This document shows, piece after piece, positions 1 through 64,000 of a stretch of 64,000 nt of DNA; the first letter of the stretch is position 1, and each line of letters opens with the position of its first letter. Origin of the DNA: Muscardinus avellanarius (lineage: Eukaryota; Chordata; Mammalia; Rodentia; Gliridae). Both the position numbers and the translations under genes were made by a program. Under the pieces are notes generated by a model. It saw only the letters and a list, made by a program, of their open reading frames with translations. It made no database searches and was not told the origin of the DNA. The DNA is taken from contig OY726571.1 in the NCBI GenBank assembly GCA_963383645.1, positions 25,062,116 to 25,126,115 on the forward strand, read 5' to 3'.

Positions 1-177
1 TTTCCTGTTGCCCCATAGTTGTAAGGAAGTCTGTAAAAGGAATGGGGAAGGAACAAACAAACATGCATAAAGTAACAAAACAAGTTACAAAAACTAACAA
101 TTATAAGTCAAAGACCAAAAAATCAACCAAAAGGGGAAAAGGTATAAGAAGAAAAAAAGGAAAAAGAACAAAGAAAA

Positions 178-374
178 TATATTTTGTGTGTGTGTGGTGG
201 TGGTACTGGGGTTCCTGGAAGCCCTTCTACCTCCAGACTACACTCCCAGACCTATTTTATATTTTAAAAATAGGGTCTCTTAAGCCAGCACCACTGGCTT
301 TGAACCTGCATGATCCTCCTGTCTCTGGCTCCCAAGCACAGGGATTACAAGTGTGTGCCACCTCACCCAGCCTA
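178..374 (-). mobile_element. dimeric SINE, short subtype
   Basis: Antisense B1/7SL-like plus tRNA-like SINE. A 10-bp duplication, acaaagaaaa, flanks it at 168-177 and 375-384. It belongs to the shorter subtype whose linker lacks the second 'tagtgag' block. Confidence 0.85.
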
Positions 375-710
375 ACAAAGAAAACTTAAAAGATCAGAAA
401 AAAAAAAAAAAAACACTAGTGACAATGTGAGGAAAAAAAACCCACAACCCTCCTAATTTGCATATATAAGGCCCAGGCCTATATAATATCTATATGTCTG
501 TTTACTGTGGTAGATTCTGGAGTATATTCCAATGTCTCTCATTTGCTCTGTAACTTATTGTCAGCTTTGGACCCACTTTATGAGTGTTTGCATTCAGCAC
601 TCTCCAGCCCTGGCTTCGCAGTCCCCGCCCTGAGCTCTATGATCTCAGACCTTGTGCTCTACACCTTCCCACCCTGTGCCTGCATCTCCCTACCCACACT
701 GGCAGAGGGT

Positions 711-1205
711 TCCAGTGTAGTCTTAGAGCAAGCCCCTGTGACCCTGTGCAGGTGCAGTGCCTTGAACTGCTTTTCCTGTATCTCTGGAGGTTCTAACTGG
801 ACTACCTCTAGAATTGGCCACCAGGTCTTAGCTCACCTGCCAAGATCCCATGGTTGCTCTGGGTAGTCATCTGCCTCCACCAAATAACACAAAGCAGTTA
901 CCTTGCTGTCTTGTGGCCTGGGTTTCTCGAGGGCACAGTGTGCTGCTATGCCAGAGAGCATCCAGTGTAGTCTTGGAGTGACTCCCTGATACCCTTTGCA
1001 GGTACCTTTCCTGTGTCTTTGGAGGTTCTCATTGGACTACCTCCAGGATGGGCCACCAGGTCCTAGCCTGCTGGGTTCCTGCAGCTGTTCTGGGCGGTCT
1101 TCCGCCTCCACCAAGTACCTAGTAATGCAAGGGGTTAGCTTGCTGTCCTGTGGGCTGGGTCTCTGGAGAGCACAGTACTCCACTGTGGGTGCCACCTCTG
1201 GTGAG
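711..1205 (-). repeat. two tandem ~250-bp L1 5' UTR monomers
   Basis: The phrase tccagtgtagtctt recurs at 711 and 961, and the following text (ggaggttct, ggccaccaggtc, tgcctccaccaa, ttgctgtc) repeats in the same order 250 bp later. Tandem promoter monomers are a known feature of rodent L1 5' UTRs. Confidence 0.7.
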
Positions 1206-2697
1206 CACACGGGCTTTTGGATCTTTTTCTGCATCCCTGAAGCATGGTGCTGGCCAATTAAGATGTTGGAGCTCTGCCACCACTTTCTGCAGTTCAAGTT
1301 CTTAGATTATTTGTTGGGATTTCTCGGGGATGCAGCACCAGAGCCAGGACCACCATACCAGGTCAGTAGCACACTCGGGCATTTTGCGTTGGATTTTGCA
1401 TTCAGAGTACTGAATTTTCTTCCACCGTGGGCTGCTTTTTGTTTTTGTTTTTGTTTTTAATCTTGTCAAAATGCTGCATTCTCAGTAGTTGAATTTGTTC
1501 CAGCTACTGAGATGTGCTGTATCGTACAGTCACCATTTTGAATCTCCCCTGGAGTATCCTTTTTCAAAGTAGTTTCTGATAATCCTCTGCATTTCCACAC
1601 TGTAGGTGGTAATATTTCTTTTTTCATTGTTTATATTAGTAATTTGGATTGATTCTTTTGGTTTGGTTGATTATTTATTTATCTATCTTGATTATGTTTT
1701 CAAGAAACCAGCTTTTGGTATTGTAGATTGTATTTTTTTACTCTCTACTTCATTTATTTCTGCTCTGATTTTAACAATTTCTTGCCTTCTACTGACTTTG
1801 GAGTTCAACTGTTTCTGTTTTTCAAGGGTTTGAGATTTGTCATTAGGTTATTTATTTGGTAATTTTCTGTTCTTCTGGTGTGAACACTCAGTGCTATAAA
1901 TTTTCATCTTAGTACTTCCTTCAAGGTGTCCCAGAGGTTTTGTTAGGTTGTGTTTCTATTTTTGTTTGTTTCTAGAAAAATTTTAATTTAACCCCTTACT
2001 TCTTTTATGACTCATTCATTATTCAGCAGTGTGGTATTCAGTCTCCATGTGTTTATGTGGTTACTCTGAATCTTCTTATAGTTGATTTCTAGTATCAATC
2101 CATTGTGGTCTGAAAAGACGCAGAGGAGTATTTCACAGTTTTTTAATTTTCTAGTCCTCAATTTGGAGCCCAGTATGTGGTCTATTTTGGAGAAGGTTCC
2201 ATGAGCAGCTGAGAAAAATATAATCTCTGCTGGAGTTGGGTGGAATATTTTATATGCAACTAATAGGTCCACTTGGTTTATGGTGTTCTTTAGGTCTAAG
2301 GCATCTTTACTGACCTTTTATCTCAAAGATCAGTCTAGCTATATAAGAGGAATTTGAAGACTCCCAGCATTATTGTATTGGGATCTATGTGTGACTTAAT
2401 GTCATATAGAGTTTGTTTTATTAAAGTGATTGCATCTATGTTTGGAGCATAAATATTGACTATCATTATTTTCTCTTGCTGTAGTGTTCCTTTTACCAGG
2501 AAAAAAAAATGATCTGCTTTGTCTTTTCTGATAAGCTTGGGCTTGAAGTCTAATTTGTCTGATATCGTAGTTGCTACTTCTGCTTGTCTTTGAGTTTCAT
2601 TGGTATGAATTACCTTGTTCTAGGCCTTCTTACTTGTAAGGTATTTTTCTTGCAGGCAGTATTCTGGCTTTTAATTCATTTTGAAACTTTATGTCTT

Positions 2698-2903
2698 AGG
2701 CAGGCATGGTGGCTCATGCTTGTAAACCCAGTACTTGGGAAGCTGAGGCAGGAGGATCACGCAGGTTGGAAACCAGTCTCACCCACTTAGTGAGGCTCTC
2801 GGCAACTTATTGAGGCCCTGTTTCTAAATAAAATATTAAAAATAGGCCTGGGAGTATATCCTGGAGGTAGTAAGCCCCTGGATTCTATCCCTAGTACCAA
2901 AAA

Positions 2904-2944
<41 letters not shown>
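2698..2944 (+). mobile_element. dimeric SINE with AAAT-repeat tail, inside L1 copy B
   Basis: Full SINE (ggcatggtggctcatg ... tctatccctagtacc) whose A-tail has become (AAAT)n at 2898-2944. An imperfect duplication of aaactttatgtctt (2684-2697) follows the tail at 2945-2959. Confidence 0.85.
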
Positions 2945-2946
<2 letters not shown>

Positions 2947-3325
2947 ACCTTAAAGTCTTTTTACTGGTAGTTGAGGTCATTTATATTCACCATGATTATT
3001 GAGAGATGATTCTTCTTTCCTTAGTTTTTTGTTTGATGAAAATTATTGTTTTCTGGTTCTGGTATTTATTAATTATTTATTATTTGTTATTAAATTTCTG
3101 AGAATTTGCTCTAGTGCTGGTTTGGAATAAATTCTTTCAACTTCTGTTTGTTGTAAAAGATTTTTATTTTCCCATCAAATTTGATAAATAGTTTTTCTGG
3201 GTAAAAAATTTGTAGCTTCAGGTTGTTTTCTTTCAGAGTTTGGAATATTATGCTCCATGCCCTTCTGGCTTTCATGACTTGGTTTGGGAAGTCTGGTCTG
3301 ACTCTAATTGTTTGCTTCTGAATGT

Positions 3326-3694
3326 TGTGTTACTGTGTTCCATTTAACAAAATCTTTTGCCTTTCTGTGTTAAATCTGTATAAGTTCTGAGTCATTCCTT
3401 TGTTCCAAAAGCCCATGAAACCAAAATCTCACAAATCTAAAAAGCCCATGAATCCAGCTGCCCCCCCCACTTCCAAAAATTAAAGCATTCTCTGTGATTG
3501 TTTAGCTTAAAATTACTCTGCAAATTCTTGTTTCTGTACCTGGTGTACTTTCTATAGGGGTCTATGATTTGACATGGGCTTCTGTCGTTTTTTGCCTAGC
3601 TTGAAAGATGGCAGCTGTCATGTAACTAATTAAAGCTTCACACCTTAACCATGTGGCAGTGTCAATTTCTTTGTTCTATGTTTGTGGTATAACA
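3326..3694 (+). mobile_element. solo LTR, probably ERV1-type, inside L1 copy B ORF1
   Basis: A ~369-bp block interrupts the antisense ORF1 text, which resumes in register on both sides. It starts TG and ends CA with imperfectly inverted ends (tgtgttac / gtataaca). It is flanked by atgt (3322-3325) and atgc (3695-3698), a 4-bp duplication with one change, as gammaretrovirus-like LTRs leave. An attaaa signal lies near 3630. The family was not identified and no viral gene is present. Confidence 0.45.
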
Positions 3695-4776
3695 ATGCCA
3701 CTTGCTCTTTGTCTTTTGTCACCTTTAAAATTCTATCCTTGGCCTCTACATTAGTCAGTTTAACTATTATGTAATGTGGTGAATCTTTTCTCTGATCTTG
3801 TCTAAAGGGAGCTCTATATATTTCCTGTACCTATGTATTGACCTCTTTTCCTATGTTTGGAAAGTTTTATGATATTACTTCTTTGAAAATATTGTTGATC
3901 TTTTTGGTTTCAGCTTCTATTCTCTCCTCTATGCCTATCATTTTTAGGTTAGTTCTTTTTAAGTTGGCACATATCTTCTCAATGTTCAATTTAAAGTGTT
4001 GGATTTTTTTCTAAAATTATATACTATACATTCATTTTTTGAATTATATACTATACATTCATTTTTTGAATTCTTCTATGAGTGAAATTCTATTTTCCTG
4101 ATATTTATTCTACAGTTTTTAGTTTGTATTGATGCCTTCATTTCAATACTTACATCCTTCACCGTCTTCAGAGCTTCTTCCTAACTCCAGTTCAGGGTGT
4201 CAAATTCTTTTTATTTGTTCTTTTATTTTTTCAGGCTTTCTCTAAATTATGTTCAGAAATATTATACCATTTTTACTTTTAAAATTCTGACTTGTCCTTC
4301 TGGCAATCTCTGCAATTCTGTGTTGGTGAGTTCTTATTGTGGGGTTTGGGAGCTCATTGCTTCCTTTGCTATTCTTCCTTCTCATGATGTCAGGTTTCTT
4401 AAAATTGTATTTTTGTTGCTTTTGATAGCTTTCTCTCACCCTGTATATGTTAGCTGATATATAAGAGCAAGTTGTATTGTATGCAGTGGTGAAGTTTGAG
4501 TGAGAAAGGAGGTGCTGAAGTAGTAAATACAAGAATAGGGTAAAGTACCAGATAAGATCAAGTAGAATGAGACTTGAAGTGTAGTAAGGTAATAAATAGT
4601 AGAGATTACAGATAGTGAATATATACAATGATTCTAGTAACCAGTGTAGAGTATTTAGGTATAGTGATATGATGTGGATTTAATACAAGACAAAAAATAA
4701 GAATGGAAAGGAGAGAGTAAATATGAAAGAAGAAAGAAGCTTGTAAAAAAGATGGAGAAGAAAGCAAAGAAATAAG

Positions 4777-4799
4777 CACACATGCACACACACACATAT

Positions 4800-4832
<33 letters not shown>
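4777..4832. repeat. (CA)n microsatellite
   Basis: Nearly uninterrupted CA repeat, with short interruptions in its left part, inside the L1 copy B 5' UTR. Confidence 0.95.
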
Positions 4833-4833
<1 letters not shown>

Positions 4834-5051
4834 AACAACAACAAAACAACACTACAAATATATCAGTACACAGCAGACTTTCCCTCTGCATTCCTCCTGG
4901 GTCCCTGTGTATTCTTTCAGTCATTTAAGGTTCACTATATTAGATTCTTGAGCATGCTCCAGATACTCTCATTTGCTCTGTAACCTATAGCAATGATGTC
5001 AATTTGTAGCCTCACTTTTCAGTCTCCTTCAGTTATTTGGAACCTGGACTA

Positions 5052-5052
<1 letters not shown>

Positions 5053-5115
<63 letters not shown>
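5053..5115. repeat. (TC)n microsatellite
   Basis: About 31 TC units, a pure pyrimidine strand, within the L1 copy B 5' UTR. Confidence 0.95.
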
Positions 5116-5119
<4 letters not shown>

Positions 5120-6095
5120 CAAGTGCCACTGGTGCCTCTCTCACTGCAAGTCTGAGTCTCTGAGATCTTCACAGGGCCTATCCTTCAGACTCTGTCTATG
5201 CAGGTGATCTGTATCACTGGGGCCAAATATAGTGTAAATGCATGTCTTCAAGCTTTCCATAGACCCTGAGCCTGTGGCTCTCCCTGATTACATATGTGGC
5301 AGGTGCCACTAGGACCAAATCCAGTGTATATGTAAGGGTCCATGTTATCCACAGATAGGACTGGGTTGGTCTGACTTCTCCCCAGTCACCATGATTGAGT
5401 GATCTGTGGTGATCTTTGGAGGTCCTACAAGGGCCCTAGCCCTTCAGAAAGTAGGCCTCTTTGCCCAACTGGCCTTGGTGGCTGTCTAATGATCCATGCC
5501 TCTACTGAGTCCAACAGCAGACTCAACCCCCACCGTCACCAGTGTGAATTGCAAAATCTGAGACCTTGGAAGTCTATTGCTTGCTGCACAAGTTCCTGTG
5601 GCCACACTGGGCAGTTTCCCATGAGGATGGCTGGTTCACTTGTCATGTTGTAGAATGCCACTCTGGATTGCAATGAGCTTGGCCACCACTGCACTGCCAC
5701 AGGTTCTAGCTGGGAGTCCTGGCAGCAGAATATCTGTGAAGCATGGGGTGAAGAGCCAACAACTTATGATTCTGATGAGCTGCAGCTGCTTACTTTGCTT
5801 CAAGTCATTGGCTTTTTGCTGGGAGTCACTGGAAGTTGTAGTGCCAGCAGTCCTGGCACAGTTAGGAAAGATGGCGCCTTTATAGCCCCCATAGCTGTAG
5901 CCATTCCCCAGGAAAAGTGATTGGGTACTTTTCTGTCCTCTGTTCTGTATTCTGGCTTTGTTTATATCACTTTTCAATTTTTGCTATTTTTTTCTCTTGT
6001 CAAGACATTGTTTTTATGGTAATAGAGATTGAGAGTCAGTACAACTGACTTGAGCTGCTTCCTTCAGTTGTCATCTTCCTGAATCTCTAGATTAT

Positions 6096-7045
6096 GGTTT
6101 TAAGGTAAATTTTAATGCACTGTACCAATTTCATTGAAATACATGCAAAAATGAAAACTTGAGATTGCAAATACAATAAATATTGAAATATTATTTCAAA
6201 ATTAGTACATGTGGTATATTTGTTGCTCAATTTAAATTTTGTATGTGTTCCATATCTAAACCAATGGGCTAGTGGGTTCAAGGATCTCTAGATTACCTAA
6301 TACTACATAAGTTTTGTGTAAATAGTTGTTACACTGTCTTGTTTAGTGAATAAGAAGAAAAGAAGTCTATGCATGTTCAATAGAGATGTATTTTCCTCTG
6401 CATCTTTATTATCTGTGGTTGATTGAATATGTGCATGTAGAACACACAAATAACAGTGAGTCAAATTTAATTATTGCAGTCTAGAACTTGAAATCTTACA
6501 GGTAAATTCTGAGTAAATTACCCACTCAAGTACAGTCAGCTAAAGAATTTTAACTGCTGGGCTCAAGTTTCTTCAATCCTCCCTACTGTCCAGCATTATG
6601 TCATGATACTGCAGAAAGTTCCCTTTGCTGGAAGAAATTATTTACAACTTCATCTTTCTCAACTTGCTTCATCTGGGCTTAGATTGAACACAACTAAGAT
6701 TGAACATAGCAGAATTTTTTGACAGTTAATGGCATAGAGATGATTAAACCTAGGAGCATTCTACCTATGAGTTCCACCCCCAACCCTTTTCTAGGGCTGC
6801 ATAAAAACAGGGAAAAATTGTAAATCAACACAAACTAGTTGCTTAATGCACAGGAGATATATTATCTCACAAGGTTGGGATACCAAAAAAGTCTAAAGTC
6901 AAGATCTCCACAGAATCATGTTCCTTCTGAAGTATTAGGAAGTCTGTTCTGAGTCTCTCTCCTGGCTTTCAATAGCCTTGAGCTTACTTGCCTTACTCTT
7001 CTTTCCACATGGCATTCTCCTGTGTGTCTTCACATCTTCATATAA

Positions 7046-7047
<2 letters not shown>
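6096..7047. other. single-copy sequence
   Basis: AT-rich with no recognisable gene. A possible antisense tRNA-derived SINE scrap lies at 6742-6790 (gcattctacctatgag). Confidence 0.5.

Positions 7048-7092
<45 letters not shown>
7048..7092. repeat. (TG)n microsatellite
   Basis: Uninterrupted TG dinucleotide run. Confidence 0.95.
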
Positions 7093-7093
<1 letters not shown>

Positions 7094-7254
7094 TGGAATC
7101 TAAGAGAAAAAAGTTATGAGAGAAATGAATGCAAGACACTCACCATCCACACACAGGCAATTTTAGAAGCAGAAAACAGATGTAAAAGGTGAGGAGAATA
7201 CAAGAATATCAGCATAGAGCATGTCTTCTTGGCCCTAACTGTGTCTTTTCCAGT

Positions 7255-7315
7255 TCAAAAAGTGACTGCTGATAATAGGTACTCAATAAATATATGTTGG
7301 GTAAAAAACTGAGTT
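7255..7315 (+). mobile_element. L2 or MIR 3' end fragment
   Basis: Contains ataggtactcaataaatat followed by atgttgg, the usual end of L2/MIR elements. Only a short core is recognisable. Confidence 0.45.
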
Positions 7316-9367
7316 TGGAGTCAGTATTTGCAGAGACCCTGTGCTAGATCTTTTTTTCCACCTATCCTTTGGGACCTCATTACTTCTGAGGTTCTGGTAC
7401 CTGTTGCCTACTTTTGACCAGCTTTGACCAGCACGATAGGGGGAAAAGTTAGAATATTTACTATAAGGTAAATAGAAATGCTGGATCTAGGATTCACACT
7501 GAGTAGATTCCTCTTACCTCTAGAATGAGAAAATGTGCCAGGGAAGTTCAAATGTGTATTTATACACAAGAAAATTAGAATAACATAAAGTATGACTGTT
7601 TATTAGTTATGATTGAGCATTTTACTACTCATTGACTTTTCAGAGAGAAAAAAAATACATACATCCTCTAAGTAATAGATTCCTAACTCATTGTTCTGTT
7701 TCTAAACTGCTTTTTGATATGTAAAATTTTAACTAGGAACATCCTGAAAACTACTTCCTGGCCTCTCAGACATATAATTTATCTTTATCTGATTAGTACT
7801 TTCTTCCAGTCTTATTTGAGAAATTCTCTAGAAGTTATGGAAAATAAAATCTGAGAAACTAAATAAAAGAAATCTAATTCTGCAAACAGTGCTGAGTCTA
7901 GAAAATAATCTCTAATTCAGAAAGGTTAAAATAACTCTTGGAAAGATGATGTTTCCATAAATATATACATGTTTAAAATATAGGCACATGCAAATAAATT
8001 CTAAGAAAATTTTCTCAATTGAAGTCATATTGTAGGGCAAAAAATCTTAACATCTTATTTAACTAACATAGTGAATTAAATATAGCTACTATATATTCAT
8101 TAGAATTAATGTTTATACTAAAATACCCAAAGGTAATTTTTCTTAGACTATCTTTTGTTTTATACTTTAGGTGTGTCAGGGTTAAGGGAGTTCTTAAATA
8201 TTACTAAAGATAAAATTTCTTATTTGACAAAATATATAAAGAACTGGCAGTGAAAACATGACCAATAGACAAAAATCTTTAGAAAGACCTTGTTTTTTAT
8301 TTTTAAATTATTGTAGAAAGCTAACCCAGAATGGGACTGATAAATGTCCCTGAGATGCTGAAAGGAACCTCAAATACTCAAAACAGCATTTGCACAAGCT
8401 TTCATTTGGGTTGCACTGCCACCTGCTGGATATAATGGTGAATTTTTAAAAGAAGGCACCTGGCAAAAGGTCAAAATCCTTGTTTTTGCAAATGAGGTTT
8501 TGACTCTTAAAGGTAATGTGCACTGTGCATCCAGATGAATCTCATGCAGGTGGAATTACAAGAGCATCCTAAGTTGAAGAAAGATAAGATAAAACTTGAT
8601 TGTAAATTTACCAAATTGCCGCACTGTGACATTATCGGTAGGTGAGTGGATGTATTGACAGACAAAATGCCTTTGATGGCTCCTCTAACTCCTCTTAAAG
8701 ATAGTGTAACATAAGCTCTCCATTAAATAGGACATGTGGACAGAAAAGAATAGGTTACAAGAATTCTCAAGGGTAGTTTAGAGCAATGGCTGGTGCATAC
8801 TAAACCTCAGTATGATGTGTGGTTACAATGCATCCAGGAAAATATACTTTAAAAGGGAAACAAACATGAACAGAAAACAAGATCTGAATTTTAAAACCTG
8901 GGTTTATTTATTTACTTTGTAAATAGTGAGATCCTGCTGTGAAGTCTTGAACGCTGCAGTATTGCACAGTGCCCTAAGGCCTGGCCATAGAAGTGGTTAA
9001 GAAAAGCCCTGTCCCTGCTTTCAGTTTGTCTGGTAGTATAGACGGGGATACAAATGACCACCTACAACATACCAAGTGGGTGCTTGGACAATCTGCTTTG
9101 AATTGATCTTACAGAAAAAAACTGGGTCAGAAAAAAATGGAGAAGGTGGGTCTAGAAAAGCCTCAGAAAAGTGACGTTTGGGCTACACTTGGAAATATTA
9201 GCACAAAAAAAGAAAATAGAAAAAGTCAAAAAGGTGATGGGAAACAAGGGAAAAGGAAAAGAAAGAAGAATAGATGGCTTCCAGGGAAAGGAAAAGAAAC
9301 TAGGAAAAAGCATTAAAGAGGAGATGGTCAGGGTTGGCAACACTGGCTCCAGCTGAGTCTAAAGGGC
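7316..9367. other. single-copy AT-rich sequence
   Basis: No gene found. The CTCF-like site at 8411-8430 lies here. The stretch 9020-9065 weakly resembles ancient MIR/L2-type text. Purine-rich sequence at 9190-9320 gives a lysine-rich open frame that is composition only. Confidence 0.4.
8411..8430 (-). promoter_or_regulatory. candidate CTCF binding site
   Basis: The plus strand reads actgccacctgctgg. Its reverse complement, CCAGCAGGTGGCAGT, fits the CTCF core CCANNAGGNGGCA at all fixed positions and sits in single-copy DNA. Occupancy cannot be judged from sequence. Confidence 0.5.
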
Positions 9368-9703
9368 TTTGCCATGGATTGTTTGTGTCCCCCCAGATTC
9401 CTACGTTGAAACCTAAATTTTCAAAGTAAAAGAGATGGGACCTTTGTAGATAAATAAGTCATTAGGGTAGAGCTGTCACAGGTGGGATTAGAGCCTTCAT
9501 TGAGGGGATGAACACATCAGAGCTCCCTGGATCTCTGCTAGGTGAAGATCAGAGACCTGCTCAGGCTAAACCCTCACCAGAACCCTTCACCCTACCACAC
9601 TGATCTCAAACTTCCATCTTCCAGGACTGCAGGAAATGAATCCCTGTTGTTTATAAGCATGTATCCTGTGGTGCTTTGTTAGAGCAGCCAGAACTAACTG
9701 AGA
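9368..9703 (+). mobile_element. MLT1-type MaLR LTR
   Basis: Follows the MLT1 consensus from tgccatggattg through gggacctttg, caggactgcaggaaatgaat and ctgttgtttataagc to the terminal ctgagaca. Much of the LTR is present, diverged, without a clear target duplication. Confidence 0.8.
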
Positions 9704-9755
9704 CAGGCCCTGAGCCTTGTTCTCCTCCCCAAGGCAAGAGGAGATGGCACAAGAT

Positions 9756-9776
9756 TTCAGCACCACGGCCAGAGCC
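9756..9776 (+). promoter_or_regulatory. RE1/NRSE-like (REST) element
   Basis: TTCAGCACCACGG is an exact match to the left 13 positions of the canonical 21-bp NRSE, and the remaining eight (CCAGAGCC) differ at two positions. The spacing between the half-sites is canonical. REST silences neuronal genes by recruiting co-repressors. The site lies about 50 bp downstream of the MLT1 LTR. Confidence 0.65.
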
Positions 9777-12228
9777 TAGCACCCGTGTTCACTAACTTGT
9801 AATCTCAGGAAAATAACTCTTGGACTCTGGGCTCTTGGATAAAACATAATTAGGTGACAAGACCAAGATTTATACCTAGATATTTTTACCCCACTCTACT
9901 GCAGCACAGACTCATAATAATATATATAAATGTCTATAATACAAAATCAATAAGGCCGAAAATCTGCGTATTTCAAAGAACACTGCCTGGTGATTGTGGG
10001 AAGTTGATGGCTTCCTCCTAGATTTTCAACAAGGCTGAATTAGGATTTTAAGCAGAAATAGTGTGTAGCACCACCAATTCTCATCAGAATTGTGCTTGGC
10101 AGTCACACAGGATCACATGGTGAGTGTGTGCTCATGTTGCCCATTCTTATATATTACTAATGTGCTAAAATATTTTGAATTAGACCACCTAATGTTTTCA
10201 GACACTCCAAAGCTCTTCCTAGGATAACACTTTATTATATCTACCAGGAACAAACCCTGATTTAAAAGCCTGTGACTGTGATAAAGCTGAAATCACCACC
10301 ATTCTCTTTCCAAGCTGCAAAGCTGTGTGACTGTGCAGGCTCCAATATTTCACTCCAGAATTTCCACTTGCAGAGAAGAACCAACATGGGGTTAATGCCC
10401 AGGAAAGGTGCTTCCTCTACTAGTGTATAACTCACATGCAGAATCAGACAATCTAATTAAAAAGAGGACTAGGTGGATTCATGTAACTCAGAAGCTGGGA
10501 AAAGCAGAGCCTCACTTTTGGTACAGCTGGACCTACATATTGAATGCCATTAGAAACTCATGTAGGGGCATATGGACTCATATTCTGTCTCTGTCCCTGC
10601 TGCACTGAGAGTTCATCCTCCCAGGACAAGAATTTCCACTCAACAAGAGAGAATTGTAGCCACAGGTGGTGCCTGACTCTTGACCTCACAGCACTGAGAT
10701 CAGAGAGAAGTGGTGATTCTACTGAGTGCCAACTAGAAACACACAAGAAAAAGATTTCAGTTGACCTAGCCTCAATGGAGCCCACTCTTGCCCCAATCAC
10801 TTTCAGCCAGGGGAAAAGGAATTATGTTTGGCAATCATACAGGACCACATGGTGCATGTGTGCACATGGTGCCCATTAAAACCAGAGTATTCTTTTGAGC
10901 TGAAACAAAAATGCATGTGCCTTTCATCTGACCAGAAGCCAGACCCTAAGCAGAATGTACAGAATGCAATTTAAAGATGTTTTCAGTAAATCAAATTTTT
11001 AAATTAAAATCAAATTTTTAAATTAAATTTTCTCTTATCAATAATTCTGGAAAACTCATGTTGAGAGTTTATAGGAAAACTGCAATTTAAGAAAGAAATT
11101 GTAATCATTTGTCATTCTACAGATACCACTGTCAGTAAATTTTAGAGCCCTTAGTTTGAAGGGAGACTGGAGAATGCATCTTTTCTCATCCTCCAGAAGT
11201 ATTCTAGACAAGGTAGGATAAAGCAACCAGAGCATATGAGGACTGCCTTTCTAACTCCACCATTATGTTGGGAAGCCTGTTTCCTCATGGCTCTCCTCTT
11301 CTGCTTTTTTGTCCTTCTGGGCTCTTCATTCACATGTACTCAACCCCCATTGGAATTAATAATAAAAGTGGTTAAACCAGGTACAAGTAAGTCATTGCTA
11401 GTGTGACTTTAGGTCATCCTTCTCTCTCCTGAATAAAGCTGCTAACCTTAAAGCTGACACAAATCCCATCCTCCAGTAACTGAACTTTTTCTGATATCTT
11501 GAAATTGGGATTCAAGCTTCATAAGTCAGAAGATAACAAAACTTCCTCAGGGAGGAAGAAATATGCTAAATATCCATAACAGAGAGAGAAGGATCCTGCT
11601 TCCCCAGCCTCTAAGAGAAAAGACTCCCATAGAACCCTTATACAAGGGAGGGAAGAGCTTATGAGGAAAAAGGCATCTCCCTCTCTCTGTATATAAAGCT
11701 TACTGCATTACAGGGAAGGATAGGGTCCCCCAGATTACCTCTGAATGGAGAGCTAAAGAAATAATAAGAAAACCCTACATTGTGGTGAGTGTAGAAGGCA
11801 TAAATTAAGAGAGATTGGTGTCTGTCTTTTACATGGAATTGTCTAAAAAGATTGGAGCTAAAAGTTCTCAAAGTGGACAATACTTCCTCCCAGAAGGTGT
11901 TGGAGGGAAATCTAAATACACAACAAAATACAAATTGTCACTGGATCATTCTGTTTATTTACTTATGGAAGGTAAATTTTGATGGTGCAGGGGTTGTCTC
12001 TGAGTAGATTTTTCTTAGAAAGGATAAGTACACCAAATAAGTTTTGGGCCCCATGGCCAGAGTGTAAATGCAGTCGTCCAGGACAATGAGATAAGAATGG
12101 ACAACCAAGAGAAGCCTGTGGTTTGACCACACATAGCATTTGATAGATCAGAGATAGAGAGATTTTCCAATGCGCAAGTAAGTAGAGAGCCAAGCTTTCA
12201 ATTTTTTTGAAGGATTTAATCCAAAAGA
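9777..12228. other. single-copy sequence with one pair of diverged repeats
   Basis: No convincing gene. Related segments lie at 10088-10145 and 10820-10876 (see that entry). The open frames at 10408-10879 have no recognisable domain. Confidence 0.4.
10088..10876 (+). repeat. pair of ~57-bp diverged direct repeats
   Basis: 10088-10145 and 10820-10876 share ttggcagtcacacagg / ttggcaatcatacagg, cacatggtg and gcccatt in the same order. They may be two pieces of an old unidentified repeat or a local duplication. Confidence 0.5.
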
Positions 12229-12238
12229 ACTGCCTGAG

Positions 12239-12433
12239 CCCAGCATGGTGGCGCATGATTGTAATCACAGTACTTGGAAGGCTGAGACAAGAGGATCACA
12301 GGTTCAAAACCAGCCTCAGAAGCTTAGTGAGGCTGTCAGCAACATAGTGAGACTCTGTTTCCAAATAATATATAAAATCGGTCTGGGGAAATATCCCATA
12401 GATAGAAGGTCCCTGGGTTCTATCCCCAGTAAC
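12239..12433 (+). mobile_element. dimeric SINE with a microsatellite tail
   Basis: Full-length SINE. The target duplication actgcctg is at 12229-12236 and again at 12538-12545, after the complex microsatellite, so that microsatellite occupies the place of the A-tail. Confidence 0.85.
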
Positions 12434-12474
12434 AGAGCGAGAGCAAGACGAGAGCGAGAGCGAGAGCGAGAGCG

Positions 12475-12537
<63 letters not shown>
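12434..12537. repeat. (GAGAGC)n-(CG)n-(GA)n compound microsatellite
   Basis: GAGAGC-like units up to about 12470, then about ten CG dinucleotides to 12490, then about 23 GA units. The (CG)n core could adopt Z-DNA. Arginine/glutamate-rich open frames across it are artefacts. Confidence 0.95.
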
Positions 12538-12541
<4 letters not shown>

Positions 12542-12545
12542 CCTG

Positions 12546-13060
12546 CCAAGGAAAGAAAAAAAAAGGGTAGACAACCCTGCCAGGCAGGAATTGAGGGAGT
12601 TAAAATCCAAAGATCATCCAATCAGAAAATTTATTAATCATGAAAGCATGGTTCCTGAAAAATTCACACTGAGGTAGAATTGATGTCTGGACACCTAAAA
12701 GAAGAAACCCAAGGGCTGAGACAGAGCTACAAAGAGCATCAGCTAAATAAAATTGCAATGACCCCATCCTCTAATACCTATTTCTTCAAACCTGGAGGAG
12801 CTCAAAGCATTATGGAATGAGGTGAAAAAGGAGATTGGAAAGACAAGATAGTACTCTCTACCATCTTCACAGCCTGCTCCAGAATCACAAGGGAGGGGGA
12901 AGCTTTAAATCCAATGAAAATGAAAGGTTTTATTCTGGTAGAATGAGATACTTTTTAACACCTGAAGAAGAAACTGTTCTGATTGAAATCACTTGCATAT
13001 AAGACCTGCACCTTACTTGAGATGTCACCAAAAAGCAAGGAAGAATAACCTGTACAAAGT
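12546..13060. other. single-copy sequence
   Basis: No gene or repeat recognised. Confidence 0.4.
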
Positions 13061-13141
13061 ACTTGAAAAGCAACTGATTTCTTAAGGTTGATTTTTGTAT
13101 CCCACCACTTTGCTGAATTGGCTAATCAGCTCCAATAGTCT

Positions 13142-13320
13142 TTTTTGTTGTTGTACTGGAGATGGAACCCAGGGGCATTCTACCTCTGAGCTACACCCCC
13201 AGGCCTAGTTTTTAGTCCTTTTTATTTTTGTAAACAGGGTTTCATTGAGTTTTGAAGGACCTCACTGAGTAGCTGAGGCTGTCCGTGAACCATGATCCTC
13301 CAGTTTCAGCCTCCCAAATG
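13142..13320 (-). mobile_element. 5'-truncated dimeric SINE inside the inverted L1 segment
   Basis: Antisense SINE flanked by tccaatagtctttt and tccagtagtctttt. It lacks the start of the 7SL-like half. Confidence 0.8.
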
Positions 13321-13380
13321 TCCAGTAGTCTTTTGGTTGAGTTTTTTGGGTCTTCTATATAAATGATCGTGTTTTCTAAT

Positions 13381-14055
13381 ATCCAGAATGTACAAAGAGC
13401 TCAAAAGACTCTACACTAGCAAAGCAAATAACCCAATTTAGAAATGGGCAACTACATTGAATAGACACTTCAAAAAAGAAGATATATAAATGGCCAATAG
13501 ATATGTAAAAAGATGTTCAACATCATTAGCCATTAGGGAGATGCAAATCAAAACTACGCTGAGATTCCATCTAACCCCAATCAGAGTGGCAAGCATAAAG
13601 AAGTCAAACAAAAACATATGATGGCAAGAATGTGGGGAAAGAGGAACTCTTTTACACTGTTGGAGTGCAAACTAGTTCAGCCACTATGGAGATCAGTGAG
13701 GAGATTCCTTAGAAAACTGGGAATGGATCCACCATATGATCCAGCTCTACCACTCCTGGGTATCTTTCCAAAGGGGTTGAAAACAGAGAACTGCAGTAAT
13801 ATATGCATACCCATGTTCATAGCAGCACAATTCTTAATAGACAAAATATGGAGCCAACCTAGGTCTTCATCAACAGATGAATGTATTGCAAAATTATGGG
13901 AAATACACACAATGGAATTCTATATAGCAATAATGAAAAACAAAATCATGTCATTCGCAAGAAGATGGAAAAACCTAGAAAACATTATGTTGAGTGAGAC
14001 GAGCCAAGCATACAAAGAGAAGGGACATATGTTTTCTCTAATATGTTCAAGCTAG
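13381..14055 (+). pseudogene. L1 ORF2 C-terminal fragment
   Basis: Codes for the end of L1 ORF2 protein, the region after the reverse transcriptase that includes the C-terminal domain. The final 145 codons (13618-14055) are open and keep family landmarks such as PLLGIFPKG, MFIAAQF, ECIAKLWEIHTMEFY and the terminal MFSLICSS. Upstream, at about 13381-13600, the frame has stops. Endonuclease and reverse transcriptase domains are absent because the L1 is 5'-truncated and inverted, so no activity is expected. It is followed by the L1 3' UTR, which is interrupted at 14173. Confidence 0.85.
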
Positions 14056-14173
14056 GGAGTATCCAGAGGGACTCCATATAATGGAGGGGAAACATCAGCA
14101 AAGCCAGAAAAAGGGGGTAGGGAAGAAGAAGGATGAGGTTAATCAATGAAAAAGCTACATTCAAATATGTGTA

Positions 14174-14500
14174 ACGCCAGACCCCTGGAGAAACCGGGCC
14201 TGGTCGTCAGACTCTGGGTCCCAGGCAGGGTCGGGTGGGGCACGCCAGACCCTGGAATAGCCGGGGCCGGGTCGCAGGACTCTGGGCCCCGGGCAGGATC
14301 GTGCGGAGCACGCCAGACCCCAGGAGAAACCAGGGCCCGATCGCAGGACCCTGGACCCTGGGCGGGGGTCAGGCAAGGCAAGCTGGACCCCTGGAAGAGC
14401 CGGGACCCAGGTCGCAGGACTCTGGGCCCCAGGTGGAGTCATTCAGAGCACGCTGGACCCCTGGGAAAGCTGGGCCTGGGTCACAGTTCTACTGAGTGCC
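14174..14500 (+). repeat. GC-rich tandem repeat, ~68-70-bp unit, about 5 copies
   Basis: Units begin (acgccagac or aagctggac) at 14174, 14242, 14310, 14380 and 14450. Each contains cccctgg-type and gcaggactctggg-type blocks. The overlapping open frames on both strands follow from the repeat. Confidence 0.9.
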
Positions 14501-14582
14501 TGATCCCACAACCTCCTCAAACCACACATACTGTCTTCTCTTATTAAAAAAAAAAAAAGGAAAAGAAAAAGAAAAAGAAAAA

Positions 14583-15080
14583 TATCAGAGAGGGGTCAAG
14601 AAGGCCATGGTGGATTCCAGGAGACTGGAGATGCAGACAAAACTTGTCCAAATGAACTGGAACTTTTGGAAAAATTCCCCATGAAGGAGGACTGCTTCTT
14701 CTCTACATTGTTAAGAATCTTGGACATCACCTGTAAGGAGAGAGTTTAGCAGAGACCAAGGAGAAAGGCGGTGTTGAAAGCGGTCTCCGTGATGGTGGTG
14801 GAGACTTGTATTCAGGAGAAGCAGAAATAGGATCCTACCAACCTTATTTTTTTGGAGAAATTACACCAAATGTTGAATGCTACCATCGTGCATGCTTAGG
14901 AACACTGGACAACATTCAGAGTAGAAAAAGAGCTTGATAAAGATTTGAAATGGTGGAGGCAGTGGCAATGGCAGTGGCCAGTACTCAGGGGAGGCAGAGA
15001 TCTGATGCATTATACCTGGGACCTCTGAAGTAATAACCCCAGAGGCTACCACCACACACCATCGAGAACGTGGGACAAAT
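14583..15080 (+). other. unidentified internal segment of the composite
   Basis: About 500 bp with no recognised family, starting after an A-rich tract with tatcagagaggggtcaag. It could be an L1 5' UTR relative or a captured host sequence. Confidence 0.5.
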
Positions 15081-15106
15081 GGTTGGGTGAAGAGGGTGCT
15101 CAGATT

Positions 15107-15905
15107 GGAGCCTGCCAAGGGGTGAGGTTGGCGACGGACACAGCAAAGCTGGGATTGGAGCCTGCCATGAGGCAAGCCGGTGCTGGAGCCTCCGAGGCCG
15201 GAATCGGAGCCTGTTGTGAGGCAAGGCCAGTGCTGGGGACTTTAAGGCTGGAATCGGAGCCTGCCGAGGGGTTAGGCCAGTGCCGGGGCCAGCAAGGCCA
15301 GGATCAGAGCTTACTGTGAGGCAAGGCTACTGCTGAGGCCTCCGAGGCCGGGATTGGAGCCTGCTGAGGGGTTAGGCCGGCGCCAGGGCCAGCAGCCGGC
15401 ATCGGAGCCTTCTGTGAGGCAAGGCCGCTACTGAGGCCTCCAAGGTTGGGATCAGAGCCTGCCGAGGGGTTAGGCTGGTGCTGGGCCCAGAAAGGCTAGG
15501 ATCAGAGCCTGTGATGAGGTAAGGCCAGTGCTGGGGCCTCCAAGGCAGGGATTGGAGCCTGTTGAGGGGTTAGGCTGGTGCCAGGGCCAGCGGCCAGCAT
15601 CGGAGCCTGACATGAGGCAAGGCTGGAAATGGGGCCTCAGGTGCCAGGATCAGAGCCTGCTGAGGGGTTAGGTCGGTGCTGGGGCCAGCGGCCGACATCG
15701 GAGCCCGCCTTTAGGCTAGGCTGGTACTGGGGCCACCGAGGCTGGGATCGGAGCCAGCTGAGGGGTTAGGCCAGTGTCGGGGCCAGTGAGACCAGAATCG
15801 GGGCCTCCCATGAGGCAAGTCCACTGCTTGAGCCAGCAAGGTCTGGATCAATCCACCGGGTAGCCAGGCCACTACCGGGGCGATCAAGATTGGGATCGGT
15901 ACTTG
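15107..15905 (+). repeat. VNTR-like GC-rich array with ~100-bp alternating A/B higher-order unit
   Basis: Units start (gagcct-type core) near 15107, 15157, 15206, 15256, 15306, 15356, 15404, 15454, 15504, 15554, 15602, 15652, 15700, 15750, 15800, 15848 and 15896. From 15206 on, units with tgaggcaaggc alternate with units with gaggggttaggc, giving a dimeric period of 98-100 bp. Confidence 0.9.
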
Positions 15906-16448
15906 CAACGCGGCATGCACAGAGAAATATTGCAGAAAATAAAAACCAGATGCTTCCCCTAATTAACAATAACTAGGAGGAAACGGGCAAGAGGAAGAGG
16001 TCGAGCTATAGAAATGGGCCAATAATGAAGCAATTAAGGTGACCAGTCAGAGGGTATGAAATAGGGTAGGATGGAGCCTCTTTAAAACACAGGAGGTACA
16101 TAAACAAATGTATCAAAGTTAATCACCAAACAAGCAGGGGATTGAGGGAGGGGGAGGGAATGGGATGGGGACTGGATGAGGGCTAATTGGATGATGTGTG
16201 CCTGTATATCCTCTCAAGTCTTGTATTCCAATGTGATATATGATTACAATGCACCAATAAAAATAAATTTAAAAAATATGTGTATACATGTGAATATAAC
16301 ATTGATAGCATTGTTAACCTGGACTCTCAGTATTGGGAGCAAGGGAAAATGGGAAGTGAGGAAGGGGAGGTCACCAAATGCTGTATGACTATATGCCAAT
16401 ATTATGAGGTGAGATTATAGCACACCAATAAAATAAAATTTTAAAAAA

Positions 16449-16551
16449 GGACTTGAAAGCAATAATGAGAGAGAAATAAGGCCATTTCTTATGACCCCAC
16501 CAAGTTCTTACTGATCAGTGAACAGCCTGTGTTGCATCTTCAGCCTCCATT
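16449..16551. other. single-copy spacer between two retroelements
   Basis: About 100 bp of target DNA carrying the L1 target duplication on its left and the ORF1-only element's duplication on its right. Confidence 0.6.
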
Positions 16552-16564
16552 ATAAATTAAAAGG

Positions 16565-17354
16565 CTTCCGGGAAGATGGCGACCGAGAAAAGCGGGGCTT
16601 AAGAGTCCCGCTAACAACCAATCTCCATTACCACAAAAAGAGCGCCTTTCATAGCCAGAAAACACCATCACCAGAAAAACAAAAAAAACACCAGGCTCCA
16701 GAGAGAAAGCGAACTGAGAACAGAGCTCAGGGCCACAGAGGAAACACACGCGCCCGAGGACGCGGCAGCAGCGCCATACTGCCGGCGGCAGCGGCGAACT
16801 CAACGGACGGCTACAGCAAGCCAAGGTGAGCCGATGCGGAACAGCCAGGCGGGATCTTTCGGCGCAGACAGCATTTAAAACTCCCAGTGGCTGAGCTCAG
16901 CACACGCTGCAGGGATTCAGAGTGGAAATCAAAACCAGAGAAGAAAAAATACGCCAGCCTCATGGCCGAGGGCGTGGCAGAGGCGCCATATTGCCACCGG
17001 CGGCGGCAGCAGCAGTGAATTCACCGAGTCCAGTACAGCTACATCTACGTACTCAAGAACAGTGAGTCAAATTGCGGGCCACAGAGGAGAAATCCCAGTA
17101 TTGTGCCTCCTGGGACTTGACCCAGTGAGGGAGTGGTGGTGGCAGAGATATCACACCATAGGAGAGCGTGCAACCTGGCATCCCCCATAGTTTAAAGCAG
17201 CCTCTATCGACTCCCTGGGTCGGAGACTCTGTGATACAACCCAGTAAAGGAGTAGTAGGGTCTGAGATAATACAGACTCGAGATCCAGAGCACCTTAAGT
17301 GAAGCCATAGTGACCCAAGGGAAGAACCCAGAGAAGGCACAAACCTCCGAAATC
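16565..17354 (+). promoter_or_regulatory. 5' UTR/promoter region of the ORF1-only element
   Basis: GC-richer than its surroundings. YY1-type CCAT motifs occur at 16573-16581 (aagatggcg, minus orientation), 16773-16781 (gccatactg) and 16985-16993 (gccatattg). The last two lie in a repeated block of about 212 bp that includes a GGCGGCAGC-rich stretch. L1 transcription start choice is known to depend on a YY1 site at the 5' end. Confidence 0.55.
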
Positions 17355-18272
17355 ATGGGAAAGAGGAATAACACTGAAGTAATGAATGTGCACAACCCCA
17401 CAACATCAGAACCTGATAAAACAGAAAATCAGAGATTTCTAGAAGATCAAATCAGGAAAATAACTGTAGAAATAATAGAGGTGCTTCGAAAAGAACTCAG
17501 AGAGAGCCAAAAAGAGATAAAGGATGCAATTAATGAAGTAAAGGCCTCAATTCAAAGCACAAACAACCGATTAGACCACATGGAGAACAGAATCTCGCTC
17601 TTAGAAGATGAGCAATCCAAAAATGAATGCATAGTTTCTAATCTAGAAAAAGATATCCAACAGCAGGAATCTGACATTGAAGAAATATGGGCCCATCTTA
17701 AGAGAGCTAACCTAAGAATAATTGGAATAGAGGAGGGAAAAGAAAGTGATACCAAAGGGATCAACAATCTCTTCAAGGAAGTAATAGCAGAAAATTTTCC
17801 AAATATAGAGCAAGAGGTTGATACACAGATCCAGGAAACTTATAGAACTCCCTTTAGACAGGATCCGAGAAGAGGATCCCCACGCCATATAATTGTCAAA
17901 ATGACCAATGTGGAAGCCAAGCAGAGAATCTTAAAGGCAACAAAAACAAAGGGCCAAGTGACATTCAGAGGCAAACCAATTAGAATCACTCCAGACTTCC
18001 CAAACCAAGTCATGAGAGCCAGAAGGGCTTGGAGTAACATATTCCAAACTCTGAAAGAAAACAACTTCCAGCCAAAAATTTCCTATCCAGCAAAACTTTC
18101 TATCAAATTAGATGGAGAAATAAGAAGCTTCCATGACAAACAGAAAGTGAAGGAATTTATGTCTTCAAAACCAGCGCTAGAGAAAATACTCAAAGAGATT
18201 AACTACAAAGAAGAAATAGGTAACACTCACCAGAACCAGAGAAACAAGAGTTTCCATCCAACAGACAACTAA
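17355..18272 (+). CDS. L1-type ORF1 protein (RNA-binding retrotransposon chaperone), intact
   Basis: Trimeric RNA-binding protein that coats element RNA in cytoplasmic RNPs and acts as a nucleic-acid chaperone. The start is taken at 17355 (MGKRNN, matching the family's usual MGK start), giving 305 residues. An upstream in-frame ATG at 17310 would give 320. Numbered from 17310: a polar N-terminus to about 40; a heptad-rich coiled coil at about 41-130; an RRM-like domain from NLRIIGIEEG (134) to about 210, including PRHIIVKMTN; and a C-terminal domain at about 215-300 with RARRAW and SYPAKLS, conserved in L1 ORF1p and implicated in RNA binding. Mammalian ORF1p is usually about 340-370 residues, so this one is slightly short. 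No stop or frameshift is seen, and copy 2 has three lesions. No ORF2 follows. Expression is unknown. Confidence 0.9.
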   Translation: MGKRNNTEVMNVHNPTTSEPDKTENQRFLEDQIRKITVEIIEVLRKELRESQKEIKDAINEVKASIQSTNNRLDHMENRISLLEDEQSKNECIVSNLEKDIQQQESDIEEIWAHLKRANLRIIGIEEGKESDTKGINNLFKEVIAENFPNIEQEVDTQIQETYRTPFRQDPRRGSPRHIIVKMTNVEAKQRILKATKTKGQVTFRGKPIRITPDFPNQVMRARRAWSNIFQTLKENNFQPKISYPAKLSIKLDGEIRSFHDKQKVKEFMSSKPALEKILKEINYKEEIGNTHQNQRNKSFHPTDN

Positions 18273-18394
18273 GATTGGTTATCTGTGGAGATTCATTATT
18301 TATGTTAGTCTTTTACCTATCTCTAAATTGTATTGTTTGCCTTTATTGTTGTTAATTTTTAGGATTTCTAGTTGGAATATTAATATACCTTCAG

Positions 18395-18992
18395 ATATAG
18401 CATTTGGAAATATTTTATCCAATTCTATTAGTAACTTTTAACTCTGTTTACATTGTCTTTGGATATACAATATTTTCTTTTATTTTTTAGGGAGTTTGTA
18501 TATTCTTCTGTTGCCTGTGCCATTGAAATCATATCCAAGAAATCACTGCCAATTTCAATGTTGTGAGGTTTTATGACCCAGATTTTCTCCTAAAAGTTTA
18601 TAGTCTTAAGATTTATATTTAGGTCTTTTATCTAGTTTGAGTTAATACTTGTATGTGGGATTAGGTAAGGGTCCAATTTTATTCTTTTCCATGTAATTAT
18701 TATTTTTCAACAATATTTAGTTAAAAGATTATTATTTCCACCACCAAATCTTCGTGGAAACCTTGTCAAAAATAACTTGACAATATAGGGAAGAAGTTAG
18801 CTCTAGGCTTGTATTTAACTCCAATGGTCTATATATCTGCCTTTAGAACAATACTACACTGTTTCAATTATTGTAGCTTTATATGGTTTGAAATCAGAAA
18901 ATATACAGCTTCTAGCTTTGTTTTTGCTTCGAGATTGTTTTGGGTATCTAGAGTCCATATTCCATATCAGGATAGATTTTTTTTCTGAAAAA
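18395..18992 (-). mobile_element. inverted L1 ORF2 3' segment inside the ORF1-only element
   Basis: On the plus strand it reads as antisense L1 ORF2: ttgcctgtgccattgaaatc, atatccaagaaatcactgcc, gagttaatacttgtatgtggg, attgtagctttatatggtttg. These phrases occur in the same order in antisense L1 consensus. Many stops are present on its coding strand. The same block is in copy 2 at about 44072-44672. Confidence 0.8.
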
Positions 18993-19187
18993 TAAATATA
19001 TGATAGTTTCACCTAAAAAAAAGGAAAAAATATTCTCTGGTAAGAAAGAAAGCAAAAAGAAATATTGAAATGTTATCTTTAAGTCATCAAAAGCTTGGTA
19101 TCAGACAAATGAAACTTTTATGTGAGATTATCATTTTTAATTTTGGATAAATTGCTGTAATACTAGATGTCAACCACTAAGCCAAGC
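18993..19187 (+). other. unidentified segment shared by both ORF1-only elements
   Basis: About 195 bp between the inverted ORF2 block and the G-rich 3' UTR, nearly identical to 44673-44865. No repeat family recognised; possibly captured host DNA. Confidence 0.6.
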
Positions 19188-19348
19188 ATGGGAGGGAGGG
19201 ATGGGGAGAGAATGGGGTGGGGATCGGGTGGGGGCTGACTGGGCGATGTGTGCATGTATGTCTACAAAAGTTTGTATCCCACTATGATGTATGAATACAG
19301 TGCACCAATAAAATAAAATTTAAAAAAAATAAATAAATTAAAAGGCTT

Positions 19349-22300
19349 TTTTTTCTTGGTGAATGAATTTGAAGCAAATTGGACAAAGGAGAATACTAAC
19401 TGCATACAAAATAATTTGTGGGAAAAATTGCTTTCCAAAACCAGACGACTAAAAACGTCAGCTGGAAATTGCTGACACTAGATTTAAGATTTTGGAAAAT
19501 GGAAGAGAAGGATGAAGCCATTCTCAGATATAGACAATAACTTGAATATAGCCATGGAGTTAGGTCCAGGCAAAGATGGTTGACCTAGTTTGCCTGAAAT
19601 CTTGGCTCCATGAGGAATTACCACAATGTTAACACCAAAAATACTGTGGCGTCCACATATGGTATGTTTAAATCTAATCTTAAAAATTGGGATTTCATTC
19701 TTTAAATAAAAACTTACTTGGGTTTTTAGCAGCAGACCACAGGATCCTATCTGTGTTTTATGAAAAATCACTTTGGCAGCAGGGTATACTGTCCAGAAGA
19801 GTTGGAGTAGAAAGAAACTGAATGCACTTCCTTCCAGTTTTTGTTCTCAGTCTCTACAAGGTGGACAGCAGGAAGCTGCTACAGCTCATTAGCCTGTCCC
19901 ACTTCATTCAGCATGGCCCTTCTTTACTTCGATAATAACAAGCAAAAAAAAAAAGAGAAGTCATTAAACTGAATATTACTATGATAAGTTTTCCCACCTA
20001 GAGAAACTCTTGTGCCCACAGTGAGACCAAAGCACAATCTCACACACAATTGGCCTTCATTTCTCTTGTTCACACCCAGTTAAACTCCTCCATGGATGTC
20101 CTTATGTGGACTGAGGAAGTTTCCTACATATTATTCAAAAATATTACTTGACACAATGCCTTTTTTCCAAAGCATGATGTATTTTTATCAGCCTGTTTTT
20201 AGGGAATGGCTGCCAGTTATCTTTGCAAAGGTTTCCTATGAATTGTGGCAGGTAGATCAAATTAAATACCAACCCAGACATCCTGAAGAAGAGAAAAATC
20301 AATGTAAATAAATGTAATTTCTAAATAAAATATGCTTTTACCTAATTGAAAAGTCATTACCAATTAGTCAAATACAACTTTAATCAGACATGAATGATTG
20401 AGGAATTCTATATTTAGAGAACACTGGCTGGCATTTTAAACCCCTCATGCCTTATGCCATTAGCCTTGAAAACCTTTTACCAGGTAACTGAGGTGTGAGT
20501 TTTAATTCCCAGTATCAAACCAAGAATAAAATTATTTTAATTATGGTCAACTGCATAGGGAACATTGATGGTCTAATTGCTAAGCTGTAATTCTGTATTC
20601 TGTCCCTGGGAGACATACACCTGAGCCAAGTGCTTCAATAATTCATTAAAGCACTTCCCTGTGCATCAATTATCAAATCATGTGCCTTGATTACTTTACT
20701 TGGGGAAAGCCACCCTTGTGAAAAAAGACTTTTACCAACCATCTAAACACAGGAAAAATTCTTTTTATTTTATGTTGACTTTTATAAAAAGAACACAAAA
20801 TCTTACAATAGCTTACAATAGCTGTCTTCTATCTATGTGCTAAAAGCAGTATGCAAAATGACTACATGACTACAAAGGCTACAGTCTAACCCAATTTATG
20901 TAGAAATAGGAGATATATAGGTTTGAGGTTTCTATCTCCCTCATTCTGTCTTTTCCAGTAGTTCATTATAAAGAATTATTACATTTTATTTAAATATCAA
21001 AATATTTATGGCCCAGGATCAGACTTTCTAATCTTTATCTCCTCATGTTGCCAAATTCAATACCTCCCAAATGCAGAGCAAATCATCAATTAACATTTTC
21101 ACCCAAACATACCAAAGTAAAAAAAATCATTAAAGAGATGAAAGCCAATGAACAAATACAAAAATAAGTGTCTATAGATTGAAAATGAAAAATAAATTAA
21201 TAACATAACTGCATAGCCTATTTCCTTACACAAAGAAGCCATTCTTAAATGTCCATTGGATAGTTAATCAACAAAACATTAAAAGAAAATGAGGGAACAA
21301 AAGCCTATATTTTTAATTTGGGGACAAATTTTTACCTCTACTGCCAATAAAAAAGGAGCAACACTTACTCAACATGAAACCTGCTCCTGTTCTAATCCAC
21401 AATGCTATGATAAAGGTATTTCTAAGCAGAAAATTGCTGGATTAATAATCACCAGAGAAATATAAATGAGAAAAGGACAATTCACTGATTGAATAATCAA
21501 TCCTGAATAGCTGAAAACTACTTTCATGGGGTTTACTAACTCATAATAACAAAAAACACTGAGTGTATTCACTCTCCATAATTATTATCTTTGTAAAACT
21601 CTTCTTCATACCGTAGTGTTAAGTGGATTCTAAGGGCCAATGTTTACACCAGAACTGAGCACAAGGGCAACATATTTATGTGCATCTGTATTTTATTATT
21701 ATGTCTGTGAATATGATGAAAAAGGGGGCCTTCAGGATAGCAACTCAACCTCTTGGACATTTGCCAATGTTTGTTTGCACAGCACGGCAGACAACACTAT
21801 CCTAATATTTGGAAATCTCAAGGTGGGAAACAGGGGACCAGTGAGGACAGGGTACGAGAGTCAAACTTAGAGTTCTGCCTCCTTCCCTCCCTCATCCACC
21901 TCTCATGTTGTATTTGAGATCCGGTTGAGACTAAGAAGAACTTTGTGTTGTGGTTACAGAGACAAGAGTATTCACAGTGGCAGCAGTAATAAGGATGGAG
22001 TGAAGAGCCCAGCACTATGGTAGCAAGCATCTGGTGGGCAGAGTCCAGCAGGGCAGTGATGTGCCTACAGGGATGTGCTGTGGACTGCATGGGGCAGAGG
22101 AAAGAGAGAGAGAGATGAGCCTAGGAGAGGGGCCACAGCTGCATTTCTTTTCTTTTCTCCCTGTTTTCTACATCTGGACAATTCTGAGCTTCCTGTGGTC
22201 ATTCTAACAGATCACTTCTCAGTTTAAATGAAACAGAATAGACTTTGATTTGCAACTGAGGTGCTCCCTGGTTTGTTAGGAGAATAAAATATAATCTTTA

Positions 22301-22419
22301 ACATGTAGTTTTCTGTGAAATGAGACGCGTTCAAGCACAAAAGTTAGACTCAACCACTTAGAAATGGTGAACTTTTCCCCACAGGCCACTCCGCCCTGCT
22401 TATAATGATTTCCTCGCAA
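19349..22419. other. single-copy sequence, no gene seen
   Basis: A minus-strand open frame at 19484-19771 (95 codons) and a plus-strand frame at 20096-20311 (71 codons) have no recognisable domain or splice context. The rest is AT-rich with short frames only. Confidence 0.4.
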
Positions 22420-22810
22420 AATAAATAACTCCCCTGGCCACCAAAGATGCCACGAGACAGCTTGTTTACCCCTTGGAAATTCTTCTTGCCTAATTATAAT
22501 AAAAAGTAGTCATTACATTTGGGGTTTAGTTAATTTTACACATAATCAGGTTAACTCATCATCGGAGCGAATAAATCAGTGAGTGGGAGGAAAGGAGAAT
22601 GCCAAATTAGATTATTCAACTAGAGACTCTGTCAATAAATGAAGGAAAACTTAACTAATTTAAAGTGCATTTTATTATACATGCTATAAAAAAAGGCCAA
22701 CTGGCTTTTTAATTTAGAGGTAGTTACTGCAGGTTGTTATAGCAGCCAGGGAGTTTGTAGTAAAGGGACTATTACGGGCATACGTTTATTTTTTTTGCTT
22801 CAATAAAAAG
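22420..22810. promoter_or_regulatory. candidate conserved non-coding element 1
   Basis: Repeat-free and rich in TAAT homeodomain cores (cctaattataataa, tagttaatttta, acttaactaattt), with atcagtgagtggg in between. The composition suggests an enhancer, but conservation is untested. Confidence 0.3.
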
Positions 22811-25693
22811 GTCATAAAGTATAGGGGTAGGTAGGAAGACTGCAGTGCACACATTTTGGAGAAGAGCCAAAGTCACAGTTCCGAGCTGTGACCCAGTAGG
22901 GATATAGCACAGTCACTGAAGACTGACAAAACTATCACACCGGATAGAGGCTGAAAATATTAAAGGATCAGAGACTATCTGAAGTTGCTGGCCTAATTCT
23001 CACATTATATAAAACTTATGTAATCCAAATGAGAGTGTAGAATCCTCAGATTTAATGTGACCCAGTGCCTGTAATGTCCTCCTGCCAGGAGCTTGACCAC
23101 TTTAAATAAAAATTTGCTATATTTTTAAGAGTGTTGGGTGTTGGTTAAATTAGGAGACATTGTGGAATCATAGAAACATAAAGATGTAAAGACAGTTAAG
23201 TGTGCATGCACATGTGTGTGAAAAACCTGAGTGTGAATGATATCTGAGATATTATTGGACTTTTTTTCTGATAGAGTCCAATTTTTTAAGTGCCGTGGTC
23301 TGATAGACTTTCATTGTTATTAAAGGTCTTTCTAAACTCCAGAATTGATGCATCCTCTCTCCATATGGATGAGTTCAGTAAAAGTTTTGTCACACTTAGT
23401 TCTGAAAATACAACACCAGGTTCAAAATGTTGAATTACATTTGAGGCAAAGAAGATTTAGTCTAACCAGAGAACCTAAAACTCCTAACAGAAGAATAATT
23501 ACCCTTTGCTTTTGTTTTTAGGCAGAAAAGATAAGTTTCTGACATGTAGTACTAGATTCTCTTAAATGACACCTGAAAAATAAGTCTTTTTCTGTGAACA
23601 TTTGCAATGTTTTAAAAATAAATAAATAAATAATATTGACAACCAAACTTCTAAGGACTGGTTGTCTTACTCTTGATAGAGATGAGCCTAATTCAAGCTC
23701 CAGCAATTTTTTAAAATAATATTTAAAATATTTTAATATTATCAGAATTCAAAACAAACACAGCCTCAAAAAGTGAGCTGCATCCAAAACAGAAAGGCTG
23801 TAAAATAGATCTAAAAACATAAGGCAGATATTCCTGTTTGTTTTTCTACAGTGTTCTATTTCTTAAAGTATGAAAATATAGACTTTGGTATGTATTTTAT
23901 TCCAAAATTTTGAGGGAGTAGAATTATTATAGAGAGTTTTAAGGTTATTTCTTAATCCCTAGCCACATGGCCATCAGATGAAAAGTCTCTAAATACTGAA
24001 TTCAAATTCTACTTTCAGGTTAGTTTTAAATCCATAAATCCAATTACTTAAGTCTTTAGTTTCATATATGTTTAGCATTTGTCTTCCCCATCCCCCAGTT
24101 ACTCTGTACCATACAGTCTTCATAAGGGGGAAAGCAAATTTGTATCATTCTCATCTAGGGGTGCTAGTCCTTTATCTCATCTATACTTAATTTGTAAACT
24201 ATAGACTATACTTACCAGAAACAAATTAAAAGAGTAAAACAGTCATTCTCATTATGATCCATCATTTTAGTTGTGTCACCTGAGACATCTTCCTAATAAT
24301 ATCCAGAAATGTAAACTAGCATTTGATCTCCCCTGTCAATTGACATAGTTACAACTATGATCTGGGTTTTTCTTTCATAAATATAGATGATTTGAAGAGA
24401 ATCATTATCCATGTATTCTTTGCAGGCCTCCTTGAGGATAAACCAGAGATTTTCCTCAAATAAAGGACTCTTAATCTTTAGTTTAAGCCCAAATGCTATG
24501 GATGAACCAAATTATGTATTTGACTATAATTTCAAGGTGTTCATACATATTTCAGAAAAAATCCCAGTTCACAAGGTTTAATAACACAACGTCATAATCT
24601 GTTCTTTAAAGATGACTTTAATTTTGGAGAGACCACTGAGGCCTTTGGCCCACACGTAATTGATTAAACTCAACAAATAGGAGTCATTCATATGGTTAAG
24701 GTATCACCATTTGGACTGGGAAAATGGAAGGAGGAGACAGTAAGAGGTTTCCTTTATGTCATATTTTTTTTCACGGCAGTAGAATTACATAAATTTGTCA
24801 TTTTGGGAAGTGCGGGGTTATAAATTCCTCATGACCAAAAAAAAAAAAAAATCCCTAAATGGCTAAATGGTTTCCCTAGAATCAAAGCTAGCTTCAAGGG
24901 AAAAATGGCTCTGAGAGCCAGCACACAACACCAGCCTCTCTGTAACAGGGGAAAAAAAATGGACAGAGAATAACGGCTTCAACAAGGCTCGCTGGTTGAC
25001 CATGGAAATGCTCTCACTCTTTGTCTCCATTATTTGCTGCCTGACAATTTTTCCCAGCAGTGAAAGGCAAGCTCACCCTCTGGGAATAGGTTCAAATATA
25101 AATGACTGAGAACCTTGTCAAAGGTCCTCTGTACCTGACACCCATTCCTCCCACTCTCCCTCCCTGAAGGGCACTTCATTTTCACTTTATTACTTTTTCC
25201 CTCCAAGGGACGATTAGGGTCCCAGAACCAAAAAGGTCATTATAAATGGAAGTTCTTGATTATAGGCCAGAATCTCCGTCCTGCTCACCTTCTTCTCCCT
25301 TTCCTTCCATTCTGCCTTTTTAATAATGCCCTCTGCAATTGCAGGGTCCTAGCCCACTGTTTGATATTTGAAAGTGGCTTTGGCTATGGCTGCTGTAAGA
25401 CCTCCCTGAAAGGATCCTTAATGAACATGTGCAACTGGAAAGTGTTGCTTTGTTGTCTATTTACTCTGTTTCCAACATGACAGCTGACAGCCTCCCATGC
25501 TAAGGGAAAGGATAGGCCATGACTTCTGAGAGCCAGAAATGGTTTTCTTTACTTTTTATTCCCTGTGAAAGTCAGGTTTGCTCATCCAGAGCTCTCTTCC
25601 ATGATGTGGTATTGTGAAAATTGCAGTCATTGGCTTTCTTGGAAGAGTTAAAAACGAGAAGAGCCTTCTTTGCAATGAATGACAAGAACTTTG

Positions 25694-25696
<3 letters not shown>
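22811..25696. other. single-copy sequence, no gene seen
   Basis: Includes a repeat-free block at 24950-25130 that could be conserved. No exon or repeat was recognised with confidence. Confidence 0.4.

Positions 25697-25725
<29 letters not shown>
25697..25725. repeat. poly(A) tract
   Basis: 29 consecutive A residues, no recognised retroposon body attached. Confidence 0.9.
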
Positions 25726-25728
<3 letters not shown>

Positions 25729-26061
25729 CAAAATGATAAAAATCACAGAATGCTCCACAAAAGAAATGGCTAATGTCCTTGAAGTAACCATGCATGATGC
25801 AATTCTGGTTGGCAGCCTACATTTGAAAGTGACATGTAGAAAAAATAAAGATGGCTTGAAATCTGCAAAATCAAGTCTCGGTTCATATTGACCCATTGAG
25901 CCCTATAGGATGTGCTTAAAGCCTTAAACTATGAAGGTCATAGTTTCCATGCTGAGAAGTGGGGTATATGGCAGCTTAGCTGGTCATTGAAACTACTTAT
26001 CTTCAAAATCTCAAAATTGTATTCATCTATCTTAATCTTATTTGATATTAAATGTTACAAA

Positions 26062-26205
26062 AATCTTGTTAAGCTTTATAGCCACTATTAATATCTCCTT
26101 TCCAAAGAGGAAAGAAAACTCAGAGGTACTCTTATTTCTCAGGCTAAAGAGTGGCAGAGCTAGTACACAAACTCAAAACTTCTTCCAAAGCAAATGTGGT
26201 TTTCA
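26062..26205 (-). mobile_element. MIR fragment, minus strand
   Basis: Order of gaggaaagaaaactcagagg, gagtggcagagctag and acacaaactcaaa follows the antisense MIR core. Confidence 0.5.
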
Positions 26206-26241
26206 CTCTGTATTTCAGTGGTACATTGAATTCTATAAGGG

Positions 26242-26452
26242 TAGCCACACATGGTGGTGCACACTTGCAATCCCAGCACTTGGGAGGCTGAGACAGAAAG
26301 ATCTAAGGTTCACAACCAGCCTCAGCTACTTAGTGAGACCCTCTGCAACTTAGTGAGACCCTATTTCAAAATAAAAAATAAAAAAATATGGCTGAAAGCA
26401 TAGCTCAGAGGTAGGATGCCCCTGGGTTCAATCCCCTGTCCTGAAAAAAAAA
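26242..26452 (+). mobile_element. dimeric SINE
   Basis: Full SINE with the perfect duplication aattctataaggg at 26229-26241 and 26453-26465. Confidence 0.92.
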
Positions 26453-26544
26453 AATTCTATAAGGGTTTCTTGTTGAAACTAATTTTCCCTCTGATAATCT
26501 CAGTCTGCTTCCTTACAAATGTCTAAAATGAGAAGGTTGCTTTC

Positions 26545-26780
26545 TTTTCTTGGGCAGGCAAAACGGCGACTTAGGTAAGCATCGGTGTATTAGAGTTAAA
26601 ATTCTTTGAAATGAGAAGCTGATTTACCAAACACCATTTAAATTAAGAAGATGCTAAATGTGGCAGTGTTCTCACTCCTGCTGCCACAGGTCAATTATGC
26701 AAGCTCTTTATTGCCAGTTTATAATTAGATTCACCAGAGACTTATTAACCTCCGGGAAGAGTTATAAGTTTTATAGAAAG
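26545..26780. promoter_or_regulatory. candidate conserved non-coding element 2
   Basis: Repeat-free stretch retaining CpGs (aaacggcgactt, catcggtg) beside AT-rich motifs (ttataattagattc, caattatgcaagc). Conservation is untested. Confidence 0.25.
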
Positions 26781-27330
26781 CAAGATGAAAAAAAAATCAT
26801 CATCATACCCTCACTCATAGAAAGTACAATTTGAAGCAAAGATAAAAGATAAAATAAATATAAGATTCAACTTACTCCTATGCATGTACGAATCACCTGT
26901 GTTTTAAGAGATTTCCTGCACCCCAGAAACATTCATCTAACAGGTTCATATTCTAGGGACATGTCATGTGTGCCACTCTTGTGTAGATGGCTTCCCAACC
27001 ACACTGAGAAAAACAGAGGGAGAGCGAGAGGAGGAAGGGGGTTTCCGGATAAGAGCTGCAAATTGGAATTTGCAATGTAAGACCAAGTCACCCTCCCTGC
27101 TGCAGACTTTGAATGGGAGCATTGCTAACAGTAATATATAATTAAGTTCTGCCTTCAAAAATCATTGAGATCAAAATACTGTAATGGATAATAATTCGAC
27201 TAGCTTTTAGTTTGACATCTCTTCAGTGCCTCTTATTATTTGTAGCTACAATAAAACCTCATTGATACATTGATAGAGACCTTAAGTGGACTGAAGTGAA
27301 TTTATCAACTACTTTAAAAAAATTATTTGA
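26781..27330. other. single-copy sequence
   Basis: No gene or repeat recognised. Confidence 0.4.
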
Positions 27331-27511
27331 GTGGGATGTGGTGGGACTGAGATGGCAGAATTACAGGTTCAAGGATAGCCTGGGCAATGTAGTGAGGCTC
27401 TCAGCAACTGAGCAAGACTCTGTTTCAAAATGAAAATTGAAAAGGGACTGGTGGTGTAGCTCAAGTCCTGTACAGTGGCCCTGGGTTCAATCCTCAATAC
27501 CACCAAGAAAA
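27331..27511 (+). mobile_element. degenerate dimeric SINE
   Basis: Recognisable from ggcaatgtagtgaggctctc and ccctgggttcaatcctcaat; the left half is deleted in part. Confidence 0.7.
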
Positions 27512-27644
27512 AATGATTTGGAAAAACAATAAGAATATTTTTACCATCAAATTAGCAATTTTTGTTTACATGTTAGTTCTCAGTACCTGGGAGGTAGGCA
27601 ATAGCATATAGTACCTATAGGAATGTAAACTTGTGCAATATTTA

Positions 27645-27847
27645 TTTTTATTTATTTATTTATTTTTGGTGGTACTGGTGTTCCTGGAAGCCCTTCTACC
27701 TCTGGGCTATACCCCCAGACCTATTTTATACTTTTTATTTGGAAACAGGGTCTCTTAAGCCAGCACGGCTGGCTTCGAACCTGCGCGATCCTCCTGTCTC
27801 CCGCCTCCCAAGCGCGGGGATTACAAGCGTGGGCCACCACGCCCGGC
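27645..27847 (-). mobile_element. young dimeric SINE, short subtype
   Basis: Antisense, CpG-rich and little decayed, with the perfect duplication gcaatattta at 27635-27644 and 27848-27857. An ATTT-repeat tail lies on the left. Confidence 0.93.
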
Positions 27848-27857
27848 GCAATATTTA

Positions 27858-28812
27858 AATTGTCCCCAGAAGTAATTTGGAAATTTGTACTAAAAGCTTT
27901 CAAAATGGTCAGACTCTGTGGCTCAGAAATATGTTCTATCTTAATGAGGAAATATGCACAAAGATTAAATATATATATGCAAATGTGTTTATAATAGTGA
28001 ATTATTTGCAAGTCTAAATGTCCATGATAGGGAGGTAATTAAGTTAATTTTGATGTAGTTCTATTAAGCTATCAAGTCCTAAGTGCTCAAATGTATCTAG
28101 TGCTTATCTCAGCTGAGCCCTAGCCTCAGTTCCAAGACTGAAGAACTGCCATCTGGGAGAGAGAAACATATGTTCTGGCATCCCCAGTTGAAATCTAGAG
28201 TGCATTTCCCCTAAAGAAAAAAATATAAATAGTCAGTGTGTTCTCAACTGCTAGAAGCCTTAATATAAACCTTAAAACTTTAGCAGAAACATAAACCTTA
28301 GAAAATATAATAGTGCTATTTATATAATAATAAATCCAAAACTATTATGATTACTATATGGAAAAAGATATTTTGAATTCTTAGCAACTGACTCATATAG
28401 TGACATTAAGACCATCATCAGCTCATTATCTTTCTTCTGTACATACACACAGAGCTTGGCCATATGCCTTTTTAATAACTTCCAGGATAAAAACTCAAAA
28501 TCTCAAAGTCACAAAATAATTAGAACAACTGTCAACTCAACTATGAAATGGAGTTATTTAACAACAACTGCAATGGAGATTTTTGTACTACAGAAAAGAA
28601 AAATGAGGCTATCCTGCATAGTGGATTTTAGGTTGTTGTTTTAAATAACAATTGTGATGTGAAATGACTAATCTAGCAGCATGAGCTCACCTCAGCATTT
28701 ATGAAGGACTTAAAATCATTACAATCATTGAAAATTTACATAACAATATCACATAATGTATTTACATATATTAGTGCCATGTATTCTGGGAATTCAATAG
28801 TAGACAAAACAG
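27858..28812. other. single-copy sequence
   Basis: AT-rich, no gene or repeat recognised. Confidence 0.4.
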
Positions 28813-28814
28813 AA

Positions 28815-29022
28815 TTTTTTTTTTTTTTGCGGGTCTGAGGATGGAATCCGGGAACATTCGACCTCCAAACTACACCCCCAGCCCTATTTTTTATTCCTTA
28901 TTTTGAAACAGGATCTCACTGAATTGCGAAGAGCCTAAGTAGCTGAGGCTGTCCAAGAACCGTGATCTGCCAGTCTCAGCCTCCCAAATGCTGGAATTAT
29001 AAGCTTGTGCCAACACACCTGG
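28815..29022 (-). mobile_element. dimeric SINE
   Basis: Antisense full-length copy with imperfect flanks acagaattt / acagaaattt. Confidence 0.85.
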
Positions 29023-29468
29023 CAAGACAGAAATTTGTAACCTTAATATTTCTAATAAATTCAAGCCCAATACGGTTATAGCTTAATTTTTAGGAGTTTA
29101 ATGCTTTTAATAATTTTTGATGAGAGCAATTTTTTCTGTCCTGAGATGTTTTCTCTCTCTTCCCTCTCTTCCTCCCTCTCTCCTTTCTTTCTTCCCAGCT
29201 GCTCCTGGCTTATGTTTCTGAAACTGGCATTCTGAAAATTTTTCCACAGTCACCTTTGTATTTATTGGCATAGAAGTGCAATAACAAAGAGATTACATTT
29301 TCTTTTACCTATAATTTCAAAGCAGTCACTTGACCTACAGGTCAACCATGAGCCATAGCTGTTCAGAGGATTGTAATTTCAAGGGTGAATGTAGTACTGT
29401 AGCTTTCTTAAGGAATTTATTTGAGATAAATCAAGCTTATTTCAGTTTTTACTGTCTTGGCCTCAAAT

Positions 29469-29474
<6 letters not shown>
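29023..29474. other. single-copy sequence with a short pyrimidine-rich tract
   Basis: TCTC/CCTC-rich at 29150-29200. No gene recognised. Confidence 0.4.
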
Positions 29475-29523
<49 letters not shown>

Positions 29524-29546
29524 CCTTTCTTATTCCTCTTAAGAGG

Positions 29547-29592
<46 letters not shown>

Positions 29593-29613
29593 CCTTTCTT
29601 ATTCCTCTTAAGA
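29475..29613. repeat. duplicated (AT)n array with palindromic spacer
   Basis: Two (AT)n runs of about 40-45 bp, each followed by the same 23-bp segment ttccctttcttattcctctt-aag. The first copy continues into the 12-bp perfect palindrome cctcttaagagg. Confidence 0.9.
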
Positions 29614-30015
29614 TCTTCCAAAAGATTTTATTACATTATAGAGTTCTCTTAACAAATCATCAATACTTTCCCAGCCCAAATAAACACAGGTAGCAGATAT
29701 ACACAAAGAAAAGTTTCTGCATGTCTATGTTTTACAAACAGAAGATAAATTTTCTGTGCATATGTGTATCTATTCATTTATTATTTTTATTCTAAGTAAT
29801 TCCCTTTGCTGAGATATTTAATCCTACTTCAACTGCTTTAGTTGCTATATTATTCCCAGAAGTTGTGATAAATGTATTTAGTCAGTAAATAGAGTTTCTG
29901 TATGGGTCAGTCACTATCCAAAGTATTAGCAATCAAGTGGGCAAATGAGATGTTCTCTGCCTTTGCTGAGTTTTCAGTCTAACAAAGAAGATGGACATTA
30001 ACTTAATATTCAGAG

Positions 30016-30016
<1 letters not shown>
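29614..30016. other. single-copy sequence, possible ancient repeat
   Basis: 29900-29990 weakly resembles an old mammalian interspersed repeat (ttttcagtctaacaaag). No gene. Confidence 0.3.

Positions 30017-30053
<37 letters not shown>
30017..30053. repeat. (GT)n microsatellite
   Basis: Uninterrupted GT run next to an antisense SINE tail. Confidence 0.95.
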
Positions 30054-30055
<2 letters not shown>

Positions 30056-30246
30056 TTTCCTGGGGATTGAACTACCCAGGGGCATTCCACCTTTGAGCTA
30101 CACCTCTTACCTTCTTTTTTTTTTTAAATGGTTTCACTAGGTTGCTAAGAGTCTCGCTAAATTGCTGAGGCTGACCTGGAACCTCTGATCCTCCTTTCTA
30201 AGCCTCCCAAGTACTGGGATTACATGTGTGTGCCACCATTCCGGGT
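30054..30246 (-). mobile_element. dimeric SINE
   Basis: Antisense, from ggggattgaactaccc to gtgtgccaccattccggg. Confidence 0.85.
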
Positions 30247-32048
30247 ATAAATATCTTTTTATATTTTCACACTTTTTAAGAATATAACAGCATCTATACA
30301 AATCAAGTTTCAAACCTACAAAGCATAGGGAATTCCTAAACTTCCAGGGATAGTACATGATATGAAATATTATGAGTGGGTTTTTATGTTTTCTAGCTTT
30401 TTTTCTCTATCAGCCATTACGTATGGGACCTACTCAGGTCTCAGTTCAAGATATTATCCATGTTGTGATACCTCATCCTCTCCTAATGCCATTTTATGCA
30501 TTTCTAGAGACTTCAATTATTATGTATATGAAAGTGACACATTTATGTCTTATTACAAAAACTTCTTGACTAAATTTCCTTGGATTGGATTGATTTATCC
30601 AATCTCTTGGGATATCTTTAAGTCATCTCAAAACCGATGACCTGGATCTGGTGTTCATGACCCTGAAGACTGGGTCTTCTTGTGTTGCTCCAGTTCCTAA
30701 ATAAAGACACACTGCTTGTCGGAAGCCTCCTAGATCTGAGCTCACCTGCCACATCCCCAGGGCAGTCTTACCTGAACCCTGGATATGCTTCCCATCATTC
30801 TTCCTATACGCTTTCATTTCCCTATATTTATTATAAGTCATAGTTATATATTTTTATAAATATTAATATAACTTTCCTAATATATTTATATATGAATATT
30901 TAATTTTTAGAAATTTCTGCTACAGTAAGCCTACTATTATAGCCCTAATAGTTAAGTGAATGCATGATAGAACTTAGAATCTCAGTTACCTGGATTCAGA
31001 CCCTCTTAGAAAAATGGGACCAGTTGCTAGTTTCTTGAGCAGCCTTAGCAAGTAGTATAAGAGCTCATCTTGAGTCAACAAGAGAGTCTGGCAAAATGGA
31101 GAGAGTTTCAGAGGACGCTGGACACTGTTGTATTGTCTAATGCATATAATCTTGCTTAAGGTTCTTCCAAAAGAGATAGAGCATAGAATTTCTTTGATCT
31201 GATCCTTTCTGAGAAGGAGTCAATAGAGAATAAAATGTATTTTCCAGGTGCCAATAGAAACAGCTGTTATAAATCCCTCCATAGGGTTTACTCTTCCCAG
31301 AGAAGCTACTAGAAGCCTGGCCGTTGACACCACTGATAGGAAGAGCAACTTTTTCTTTCACCAGGAGCCACTGAGAACAGCTGCAGTGAGAATCATTGTC
31401 ATTAGGATGGTCACCAGTAATGTCTGTTCCAGAGGCCACGCCTGAGGGAAGTAATGTCAAGTAGTACTCGTGGATGCCAAGCTCCTTCCCCCCAAAGCAA
31501 CCAAAGGGGTAACAATATAAGAAAGGTAGACTGCTGGAGCCACAAAGAGTTCTAGTCCTCTGTTTTCTTATTATACTATTGACTTATAAGACCAGAGAGA
31601 TCTCAGTTCTCTCAGTAGAAGAAAACAATTTTTGAAAGTAAACTTGACTGAGACCACCCCCCTTCTCCAAAGCCTTAAAGAAGGGTTCGCATTAATTCTA
31701 GGCATACTGAACAAGAAACTAGTTCATAGAATCCCAGTTGAAGGGACAACTCAGAGTAATGAAAGAAAATGTAAATGTTTCTCCTTCAAAACGAGGTGAA
31801 AAGATCGGACTCAGCATTCGTTCTATAAATGTAAGGCTCTATCTTATCTGCCATTGTAGCCCAACAGCTTCTAGAATAGGCACTACAAATAGTTAAATGA
31901 ATCAATGATAGAATAGGTAAGTGAATGGACAAAGTCATGGTTTTCATTTACTTTAAAATGTATTATAATAATAGAATATATGATTTCTTTTAAGTGGAGA
32001 CAAATTAATATATTGAACAATGCAAATATAGTTAAAATATATGATATT
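30247..32048. other. single-copy sequence
   Basis: Overlapping short frames at 30362-30640 have no known domain. 31850-31925 may be a degraded L2 3' end (aataggcactacaaatag). No gene recognised. Confidence 0.4.
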
Positions 32049-32262
32049 GCATGGCATGGTGGTGCACGCTGGTAATCCCCATGCTTAGGAGGCTGAGACA
32101 GGAGGATTGCACAGGTTTGAAGCCAGCCTCAGCTACTTAGTGAGGCACTCAACAACTTAGTGAAACCCTGTTTCCAAATAAAGTATAAAATAGGTCTGGG
32201 AGTATATCCCAGAGGTAGAAAGCTTCTGGATTCCACCCCCAGTACCACCAAAAAAAAAAAAA
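32049..32262 (+). mobile_element. dimeric SINE, 'ggtctgggag' subtype
   Basis: Full SINE with A-tail; flanks atgatattg / gtgatattg form a near-perfect duplication. Confidence 0.9.
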
Positions 32263-33149
32263 TGTGATATTGGCTTTCAAATAAGCTTTCTGTTTTCTAC
32301 AGTTCTATGGTTTTATATAGTAGAAAAATAATCTATCTTACTTTTAATCTATATCAAAACCTAGAGATTAATGAATGGTAAAGAGTTTGTCAACCCATTT
32401 GATGTTTCTTGCTAGCAAAGAATCATTAACAATTTTAAGAGGAAATAGATTAGATACAACATGGAGGTATTGGTTAGAATGTGGCAAGGGAGAATGGAAT
32501 CATATCCTAACTCAGTATTTCTAGAGACTTGAAACCTTAACAAACATGTCATTTAATTTCCTTTTGGAAAGATGCTACATGCTAAAGTCATTCCTCTGTG
32601 AACTGCATAAGGCTGCCTTTTGGAAGGGAAATTGGATTTGTCTTTCGATCTCACATGCTTGGTTTGGGAGTTTCTCATAGATGAAAGATAAGCCTTAAAT
32701 CTCAAAAAGTAAAAAGAGTCACATTAAGGACAAAGAGCTGCTTCCCAGGACCAGAGCATCAGACACACAGAGACTGTAATTGCCCTTTGGTCCTACATTA
32801 CTTTCCTGTGAGTTGTCCTTGGCATCTGGGGTAAGATAAGGAATATTTAAAATTACTGTTTTTTAATATTGTATATTTTAAAGGAAAAGTAACAATTGAC
32901 CATAGAGAAAATGATTGAATTAAGGCTTAGGAACTTTAGTTTGAACTCCTGTAAATATAGAGACCTTATATAGTATCCAGTCCATAAAGCAGGATAAGTA
33001 TTGATTACATTTAACAAAAGAGTCCAAGATAGGTCAGTAATAACATTTCTTAAAATGTATGAATATATCAGAAGTGTGTACATATCAGATAGGAAAACCT
33101 AGATTGTTTTTCTTCTCCACTCATACTCAATACAGAATATTTCACCTCT
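32263..33149. other. single-copy sequence
   Basis: No gene or repeat recognised. Confidence 0.4.
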
Positions 33150-33890
33150 GATAATCAAACTGTGGGGATTTCTCCCCACAAATAACCAATTCTCCAGTCA
33201 ATGTCAGTTATGTGTCCTATGATTCGGTTTAATGGAGATAGCAATCTGCTCCCACAGGTTAAGAGCTGAGAGACTGACCCCAATTTCAGACACCAATTTC
33301 AGACACCAATCTCAAACCTCAGTTTGAGACCTGTACATCTGATTTACCAGTATAACTTGGAGATTCCCACGACTTCCTTCTGGATTTCCATTAATTTTCT
33401 AGAACAGCTCCTAGAAACTCAGGGAAACACTTTCCTTACATTTACCCATTTATTATGAAAAATATTACAAATTGGTACCTAGGAGAAGGAATACAGCACT
33501 TCTGGGTTCTTACCAGGTGCCTCCACATACTCAGCAATTCAGAAGCTCTCCAAACCCATTTATAGATGTTTCTTCTTATAGGTATGATCCATTACTAACT
33601 CCATTTCCAGCTCTAATACCCTCTCCAGAAATTGAGGGTGGAGCTGAACATTCCAAGCTTCTAGTCACAACCTTTTCTTTCTGATGAGCAGTCCCCATCT
33701 GAGAGCCCACACAGAGTTATCTTATTAGAACAAAAAACTCTCCTCTCACCCAAGAAATTAAAAATATTTAGGAGCACTGTGTCGATGTTCCTTATAATTC
33801 AGAAAATTACAAAGTTTTAATAATTCTATGTCAGGAAACAGAATCAAACATCAAATATTAGACCATAAAATTTTCCTAGTGCCCTAGAAA
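33150..33890 (+). mobile_element. ancient ERVL-type LTR (MLT2-like), diverged
   Basis: Landmarks in order: tgtggggatttctcc, gattcggtttaatgg, gagggtggagctgaa, aagcttctagtcaca, tttaggagcactgtg. These match my memory of an old mammalian ERVL LTR. A small (caatttcagacac)n duplication lies at 33280-33310. Family and strand are uncertain. Confidence 0.45.
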
Positions 33891-33911
33891 AAAAAATAAA
33901 CAAAACAAGAG

Positions 33912-34108
33912 GTTTTTTTTTTTTTTTTTTTTTTGGTGGTACTGGGGTTCCTGGAAGCCCTTCTTCCTCTGGGCTACACTCCCAGACCTATTTTATATTT
34001 TTGAAATAGGGTCTCTTACGCCAACACAGCTGGCTTTGAACCTGCGCGATCCTCCTGTCTCCGCCTCCCAAGCACGGGGATTACAAGCGTGCGCCACCAC
34101 GCCCGGCC
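33912..34108 (-). mobile_element. young dimeric SINE, short subtype
   Basis: Antisense copy with a 20-nt T tract and intact CpGs. Perfect duplication aaaacaagag at 33902-33911 and 34109-34118. Confidence 0.94.
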
Positions 34109-34118
34109 AAAACAAGAG

Positions 34119-35409
34119 TTTCAAGAGCTCCATGACAGGTATTGTGGGGCCAGAGACAATTTTTTCTTATTATTTTCTAGCAAATCACCTTGTACCATAA
34201 TTACTCACAAAAAAAGATGTATGTTTCAATTAACTAACAAAAATTATAAGCTTCATTTAAGGACAGGATCACACATTTATCCTGATTTGGCCACAAGGTA
34301 GGTATACTGTCCCTGCAGCAATGAAATGGTTGAGAATGGACACATTGGTGGCACAGAAGCCTAGTGCAGTATCTAAAGGGACAAAAAAAAACTCTGATTA
34401 GACTTATTCCCACAATGGTATCCAAATGAACCCATTTGATCAGGGATGGGGAGAGAGAAATGATTCGCAGCACCATGAGTTCTAATGTGTAAAGTTAAGT
34501 AGTGTTCAGATGACTGGACTCTGGGTGTTCTACCTTAGTGGATCAGGATAGCAGCCAACTGGTCATAAAGAGACAGAGGAAATTTAGATCATGAAGGAGA
34601 AAGGACAGCAAAATCTGGACCACAATCTACCTGAGCAGTGTTCAGGTTCAGAGACACTCTAGTCCAAGCCCTGGAAGTTGGGCAGCTTAAGATTTTTCCA
34701 CCTGGGGGGTGTTCAGCATCTCTTTCTGATTGGAGACTTCTTTTGAAGCTACATTCACAAGACATTTTCATTAATGTAACCCTAGTACTATCCATCAAAA
34801 ATTGAAAGCTCAGCATGCTTTAAGTATCCCCCTTGTAATTCCGATGGAGTATTTGAGGGACAGATTTAATCTAAAGGCCTGCAAATGATTAAGAAACCCA
34901 GGCTCCATCCTTTGTGAGACTCCATCGCTTCTATGGCTTCTGAGCAATTATTTCTGGTACTTCAGAGAAAGAGACTGTAGTAAATTACATGAAAAATGAG
35001 TAGGCCAAGACCTGGAAACACACCACTTCTACCCACTTTCCATTAACTTGAATTTAGTCACAAGGTCATCACTAAACATGGAAAGGAAGAGACACTAGCC
35101 ATAGAGTCACTGGCCAACCAGCCACTTCCCAGCAGTAAGCAGGCACCACAAAAGGGGAACATGAATCCTTAGTGAACAACTGTCATTTTCTGCAACACTC
35201 TTTGCTTTGAGCACATGTTTATTTGGAGGAAGAAAGATATGACGTGTAAGTTGAGTTGATTTTCATGAGCACATTGGTGTATATATATTACCATGTCATT
35301 AATAAAGTTAAAGGGTCAAAGAAAGAGGATGATTATCAAAAGAAAAAAAGACACAAGTCCAGTAGAACCTATCCTATGGGTATGGGTATATATTTTTAAA
35401 AAATGCTCC
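34119..35409. other. single-copy sequence
   Basis: No gene or repeat recognised. Confidence 0.4.
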
Positions 35410-35419
35410 AAAGAATGGT

Positions 35420-35623
35420 CTAAACTGGGCATGGTGGTGCATGCCTGTAATCCTAGTACTTGGGAGGCTGAGATAGGAGGATAGAAGGCTAGAGGGCGGC
35501 CCCATCAATTTAAAAAGACTCTCAGCAACCTATTTCAAAACAAAAAGTTAAAACGACTGGGGGATATACTTGGCAGTAGGATGATCCTGGGTTGGATCCC
35601 AAACACCACAAAAGAAAAAAAGA
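35420..35623 (+). mobile_element. dimeric SINE, internally rearranged
   Basis: Perfect duplication aaagaatggt at 35410-35419 and 35624-35633. The middle of the element is altered (aggctagagggcggcc). Confidence 0.88.
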
Positions 35624-35721
35624 AAAGAATGGTGTAGGTAAAATGAAATAAGTAAGTATATTAAAAGAATAAGAGATAATTTGCACTTACTGCGTTCATT
35701 TTGAGTTTAGCACTGTGCTAG

Positions 35722-36215
35722 TTGCATTAGTTATCTATTGCTAGGTAATAAGAGTTCCACATACTTAGCAACTTAAAACAGCATACATTTATTATATCAG
35801 TATCTGTGGGTGGGTCAGAGTCCAAGCATGGCTTAAATGGGTGCCTTGTGTAGGTTTTGCAAAGCTGAAATCAAGATGTAGCGAGGAGGGTTGTAAGCTC
35901 ATCTGTGACTCAAGTAAAAGCACCCATTTGCAAGCTCACTCAGGTTGTTGGAAGAATTAGTTCTATGTGGTTGTAAAGCTGAGGGCTTCAATTTTTCTGG
36001 CACTTTAAGCTGGAGACCAACCCCGGTCTCTTGCCAGGTGGGACTCCCCCAGATATCCACTTGATTCTTCAAAGCCATGAAGAAGAGAGGACCCCCAGGA
36101 TGATGGGTGCTACCATCTTATGTTACAAAGCCATGTAATCATATCACAGGCATCTCATCACCATGGCATTATTCCCTTAGGAACATTCAGATTGGCCTCT
36201 CTGTCATCTTACTAC
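35722..36215. mobile_element. ancient mammalian interspersed repeat, LTR-like
   Basis: Follows a widespread old mammalian repeat: cattagttatctattgctag, acttaaaacagcatacattt, attat, gggtcagagtccaagcatgg, gcaagctcactcagg, ggcattattccc. I could not name the family from memory. Confidence 0.55.
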
Positions 36216-36739
36216 CTTACAGTTTGACAGAGCTATCTCTAGAGTTCTCCCTCTACCTTCTCTTTTGAGTATCCAGGGCTTTTATGCTGACTCCTGTAAA
36301 GATGGTCATGAGCACCAGATCTCCCGGGATAGCACCACACATCTAAAGGATTTAGGTCCCCCAGACTTACCTACTCAACTGCTCAGCATTAGGACCTTAT
36401 GAGGTGACAAGCTACTCAGATAAACTGAGCAGTGCTAATAGCTTCTTGCATCCTGCCACTCATTTGTATTGTCAAAGGGGCATTAAAAAAGAATATCTAT
36501 TAGATTTATATTCCAATATGATTTTTACATTTTGCTTTATGGAAACCTGCTTTCCAAAGCAGTCTCTGCCAAATGTCTTATAGAGCATTGGTGAAGTAAT
36601 TTAGACTCTTCATAAAATGAAAGAGAAGATTCAGTGGCCTCTAATATCCTCTTCATCTCTGTGTTTTCACAGTTTTGATTTATTATTTATTCAGTAACTA
36701 GTGACTTCTCACAGAACAGTTGCCAAATTGCTTTCCAGG
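36216..36739. other. single-copy sequence
   Basis: No gene or repeat recognised. Confidence 0.4.
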
Positions 36740-37110
36740 CATTAAAGACTCAACATAATCTGGCATAAGTTCTCCTTTCTAGATATGTTTACCATGCATA
36801 TGCTATATTTAAATCAAACTCTCCTACTCGAGCAAACAGCAGGTATTCCTTCCCAAAATGCTTTGCCTCTTTCTCAGTGTACTTCCTGGTCCTGCATGTC
36901 TTCAGGGACAAAGGAAGTCTCCACAATGCCCCCCCCCCCTTCTACCTCAGCCCAAACCCTTCTTGAAATTCCTGTAACTGCTCATCTGAAAAGCAATTGG
37001 CCTCTGGAATGTCTAAGTTTCATGTATCTTTGAATTAATTTTAATCTCTTTAAGCACAGAAAATCCCTTCTGTATCTTTGTATCTCCCACAAGAATATAA
37101 TTGTAAATAG
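36740..37110 (+). mobile_element. L2 fragment
   Basis: Order of aacagcaggtattccttcc, aaaatgctttgcctc, tttctgtatctttgtatctccc-like text follows L2 in sense orientation. A short C-run lies at 36930-36940. Confidence 0.45.
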
Positions 37111-37254
37111 TGCAAAGTCAAAAAGCAATCTTCATTAAGTGAATTTAACCCAGAGTATAAAAATGGGCGGTAAATTTCAGACAACAGTGTCAATCAGAGG
37201 GAAGGCTCTGGGGAACTTTAGACAGCCTTGTAATATACATCACTGTAAATTGCT

Positions 37255-37660
37255 GTGTGCTCTCTAAACACCGATTGTCTCTACACTGCACTCATCACAG
37301 CGAACATCCTAACAGTTCCCATCTCCCAAGCTACTCCTTTCAACCAGAATGTCTTCATCCATTCTATATCCACTGTTACAAGAACCCTTCACAGTCTTCA
37401 ACACCAAACTGAATTTCACACACACACACCTTATAGAAATCTTTGACCTTCCTACTTAGAATTAAATTTTCTCTCCTCATTGCTACTCTCTTGCTTCCTT
37501 TCCCCATTTCTTACAGTTAATTATGTGCCTCTGTTTCCACAATTAGATTAACCATTCCTTAAGAATGGGATACATCTCTATTATGATTTTCTTTTCTTAG
37601 CTTTCAGACTACCAAGAAAAATCTTCCAAGAGTAGGTATTCAAATAATATATATTAAATT
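37255..37660 (+). mobile_element. L2 fragment, 3' part
   Basis: Contains L2-like text (caaccagaatgtcttcatcc, aagaatgggatacatctc, gagtaggtattcaaataat) with a short CA run at 37420-37430. Confidence 0.6.
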
Positions 37661-38429
37661 AACTTTGGAAAACAGATCCCAGCAATTCTGCCATACTTAT
37701 ATGCTAAAAGAGATGGAAATGCTACTTTGCTCTCTTCTACAGATTAATTTTCAAGATGCCATATTCTAATTTGAACAGAACTTCTTTTTATTTCAAACAA
37801 AAGCATGGCTATGGAGGTAGCTAAGCAGCAGAGCACTTGTTTGTTTTTACTTTCCATATCCACACCTCAAAAGGAGTTAAGAAAAGATGGTGCAAATTCA
37901 AAAAAAAATCAGAAGTCAGGACCATAATTGCAAGGAAGGATCACTATTGTTTGTTGTTGTTCATTTCCTAGAAATAGGAAAACAATCTCCTTCTCTTGGC
38001 AGATTGATAAAATGTGAAGGTTCACTGACTGTGGTTTCTACTCCTCCACCTGTCTGGCTTTCTAACAACTTCAAATTAAAAGCAGACAGGACAAGGCAAC
38101 AATAAAGTGTCCAACCTCATCAGCTTTTAGCTCTTTTATTCTTTATGGTGAAGTGGATTCCAGTGTTGTTTTGTTTTTTGGTTTTTGTTTTTGTTTTTGT
38201 TTTTTTGTCAAGCCTGTTTTTGAGAAACCACTTTCTGAGCTTTTACAAGAAAATGTCACCATGCCTCTGGTGCAAGCAAGGGGAAATCTAATTTCATTAT
38301 AGTTAAGTGCCTGACTCCCCATTACCCTCCATAATAGCGTAACATGGTATATTATAGGGCTTTAATAAATAGGAAGGATGTAGGTTGCAGCACATTTTAG
38401 TAGAAACCAAATTACTTTGGGCCACACAT
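37661..38429. other. single-copy sequence with a possible ID-type scrap and (GTTTTT)n
   Basis: 37806-37850 resembles a tRNA-derived SINE head (gaggtagctaagcagcagag). 38163-38207 is a T-rich GTTTTT repeat. No gene. Confidence 0.4.
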
Positions 38430-38665
38430 CTGCCTCTTCAGTTCATCCTATTTGCCACCGTTTCACAACCTAATTACGGGATTTTCTGGAAATTGCTGTC
38501 CAGCGGTAACTGGATGACCTGCTTTATGTAGCAGAGACAGGCAGCTCCATTGGCTTCAGTCTTCATCGCTGCCACCATGTAATTGCATTGGACTTCCATG
38601 TTAATCCCCGTAGGCGGAAAGTAAATGAAATATGATAATTACATTTTATTCCCTTACCCTTGGAG
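38430..38665. promoter_or_regulatory. candidate conserved non-coding element 3
   Basis: Repeat-free block that keeps CpGs (ccagcggtaac, cccgtaggcgg, ttcatcgctgcc) beside TAAT cores (cctaattacggg, gtaattgcatt, ataattacatt). The mix suggests constraint, but this is untested. Confidence 0.35.
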
Positions 38666-39979
38666 CCTGGATTAGGGTGGTGAGCATCCAAAGGAAAGAA
38701 GAGGGGGCCTGCCTCTAAGAGTAGTACTGATGGTCTGATCAAAGGGAAATAGTTGGTCTCTCTTCCCTAGCCTTTTGCATGAACACAGGCCATCATTAGC
38801 AATGTGTCTCTTTCACTTAGCTAAGTGTGAGGCTCCTGTCTGTTTAACTCAGGATCACTGTGGGACAGGTTGGAGAAATCTGGGGAAAAGGTCTTATTAT
38901 ATCAATATATGTGTGCAAGCCATCACAACTTGAGAAGATTTACCTGAAGGGAAGGGATAGATGGACAGAGCTTACAGAAGACTGAGCATTTTCAGACTCT
39001 TCCCCAAAAACACTGCTATTCTCTTTGATAAAATTTTATCAAAGTCATTTAATTGCGATATCTAAACGTAACCAGAAGTTTTTGTAAAATTGCACAAATT
39101 TAAGTCTATAGTTTTGTAGTCTTTTTACAAAGGCATTAAAAGCTAATGGTTCTTTAATGAAGGGGATAAAAACAATTTTCCAAATTTAAATTACATTTGT
39201 GAGCTTTTAAAAAAAAGTATTTAAAACGCCTAATAATGCAAATTTTAACCTTGAGGAAGGAAATGATTCTCAGTTGTTTCATTTGCCCTTGACAGGGAGA
39301 GGTTGAGTATAACTAGAAACTCTGGTGACCGGTCGTCCCTGGTTACTCTGCAGGCAATTCTTTGAAAATATATCTCTTTTAAAAAGAAGGAATTCACTTA
39401 ATTTCCACTTCCCTCCTGAAAAATTCTATATTAGGCCAAGAGTCTTTGTCTTTGCGAAGTGCCTTTTGAGTTACACTTCATGGGAGTTATTTAGTCATAC
39501 TTGATTTATATATAATTTTCCAAAATGCATTTTTCAATAACTCAGCAAGAAGCATAATGAAAAAGGAGTCACATTCTCTTTAACCAGGTGACTCCTCTAA
39601 TTAAAAAAAAAAAAAAACATTTTAAAGTGCTACTTTCTTTGCATGCCAACTTTGGCCTTACACTCAGACCTGAGGACACAGGAATAAACAAATTAGGCAA
39701 TGAGTCTGTCCTCACAAGACCCTTACTGTAGGGGAGGGTCCTGTCCCACCCAAAGGGTCCCACCCAGAAAAGTTAGTATGGCCTGCCAAAAATGCAAGTT
39801 TTATGAGTAAATATGTAGCACAGTATGGAGACAGTGTTAGGAGAGGGGTTAGAGGAGTTACTCAGCATAGTGGTCAAGAAGTCATCTCTCTTAAGATGGC
39901 ATTTGGCAGACACCTGAAGTGAAAGCTCAGGCCTTTCAACTTCAGGAAGTAAAGCAAATCCAAAGAAATCTTTGGCTGG
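38666..39979. other. single-copy sequence
   Basis: No gene recognised. 39650-39730 weakly resembles an ancient repeat. Confidence 0.4.
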
Positions 39980-40228
39980 AGCCAGGCATGGCAGTGCACA
40001 CCTGTAATCTCAGGACTTGAGAGGGTGAGACAAGAGGGTCACAGGTTCAAGAGCAGTCTCAGAAATTTAGCAAGACTCTCAGCAACCTACAAAAACCTTG
40101 TTTCTAAATAAATAAATATATACATAAATAAATAACAGTAACAACAATAATAAAAATCTAGGCATGTAGCTCAGAGGTAGAGTTCCCCTGGGTATAATTC
40201 CCAGTACCAAAAAATAAATAAATAAAAA
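39980..40228 (+). mobile_element. dimeric SINE with expanded linker
   Basis: Left half, an AATA-rich expanded linker at 40108-40155, then the tRNA-like half and an (AAAT)n tail. Confidence 0.85.
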
Positions 40229-40606
40229 CCTCTTGACTGGAACATGTTTGTTTTAGTGTTCTAGAAATAGCATAGAGACCACATGACTGGAGCAGAGGCA
40301 GACTGGCCAAGAAGAGGAGGTGGCAGTTGTAGTCAGAGACCGAGCTGGGAACCAAGACATAAAAATCCTGTGGACTATGGCGAGGGCTGGTGCATTTTCT
40401 GTGCAGTGGGATGCCTTTGGGGGATTTGAGCAGAAAAGTGCCATGGTCTCACTGGTATTTCAGGAGGTCCTCTGGCCTCCATGTGGATAATAAGTTATAG
40501 GAGCAAAGATGGACTTGGGAAGACCATGTTGGAGCCACAATAACAAACTAACCGAGAGATGATGATGGCTTAGATGGGGCCCTCTTTTAAAAAGTTATTA
40601 TGTAGA

Positions 40607-40830
40607 GCCGGCCGTGGTGGTGCACGCTTGTAATCCCGGCATTTGGGAGGCTGAGACAGGAGAATCACGGTTCGAAAACAGCCACAGCTACTTAGTGAGG
40701 CCCTTTGCAACTCAGAGAGACCGTTTCAAAACATAAAAAAAAATAAAAAATAGGGCTGGGGGTATAGTTCAGAGATAGAATGCCCCTGGGTTCCATCTCC
40801 AGTACAGCAAAAAATAAATTAATAAATTTA
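40607..40830 (+). mobile_element. dimeric SINE, 'gggctggggg' subtype
   Basis: Full copy from gccggccgtggtgg to ccatctccagtac with an A-rich tail. Confidence 0.9.
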
Positions 40831-41939
40831 ACTGTTTATCTGAGAAGATAGCAATTCATGATTTGGGCAGGAGTTTTGGGGATCACACAAAAGGGCATGA
40901 GGGAGGGTTTTTATGAGGTGAACAAGGTGATGAGGCAAAGAAAACATTTGATTAGTTTAAGTAGAGCAGTTGTCTTATTTGGATAATTCCCATGGAAAGG
41001 TCCTAGAGGTTAGTTGCCGGTTAAGCTCGAATTTTATTTTACCATTCATATTGAATTGAGTTTTATCTCACTTATATAAGAACACAAGGCACTGAAGATA
41101 TTTAGCCTCTTAAATATTTTTTAACACCAATCACAAAGCAGAAAGTATAATTCTACAATTAAGGGGATCATGCTGTTCCCTATTCTAGTGTAGAGGTCAA
41201 ACTGAGGTTAGTAGGCAATAAGATGCTCTAGTCCACTCATCTGATTCGATAAAAAGCACACAGAGATATCAGAACTAAAATTATTTAAATCATATATGAT
41301 GGATACTTTAAATCTAATTTCCAAGGAATTGAGAATCATGCTAAAAGATACTAAGAGGCAATAGTCAAATACAGAAGGTCTCTCTTCAGCAAGCCAGTCA
41401 TGAGAAAGGAACTATTACAGTTTTAAAACTGGAGATATATAGCAGCCAAATACAAATTTTAGTACTAAATTAAATCCTGCTTTTAGTTTAGAGAAAATTA
41501 GCCCTAAAAGATATTCTGAGAAAAAGTACAAAAATTTGAATGTGGGCATGTACTAGAGTCTATAAAAGAACTAATATTAATTTCATTAGGTATAGCAATT
41601 CTAGTTTTTAACTTTGTGGAAAATTTTTCTTTGCAAAGATGCTCACTAAAATATTTAAAGATGAAATGGCATGGTATTCAAAATTGACTTTAAAATCCTT
41701 CAGCATAGAAAGGTAAGCTTAACAGTAGAAGTATTTTTCTCTACATTCCCTAGATCCCAATAGACATTCCACTATTACTTGATCTGGAGTAAGTATTTCA
41801 GAGGGAAATCCAGAGTAAAATGAACAGCCATACTACCCAGTTAAGACTGTCCCAGAAAAGCATATGATCAAGTAAACAGGGTTTTAGGAGAGACCTCATA
41901 ATGTGAGGGACACTGAAAATTAAGCTACACTGTGGTTTT
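40831..41939. other. single-copy sequence
   Basis: No gene or repeat recognised. Confidence 0.4.
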
Positions 41940-42176
41940 AATTCACTTAGGCTACTAAAACAAAAAGGCCAAAACTCTGAGTAGCTTATAAACAACAGAA
42001 ATTTATTTTTCCTAATTCTAGAAACTGGGAACTCTTAAGATTTATGTTCTGATAAATCCAGTTTCTGGTGAAGGTCTAGTTCTTGGTTCATAAAACTGGT
42101 AGCTTCTCACTGTCTCATTACATGGGAGAAGGCATGAGACAGCCCTCCATTGCCGCCTTTAAGATAAGGACGAAGA
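41940..42176 (-). mobile_element. MLT1-type MaLR LTR, left part
   Basis: Antisense MLT1 text: agcttataaacaacagaaat, ttatttttcctaattctag, tctggtgaaggtctag, ttggttcataaaactgg. It continues after the ORF1-only element at 45026-45110. Confidence 0.75.
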
Positions 42177-45009
42177 CTTCCGGGAAGATGGCGACCGAGA
42201 AAAGCGGGGCTTAAAAGCCCCGCTAACAACCAAACTATTACCACAAAATCAGCACCTTTCATAGCCAGAAAACACCATTACCAGAGAAACAAAAATATCA
42301 CCAGCCCCAGAGAGGAGGGGGTCTCAGAATGGAGCTCAGAGCCACAGAGAAGATAGGCCAGCCTCACGGCCGAGGATGCAGCAGCAGCACCTTACTGCCA
42401 GCGGCAGCAGCGAGTTCACCGGACAGCTACAGCTACAGACCAGTGCACTCAACAGCCCACCAGGCTCCAGAGAGGAGCGGTGGGCAGCGAGCCGAGGTGA
42501 GCCGCTGGGGATCAGCCCAGCGGGATTCGGCAGATTTTTCAGCACAGAGAGCATCTAAAGCTCCCAGTGGCTGGGCTCAGCACAAGCTGCAGGGACTCAG
42601 AGTGGAGATCAAAACCAGAGAAGAAATACACCAGCCTCACAGGCTGAGGGCGTGCTGCAGCGCCATATTGCCAACGGCAGCAGCAGCAGCAGCGAATTCA
42701 CCGAGTCCACTACAGCTCCATCTGCATACTCAACAACTGTGAGTCAAATTGCGGGCCCCAGAGGAGAAATCCCAGTACTGACTCCCAGGGACCTGACCCA
42801 GTAGGGGAGGGGCGGTGGCAGAGATACCACACCATAGGAGAATGCGCAACCTGGCACCCGCCATGGTCTAAAGCAGCCTCTATTGACTCCCTGGGTCTGA
42901 GACTCTGCGATACAACCCAGTACAGGAGTAGTGGGGTCTGAGATACCACAGACTCGAGATCCAGAGCACCTTAAGTGAAGTCATAGTGACCCAAGGGAAG
43001 AACTCAGAGAAGGCACAAACTTCCGAAATCATGGGAAAGAGGAATAACAATGGAGCAATGAATGCCCACAACCCCACAACATTAGAACCCGATAAAACAG
43101 AAATTCAGAGATTTCTAGAAGATCAAATGAGGGAAATAACTGTAGAAATAATAGAGCTGTTTCGAAAAGAATTCAGAGAGAGCCAAAAAGAGATAAAGGA
43201 TGCAATTAATTAAGTAAAGGCCTCAATTCAAAGTACAAACAACCGATTAGACCACATTGAGAATAGCATCTCGCTCTTAGAAGATGAGCAATCCAAAAAT
43301 GAACGCATAGTTTCTAATCTAGAAAAAAATATCTGACAGCAGGAATCTGACATTGAAGAAATATGGGCCCATTTTAAGAGAGCTAACCTAAGAATAATTG
43401 GAATAGAGGAGGTAAAAGAAGGTGAAACCAAAGGGATTAACAATCTCTTCAAGGAAGTAATAGCAGAAAATTTTCCAGACATAGAGCAAGAGGTCGATAC
43501 ACAGGTCCAGGAAACTTATAGAACTCCCTTTAGACAGGATCGGAGAAGAGGATCCCCACGCCACATAATTGTCAAAATGACAAATGTGGAAGCCAAGCAG
43601 AGAATCTTAAAGGCAACAAAAACAAAGAGCCAAGTGACATTCAGAGGCAAACCAATTAGAATCACTCCAGACTTCCCAAACCAAGTCATGAGAGCCAGAA
43701 GGGCTTGGAGTAACATATATCTAAACTCTGAAAGAAAACAACTTCCAGCCAAAAATTTTCTACCCAGCAAAACTTTCTATCAAATTAGATGGAGAAATAA
43801 GAAGCTTCCATGACAAACAGAAACTGAAGGAATTTATGTCTTCAAAACCAGCGCTAGAGAAAATACTCAAAGAGATTAACTACAAAGAAGAAATAGGTAA
43901 CACACACCAGAAACAGAGAAACAAGATTTTCCATCCAACAGACAACTAAGATTGGTTATCTGTGGAGATTCATTATTTATGTTAGTCTTATACCTATCTC
44001 TAAATTGTATTGTTTGCTTTTATTGTTGTTAATTTTTAGGATTTCTAGTTGGAATATTAATATACCTTCAGATATAGCATTTGGAAATATTTTATCCCAT
44101 TCTATCAGTAACTTTTAACTCTGTTTACATTGTCTTTGGATATACAATATTTTATTTTTTAGGGAGTTTGTATACCCTTCTGTTGCCTGTGCCATTGAAA
44201 TCATATCCAAGAAATCACTGCCAATTTCAATTTATGAGGTTTTATGACCCAGATTTTCTTCTAAAAGTTTATAGTCTTAAGATTTATATTTAGGACTTTT
44301 ATCTATTTTGAGTTAATATTTATATATGGGATTAGGTAAGGGTCCAAAAGAATTTTATTCTTTTTTATGTAATTATTATTTTTCAATAATATTTAGTTAA
44401 AAGATTATTATTTCCTCCACCAAACGTTCGTGGAAACCTTGTCAAAAATAACTTGACAATATATGGAAGAATGTATTTCTAGGCTTTTACTTAACTCCAA
44501 TGGTTTATATATCTGCCTTTATAACAGTACTACACTCTTTCAATTATTGTAGCTTTATATGGTTTGAAATCAGAAAATATATATCTTCTAGCTTTGTTCT
44601 TTTTCAAGATCGTTTTGGGTATCTAGAGTCCATATTCCATATTAGGATAGATTTTTTCTGAAAAATAAATATATAAATATATGATAGTTTCACCTAAAAA
44701 AAAGAAAAAAATATTCTCTGGTAAGAAAGAAAGCAAAAAGAAATATTGAACTGTTATCTTTAAGTTATCAAAAGCTTGGTATCAGACAAATGAAACTTTT
44801 ATGTGAGATTATCATTTTTAATTTTGGATAAATTGCTATAATACTAGATGTCAACCACTAAGCCAAGCATGGGAAGGAGGGATGGGGAGGGAATGGGGTG
44901 GGGATCGGGTGGGGGCTGACTGGGCGATGTGTGCATGTATGTCTACAAAAGTTTTTTGTATCCCACTATGATGTATGAATACAGTGCACCAATAAAAAAT
45001 TTTTTAAAA
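42177..45009 (+). mobile_element. full-length ORF1-only L1-derived (HAL1-like) element, copy 2
   Basis: Begins cttccgggaagatggcgacc, as copy 1 does, and ends in the same G-rich 3' UTR and A-tail. The perfect 16-bp duplication aagataaggacgaaga flanks it at 42161-42176 and 45010-45025. Map: 5' UTR 42177-43030, broken ORF1 43031-43949, inverted ORF2-derived block about 44072-44672, unidentified shared segment to about 44865, 3' UTR to 44990, then A-tail. The 5' UTR carries about 65 bp more than copy 1 near 42420-42490. Confidence 0.9.
43031..43949 (+). pseudogene. broken L1-type ORF1 of copy 2
   Basis: Closely matches the intact ORF1 of copy 1 and starts at the equivalent MGKRNN ATG. It has in-frame stops TAA at 43211-43213 (a GAA codon in copy 1) and TGA at 43334-43336 (CAA in copy 1), and a one-base insertion near 43717, at the start of the C-terminal domain. 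The encoded coiled coil, RRM-like and C-terminal domains are still recognisable piecewise, ending at the same stop position as copy 1. No functional full-length protein is expected. The lesions look like neutral decay after insertion. Confidence 0.9.
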
Positions 45010-45025
45010 AAGATAAGGACGAAGA

Positions 45026-45110
45026 TTTCATGCAGAGCCCTTATCACTTAATCACCTCCCAAAGGCACTCTTATTATCTTATTGGAGAACTCAGAAATTC
45101 CCACTACAGC
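45026..45110 (-). mobile_element. MLT1-type MaLR LTR, right part
   Basis: Resumes with tcacttaatcacctcccaaa, the conserved antisense MLT1 phrase, after the copy 2 insertion. Confidence 0.75.
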
Positions 45111-46917
45111 AACTATCTTCAGGATAAGTCTACCTTCAGCAAAATAATGTGCAAAAGGCATATACCACACTAAGGATCTCAGTGAGTCCGGCAGACTTTT
45201 GATACAGAAGCTTACAGTCATGACATAGTGTTGGTGGGAAATCCTCAGCAAGTAGACTAAGCTCTGAGCTATTTATCCCACTCACTCACAAGATGTTACT
45301 TCTTCGCCATTCAGTATCCTAACAAACTGGCTCTTACCAAAATAACACCCTACTCAAAGATGATCAACCAGATAGGTACATGACAAGGATGTGTGCTAGA
45401 GAAATTAAGCTCACAAAGGAGAGTAGAAACAAGCCAATCCTTATAAACTCAAAGAAATGATGGTCTTAAAAAAAACTACAAAGTTCAAAGGTTCTACAAA
45501 AGATGAGTCAACAGAAAGAAAATGTGACCTGGAATTGGTCAGGAAAAAATTATAATAAAAGAAGAGAAAATAGGGCCAAGGATCAGACCAACTTGATATC
45601 CTTTGTTGCAAGAAATAGAAAATGACCTAAACTAATGTCAACAAAAAAAAAAAAAAACTGAATTTAGTGGAAGAATATAGAAGAGCTTTGAAGATCAAAA
45701 GGAAGGCTAGAGAACCTGCTCACAAGAAGCAGAAAGTTCCAGAAGGCTTTGTGAAGGAACGTTATCATAATGCATGAAAGATATCTATTACTCCCCTTAT
45801 TCAAGACATTAGATGAAAGCCTCTTTTCCGGCCTTTGGTTATACCAGAACAGTACATGAAAGGATTCAGGATGAGGAAACTACAAGGATCTTTTCCACAC
45901 CTTTAGTAGGAAGCAAGAATATCTTGATTTATCATCTACCCAACTTCTGCACCAAACAAAGAAGATTCCTAAAAGGAAATAATATTGTCATTATATAAAT
46001 GAATGTTGCAAAACTAAAACTTAGTAACCATCTACTACAGGGACATGATAAATAGGTTTAGGAATGAATAAATAGGGAGAGAATAAAAACAAAAGGCTTA
46101 CAAAGAACATGACGGTTATAAAAGACGAAAGAGATCAATAAAATGGACTCAAATGTTTCCTTTCGAGGTATAAATGATTACTGAAAAATATCATAAGAAT
46201 ACACAAAATATATTTATCTCCCTAACTTCCTGCGGGTAATTTCCCTAATTAGTTTTTGTGGGTGTTTTCATGCTGAGTTGAGATGAAGGCTGGTCAGATT
46301 TTCCAAGTTCTTTGCTCCAGCGATGGTGAGCACAGCATTGCTGTAGCCTGAACACGAACTTCTTGGTATGGCTCAGCAACACAGCTCCCCAGGGAGAAGT
46401 AATGAGACTTTACTTATTGTTATTTCGAGCCTGTTTGTCATTCATATAGTCTACTTATAATAAACAAATGAGCTTCACATACTCACCTGAATCACACACA
46501 AATTATACTGAGCCATAGAGCTGACCTGGTTATAAGTTATAGAGAAAGTGGAGATGAATCTCTATAGTTTTGTTTTTTTAACTTGCTGTTTCAAATTACT
46601 ACAAGGCAAAAGAAAAGAAATATGACTTTTAATTATATTTTTCTATTTTGAAAATTTGGAGGAAACAGACAAGGAGAGAAATAAGGAGCTGTGACAATGC
46701 CTGCTTAGAAAAGCACCGTCAAAGCTTGTGGAACACAGCAGAATGCAATGCGGATTATGCTGACTAGTTGAGATAAGAAAAAAATACACAGGTACTTGAA
46801 TTAAACAAATTATCTGACTGCATCATCAGACAAGTATAAACCAAGGAAACTCTGGGTCCTTTAGCATAAAAATAGCCACTGAGACCCTGAGAGGAATACT
46901 ACATTAAAACAAAATGA
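45111..46917. other. single-copy sequence
   Basis: No gene or repeat recognised. Confidence 0.4.
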
Positions 46918-47128
46918 AGCCAGGCGTGGTGGCGCACACTTGTAATCCCAGCATTCGGGAGGCTGAGACCAGAGGATCGCGGTTCGCGGACAGCCTCAGC
47001 TACTTAGTGAGGTCCTTCACAACTCAGTGAGACCCTGTTTCAAAATAAAGAATAAAAAATTGGGCAGAGTGTGTAGCTCGGAGGTCAAATGCCTCTGGGT
47101 TCCAGCCCCAGACCAGCAAAAAAAAAAA
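46918..47128 (+). mobile_element. dimeric SINE, 'gggcag/gggctg' subtype
   Basis: Well preserved left half (ggcgtggtggcgcacac) with ggttcgcggacagcctcagc, then linker, tRNA half and A-tail. Confidence 0.92.
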
Positions 47129-47132
47129 AGTT

Positions 47133-47308
47133 AGTTGGGGCATGGTGGTACAGGTCTGTAATCCCAGTACCTGAGAAGTTGAATCCTGAGGATCAAAGAT
47201 ACAAAGCCAGCCTTAACAATTTAGCAAGACCCAGTTTCCAAATGAAAAGTAGAAAGGTCTAAAGTGTAGTTTGGAGATATAATGACCCTGGGTTCAACAT
47301 CCAGTAAC

Positions 47309-47312
<4 letters not shown>
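47133..47312 (+). mobile_element. diverged dimeric SINE
   Basis: Directly follows the previous SINE's A-tail. More decayed, ending in a (AC)n tract. Confidence 0.8.

Positions 47313-47349
<37 letters not shown>
47311..47349. repeat. (AC)n microsatellite
   Basis: Grows from the tail of the preceding SINE. Confidence 0.95.
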
Positions 47350-47350
<1 letters not shown>

Positions 47351-47712
47351 CAGTCTGACTAGGTGGTTCTTCACTGAGATCTTTTAGGTTTTTCTATCCC
47401 TGTGTAGCACAACCACTGAGAGCACATGGCCAACAGCAGACTGGGCCTACCTGCAGTTCCCAGGCCCTTTCCTTACTATACAACCTCTCTTGGCTTCCCT
47501 TCATGAAATATTTTGAGGATCACATAAAATAAAACACCTAAAGCAATGAGAACAGTACTTAAGGTTCCAATTATTTCACATAAATGTGACCTGTTATTTT
47601 TACTGCCATTAAAATATCATAAACTGATAAACTCATAATAATAAAGGAAATGAACCTTTGGGATCATGTTGAAAAGCATTCTTTGAAACAGCTCCATTTA
47701 AATATACAGTTT

Positions 47713-47915
47713 AGCCGGGTGTGGTGGCACAGGCTTGTAATCCCCGCGCTTGGGAGGCTGAGACAGGAGGATCACACAGGTTCGAAGCCAGCCTCAGGTA
47801 CTTAGTGAGGCTCTCAGCAACTTAGTGAGACCCTGCTTTTAAATAAAGTATAAAAAATTAGGTCTGGGAGTAAAGCCCGTAGGTAGAAAGCCTCTGGGTT
47901 CCACCCCCAGTACCA

Positions 47916-47919
<4 letters not shown>
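47713..47919 (+). mobile_element. young dimeric SINE, 'ggtctgggag' subtype
   Basis: Full copy from gccgggtgtggtggcac to ccacccccagtaccacc. The tail has become (AT)n. Flanks atatacagttt / atatgcagttt. Confidence 0.93.

Positions 47920-47966
<47 letters not shown>
47920..47966. repeat. (AT)n microsatellite in SINE tail position
   Basis: About 23 AT units directly after the SINE body. Confidence 0.95.
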
Positions 47967-47969
<3 letters not shown>

Positions 47970-48181
47970 GTTTACTCTTCCTTTATGCTACTTCTACTGT
48001 GCTTTACATTTCATGGGTTCTGTGTATCTCTGTGCTGAATATACGTTGTTCACTGATAAGAGTAATTTAGAGACAGAGGTGACTTCTCATGTAAATGCTC
48101 ATGAACTTCAGCATGGTATACTAAGCAATGTAGCACTGGCATTTTAATTTTGTTCAAGAGCTATAAAATTAGCTTTTTAAA

Positions 48182-48401
48182 GTCAGGCATGGTGGCTTAT
48201 TCTTGTAATCCCAGCATTTGGAAAGCTGAGACAGGAGCATCTCGTGGCTTGCAAACAGCCTCAGCTACTACATAGGCCCTTTGCAACTCAGAGACCCTAT
48301 TTCAAAATAAAGGATAAAAAAAATAGGGCTATGGGTGTATCTCAGATGTAAATTGCCTCTGGGTTCCATCCCTAGTACCACAAAAATAAATAAATAAATA
48401 A
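48182..48401 (+). mobile_element. dimeric SINE
   Basis: Flanks aaattagcttttt / aaattggcttttt. (AAAT)n tail. Confidence 0.9.
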
Positions 48402-49145
48402 AATTGGCTTTTTTTTTTAAGAAAACTGAGTGAAAGAATACTGAAAAATGCTAATAACCAAGTGCTTCTCAGTATGTTATCACGACACTCACTGGTGTCA
48501 CTGCATTTGAACCTTTTTTATTTTTATTTCTCAAAGAAAAGGCACATTTGTTGAGGTTAAATTTCCCCCAGCCTCTTACTCAAAAAAGAAAAAAAAGAAA
48601 CTCTATCTTTGCAACTCGGAACACTTGTTCTTTGTCTCAATAGAATATGTTGTGTGGAAGTTTATCAAAATATATGTATAGCCCGTCAGGTATTTTATAG
48701 ATAGGCGATATGGCAACTAGGGAAACGAATAAATATTTGCTTAATACATGCTTTTGCTTAATAAATGTTGTACTTAATTGGATACAGAATCCCATCTGGC
48801 TTCTTCACATTAAAGTGTCACTCTGTCCATCAGCTATATTGACAAGCTATGGAAAAACTGTTTGCATCTCAAGGTTTGTGGTTTGTTTACAGAAGAGAAA
48901 TGTGGATGTTCTGTTTTTTCATCATGCAAAAATTAAGACTATATTCTTCAAAATGATTTTTAGGACACATAAACTATATTTATTTTTTTTAAATCATTCA
49001 GCAAAGAAGTATTTTAGCATTCACTGAAATGTACTGCATTCAACAAGATTTGGGGAGAAGCTGGTAAGAAATAGATTTCCAGTTTCATTTATAGAACTTG
49101 CCTAAACTTGTCTGTTCTTGGAATTCTGACTTCTCTGTATGTGAG

Positions 49146-49153
<8 letters not shown>
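48402..49153. other. single-copy sequence
   Basis: No gene or repeat recognised. Confidence 0.4.

Positions 49154-49193
<40 letters not shown>
49154..49193. repeat. (GT)n microsatellite
   Basis: Uninterrupted GT run. Confidence 0.95.
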
Positions 49194-49194
<1 letters not shown>

Positions 49195-49214
49195 CTGTCA
49201 CTGAAATCTATTTT

Positions 49215-49307
49215 GCTTTTGTTTGTTTGCAGTGCTAGGAATAAAACCCAGAGCATTGCACTCACATGCTCCTCCTTCCCCAAACAGAACTACACCCCGG
49301 CCCTACT
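49215..49307 (-). mobile_element. tRNA-derived SINE fragment (ID/B4-like)
   Basis: Antisense text gtgctaggaataaaaccca, gcattgcactcacatgct, actacaccccggccc matches the tRNA-like half without a 7SL half. Confidence 0.6.
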
Positions 49308-51439
49308 TGAGCCCATTTTTAAGCATCTACCCAATAAAGACTTTCATTTTCTGGATGTTTCAGGTACTGTGGTTACCTTGAAGAGATGACTGTCATGTTT
49401 AAATTACACAGGAAAAGAGGTGGGGTTGTGGAGACCACCTGGAAGCCTGAGCCTAGTGAGCCTGGTGGCACTGCACAGCTCCTGTGGAATTTGAGCTTTT
49501 GTTCAATCCAAGCAGTGAGCTCTCCTTCCTGGCTTAGAAATCCCCCCTACTTGCCTACTTCTCAGAGCCTTTGTTATCTCTTTGTCTGTTCCACCCTTCC
49601 TAAAAGCACTCTATAACCCATCCTCAGCATTCATCAATGCTCTGCTCTGTTTGAGCCAGAATTATAAATAGGTCGAATGGTGTTCATGTAGTAAGCTGAA
49701 AAGTGACTTACAAATTGGAGAAAACTGAGGAAGAAAAGAAGTGTGTAACAGAATTATTTGAGAACAGTTGAATAATTTACAAAATTAAATAGAAATGATC
49801 TGCCCTTAGAGGTGGCTTAAGAAATTTTTTAGTGGGTCTATTCCATGCCTGTTATAGCATGTGATTTTCCTGGTTTTCCCATGGTCTTTTAACTTCAGTT
49901 TCTTTATCTATGAAGTCATAGATAAAGGCTATGGTCATCTATTCACTTCTGAGGAAAGCTTAAGACTGAATGGGAAAATGTTGGTTAATAGTCCTCTCAG
50001 ATTCTTAAAGTTTATTTTAATCCATCGTAAATCTCAAAGCTACGATGAACGTTAAAGCATGTCACATATATTATTCCGGGAAATTTATTTCCTTTTTGTT
50101 TTTACATGCTCTTTGATAATTCTATTTCTTTTCTAACTGCATTTTCACATATGTCCCTTATTTAAAATATCTGGAAAAATAAAATAAAATATATGGAATA
50201 ATTTTGAAAGGAGATGTAAATCAAGATAAATAGAGTAAAACTCTTAGATAAAAGCAAATTATGAATGGAGCAACACCCATCTGGCATCACTATTGTAATT
50301 ATAGTTGCATTATTGAATCTCCTTGCCTGAAAGGATTTGGGTTTTGTTATCTTCCTAGAAAAAAAAAGAAGAAAGTTGAGAAGCTATTAACCTTTGATAA
50401 CCTTTACAATATTTTGTCAAGTTTGCCATGTGCTACCAAGGGAATATTTCCAGACAGAGTGAAAATTCATTAGACTTGAGTGTTTCAAATATCTATATCA
50501 AGGACAAGGACAAAACTGCTGTCATGGAGAAAGGCCTGGTACACTAGGGCACAATAACTTCAATTTTTCTTCATCTGGGTCTGGTGACCCATTCCATAAA
50601 AATGCCAACACTGCACTATTTGATCCAGATGAACTAGGGCTATGCCATCAAGATAAACACCATTTGCTGCAAATGCCCTGTGCACAGCACTGCAAGGCCA
50701 CATTCCTGATAGTATTCAGAACCTCACTCAGTAGAGTCAAAAGTGACATCTGGTTTGGATGACATGTGCAGGATTCTGGGCCAAAGTCTTTCCATCTCCC
50801 ATAGGCAAATTTTCAATCAATAGGAACACTAGATTTAAATTAAGGTACATGCTAGTTGTCAGATACTATCAGATTTTTGATTACGGAGCTGAATAGCAAC
50901 TATGATTCTGACACCTTTACCGATTTAGCTTTGTAATTTTTTCAGGCATACCCATGTAAACCACTGCTTGTTTTGTAGTGATTTGACATACAGAAGCCCA
51001 TCTTTATAAGTACCAGATGCTTCCCCCTTTTTAGGGACCTGCATATGTCAGTTTCTCCCCATCCTTCGTTTCAAATCAGCATCATGTTCTCTTTGCTCCT
51101 CGCCTCTCTTGGCTCCTGTGATAGGATTCCATCCTGAGTTCCCTCCAGCCTCTCTCCTTCTTTGACTATTTCACGAGCCCCTAGTATCCTTGTGTCCTGG
51201 ACCTGTTCTCTTCTCACTCTATCTGTTCTAGACCATTTCCTCTGATTTCTTACTGATGACAAGAAATCTATACCAGCATCTGTAGCACTAAGCAGGTCTT
51301 TCTACTGAGCATCTAGTCCTGAATGTCCTATTACCTATTGAAAAAATATGTGTGGACATTGTAAAGACAAATCAAATATTCCCCAAACTGAATTAATTCC
51401 CTTTCATGTTTCCACACTCAATCCCCATTTTATTCTATC
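49308..51439. other. single-copy sequence
   Basis: No gene recognised. Confidence 0.4.
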
Positions 51440-51700
51440 TGCTCAAAGTCCCTGGACTCACTTCCTCTTCCTGTTCTCGCTATCTGTCTTTCAATAAGAT
51501 TCCAATTGTTCCTACCTTGGTGTCCAGAACAGCATCCCAACCTTCCCACTTGGGGTAACTGTTCCTGGTATCCCATTCCAAACCTCCAATCCCAGTCTTC
51601 TGCCAACATAGACTTTAGAACTGAAATATGATCAGATCGTTCTCCAGCTCTAAGCCCTGCTGTGAATCCTCAGTGGCTCTGGGATGGTATGTGTGAGTCT
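51440..51700 (+). mobile_element. L2 fragment, 5' piece
   Basis: L2-like sense text (gatcagatcgttctccagct, ctgtgaatcctcagtggctc). It appears to continue at 52060-52385. Confidence 0.5.
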
Positions 51701-51765
51701 GTGCTGATGAGAGAGGGGAAAGAGCAGGGGGGAAAAGAGAAAGAGAGAGGGAGAATGAGAGAAAG

Positions 51766-51768
<3 letters not shown>

Positions 51769-51816
<48 letters not shown>
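51769..51816. repeat. (GA)n microsatellite
   Basis: About 24 GA units, preceded by purine-rich sequence. Confidence 0.95.
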
Positions 51817-51820
<4 letters not shown>

Positions 51821-51821
51821 C

Positions 51822-52050
51822 AAAATTTGGTGGGTTCTGGTATATAGGTTCAAATCCACAAGATCACGTGACATCAGTCAGCTTTCTTAAATCCTGTCTC
51901 TGACCTGAGTTTCCTTGTCTATTAAGAGAGTATAACAACTGTATCTAATTTATATGAGAGTCATGAGGACAAACTGAGATAAAGTACACAAGGTATTCAG
52001 CCCAGTGCGTGGCTTATAACTGAGCTCAGTGTTTGATGTTAGTTATTGCC
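51822..52050 (+). mobile_element. MIR element
   Basis: Follows MIR: gggttc...aggttcaaatcc, ctctgacctgagtttccttg, gagtcatgaggacaaactga, cagcccagtgcgtggc, gatgttagttattgcc. Confidence 0.75.
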
Positions 52051-52059
52051 ATCAATCAT

Positions 52060-52385
52060 TTCACAAAGCCCAGGACCCTCAGTATTATATGCAGCCCCTC
52101 CCCTCAATCTGCCTATACTTCCTGCTCCCAGCTTGATATGTGGCCATGCCTCTCACCCTAGGGCTCTGCATGTCAACCACTAGGTACCCCATGTGTTTCT
52201 TTCCACTTCATGCTGCACAGATGCCACCATTCTGTCTGAAATTCCTGCCTTGAGCCCTTCTTTTCCCAGCCAATACTACTCACCCTTCAAGGCTCTTACA
52301 GACATTTCTCTGGACCACTTCCCCTGATCCACACCATTACGTAGAGTATAGGCCTGTGCTACTGACTTGATAATCATTTCAACAC
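52060..52385 (+). mobile_element. L2 fragment
   Basis: Typical L2 protein-remnant text: ctgtctgaaattcctgcctt, tactcacccttcaaggctc, acatttctctggaccacttc. Confidence 0.65.
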
Positions 52386-52400
52386 TTAAAAAGTACATTC

Positions 52401-52610
52401 TAGCTGGGCGTGGTAGCACACGCTTGTAATCCCAGCATTTGGGAAGCTGAGCCAGGAAGATCATGGTTCGTGGACAGCCTCAGCTACTTAGTGGGGCTCT
52501 TTGCAACTCATTGAGACCCTGTTTCAAAATAAAGAATAAAAAATGGTGCTGGGGGTGTAGCTCGGAGGTAGAATGCCCCTGGGCTCCATCCCCAGTACTG
52601 CAAAAAAAAA
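52401..52610 (+). mobile_element. dimeric SINE, 'ggctggggg' subtype
   Basis: Duplication aaaagtacattc at both ends (52389-52400 and 52609-52620). Full copy. Confidence 0.93.
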
Positions 52611-53109
52611 AAGTACATTCCATGTGTCTAATGAGAATACATAGATGTCTGAGAATACAGATCTTACCCTCAAAGAGGATGTAGGTTATAGCAGGATAAA
52701 AAACTTTGTGACAAGTGTGTGTCCAAGTTTCATGGGACTGTGTAGAAGAGGCCCCTCATTCTCCCTTTATAGTTCTAAAATAGCTATCTGGGAGGAAAAA
52801 AGATATCCAGAATCTTCTGAGTATATAAAATTTGAAATCCACTTATCTATTATTTAAATAATTGGGACACCCTTAAGAAATCAAAGGAGGTACCATCTTA
52901 AGTACCCCATTACAGAGGCACAAACCAGGACTGCCCAAGAGGAATAGCATATACTGTCGCCAAACAGCACTGGTGTGAAGAACATGTCGGCCTCCTATGT
53001 CGTAGATTGAAGTGACCACTTCTTGCACAGAACACGGTTTCTGACACAGCTTAGATTCCTGCTGAATGCCTGGAGTCCATGGGTTTTCGAGGACAAAAAT
53101 GATATATCT

Positions 53110-53298
53110 GGCCGAGCGTGCTGGCACACGCTTGTAATCCCTGAGCTTGGGAGGCAGAGACAGGAGGATTGCACAGGTTCAAAGCCAGCCTCGCTGGCTT
53201 AAAAGACCCTGTTTCCAAATAAAAATATATAAATAGGTCTGGGAGTGTAGCCCAGAGGTAGAAGGGTTCCATTCCCAGTACCACCAAAAAAAAATTTA
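53110..53298 (+). mobile_element. dimeric SINE, short subtype
   Basis: Flanks aaaaatgatatatctg / aaaaatgatctatctg. Linker shortened at ctggcttaaaagaccctg, as in the copies at 178, 27645 and 33912. Confidence 0.92.
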
Positions 53299-53314
53299 AA
53301 AATGATCTATCTGA

Positions 53315-55021
53315 GGATAGTCAGAAAACCACAAAGGACAGGGTGTTTGGGGAACAGGAAGTGCCTACCTTATGGCATCGGGCCATTGGGAATGAGGCAA
53401 CAGTAAACAAAATGTGGAAAGAGAAATGAGTTTCTTGAAGGGCAACAGAGTGAAATATTTTCTTTATAGTTTTGTTGATTCATCCATATAATTCTTGGCC
53501 CACCCTGCCTGGACAACGTGGCAGGGGCCGAGGAGAGTCAGGTGCACACAGTCTTCTGACTCCTGCGAGATTCAGGCCAACAGCAAAGCTTTAATTCTCC
53601 AGCAGCTATCAGGCTACATCACCTGGCCTGATTTCCTTATCTCCACAGCACAGGCAGATATACCTGTGACCCGCGACATTCAGCAAAATGAATGGCTTCC
53701 TCTTTTTCAGCCCTAGAGAACACAGAGCATTCTGACCACACAGGGAGGAAACCGTACCCTCAGAATATGGTTATCTGAACCATATGACTGAAGTAAAAGC
53801 AGAGATTAACACCTGGAAACAAACAGCTAAGGATAACTTGTACTTGATAAGAGTGGGTACAGAAATGGGGGTAGCCCTCTATTCCATTCTATACCATACA
53901 TACTAAATATTTTTATCCCCTGAAGGGACAGTGACAAATGCCATATTATAAGGACCAGAGATAGGTCCTTTGGGCTCTTTTTTTGTTTTCAGAACATAAA
54001 AGTGAATAGAATGACCTACAGGCAGTTTTCTCTTCTATTTATAACCAAAACTGAATATTTAGAAGCCAGTGGTGACCTCCTGACTGCAATTTGCAATCCC
54101 TGAAAGGATGTATAAATAGATAAATGATTCAAATCCGGGAAAGTCCCTAGCAACACTGTATGATAATCACAGGCTCTCAGAGCTAATGCCACCCAGCTTA
54201 AATGGAGACCCCGCCTCCACATAGGCCAATGCACTCAGAAGGTCCTTTTTACACTTTATCTTTTCAGCATCTTCATGAATTAAAAAGAGGAAAAGATTAT
54301 AATATTCAGGGAGATAAAAAAAGGACATGCATATGTGATACCAAAAAAATAAAATTTCCTAAGAATCTTAGGTATTCTGAATGCTAATGCTTGCCTTTGT
54401 TTTTTTGGTTTTTTTTGTTTGTTTGTTTGTTTGTTTTAATAACAGAGAATGCCTGCTTTTAGGATGCATTGATTAGGAGTTCATAGCACTACTTCAGAAC
54501 AATGCACCCATGGGTCTCTGGGCACTGTAAATTCCAAGATTTACTCTAGCAGATAGAAATGTAAATTTATGTTGCTATTTCACTGATAGAATATGCAGAG
54601 AGTACCACATTGGGAAGGAGCCAGCCTGCACTGGGACCTGTCTTTAAAACTTCTACCTGGGGGTTTAGAGCTGGGCACTCAAGGGCCCCAGTTCCTACAT
54701 GAGAACAGCACTTTGTATTGCATCAATGAAATTACTAAATATAGATGGGTTGGCCACTCGTGGAATATTATACAAACCTAAAATATCGAGTACTTTTTTC
54801 TCACTTTAATCTTGGGACTAAAGGGCACTGAACAAATGAACTTAGAGCACAATCTTCCTTCTATCATACTTGCATGCTACATAAAAACCTGTTAATTTGT
54901 TGGTGTTTCTTAAGCAAATCCACTAACCTGGTAGATATTAAATACTACTTCTGAGTCCATATGGCAAGCACTGTAAATTCTTTGACATATCTAATGATCT
55001 TCTATGCTAGAAAGCTAGGGT
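53315..55021. other. single-copy sequence
   Basis: Includes a T-rich TTTG repeat at 54398-54437. No gene recognised. Confidence 0.4.
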
Positions 55022-55240
55022 GTGTGCTGGGGGGTGTTCCCAGAGATTGAATCCAGGGACATTCTACTTCCAAACTACATCTTCAGTCCTTTTTTTTTTT
55101 TTCTTTTTTGTTTTGAAACAGGGTCTCCCTAGGTTGCTGAGAGTAGCACTATGTTGCTAAAACTGTCCTTAAACCTATGTTCCTCTTGTCTTAGCCTCCC
55201 AAATACTGGAATTATAGGTATGAGCCACCATACCAGCTGG
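55022..55240 (-). mobile_element. dimeric SINE, old
   Basis: Antisense copy with many substitutions, from agattgaatccaggg to gagccaccataccagc. Confidence 0.85.
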
Positions 55241-56098
55241 AAATCTATCTTTTAGAAGCAGAAGGTGTAGATTTAAAAAAATTTTTTTCAATTAAAAAGA
55301 GGGGAAAATTCTAGTAAGATAAGGTCTGGCTACTAGTAAGTTTAAAATACAGTCTCATTAAAAAAGACAAGTTTTAATCCCCAATACCACAAAAAAGACA
55401 AATTTAAAGTGCTGAATATAAATCAATGTCTCCTAATGTAAAGCTCTAAATTAAATAATAATTAGCAATGAGACTGACTTATATGGGATTTTCTATAAGC
55501 AAAGCTGAAGACACATATTTGGGTGCCTTTGATTTCTTAAAGAAGTATGCTTCAAGAGGGACCTTCAACAAAGAAGCGGAAAGAAAGGAAAGGAAAGGAA
55601 ACAAAAGGAAAGGAAAAGAAAGAAGGACACAGTGCAATAAGGGTATATGGCCTGATCAAAGTGGAGCGGGGGTCCAGAGCATAAACTGTGTACAGAGTTC
55701 ACTACACTCTTCCATCTCCATGTCAGTCAGTGGCTGTCCCTGGGCCTAGCACAGGGAATGAGGTATAAGCCTTGCAGCTTCTCTGGATAAGGCAGTTGCA
55801 TGTAGCCAAAGAGCCTGAGCAGAGTGGGAGCAGCTGTGGGTGGTTCCCAGAGCATCAGCAGGGTCTGGGAAATGGACATTCCAGGAGGGACTTGGGCTCT
55901 GGATGGAGCGCCAGCAGCTGCTAGGACTGGGATCATGTGATTCCCTCAAAGCAGTTGTAAAGACCAATGCATTGGTGGAAACACTCACTGTGCTTGCATT
56001 CCAGAATTTCTAGTATTTGCTAACCAAATTCTGAATCTGATACTATATTCTCTTGAGAAGAGACCCCCACCATAATTTTAACTTATAACTTCCACATC
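55241..56098. other. single-copy sequence with a purine tract
   Basis: GGAAA-type repeat at 55580-55625. No gene recognised. Confidence 0.4.
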
Positions 56099-56099
56099 T

Positions 56100-56353
56100 T
56101 GTAGCTTGGTGGTGCACGCCTGTAATCCCTGTACCTGGGAGGCTGACACAGGAGGAATGCAGGTTAGTGGCCAGCCTCAGCTACTTAGTGAGGCCCTCTG
56201 CAATTTAGTGAAATCCCATTTCAAAGTAAAAACTAAAAAAGCAAAATACCCATTTCAAAGTAAAAACTAAAAAAGCAAAATAAAGCTGAGGATATAACTT
56301 GGAGGTAGAATGCCCTTGGGTTCAATCCCCAGTACTGAAAGAAAAAAAAAAAA
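56100..56353 (+). mobile_element. dimeric SINE with 34-bp internal tandem duplication
   Basis: The linker block from cccatttcaaagtaaaaac to gcaaaata occurs at 56215-56248 and 56249-56282. Flanks acttccacatct / actttcacatct. Confidence 0.88.
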
Positions 56354-56591
56354 AACTTTCACATCTAGTGGCATGCTATGAATTTGGTGTTTCCAAATAG
56401 AATGTTGTGAAGTAGTATGAAATTGAATAGAATATAGTTTCCTAAAATGAGTTGAAGTTCTTGGAGGGCTGTAAGACCTCTCTTTCCAGAGAATGTGCTA
56501 CGTCCAACCATACCGATCTAAAGCAGAACTATGTTGTTAGCAAATATACACTTGCTATGACAAGCATGTACGATAAGGCTTCCTTTTAGTT

Positions 56592-56803
56592 TTTTTCTTC
56601 TTGTACTGGGGATTGAACCCAGGGACATCCTACCTCTAAGAAGCACCCACAGCCAGCCCTATTTTATTTTTTTATTTTGGAATAAGGTTTCACTAAGTTG
56701 CTAAGAGACTCTAAATTACCAAGTCTGTCCTAGAACCTGCAATCCTCCTGTCTCAGCCTCCCAAGAACTAGGATTACTAGGTGTATGCTACTATACCCAA
56801 CTG
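56592..56803 (-). mobile_element. dimeric SINE, old
   Basis: Antisense, from ggggattgaacccaggga to tgctactatacccaac. Confidence 0.87.
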
Positions 56804-57267
56804 CATAATACTTTTAATCACCTTGAATTAAATATTTTAACCATTCTACAGTAATAAAACAGAGAGAAGAAGGTGGGCATTCCAGTGGAAAAATAAAAGA
56901 TCTGTAGTAAGTCGTCAAGGCTTAGGACTAGCCCCCTGGCTAAAACTTATCATTGAATCATTATTCCCAGGGTGAGACAGGACCCCAGGTTATCTGGAAG
57001 AAAGGAAAAGTGATTAATCAAAGCAGGGCTGCTGGTGAGCATCAAGTACAGACCAACTATGTCTTGTGTGATAAATGTGGTGATGTTTACTCTCTTAAAA
57101 TAAGTAAAAGTTGCCATAAAAAGAACTCTCCTCTAAGAGAAATATAAAGCTGCAGATATTCAAAATGCAGCTTTTAACAGTATGCCAGAAAAAAAGTCAT
57201 TGCTTACAGATTATTTTTCTCCAGCTCCAGGTAGGTTTTACCTGTCCTCATATCCCTACAAAGTGCT
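56804..57267. other. single-copy sequence
   Basis: No gene or repeat recognised. Confidence 0.4.
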
Positions 57268-57500
57268 AACAGTAATAACAACAGGCAGTGTTCACTGAGA
57301 GCTCCTTGTGAGCCATGCACAGTCCTGGGTACTTTGCGTAAAGCTCATTCTGACAACATAGATGTTCTCTATTATTCTCAGTTCTAACCCACAGACAAGG
57401 TCACCAAATCACAGAGAGTAAGTTGATTTCCCAAGATGAGTAGCAGAGAAGAAACTAGCACCTACACAGTATGGTGCTCTTAACTGTTACTCTGTGGTCA
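57268..57500 (-). mobile_element. MIR element, minus strand
   Basis: Antisense MIR: agtgttcactgagagctcc, gccatgcacagtcctgg, aaatcacagagagtaag, tgctcttaactgttactctg. Confidence 0.75.
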
Positions 57501-58909
57501 ACCCTTACCATTCATTCCCAACACCGTTGTAAACATTTTCCCCATATTGTCTAAGTTGCAATTATTTGTGAGCCCAGATGCTGTGATATCGATGTGCCAG
57601 CCAAGAACCATTTGTCACCTTCTGAGAGTCACACCTTGATTTCTCCCTGGAAACGTCCCCCTCTCCCTTTCTCATTCTGTTTGGTTCCAGTGAAGCTGAC
57701 CCTACCCCTTACTCTGGAAATGGAGCGATCAGTCCATACTCAAACTATTCCACACATTCACAGCTTATTAGCCATCCCTCTGAGGCTCTGCGAAGACTCA
57801 TCCAAATAAGTAAGAACATTCACAACATGTAGTGTATTGATTCCTGATTCCCTTCTCTCCCCTCAGTCCACACGCCCTGGTGTTTGCTCTGAAGTACACA
57901 TAGATGCAGGTGACCTTTTATCTTATCTTCACCATCCACTGTTTAAAAAAGACAGAAATCTCAATGTGTTCCTCCTCACCCCCAACCCCAGGAACCACAG
58001 GTAAAGGGCAGAAAAACCCAGAAATCAAAGACAGTCCCCACTAGTTGAACCAATTTCTTTATTGTTCCTTTACTGCTGTAATTGTACATATTTTTACTAC
58101 AAGTGGATCTAAAAATTTTAAAGCATTTCTTTATGATATGAGGGCAAAGAATCCATTCCTCCTGTATCTTATAGCACCAGACTATTTCAGGCAATATTCT
58201 TTTACTCTTGTCCTGAGCCTGTGTGCATGTCACTCTTTGGTCCCTTTTATGGGGAATAGTTTAATAGGTTCAACATCGAATGAAAAGTTTGTTTCTCCAG
58301 GATGTTAGGTGTAACAAAGCAGGTGAGTGGACAGTGTGAGCTATACGGTAAAGCAAATCCTCCCTAGTTTGGGAGATAATTACACAGCTCAGACAGACCT
58401 ATGATCAATATATCTAGTTTACTGATGATATCTCTTTAACATGTTGTATGAGTTCAGATAGATTCACCTCAGGGTTATTACAAAATGTGATCAAAACTGA
58501 AATAATAACGCATTCATTCATAAAATGTCCTGGGATACATTGCATGTAAACATGTATGGTCTTCTCTGGACCCATTAACAAAAAATTACAGAAGTCAATA
58601 AGGCAGTTGAGCATACAATTCTATATTGACATTAAATTTGGATATTCTTACAAATAATGTTCAAACATATTTGCAGGTAAGAGCTTTGCCTGTCTTCGTG
58701 AAGTTTCAGCCATCACCCCTAAATCCCTCTGACACCAGGCCTTAACCACAATCAGACCTTCTAACACAGCGCCTTCTGACTCCCAGCTCGTATCCCTTCC
58801 TCCAGAGATGATGTGCTTTATCTGACTTCCCGTGGCTTACTGAACATTCAAACTGGCCTCCTGTTAGTTGGATGTGTACCCACCTGATTTAAGAAACTGC
58901 ACTGTGAGT
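57501..58909. other. single-copy sequence
   Basis: No gene recognised. Two overlapping short frames at 57976-58308 lack a known domain. Confidence 0.4.
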
Positions 58910-58910
58910 C

Positions 58911-59106
58911 AGGCATGGTATCATACACCTGTAGTACTTGGGAGGCTGAGATGGGAGGATCATAGTTTCAAAGCCAACATCAGCAAATTAATGAGCTGTC
59001 AGCATCTAAGTAAGATCTGTTTCAAAATAAGAAATAAAATAAAATAGGGCTAGGGGTGTAGCTCTGTGGTCAAATGCTTCTGGGTTCAATCCCCAGCATC
59101 ACAAGT
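58911..59106 (+). mobile_element. dimeric SINE, diverged
   Basis: Full-length but decayed; tail degenerates into a short CA/GA tract at 59122-59145. Confidence 0.85.
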
Positions 59107-59395
59107 GAGACAGACAGATAGACACACACACACACAGAGAGACAGATGGAGAACTGTGATGCTCTGACCAGAACAATTTTTTGAAGCCTCCTAAGTCATT
59201 CTTCTTTAGCAGTAAATGGACCCAACAGAGAGGTTCATTAGTAAGAGATACATTGATTCACTTTTCCTTCACAATTTTCCTATACAGAATCAGTGAAGGA
59301 AATGTCATGAGCGCTAGACATGTACATTGCAACCTTCACGTTTTCTAGCCTAGCAAAGCAAACAGTAGGATTTATAGTCTCTAATTTGAGCGCCT

Positions 59396-59398
<3 letters not shown>

Positions 59399-59445
<47 letters not shown>
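59399..59445. repeat. (GT)n microsatellite
   Basis: About 23 GT units, uninterrupted. Confidence 0.95.
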
Positions 59446-59446
<1 letters not shown>

Positions 59447-59639
59447 CATTGTCTATGTAAAACTTCGGAAGTGACACTCAAAAATCACCCCTCAAGGCAT
59501 ATGACACAGTTGTTTTTGAGAGGCCAGTTAAACGTGACTGGTAAAGTTTAGTCTTTTCTAAACAACAATAGAAAGAGAGAGCTATTATTTGTTTTATTTC
59601 TGTCATAGTAGTTCTGATTTTTGTCAGTGGTGGTCAAAG

Positions 59640-59960
59640 GAATTTAAGTAGAGTTGATTGCATGTATATTCTGTGCTAATTTGCGAGCAGAAATAGAAAG
59701 CAATTATGTAATTGTGGGGAAAAACTAATTTTTTTCTCAGATTATTTTTACACTAAGAACATGAATGAAAACAGCATCCTATACATCTGATTGTAATTAA
59801 TTTTTACTGGCCTTCCCCTCAATTAGTACAAATTAGTGAAAATTTATTTTAATTACTTTCTGCTCATCTCAATTATTTTAAGCATTATTCATCTGTGTGA
59901 TTTCTAAATTAACACACTTGAACCTCAATGCAAATAATTTCTCCTAATAATGTAATATTG
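59640..59960. promoter_or_regulatory. candidate conserved non-coding element 4
   Basis: Repeat-free and dense in TAAT/ATTA cores: caattatgtaattgtggg, tgtaattaattttt, tcaattagtacaaattagtg, tttaattactttctg, caattattttaag. This is typical of developmental enhancers bound by homeodomain factors, but inferred from composition only. Confidence 0.35.
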
Positions 59961-60339
59961 TCTACAATATATTAAAACCTTAAATACAGAAAAAAATGCT
60001 TAAATATTCACTCAAATAAATCATCCTTTAAAAAAAAATTGTGGTTTATACCTAGAAGAATTTTCCAGAGACTAACTACCAGGAATACTTTTAGAATTTA
60101 TTTTCTCAGATTTCTTTCAGAGCCTGTTCAACAGTTAAACCAGAAGTCTTTCAATTTTTGAAGTCAGATCTGATTTTTTTATGCCAAACTGTAATGTTAG
60201 TTTCACCTTTGATGTTTATGCTAAACCCATGCTTCCTCTTTTATTGGCTACCTTAACTACTTGAAGGCCTTTACCCCCACAAACCAATCACTAAGTCTTA
60301 CAAATTTTACCACTTACACATTTTTCCATCCATTTTTAT
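59961..60339. other. single-copy sequence
   Basis: AT-rich, no gene or repeat recognised. Confidence 0.4.
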
Positions 60340-60620
60340 TTCCACAGAACCTGTCCCACTGACACTCAACTGGGCAGGTGATATCTCTTAACTGGACCTC
60401 CACTCCAGGTTGTCATCCTCAAATTCACCCTCTACAGTGCTACCAAACTACCCTATCTGAAACAGAAATCTGTCCTGAATGAGATTCTTTAGTGGTATCC
60501 ATCACATATTCTCAAATATTATTACCCAAGATTCATAAACCTTCTCAGATTGGCCTTCCAGAAACATCTAAATTTCCTCAAACTTCCATGCACAATTTTG
60601 TGCAGAATGGCAAATGTCCA
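60340..60620 (+). mobile_element. L2 fragment
   Basis: L2-like sense text: taactggacctccactccag, aattcaccctctacagtgct, gagattctttagtggtatcc. Confidence 0.55.
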
Positions 60621-62410
60621 GGGACTCTCCAGCTTCCATCAGCCCCCATGTTCCAAGAAGAATAAGAACTGAAAGTTCTAAATAAATCCAATTCATGCTC
60701 TTTAATATGTGCCAAAGACCTTGTGCTCTCTTAGGGCTGAATTCATAGTGGTAACTCAGAGCTCCAAGATCAAATGTTCCAACAAGCCAAACAGAAGCTG
60801 TATGGTCTTTCATAAACCACCTTGGAAATCACAGGGCATGAATTTGTCATACTGTGTGGTGAGAGCACCCTCAATCCCACCCAGACTCAGCAATGGCACA
60901 CAGACCCCAAACTTCAATGAGAAGAGAGAGGGTTTAAAGATTTGTAAACATATTTCACAACTTCCACAGAATGGAAGAAAGATAAAAACATCGTAAGTAT
61001 TCCTTTGTGTGTGTGTGTGTGTGTTTGTGTATGTGTGTGTGTGTATGTGTGTGTGCTGTACATAGTTAAACAAACCTTATAAAAAAAGCTTGACTTAGAG
61101 GGCCAACATTATGATCCCTTTATCCAGATTTTTTTTATAAATTACAGACTTTATGTTTAATAATTTGTTTCTCCAGACTGTATTTTCTGTTGTTCTGTTT
61201 CATTGTTAAGGAACTAATGTCATTAAGTAGAAGGTAGTCATAAAGTTTGAATTTATTAAAAAGTTAAATGTTGATAAGAGGTATTAAAAAATCCATGCCA
61301 CAGTTAGTAAATGCCAACCTGGTATAAAATGCCAGGAAATGAGGCAAAAATTGCCTTTGAGTTACAATCAGTGCTGAAGAGAAATGGCATATCCTGCATT
61401 GCTTACTAAGATGAAGGGGCAGTAGCTTCATAGGGAGAAACTGTCAAATGTTTATTAAATAAGTGGAGCATAAAACAAGTCCTGCCATTTCACCCATGCT
61501 TAGATTTTAATAACTATCATTTATCTCACGAATGAAAACTTACTGATGGAATACATGGTTTCCTTTTCTGTGTTACATCACTGCTGTGTTCCTTTTGATG
61601 TCAGGGGTTGACTTTGATGAGAGTGATAAGAACCTGGACCAAAGAGGAGGAGAGCCATGGAGGAAGGACCTTCCAGGGGTAGATGGAGAGTGTAATCCAG
61701 TAATGGAATCTTGAAAGACTAAAACAGACACAAGATTTGGAAATTAAAATAAAGAGGTGCACACCCATCAACATTGTGTAAGGACCTGGGGATTCCTCCG
61801 TGTAAGAATCTGGAGTTTAGGAAGGGAAGAATGTCATGTTGGAAAACAAACGAGGTGGGAAAGAGGAGTACTTTGGAGCCCCAGTCCTGGTAAAGTTATG
61901 AAATCTTATCTTTGTGTAAGGACAGTGGGATACTTTTGCTAAGTTTGAATTGGGATTCAGAGATTCACTGAACGGGATAGCCAGTGACTAATTCAGGGCA
62001 TCGCTTTGAAAATGCCAATAAATGTAGATTTGGCAGCTTTTTTTTAGTTAAAGAAGTAGGATAAAGTTTGGGAAACTGCAATGTGAAGAAGGAAAATGTC
62101 AAGGTGGTGAACTGGCATCTGCCCTGCCTGGAGTGTGAGGAACCAGGCGGTAACCCCTGTGGAGACTAAGGTTGACTTCAAAAACAGAAAGACTTGTGTT
62201 GATTAATTGGTTGTGAAACTCTGAGCATGCGCAATGGGCCCTGGGGCTCAAGCACAGGACAAGACCCATGGCATGGGGCTTCATCCTTCCTCAGAAGGCC
62301 CACTCAGGGACTGCCAAGCAGAGCCTGTCCACAGCTCCCAGAACCGCCTGGCCAGGGAGGACACTGATAATAGACACAACAGCAAGATGACTCCATGGGC
62401 TTGAACTACA
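60621..62410. other. single-copy sequence with an imperfect (GT)n tract
   Basis: GT-rich repeat at 61003-61055. No gene recognised in the remainder. Confidence 0.4.
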
Positions 62411-62842
62411 TGTTAGCTTTATGTGGCTGTGACCAAAATACCTAAAAAGAACAAATAAGAAGAGGAAGGGTTTACTACTTGGATTCATGGTTCCAGAGGT
62501 TTCGGTCCGTGGTCAGCGAGCTCCATTGTTTCCACTTGAGGCGGGGGCAGGGCAGCATGGTGAAGGGTATGATGGAGTAAAACCACTCGCTTCATGGCAG
62601 CTGGGAAACAGACAGCAAGAAGGGACAATAACCAAGGTATTGTCCCCTCAGTGACCGACTTCTTCCAACCACACCCAACAACCTCTTTATAGTCCACCTG
62701 GCTACTACTGGGCTGACCCACTGATGTGGTCAGAGCCTGCGATGCATGGCTTCCCCAAAGCCCCACCTCTGGACATGGCTTCTCAGGAACCAAGCTTCAA
62801 ACACACAAGCTCTTGGGGACACACCATATTCAAACCATAACA
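62411..62842 (-). mobile_element. MST-like MaLR LTR, minus strand
   Basis: Antisense MaLR landmarks in order: tgtgaccaaaatacct, gaagggtttactacttgg, ggttccagaggtttcggtcc, cttcatggcagctggg, acaagctcttggggacac, attcaaaccataaca. Confidence 0.75.
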
Positions 62843-63197
62843 AACTGAATGCATGAGCAGACACTGTCCACATCTTGAAGGCATACCCAGAAAACCAGGA
62901 AAATCTAGTGAGCAGGAGAAGCCTGGCTGACAGGCTGATAGAACAAGGGCTGCTATTATCTGATTATTGGTGTTAAGAGTCTCAGCTATTCCAATGGACA
63001 CGGAGTGTCTAGACCATTTAGATCACATAAGGAAAAGAATAGTAATTAAAATAGTCCCCATGGTCATTGTCCTCATATGTAATATGAGGCCATGATCAAA
63101 ATCCATGGCCATGTGGAAACTAGAAATTAATAAATCCAACAAAAATTATAGGATATTAGACTGAAAGTATAGATTTGTAATGTATCAAGAAATTGAA
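62843..63197. other. single-copy sequence
   Basis: No gene or repeat recognised. Confidence 0.4.
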
Positions 63198-63398
63198 GCT
63201 GGGCATTGTAGCATCCCAGTATTTGGGAGGCTGAGACCAGAGGATCTCAGGGTTAAGGATAGCTTCAGCAAGTAGTAAGACTCTCAACAACTTAATGAGA
63301 CCCTGATTCAAAGCCAAAAATAAATTTTAAAAGAGAAATGAGGGTGTCACTAAGAAGTAAAATGCTCATGGGTTTAATCTCCAATGCAAAAAAATCAA
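63198..63398 (+). mobile_element. dimeric SINE, degenerate
   Basis: Left half shortened (gggcattgtagcatcccag); the tRNA half is decayed. Confidence 0.75.
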
Positions 63399-63619
63399 AA
63401 ACTATACTTTGATACAAGGTTTCAATTGCTCACATATTACAGACAGAAATAGACTAGAAGTGCCTTAAGAAAATAAGATATCATATTTATATTTTACATG
63501 TGCCAATATACCTTGGAAGAGTTTTAATCAGGGAAACATGTTATGTTCTGCCATTTTAGGAGTGGAGTGTTGGTAACCCCAGTGCATTGTCTAGTGTACA
63601 CCTATTAAGAACTGGGAAG

Positions 63620-63831
63620 TCAGGCGTGGTGGCACACTTGTAATCCCAGCATTTGGAAGGCTGAGACAAAAGGATTTCAGTGTGTGAACAGCCTCAGCTA
63701 CTTAGTGAGGCCCTTTGCAACTCAGTGAGACCCTATTTCAAAATAAAGAATAAAAATAGGGCTGGGGGTATAGCTCAAAGGTAGAATGCCTCCAGGTTCC
63801 ATCCCCAGTACAAAAAAAAAAAAAAAAAAAA
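63620..63831 (+). mobile_element. dimeric SINE, 'gggctggggg' subtype
   Basis: Full copy with a 20-nt A-tail. Confidence 0.9.
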
Positions 63832-63970
63832 GTGGGAATACTAGGAAATGTCAGCTCTATCCACAGGTGAATCCACCCATGTGCTTGTTCACTGTAGGAG
63901 TCAGGAAAGGTAGTGTGGAATGTATCATTGTAGTTCCCATGCTCCGTAGGCCCTCCACTTGTACATATAT

Positions 63971-64000
63971 CAACACACACACACACACACACACACACAC
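63971..64000. repeat. (AC)n microsatellite, truncated by the window end
   Basis: AC run continuing past the right edge. Confidence 0.95.

Follow-up and report, generated by a model that had tools for sequence, protein, structure and literature searches.

The interval at 14174-16273 of the window (the whole stretch of DNA that was analysed, 64,000 nucleotides) holds two tandem arrays and an L1-type 3' end between two copies of one 11-bp sequence. It raises the question of whether these parts moved together as one composite retroposon or came together by separate insertions. The original prediction was of a single 2.1-kb unit of SVA-like make-up, mobilised by L1. We favor two nested L1-mediated insertions, in which a first element with a 68-70-bp array (E1) received a second, ORF-less and L1-dependent element with a 48-50-bp VNTR (E2), and we give this explanation, as worded, a probability of roughly 0.6. 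The confidences expressed below for the other explanations overlap with each other and with this one, and their sum is not one.

The interval is an insertion within the 3'UTR of an older L1, the end of which restarts at 16285. Residues 43-169 of the 172-aa frame on the upstream side correspond to human L1 ORF2p 1146-1272 (E 2.1e-35). On the downstream side an L1-tail profile, itself built with that segment included, matches 16333-16443 (E 4.6e-21), and alignment of this host 3'UTR with the tail of E2 gives a z of 6.0 (40 shuffles). The duplication that encloses the interval is perfect, as had been predicted. The 11-mer AAATATGTGTA occurs twice in the window, at the two places given in Table 1, with 0 occurrences of its reverse complement, and when 200,000 intervals of 400-2300 bp were placed at random, 1 had a flank match of at least 11 bp. 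Between the two copies the parts follow in the order 68-70-bp array, short stretch, A-rich tract, some 510 bp, VNTR, some 210 bp and L1-type 3' end. The proposed L1-type mobilisation is supported by the combination of target-site duplication (TSD), L1 3' end and interrupted host L1.

Table 1. Features of the interval and its flanks (window coordinates)
Feature	Position	Strand	Description
Host L1 ORF2 C-terminus	13537-14055	+	older, interrupted L1; 172-aa frame
TSD1, left copy	14163-14173	+	AAATATGTGTA; same as 16274-16284
E1	14174-14579	+	array 14174 to about 14480, unique region of about 65 bp, A-rich tail 14546-14579; 3' boundary putative
Possible TSD2, left copy	14578-14585	+	AAAAATAT; last A's of the E1 tail plus start of the E1 right TSD copy
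E2	14586-16271	+	ORF-less retroposon; probable boundaries, drawn from the 8-bp repeat and the 5' motif
E2 5' domain	14586-15102	+	start like an L1 5' end; about 510 bp beyond it without recognised match
VNTR	15103-15905	+	48-50-bp units of two types in alternation, 15 of them complete; one or two decayed units after these
Post-VNTR segment	15906-16116	+	about 210 bp; not significantly similar to L1 parts of the window
E2 L1-type 3' end	16117-16271	+	with AATAAA; nhmmer matches to two window elements
Possible TSD2, right copy	16272-16279	+	AAAAATAT; overlaps the TSD1 right copy
TSD1, right copy	16274-16284	+	AAATATGTGTA; same as 14163-14173
Host L1 3' end, remaining part	16285-16449	+	L1-tail profile match and shuffle test

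Both arrays of the prediction, the GC-rich one of 68-70 bp and the VNTR of 48-50 bp, are recovered by TRF. The first is reported over 14174-14433 with a period of 68 (3.8 copies), the second with a period of 98 over 15203-15823 (6.3 copies) and with a period of 50 over 15176-15806 (12.7 copies). Laid out by hand over 15103-15845, with unit starts from 15103 to 15796, the VNTR comprises eleven units of 50 bp, one of 49 bp and three of 48 bp. The segment from 15851, which gives a z of 4.8 against the VNTR, is its decayed end, reaching to about 15905. The core of about 50 bp recurs at 13 places with three or fewer mismatches (mean of 0.00 in 100 shuffles), and the GC content over 15096-15850 is 65%. 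Units two apart are more alike than neighbours (mean identity of 0.727 vs 0.648), and the difference between same- and opposite-parity units was equalled in 20 of 2000 random orders. This greater likeness of units two apart argues that the VNTR grew partly by dimers of about 98 bp, in agreement with TRF. The array of E1 starts immediately next to the TSD, and position 14174 may not mark its full extent on the 5' side. The two arrays are unrelated by alignment (z of 0.0 and 0.5). No Pfam family was found in the E1 frames tested, and a protein search with one frame over the E1 array (4 candidates) gave no homologous protein at E 0.1. Elsewhere in the window, a 69-bp tandem duplication (29480-29613; 1.9 copies, 100% match) lies inside an AT-rich microsatellite region.

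A check set in advance asked for signs of a TSD at the internal A-tract. Such signs are present, though short: AAAAATAT, 8 bp in length, is the same there as at the 3' junction. Among 2000 internal positions this match to the 3' junction is the joint-longest, and the other match of 8 bp, at 14552, is due to the A-run at that place. The A's themselves are uninformative. TAT follows 172 of 3189 runs of three or more A's (5.4%) and 27 of 441 runs of five or more (6.1%), and AAATAT ends 4 of 34 A-rich tracts, the unit's own perhaps included. By a looser test, 60 of 429 runs of five or more A's outside the unit (14%) have a match of at least 8 bp. A chance match like AAAAATAT is thus seen at about 5-14% of A-runs. 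Being both short and A-rich, the repeat is weak evidence for nesting when taken by itself. It is the repeat together with an L1-like start 4 bp beyond it that favors two nested insertions.

This start is a stretch at 14590-14606, where 14 of 17 bases match a human L1 5'-end motif that we picked after the sequence was seen. The window has one further equal match (40498), and shuffles give a mean of 0.16 matches per window. In human L1 the motif presumably sits about as far from the 5' end as it does in E2. Two considerations count on the other side. A match of 14 of 17 bases is short of homology over a domain, and an L1 5' motif also fits a composite whose master formed by nesting elsewhere. 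We put the nesting of two elements at about four in five.

The single 2.1-kb unit, as first proposed, is not supported by the repeat at the internal A-tract and the motif beyond it. One SVA- or LAVA-like composite, copied from a single RNA with both arrays and the L1 3' end, would explain why one perfect TSD surrounds the whole interval. It would also suit the ordered unit types of a GC-rich VNTR and the L1 fragment at the 3' end, as in LAVA, and the internal repeat may be one of the chance matches just counted. Against these points stand the identity of that repeat with the 3' junction, the L1-like start that follows it directly and the failure to find a second copy in the window, and we consider this composite quite unlikely. 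For two events, we infer that E1 came first. The reverse order, with E2 first and E1 inserted into its left TSD, was rejected: the A-tract is followed by the start of the TSD (AAATAT) and not by its end, and five chance bases would be needed.

Our preferred reading of E2 is a retroposon that is ORF-less and depends on L1, with an L1-like start, a VNTR and an L1 3' end. Its 3' end matches 19167-19323 (E 1.7e-21) and 44848-45005 (E 1.2e-21) by nhmmer, and 16131-16279 shares 78-80% identity with the termini of two further elements of L1 type in the window. AATAAA occurs at 16256 and at 16262. The similarity bears out the L1-type tail that had been proposed, whereas the poly(A) ascribed to it is short: the terminus reads ATTTAAA before the TSD, with a short A-run that overlaps the TSD.

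All six frames of the E2 5' domain were without a Pfam family above the cut-off, as were the three forward frames of the post-VNTR segment. The 5' domain resembles neither the 5'UTRs of the window's HAL1-like elements nor ORF1, the ORF2 end or the L1 3'UTR, and a protein search with one frame over it (18 candidates) gave nothing at E 0.1. Derivation of the mid or the post-VNTR segment from the window's L1 parts was rejected, as no significant similarity was seen and the largest z in a second test was 1.7. Reversed alignments of the mid segment with two L1-related stretches (z of 2.5 and 2.6; 40 shuffles per pair, many pairs) and of the E2 tail with the 5'UTR of one HAL1-like element (z of 3.2; same shuffle set) were not taken as real. 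No ORF1 remnant was found in the unit at E of 1 or less against the best 120 of 2395 ORF1 proteins, and no ORF1 Pfam domain in the E2 frames tested. These 2395 proteins are the matches of an ORF1 protein search. Among the best 120, identity exceeds 70% for the two top-scoring entries, both contig proteins (76% and 72%), and a bat protein with 40% comes third. Of those that bear an organism name, squirrel proteins (Sciurus, Marmota and Spermophilus) show the highest identity, at 50-54%; a record labelled Chlamydia (50%) is surely contamination. Indirectly, these squirrel matches support the rodent lineage of the original prediction. With two of the best 120 above 70%, near relatives are sparse in the protein collection, and the protein negatives for the 5' domain and for the first array are therefore weak.

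These searches bear on a different nested arrangement, in which E2 is not a deleted L1. It would be a VNTR composite of non-L1 sequence with an L1 tail, convergent with LAVA. The absence of both an ORF1 remnant and a Pfam domain fits this arrangement, as does the lack of any relation between the L1 parts at hand and either the 5' domain or the 210 bp that follow the VNTR. The L1-like start at the putative 5' end and the single copy speak against it, and we hold it to be possible, though rather doubtful. As the source of an L1-dependent E2, we regard an L1 that had gained the array in its 5'UTR and lost its ORFs as the most likely, though with odds that are only about even.

Searches of the window (blastn to E 1e-3; nhmmer to E 10) showed no further copy of either array or of the mid segment. 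A one-off processed pseudogene, made when a cellular transcript ran through a minisatellite to an L1 polyadenylation site and was copied once by L1, would be in keeping with this and with the lack of a Pfam family above the cut-off. It leaves the L1-like 5' start to chance, and we judge it improbable. Gene capture, as in PVA, was rejected as well; the sole Pfam row was MTBP_mid (E 0.069), whose 12.6 bits fall below the cut-off of 25.

Other sequence collections were searched with the same parts. The VNTR pattern gave 0 matches in viral_contigs, where the control patterns for the L1 tail and the mid segment also gave 0, so that the negatives from this collection say nothing on squirrel-type repeats. 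In genome_contigs it gave three single bacterial matches, which we take as chance. The unit had no blastn match to phages and one of 38 bp to a Paraburkholderia plasmid (E 4e-3); the L1 tail alone had three weak matches to phages (E 0.04 to 0.1).

For the two nested insertions that we prefer, the following course is proposed. An E1 RNA, with the 68-bp GC-rich array, a little unique sequence and the A-tail at its 3' end, would have been inserted into the host L1 3'UTR by L1 target-primed reverse transcription, with an 11-bp TSD. Later, E2 would have entered the junction of the E1 A-tail and the right TSD copy, also via L1, with a duplication of 8 bp; L1 insertion often targets A-tails. The 5' region of E2, perhaps of L1 descent, would drive transcription, and L1 ORF2p, acting in trans, would reverse-transcribe and insert the RNA with its L1 3' end and A-tail. 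The L1-like 5' end of E2 and its L1 3' end would let L1 ORF2p handle its RNA.

The window also holds two HAL1-like elements, at about 16565-19332 and at 42177-45009, with 89.7% identity over 2861 aligned bases and with TSDs of at least 13 bp and of 16 bp, respectively. The former consists of an L1-type 5'UTR, ORF1 (PF02994 and PF17490), a decayed ORF2 fragment in antisense and an L1 3' end. The fragment corresponds to human ORF2p 825-1006 (E 5.1e-23); a shorter 52-aa frame alone gave no match. The latter element is collinear with the former by DNA, the ORF2 fragment being read in frames. It seems that a mobile ORF1-only family carries an inverted ORF2 piece, and such a fragment as part of a mobile unit may be less usual. 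An older L1 ORF1 lies on the minus strand at 3020-4042, in two pieces (3020-3325 and 3694-4042) with 368 bp between them and with 77-80% identity to the HAL1-like elements. The presence of the HAL1-like elements shows that ORF2-less L1 derivatives were mobile in the host lineage.

How far does the unit resemble known composites? The SVA-like make-up of the original prediction is supported for the GC-rich VNTR of about 50-bp units, with a 5' domain on one side and a 3' end derived from L1 on the other. The CT hexamer and the Alu-like domain of SVA and LAVA were not found. With three or fewer mismatches, (CCCTCT)3 has 60 matches in the window and 0 in 14174-16273. A profile built from seven SINEs found in the window, which we take to be in part 7SL-derived (B1/ID type), has 29 matches in the window and 0 in 14100-16330, and blastn of the unit to the window gave no SINE match at E 1e-3. 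Rfam, which is insensitive here and also missed the window's SINEs, showed no SRP/7SL in 14100-16330 to E 5. Its six weak matches in that range (E 0.061 to 4.5) are all under the gathering score, and at gathering the whole window has 0 matches.

Some L1 5'UTRs are tandem repeats (mouse-type monomers). Like these, E2 has its tandem array towards the 5' side of an element of L1 type; it differs in its unit of about 50 bp, in the position of the array after some 510 bp and in the absence of ORFs downstream. HAL1 elements are described, in the sections of PMC5753468 at hand, as ORF1-only L1 derivatives with several origins in mammals. Like HAL1, E2 is without ORF2, has an L1 3' end and would presumably be mobilised in trans; unlike HAL1, it is also without ORF1 and has a VNTR. 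The L1 chimeras and 5'UTR swaps in the available sections of Law and Burns (PMC13174262) offer another likeness, as there too other RNA sequence is joined 5' to L1. Those sections use "VNTR" at least three times, about SVA, and do not mention "squirrel", "sciurid" or "marmot". Full-text searches gave no squirrel VNTR composite among the matches listed. LINE and SINE activity in ground squirrels has gone quiet, according to an excerpt of PMC5857283 (citing Platt and Ray 2012).

The closest comparison by layout is with SVA, LAVA, PVA and FVA. In the sections of PMC4432496 at hand these are described as hominoid-specific and alike in plan: a CT hexamer and Alu-like sequence form the 5' region, and the central VNTR has GC-rich units of 30-50 bp and ordered unit types. 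The VNTR of LAVA is reported there as helping mobilisation. Compared by layout alone, our unit is like all four in its L1-type insertion hallmarks and its GC-rich VNTR of 48-50-bp units, and like LAVA in the L1 fragment of its 3' part. Unlike the four, it is without the CT-hexamer repeat, and no Alu-like domain was found. Its L1 part lies at the terminus, as an L1 3' end that brings an AATAAA of its own. It also has a further array, of 68-bp units, set apart by an A-tract, and one copy is known. Judged from sequence, the unit is not a member of the hominoid SVA/LAVA group. Tentatively, and with a good deal of doubt, E2, with or without E1, may stand for an unnamed family of ORF-less retroposons of the host lineage, in which an L1-like 5' end precedes a VNTR of about 50-bp units and an L1 3' end follows it, and which would have an origin independent of hominoid SVA and LAVA. 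A single copy that is probably nested is not enough to demonstrate a second origin of VNTR composites. If true, such an origin in rodents would help to show which parts (a GC-rich array of about 50-bp units and an L1 3' end) suffice for the mobilisation of an RNA by L1, and by analogy the unit might work as SVA and LAVA do.
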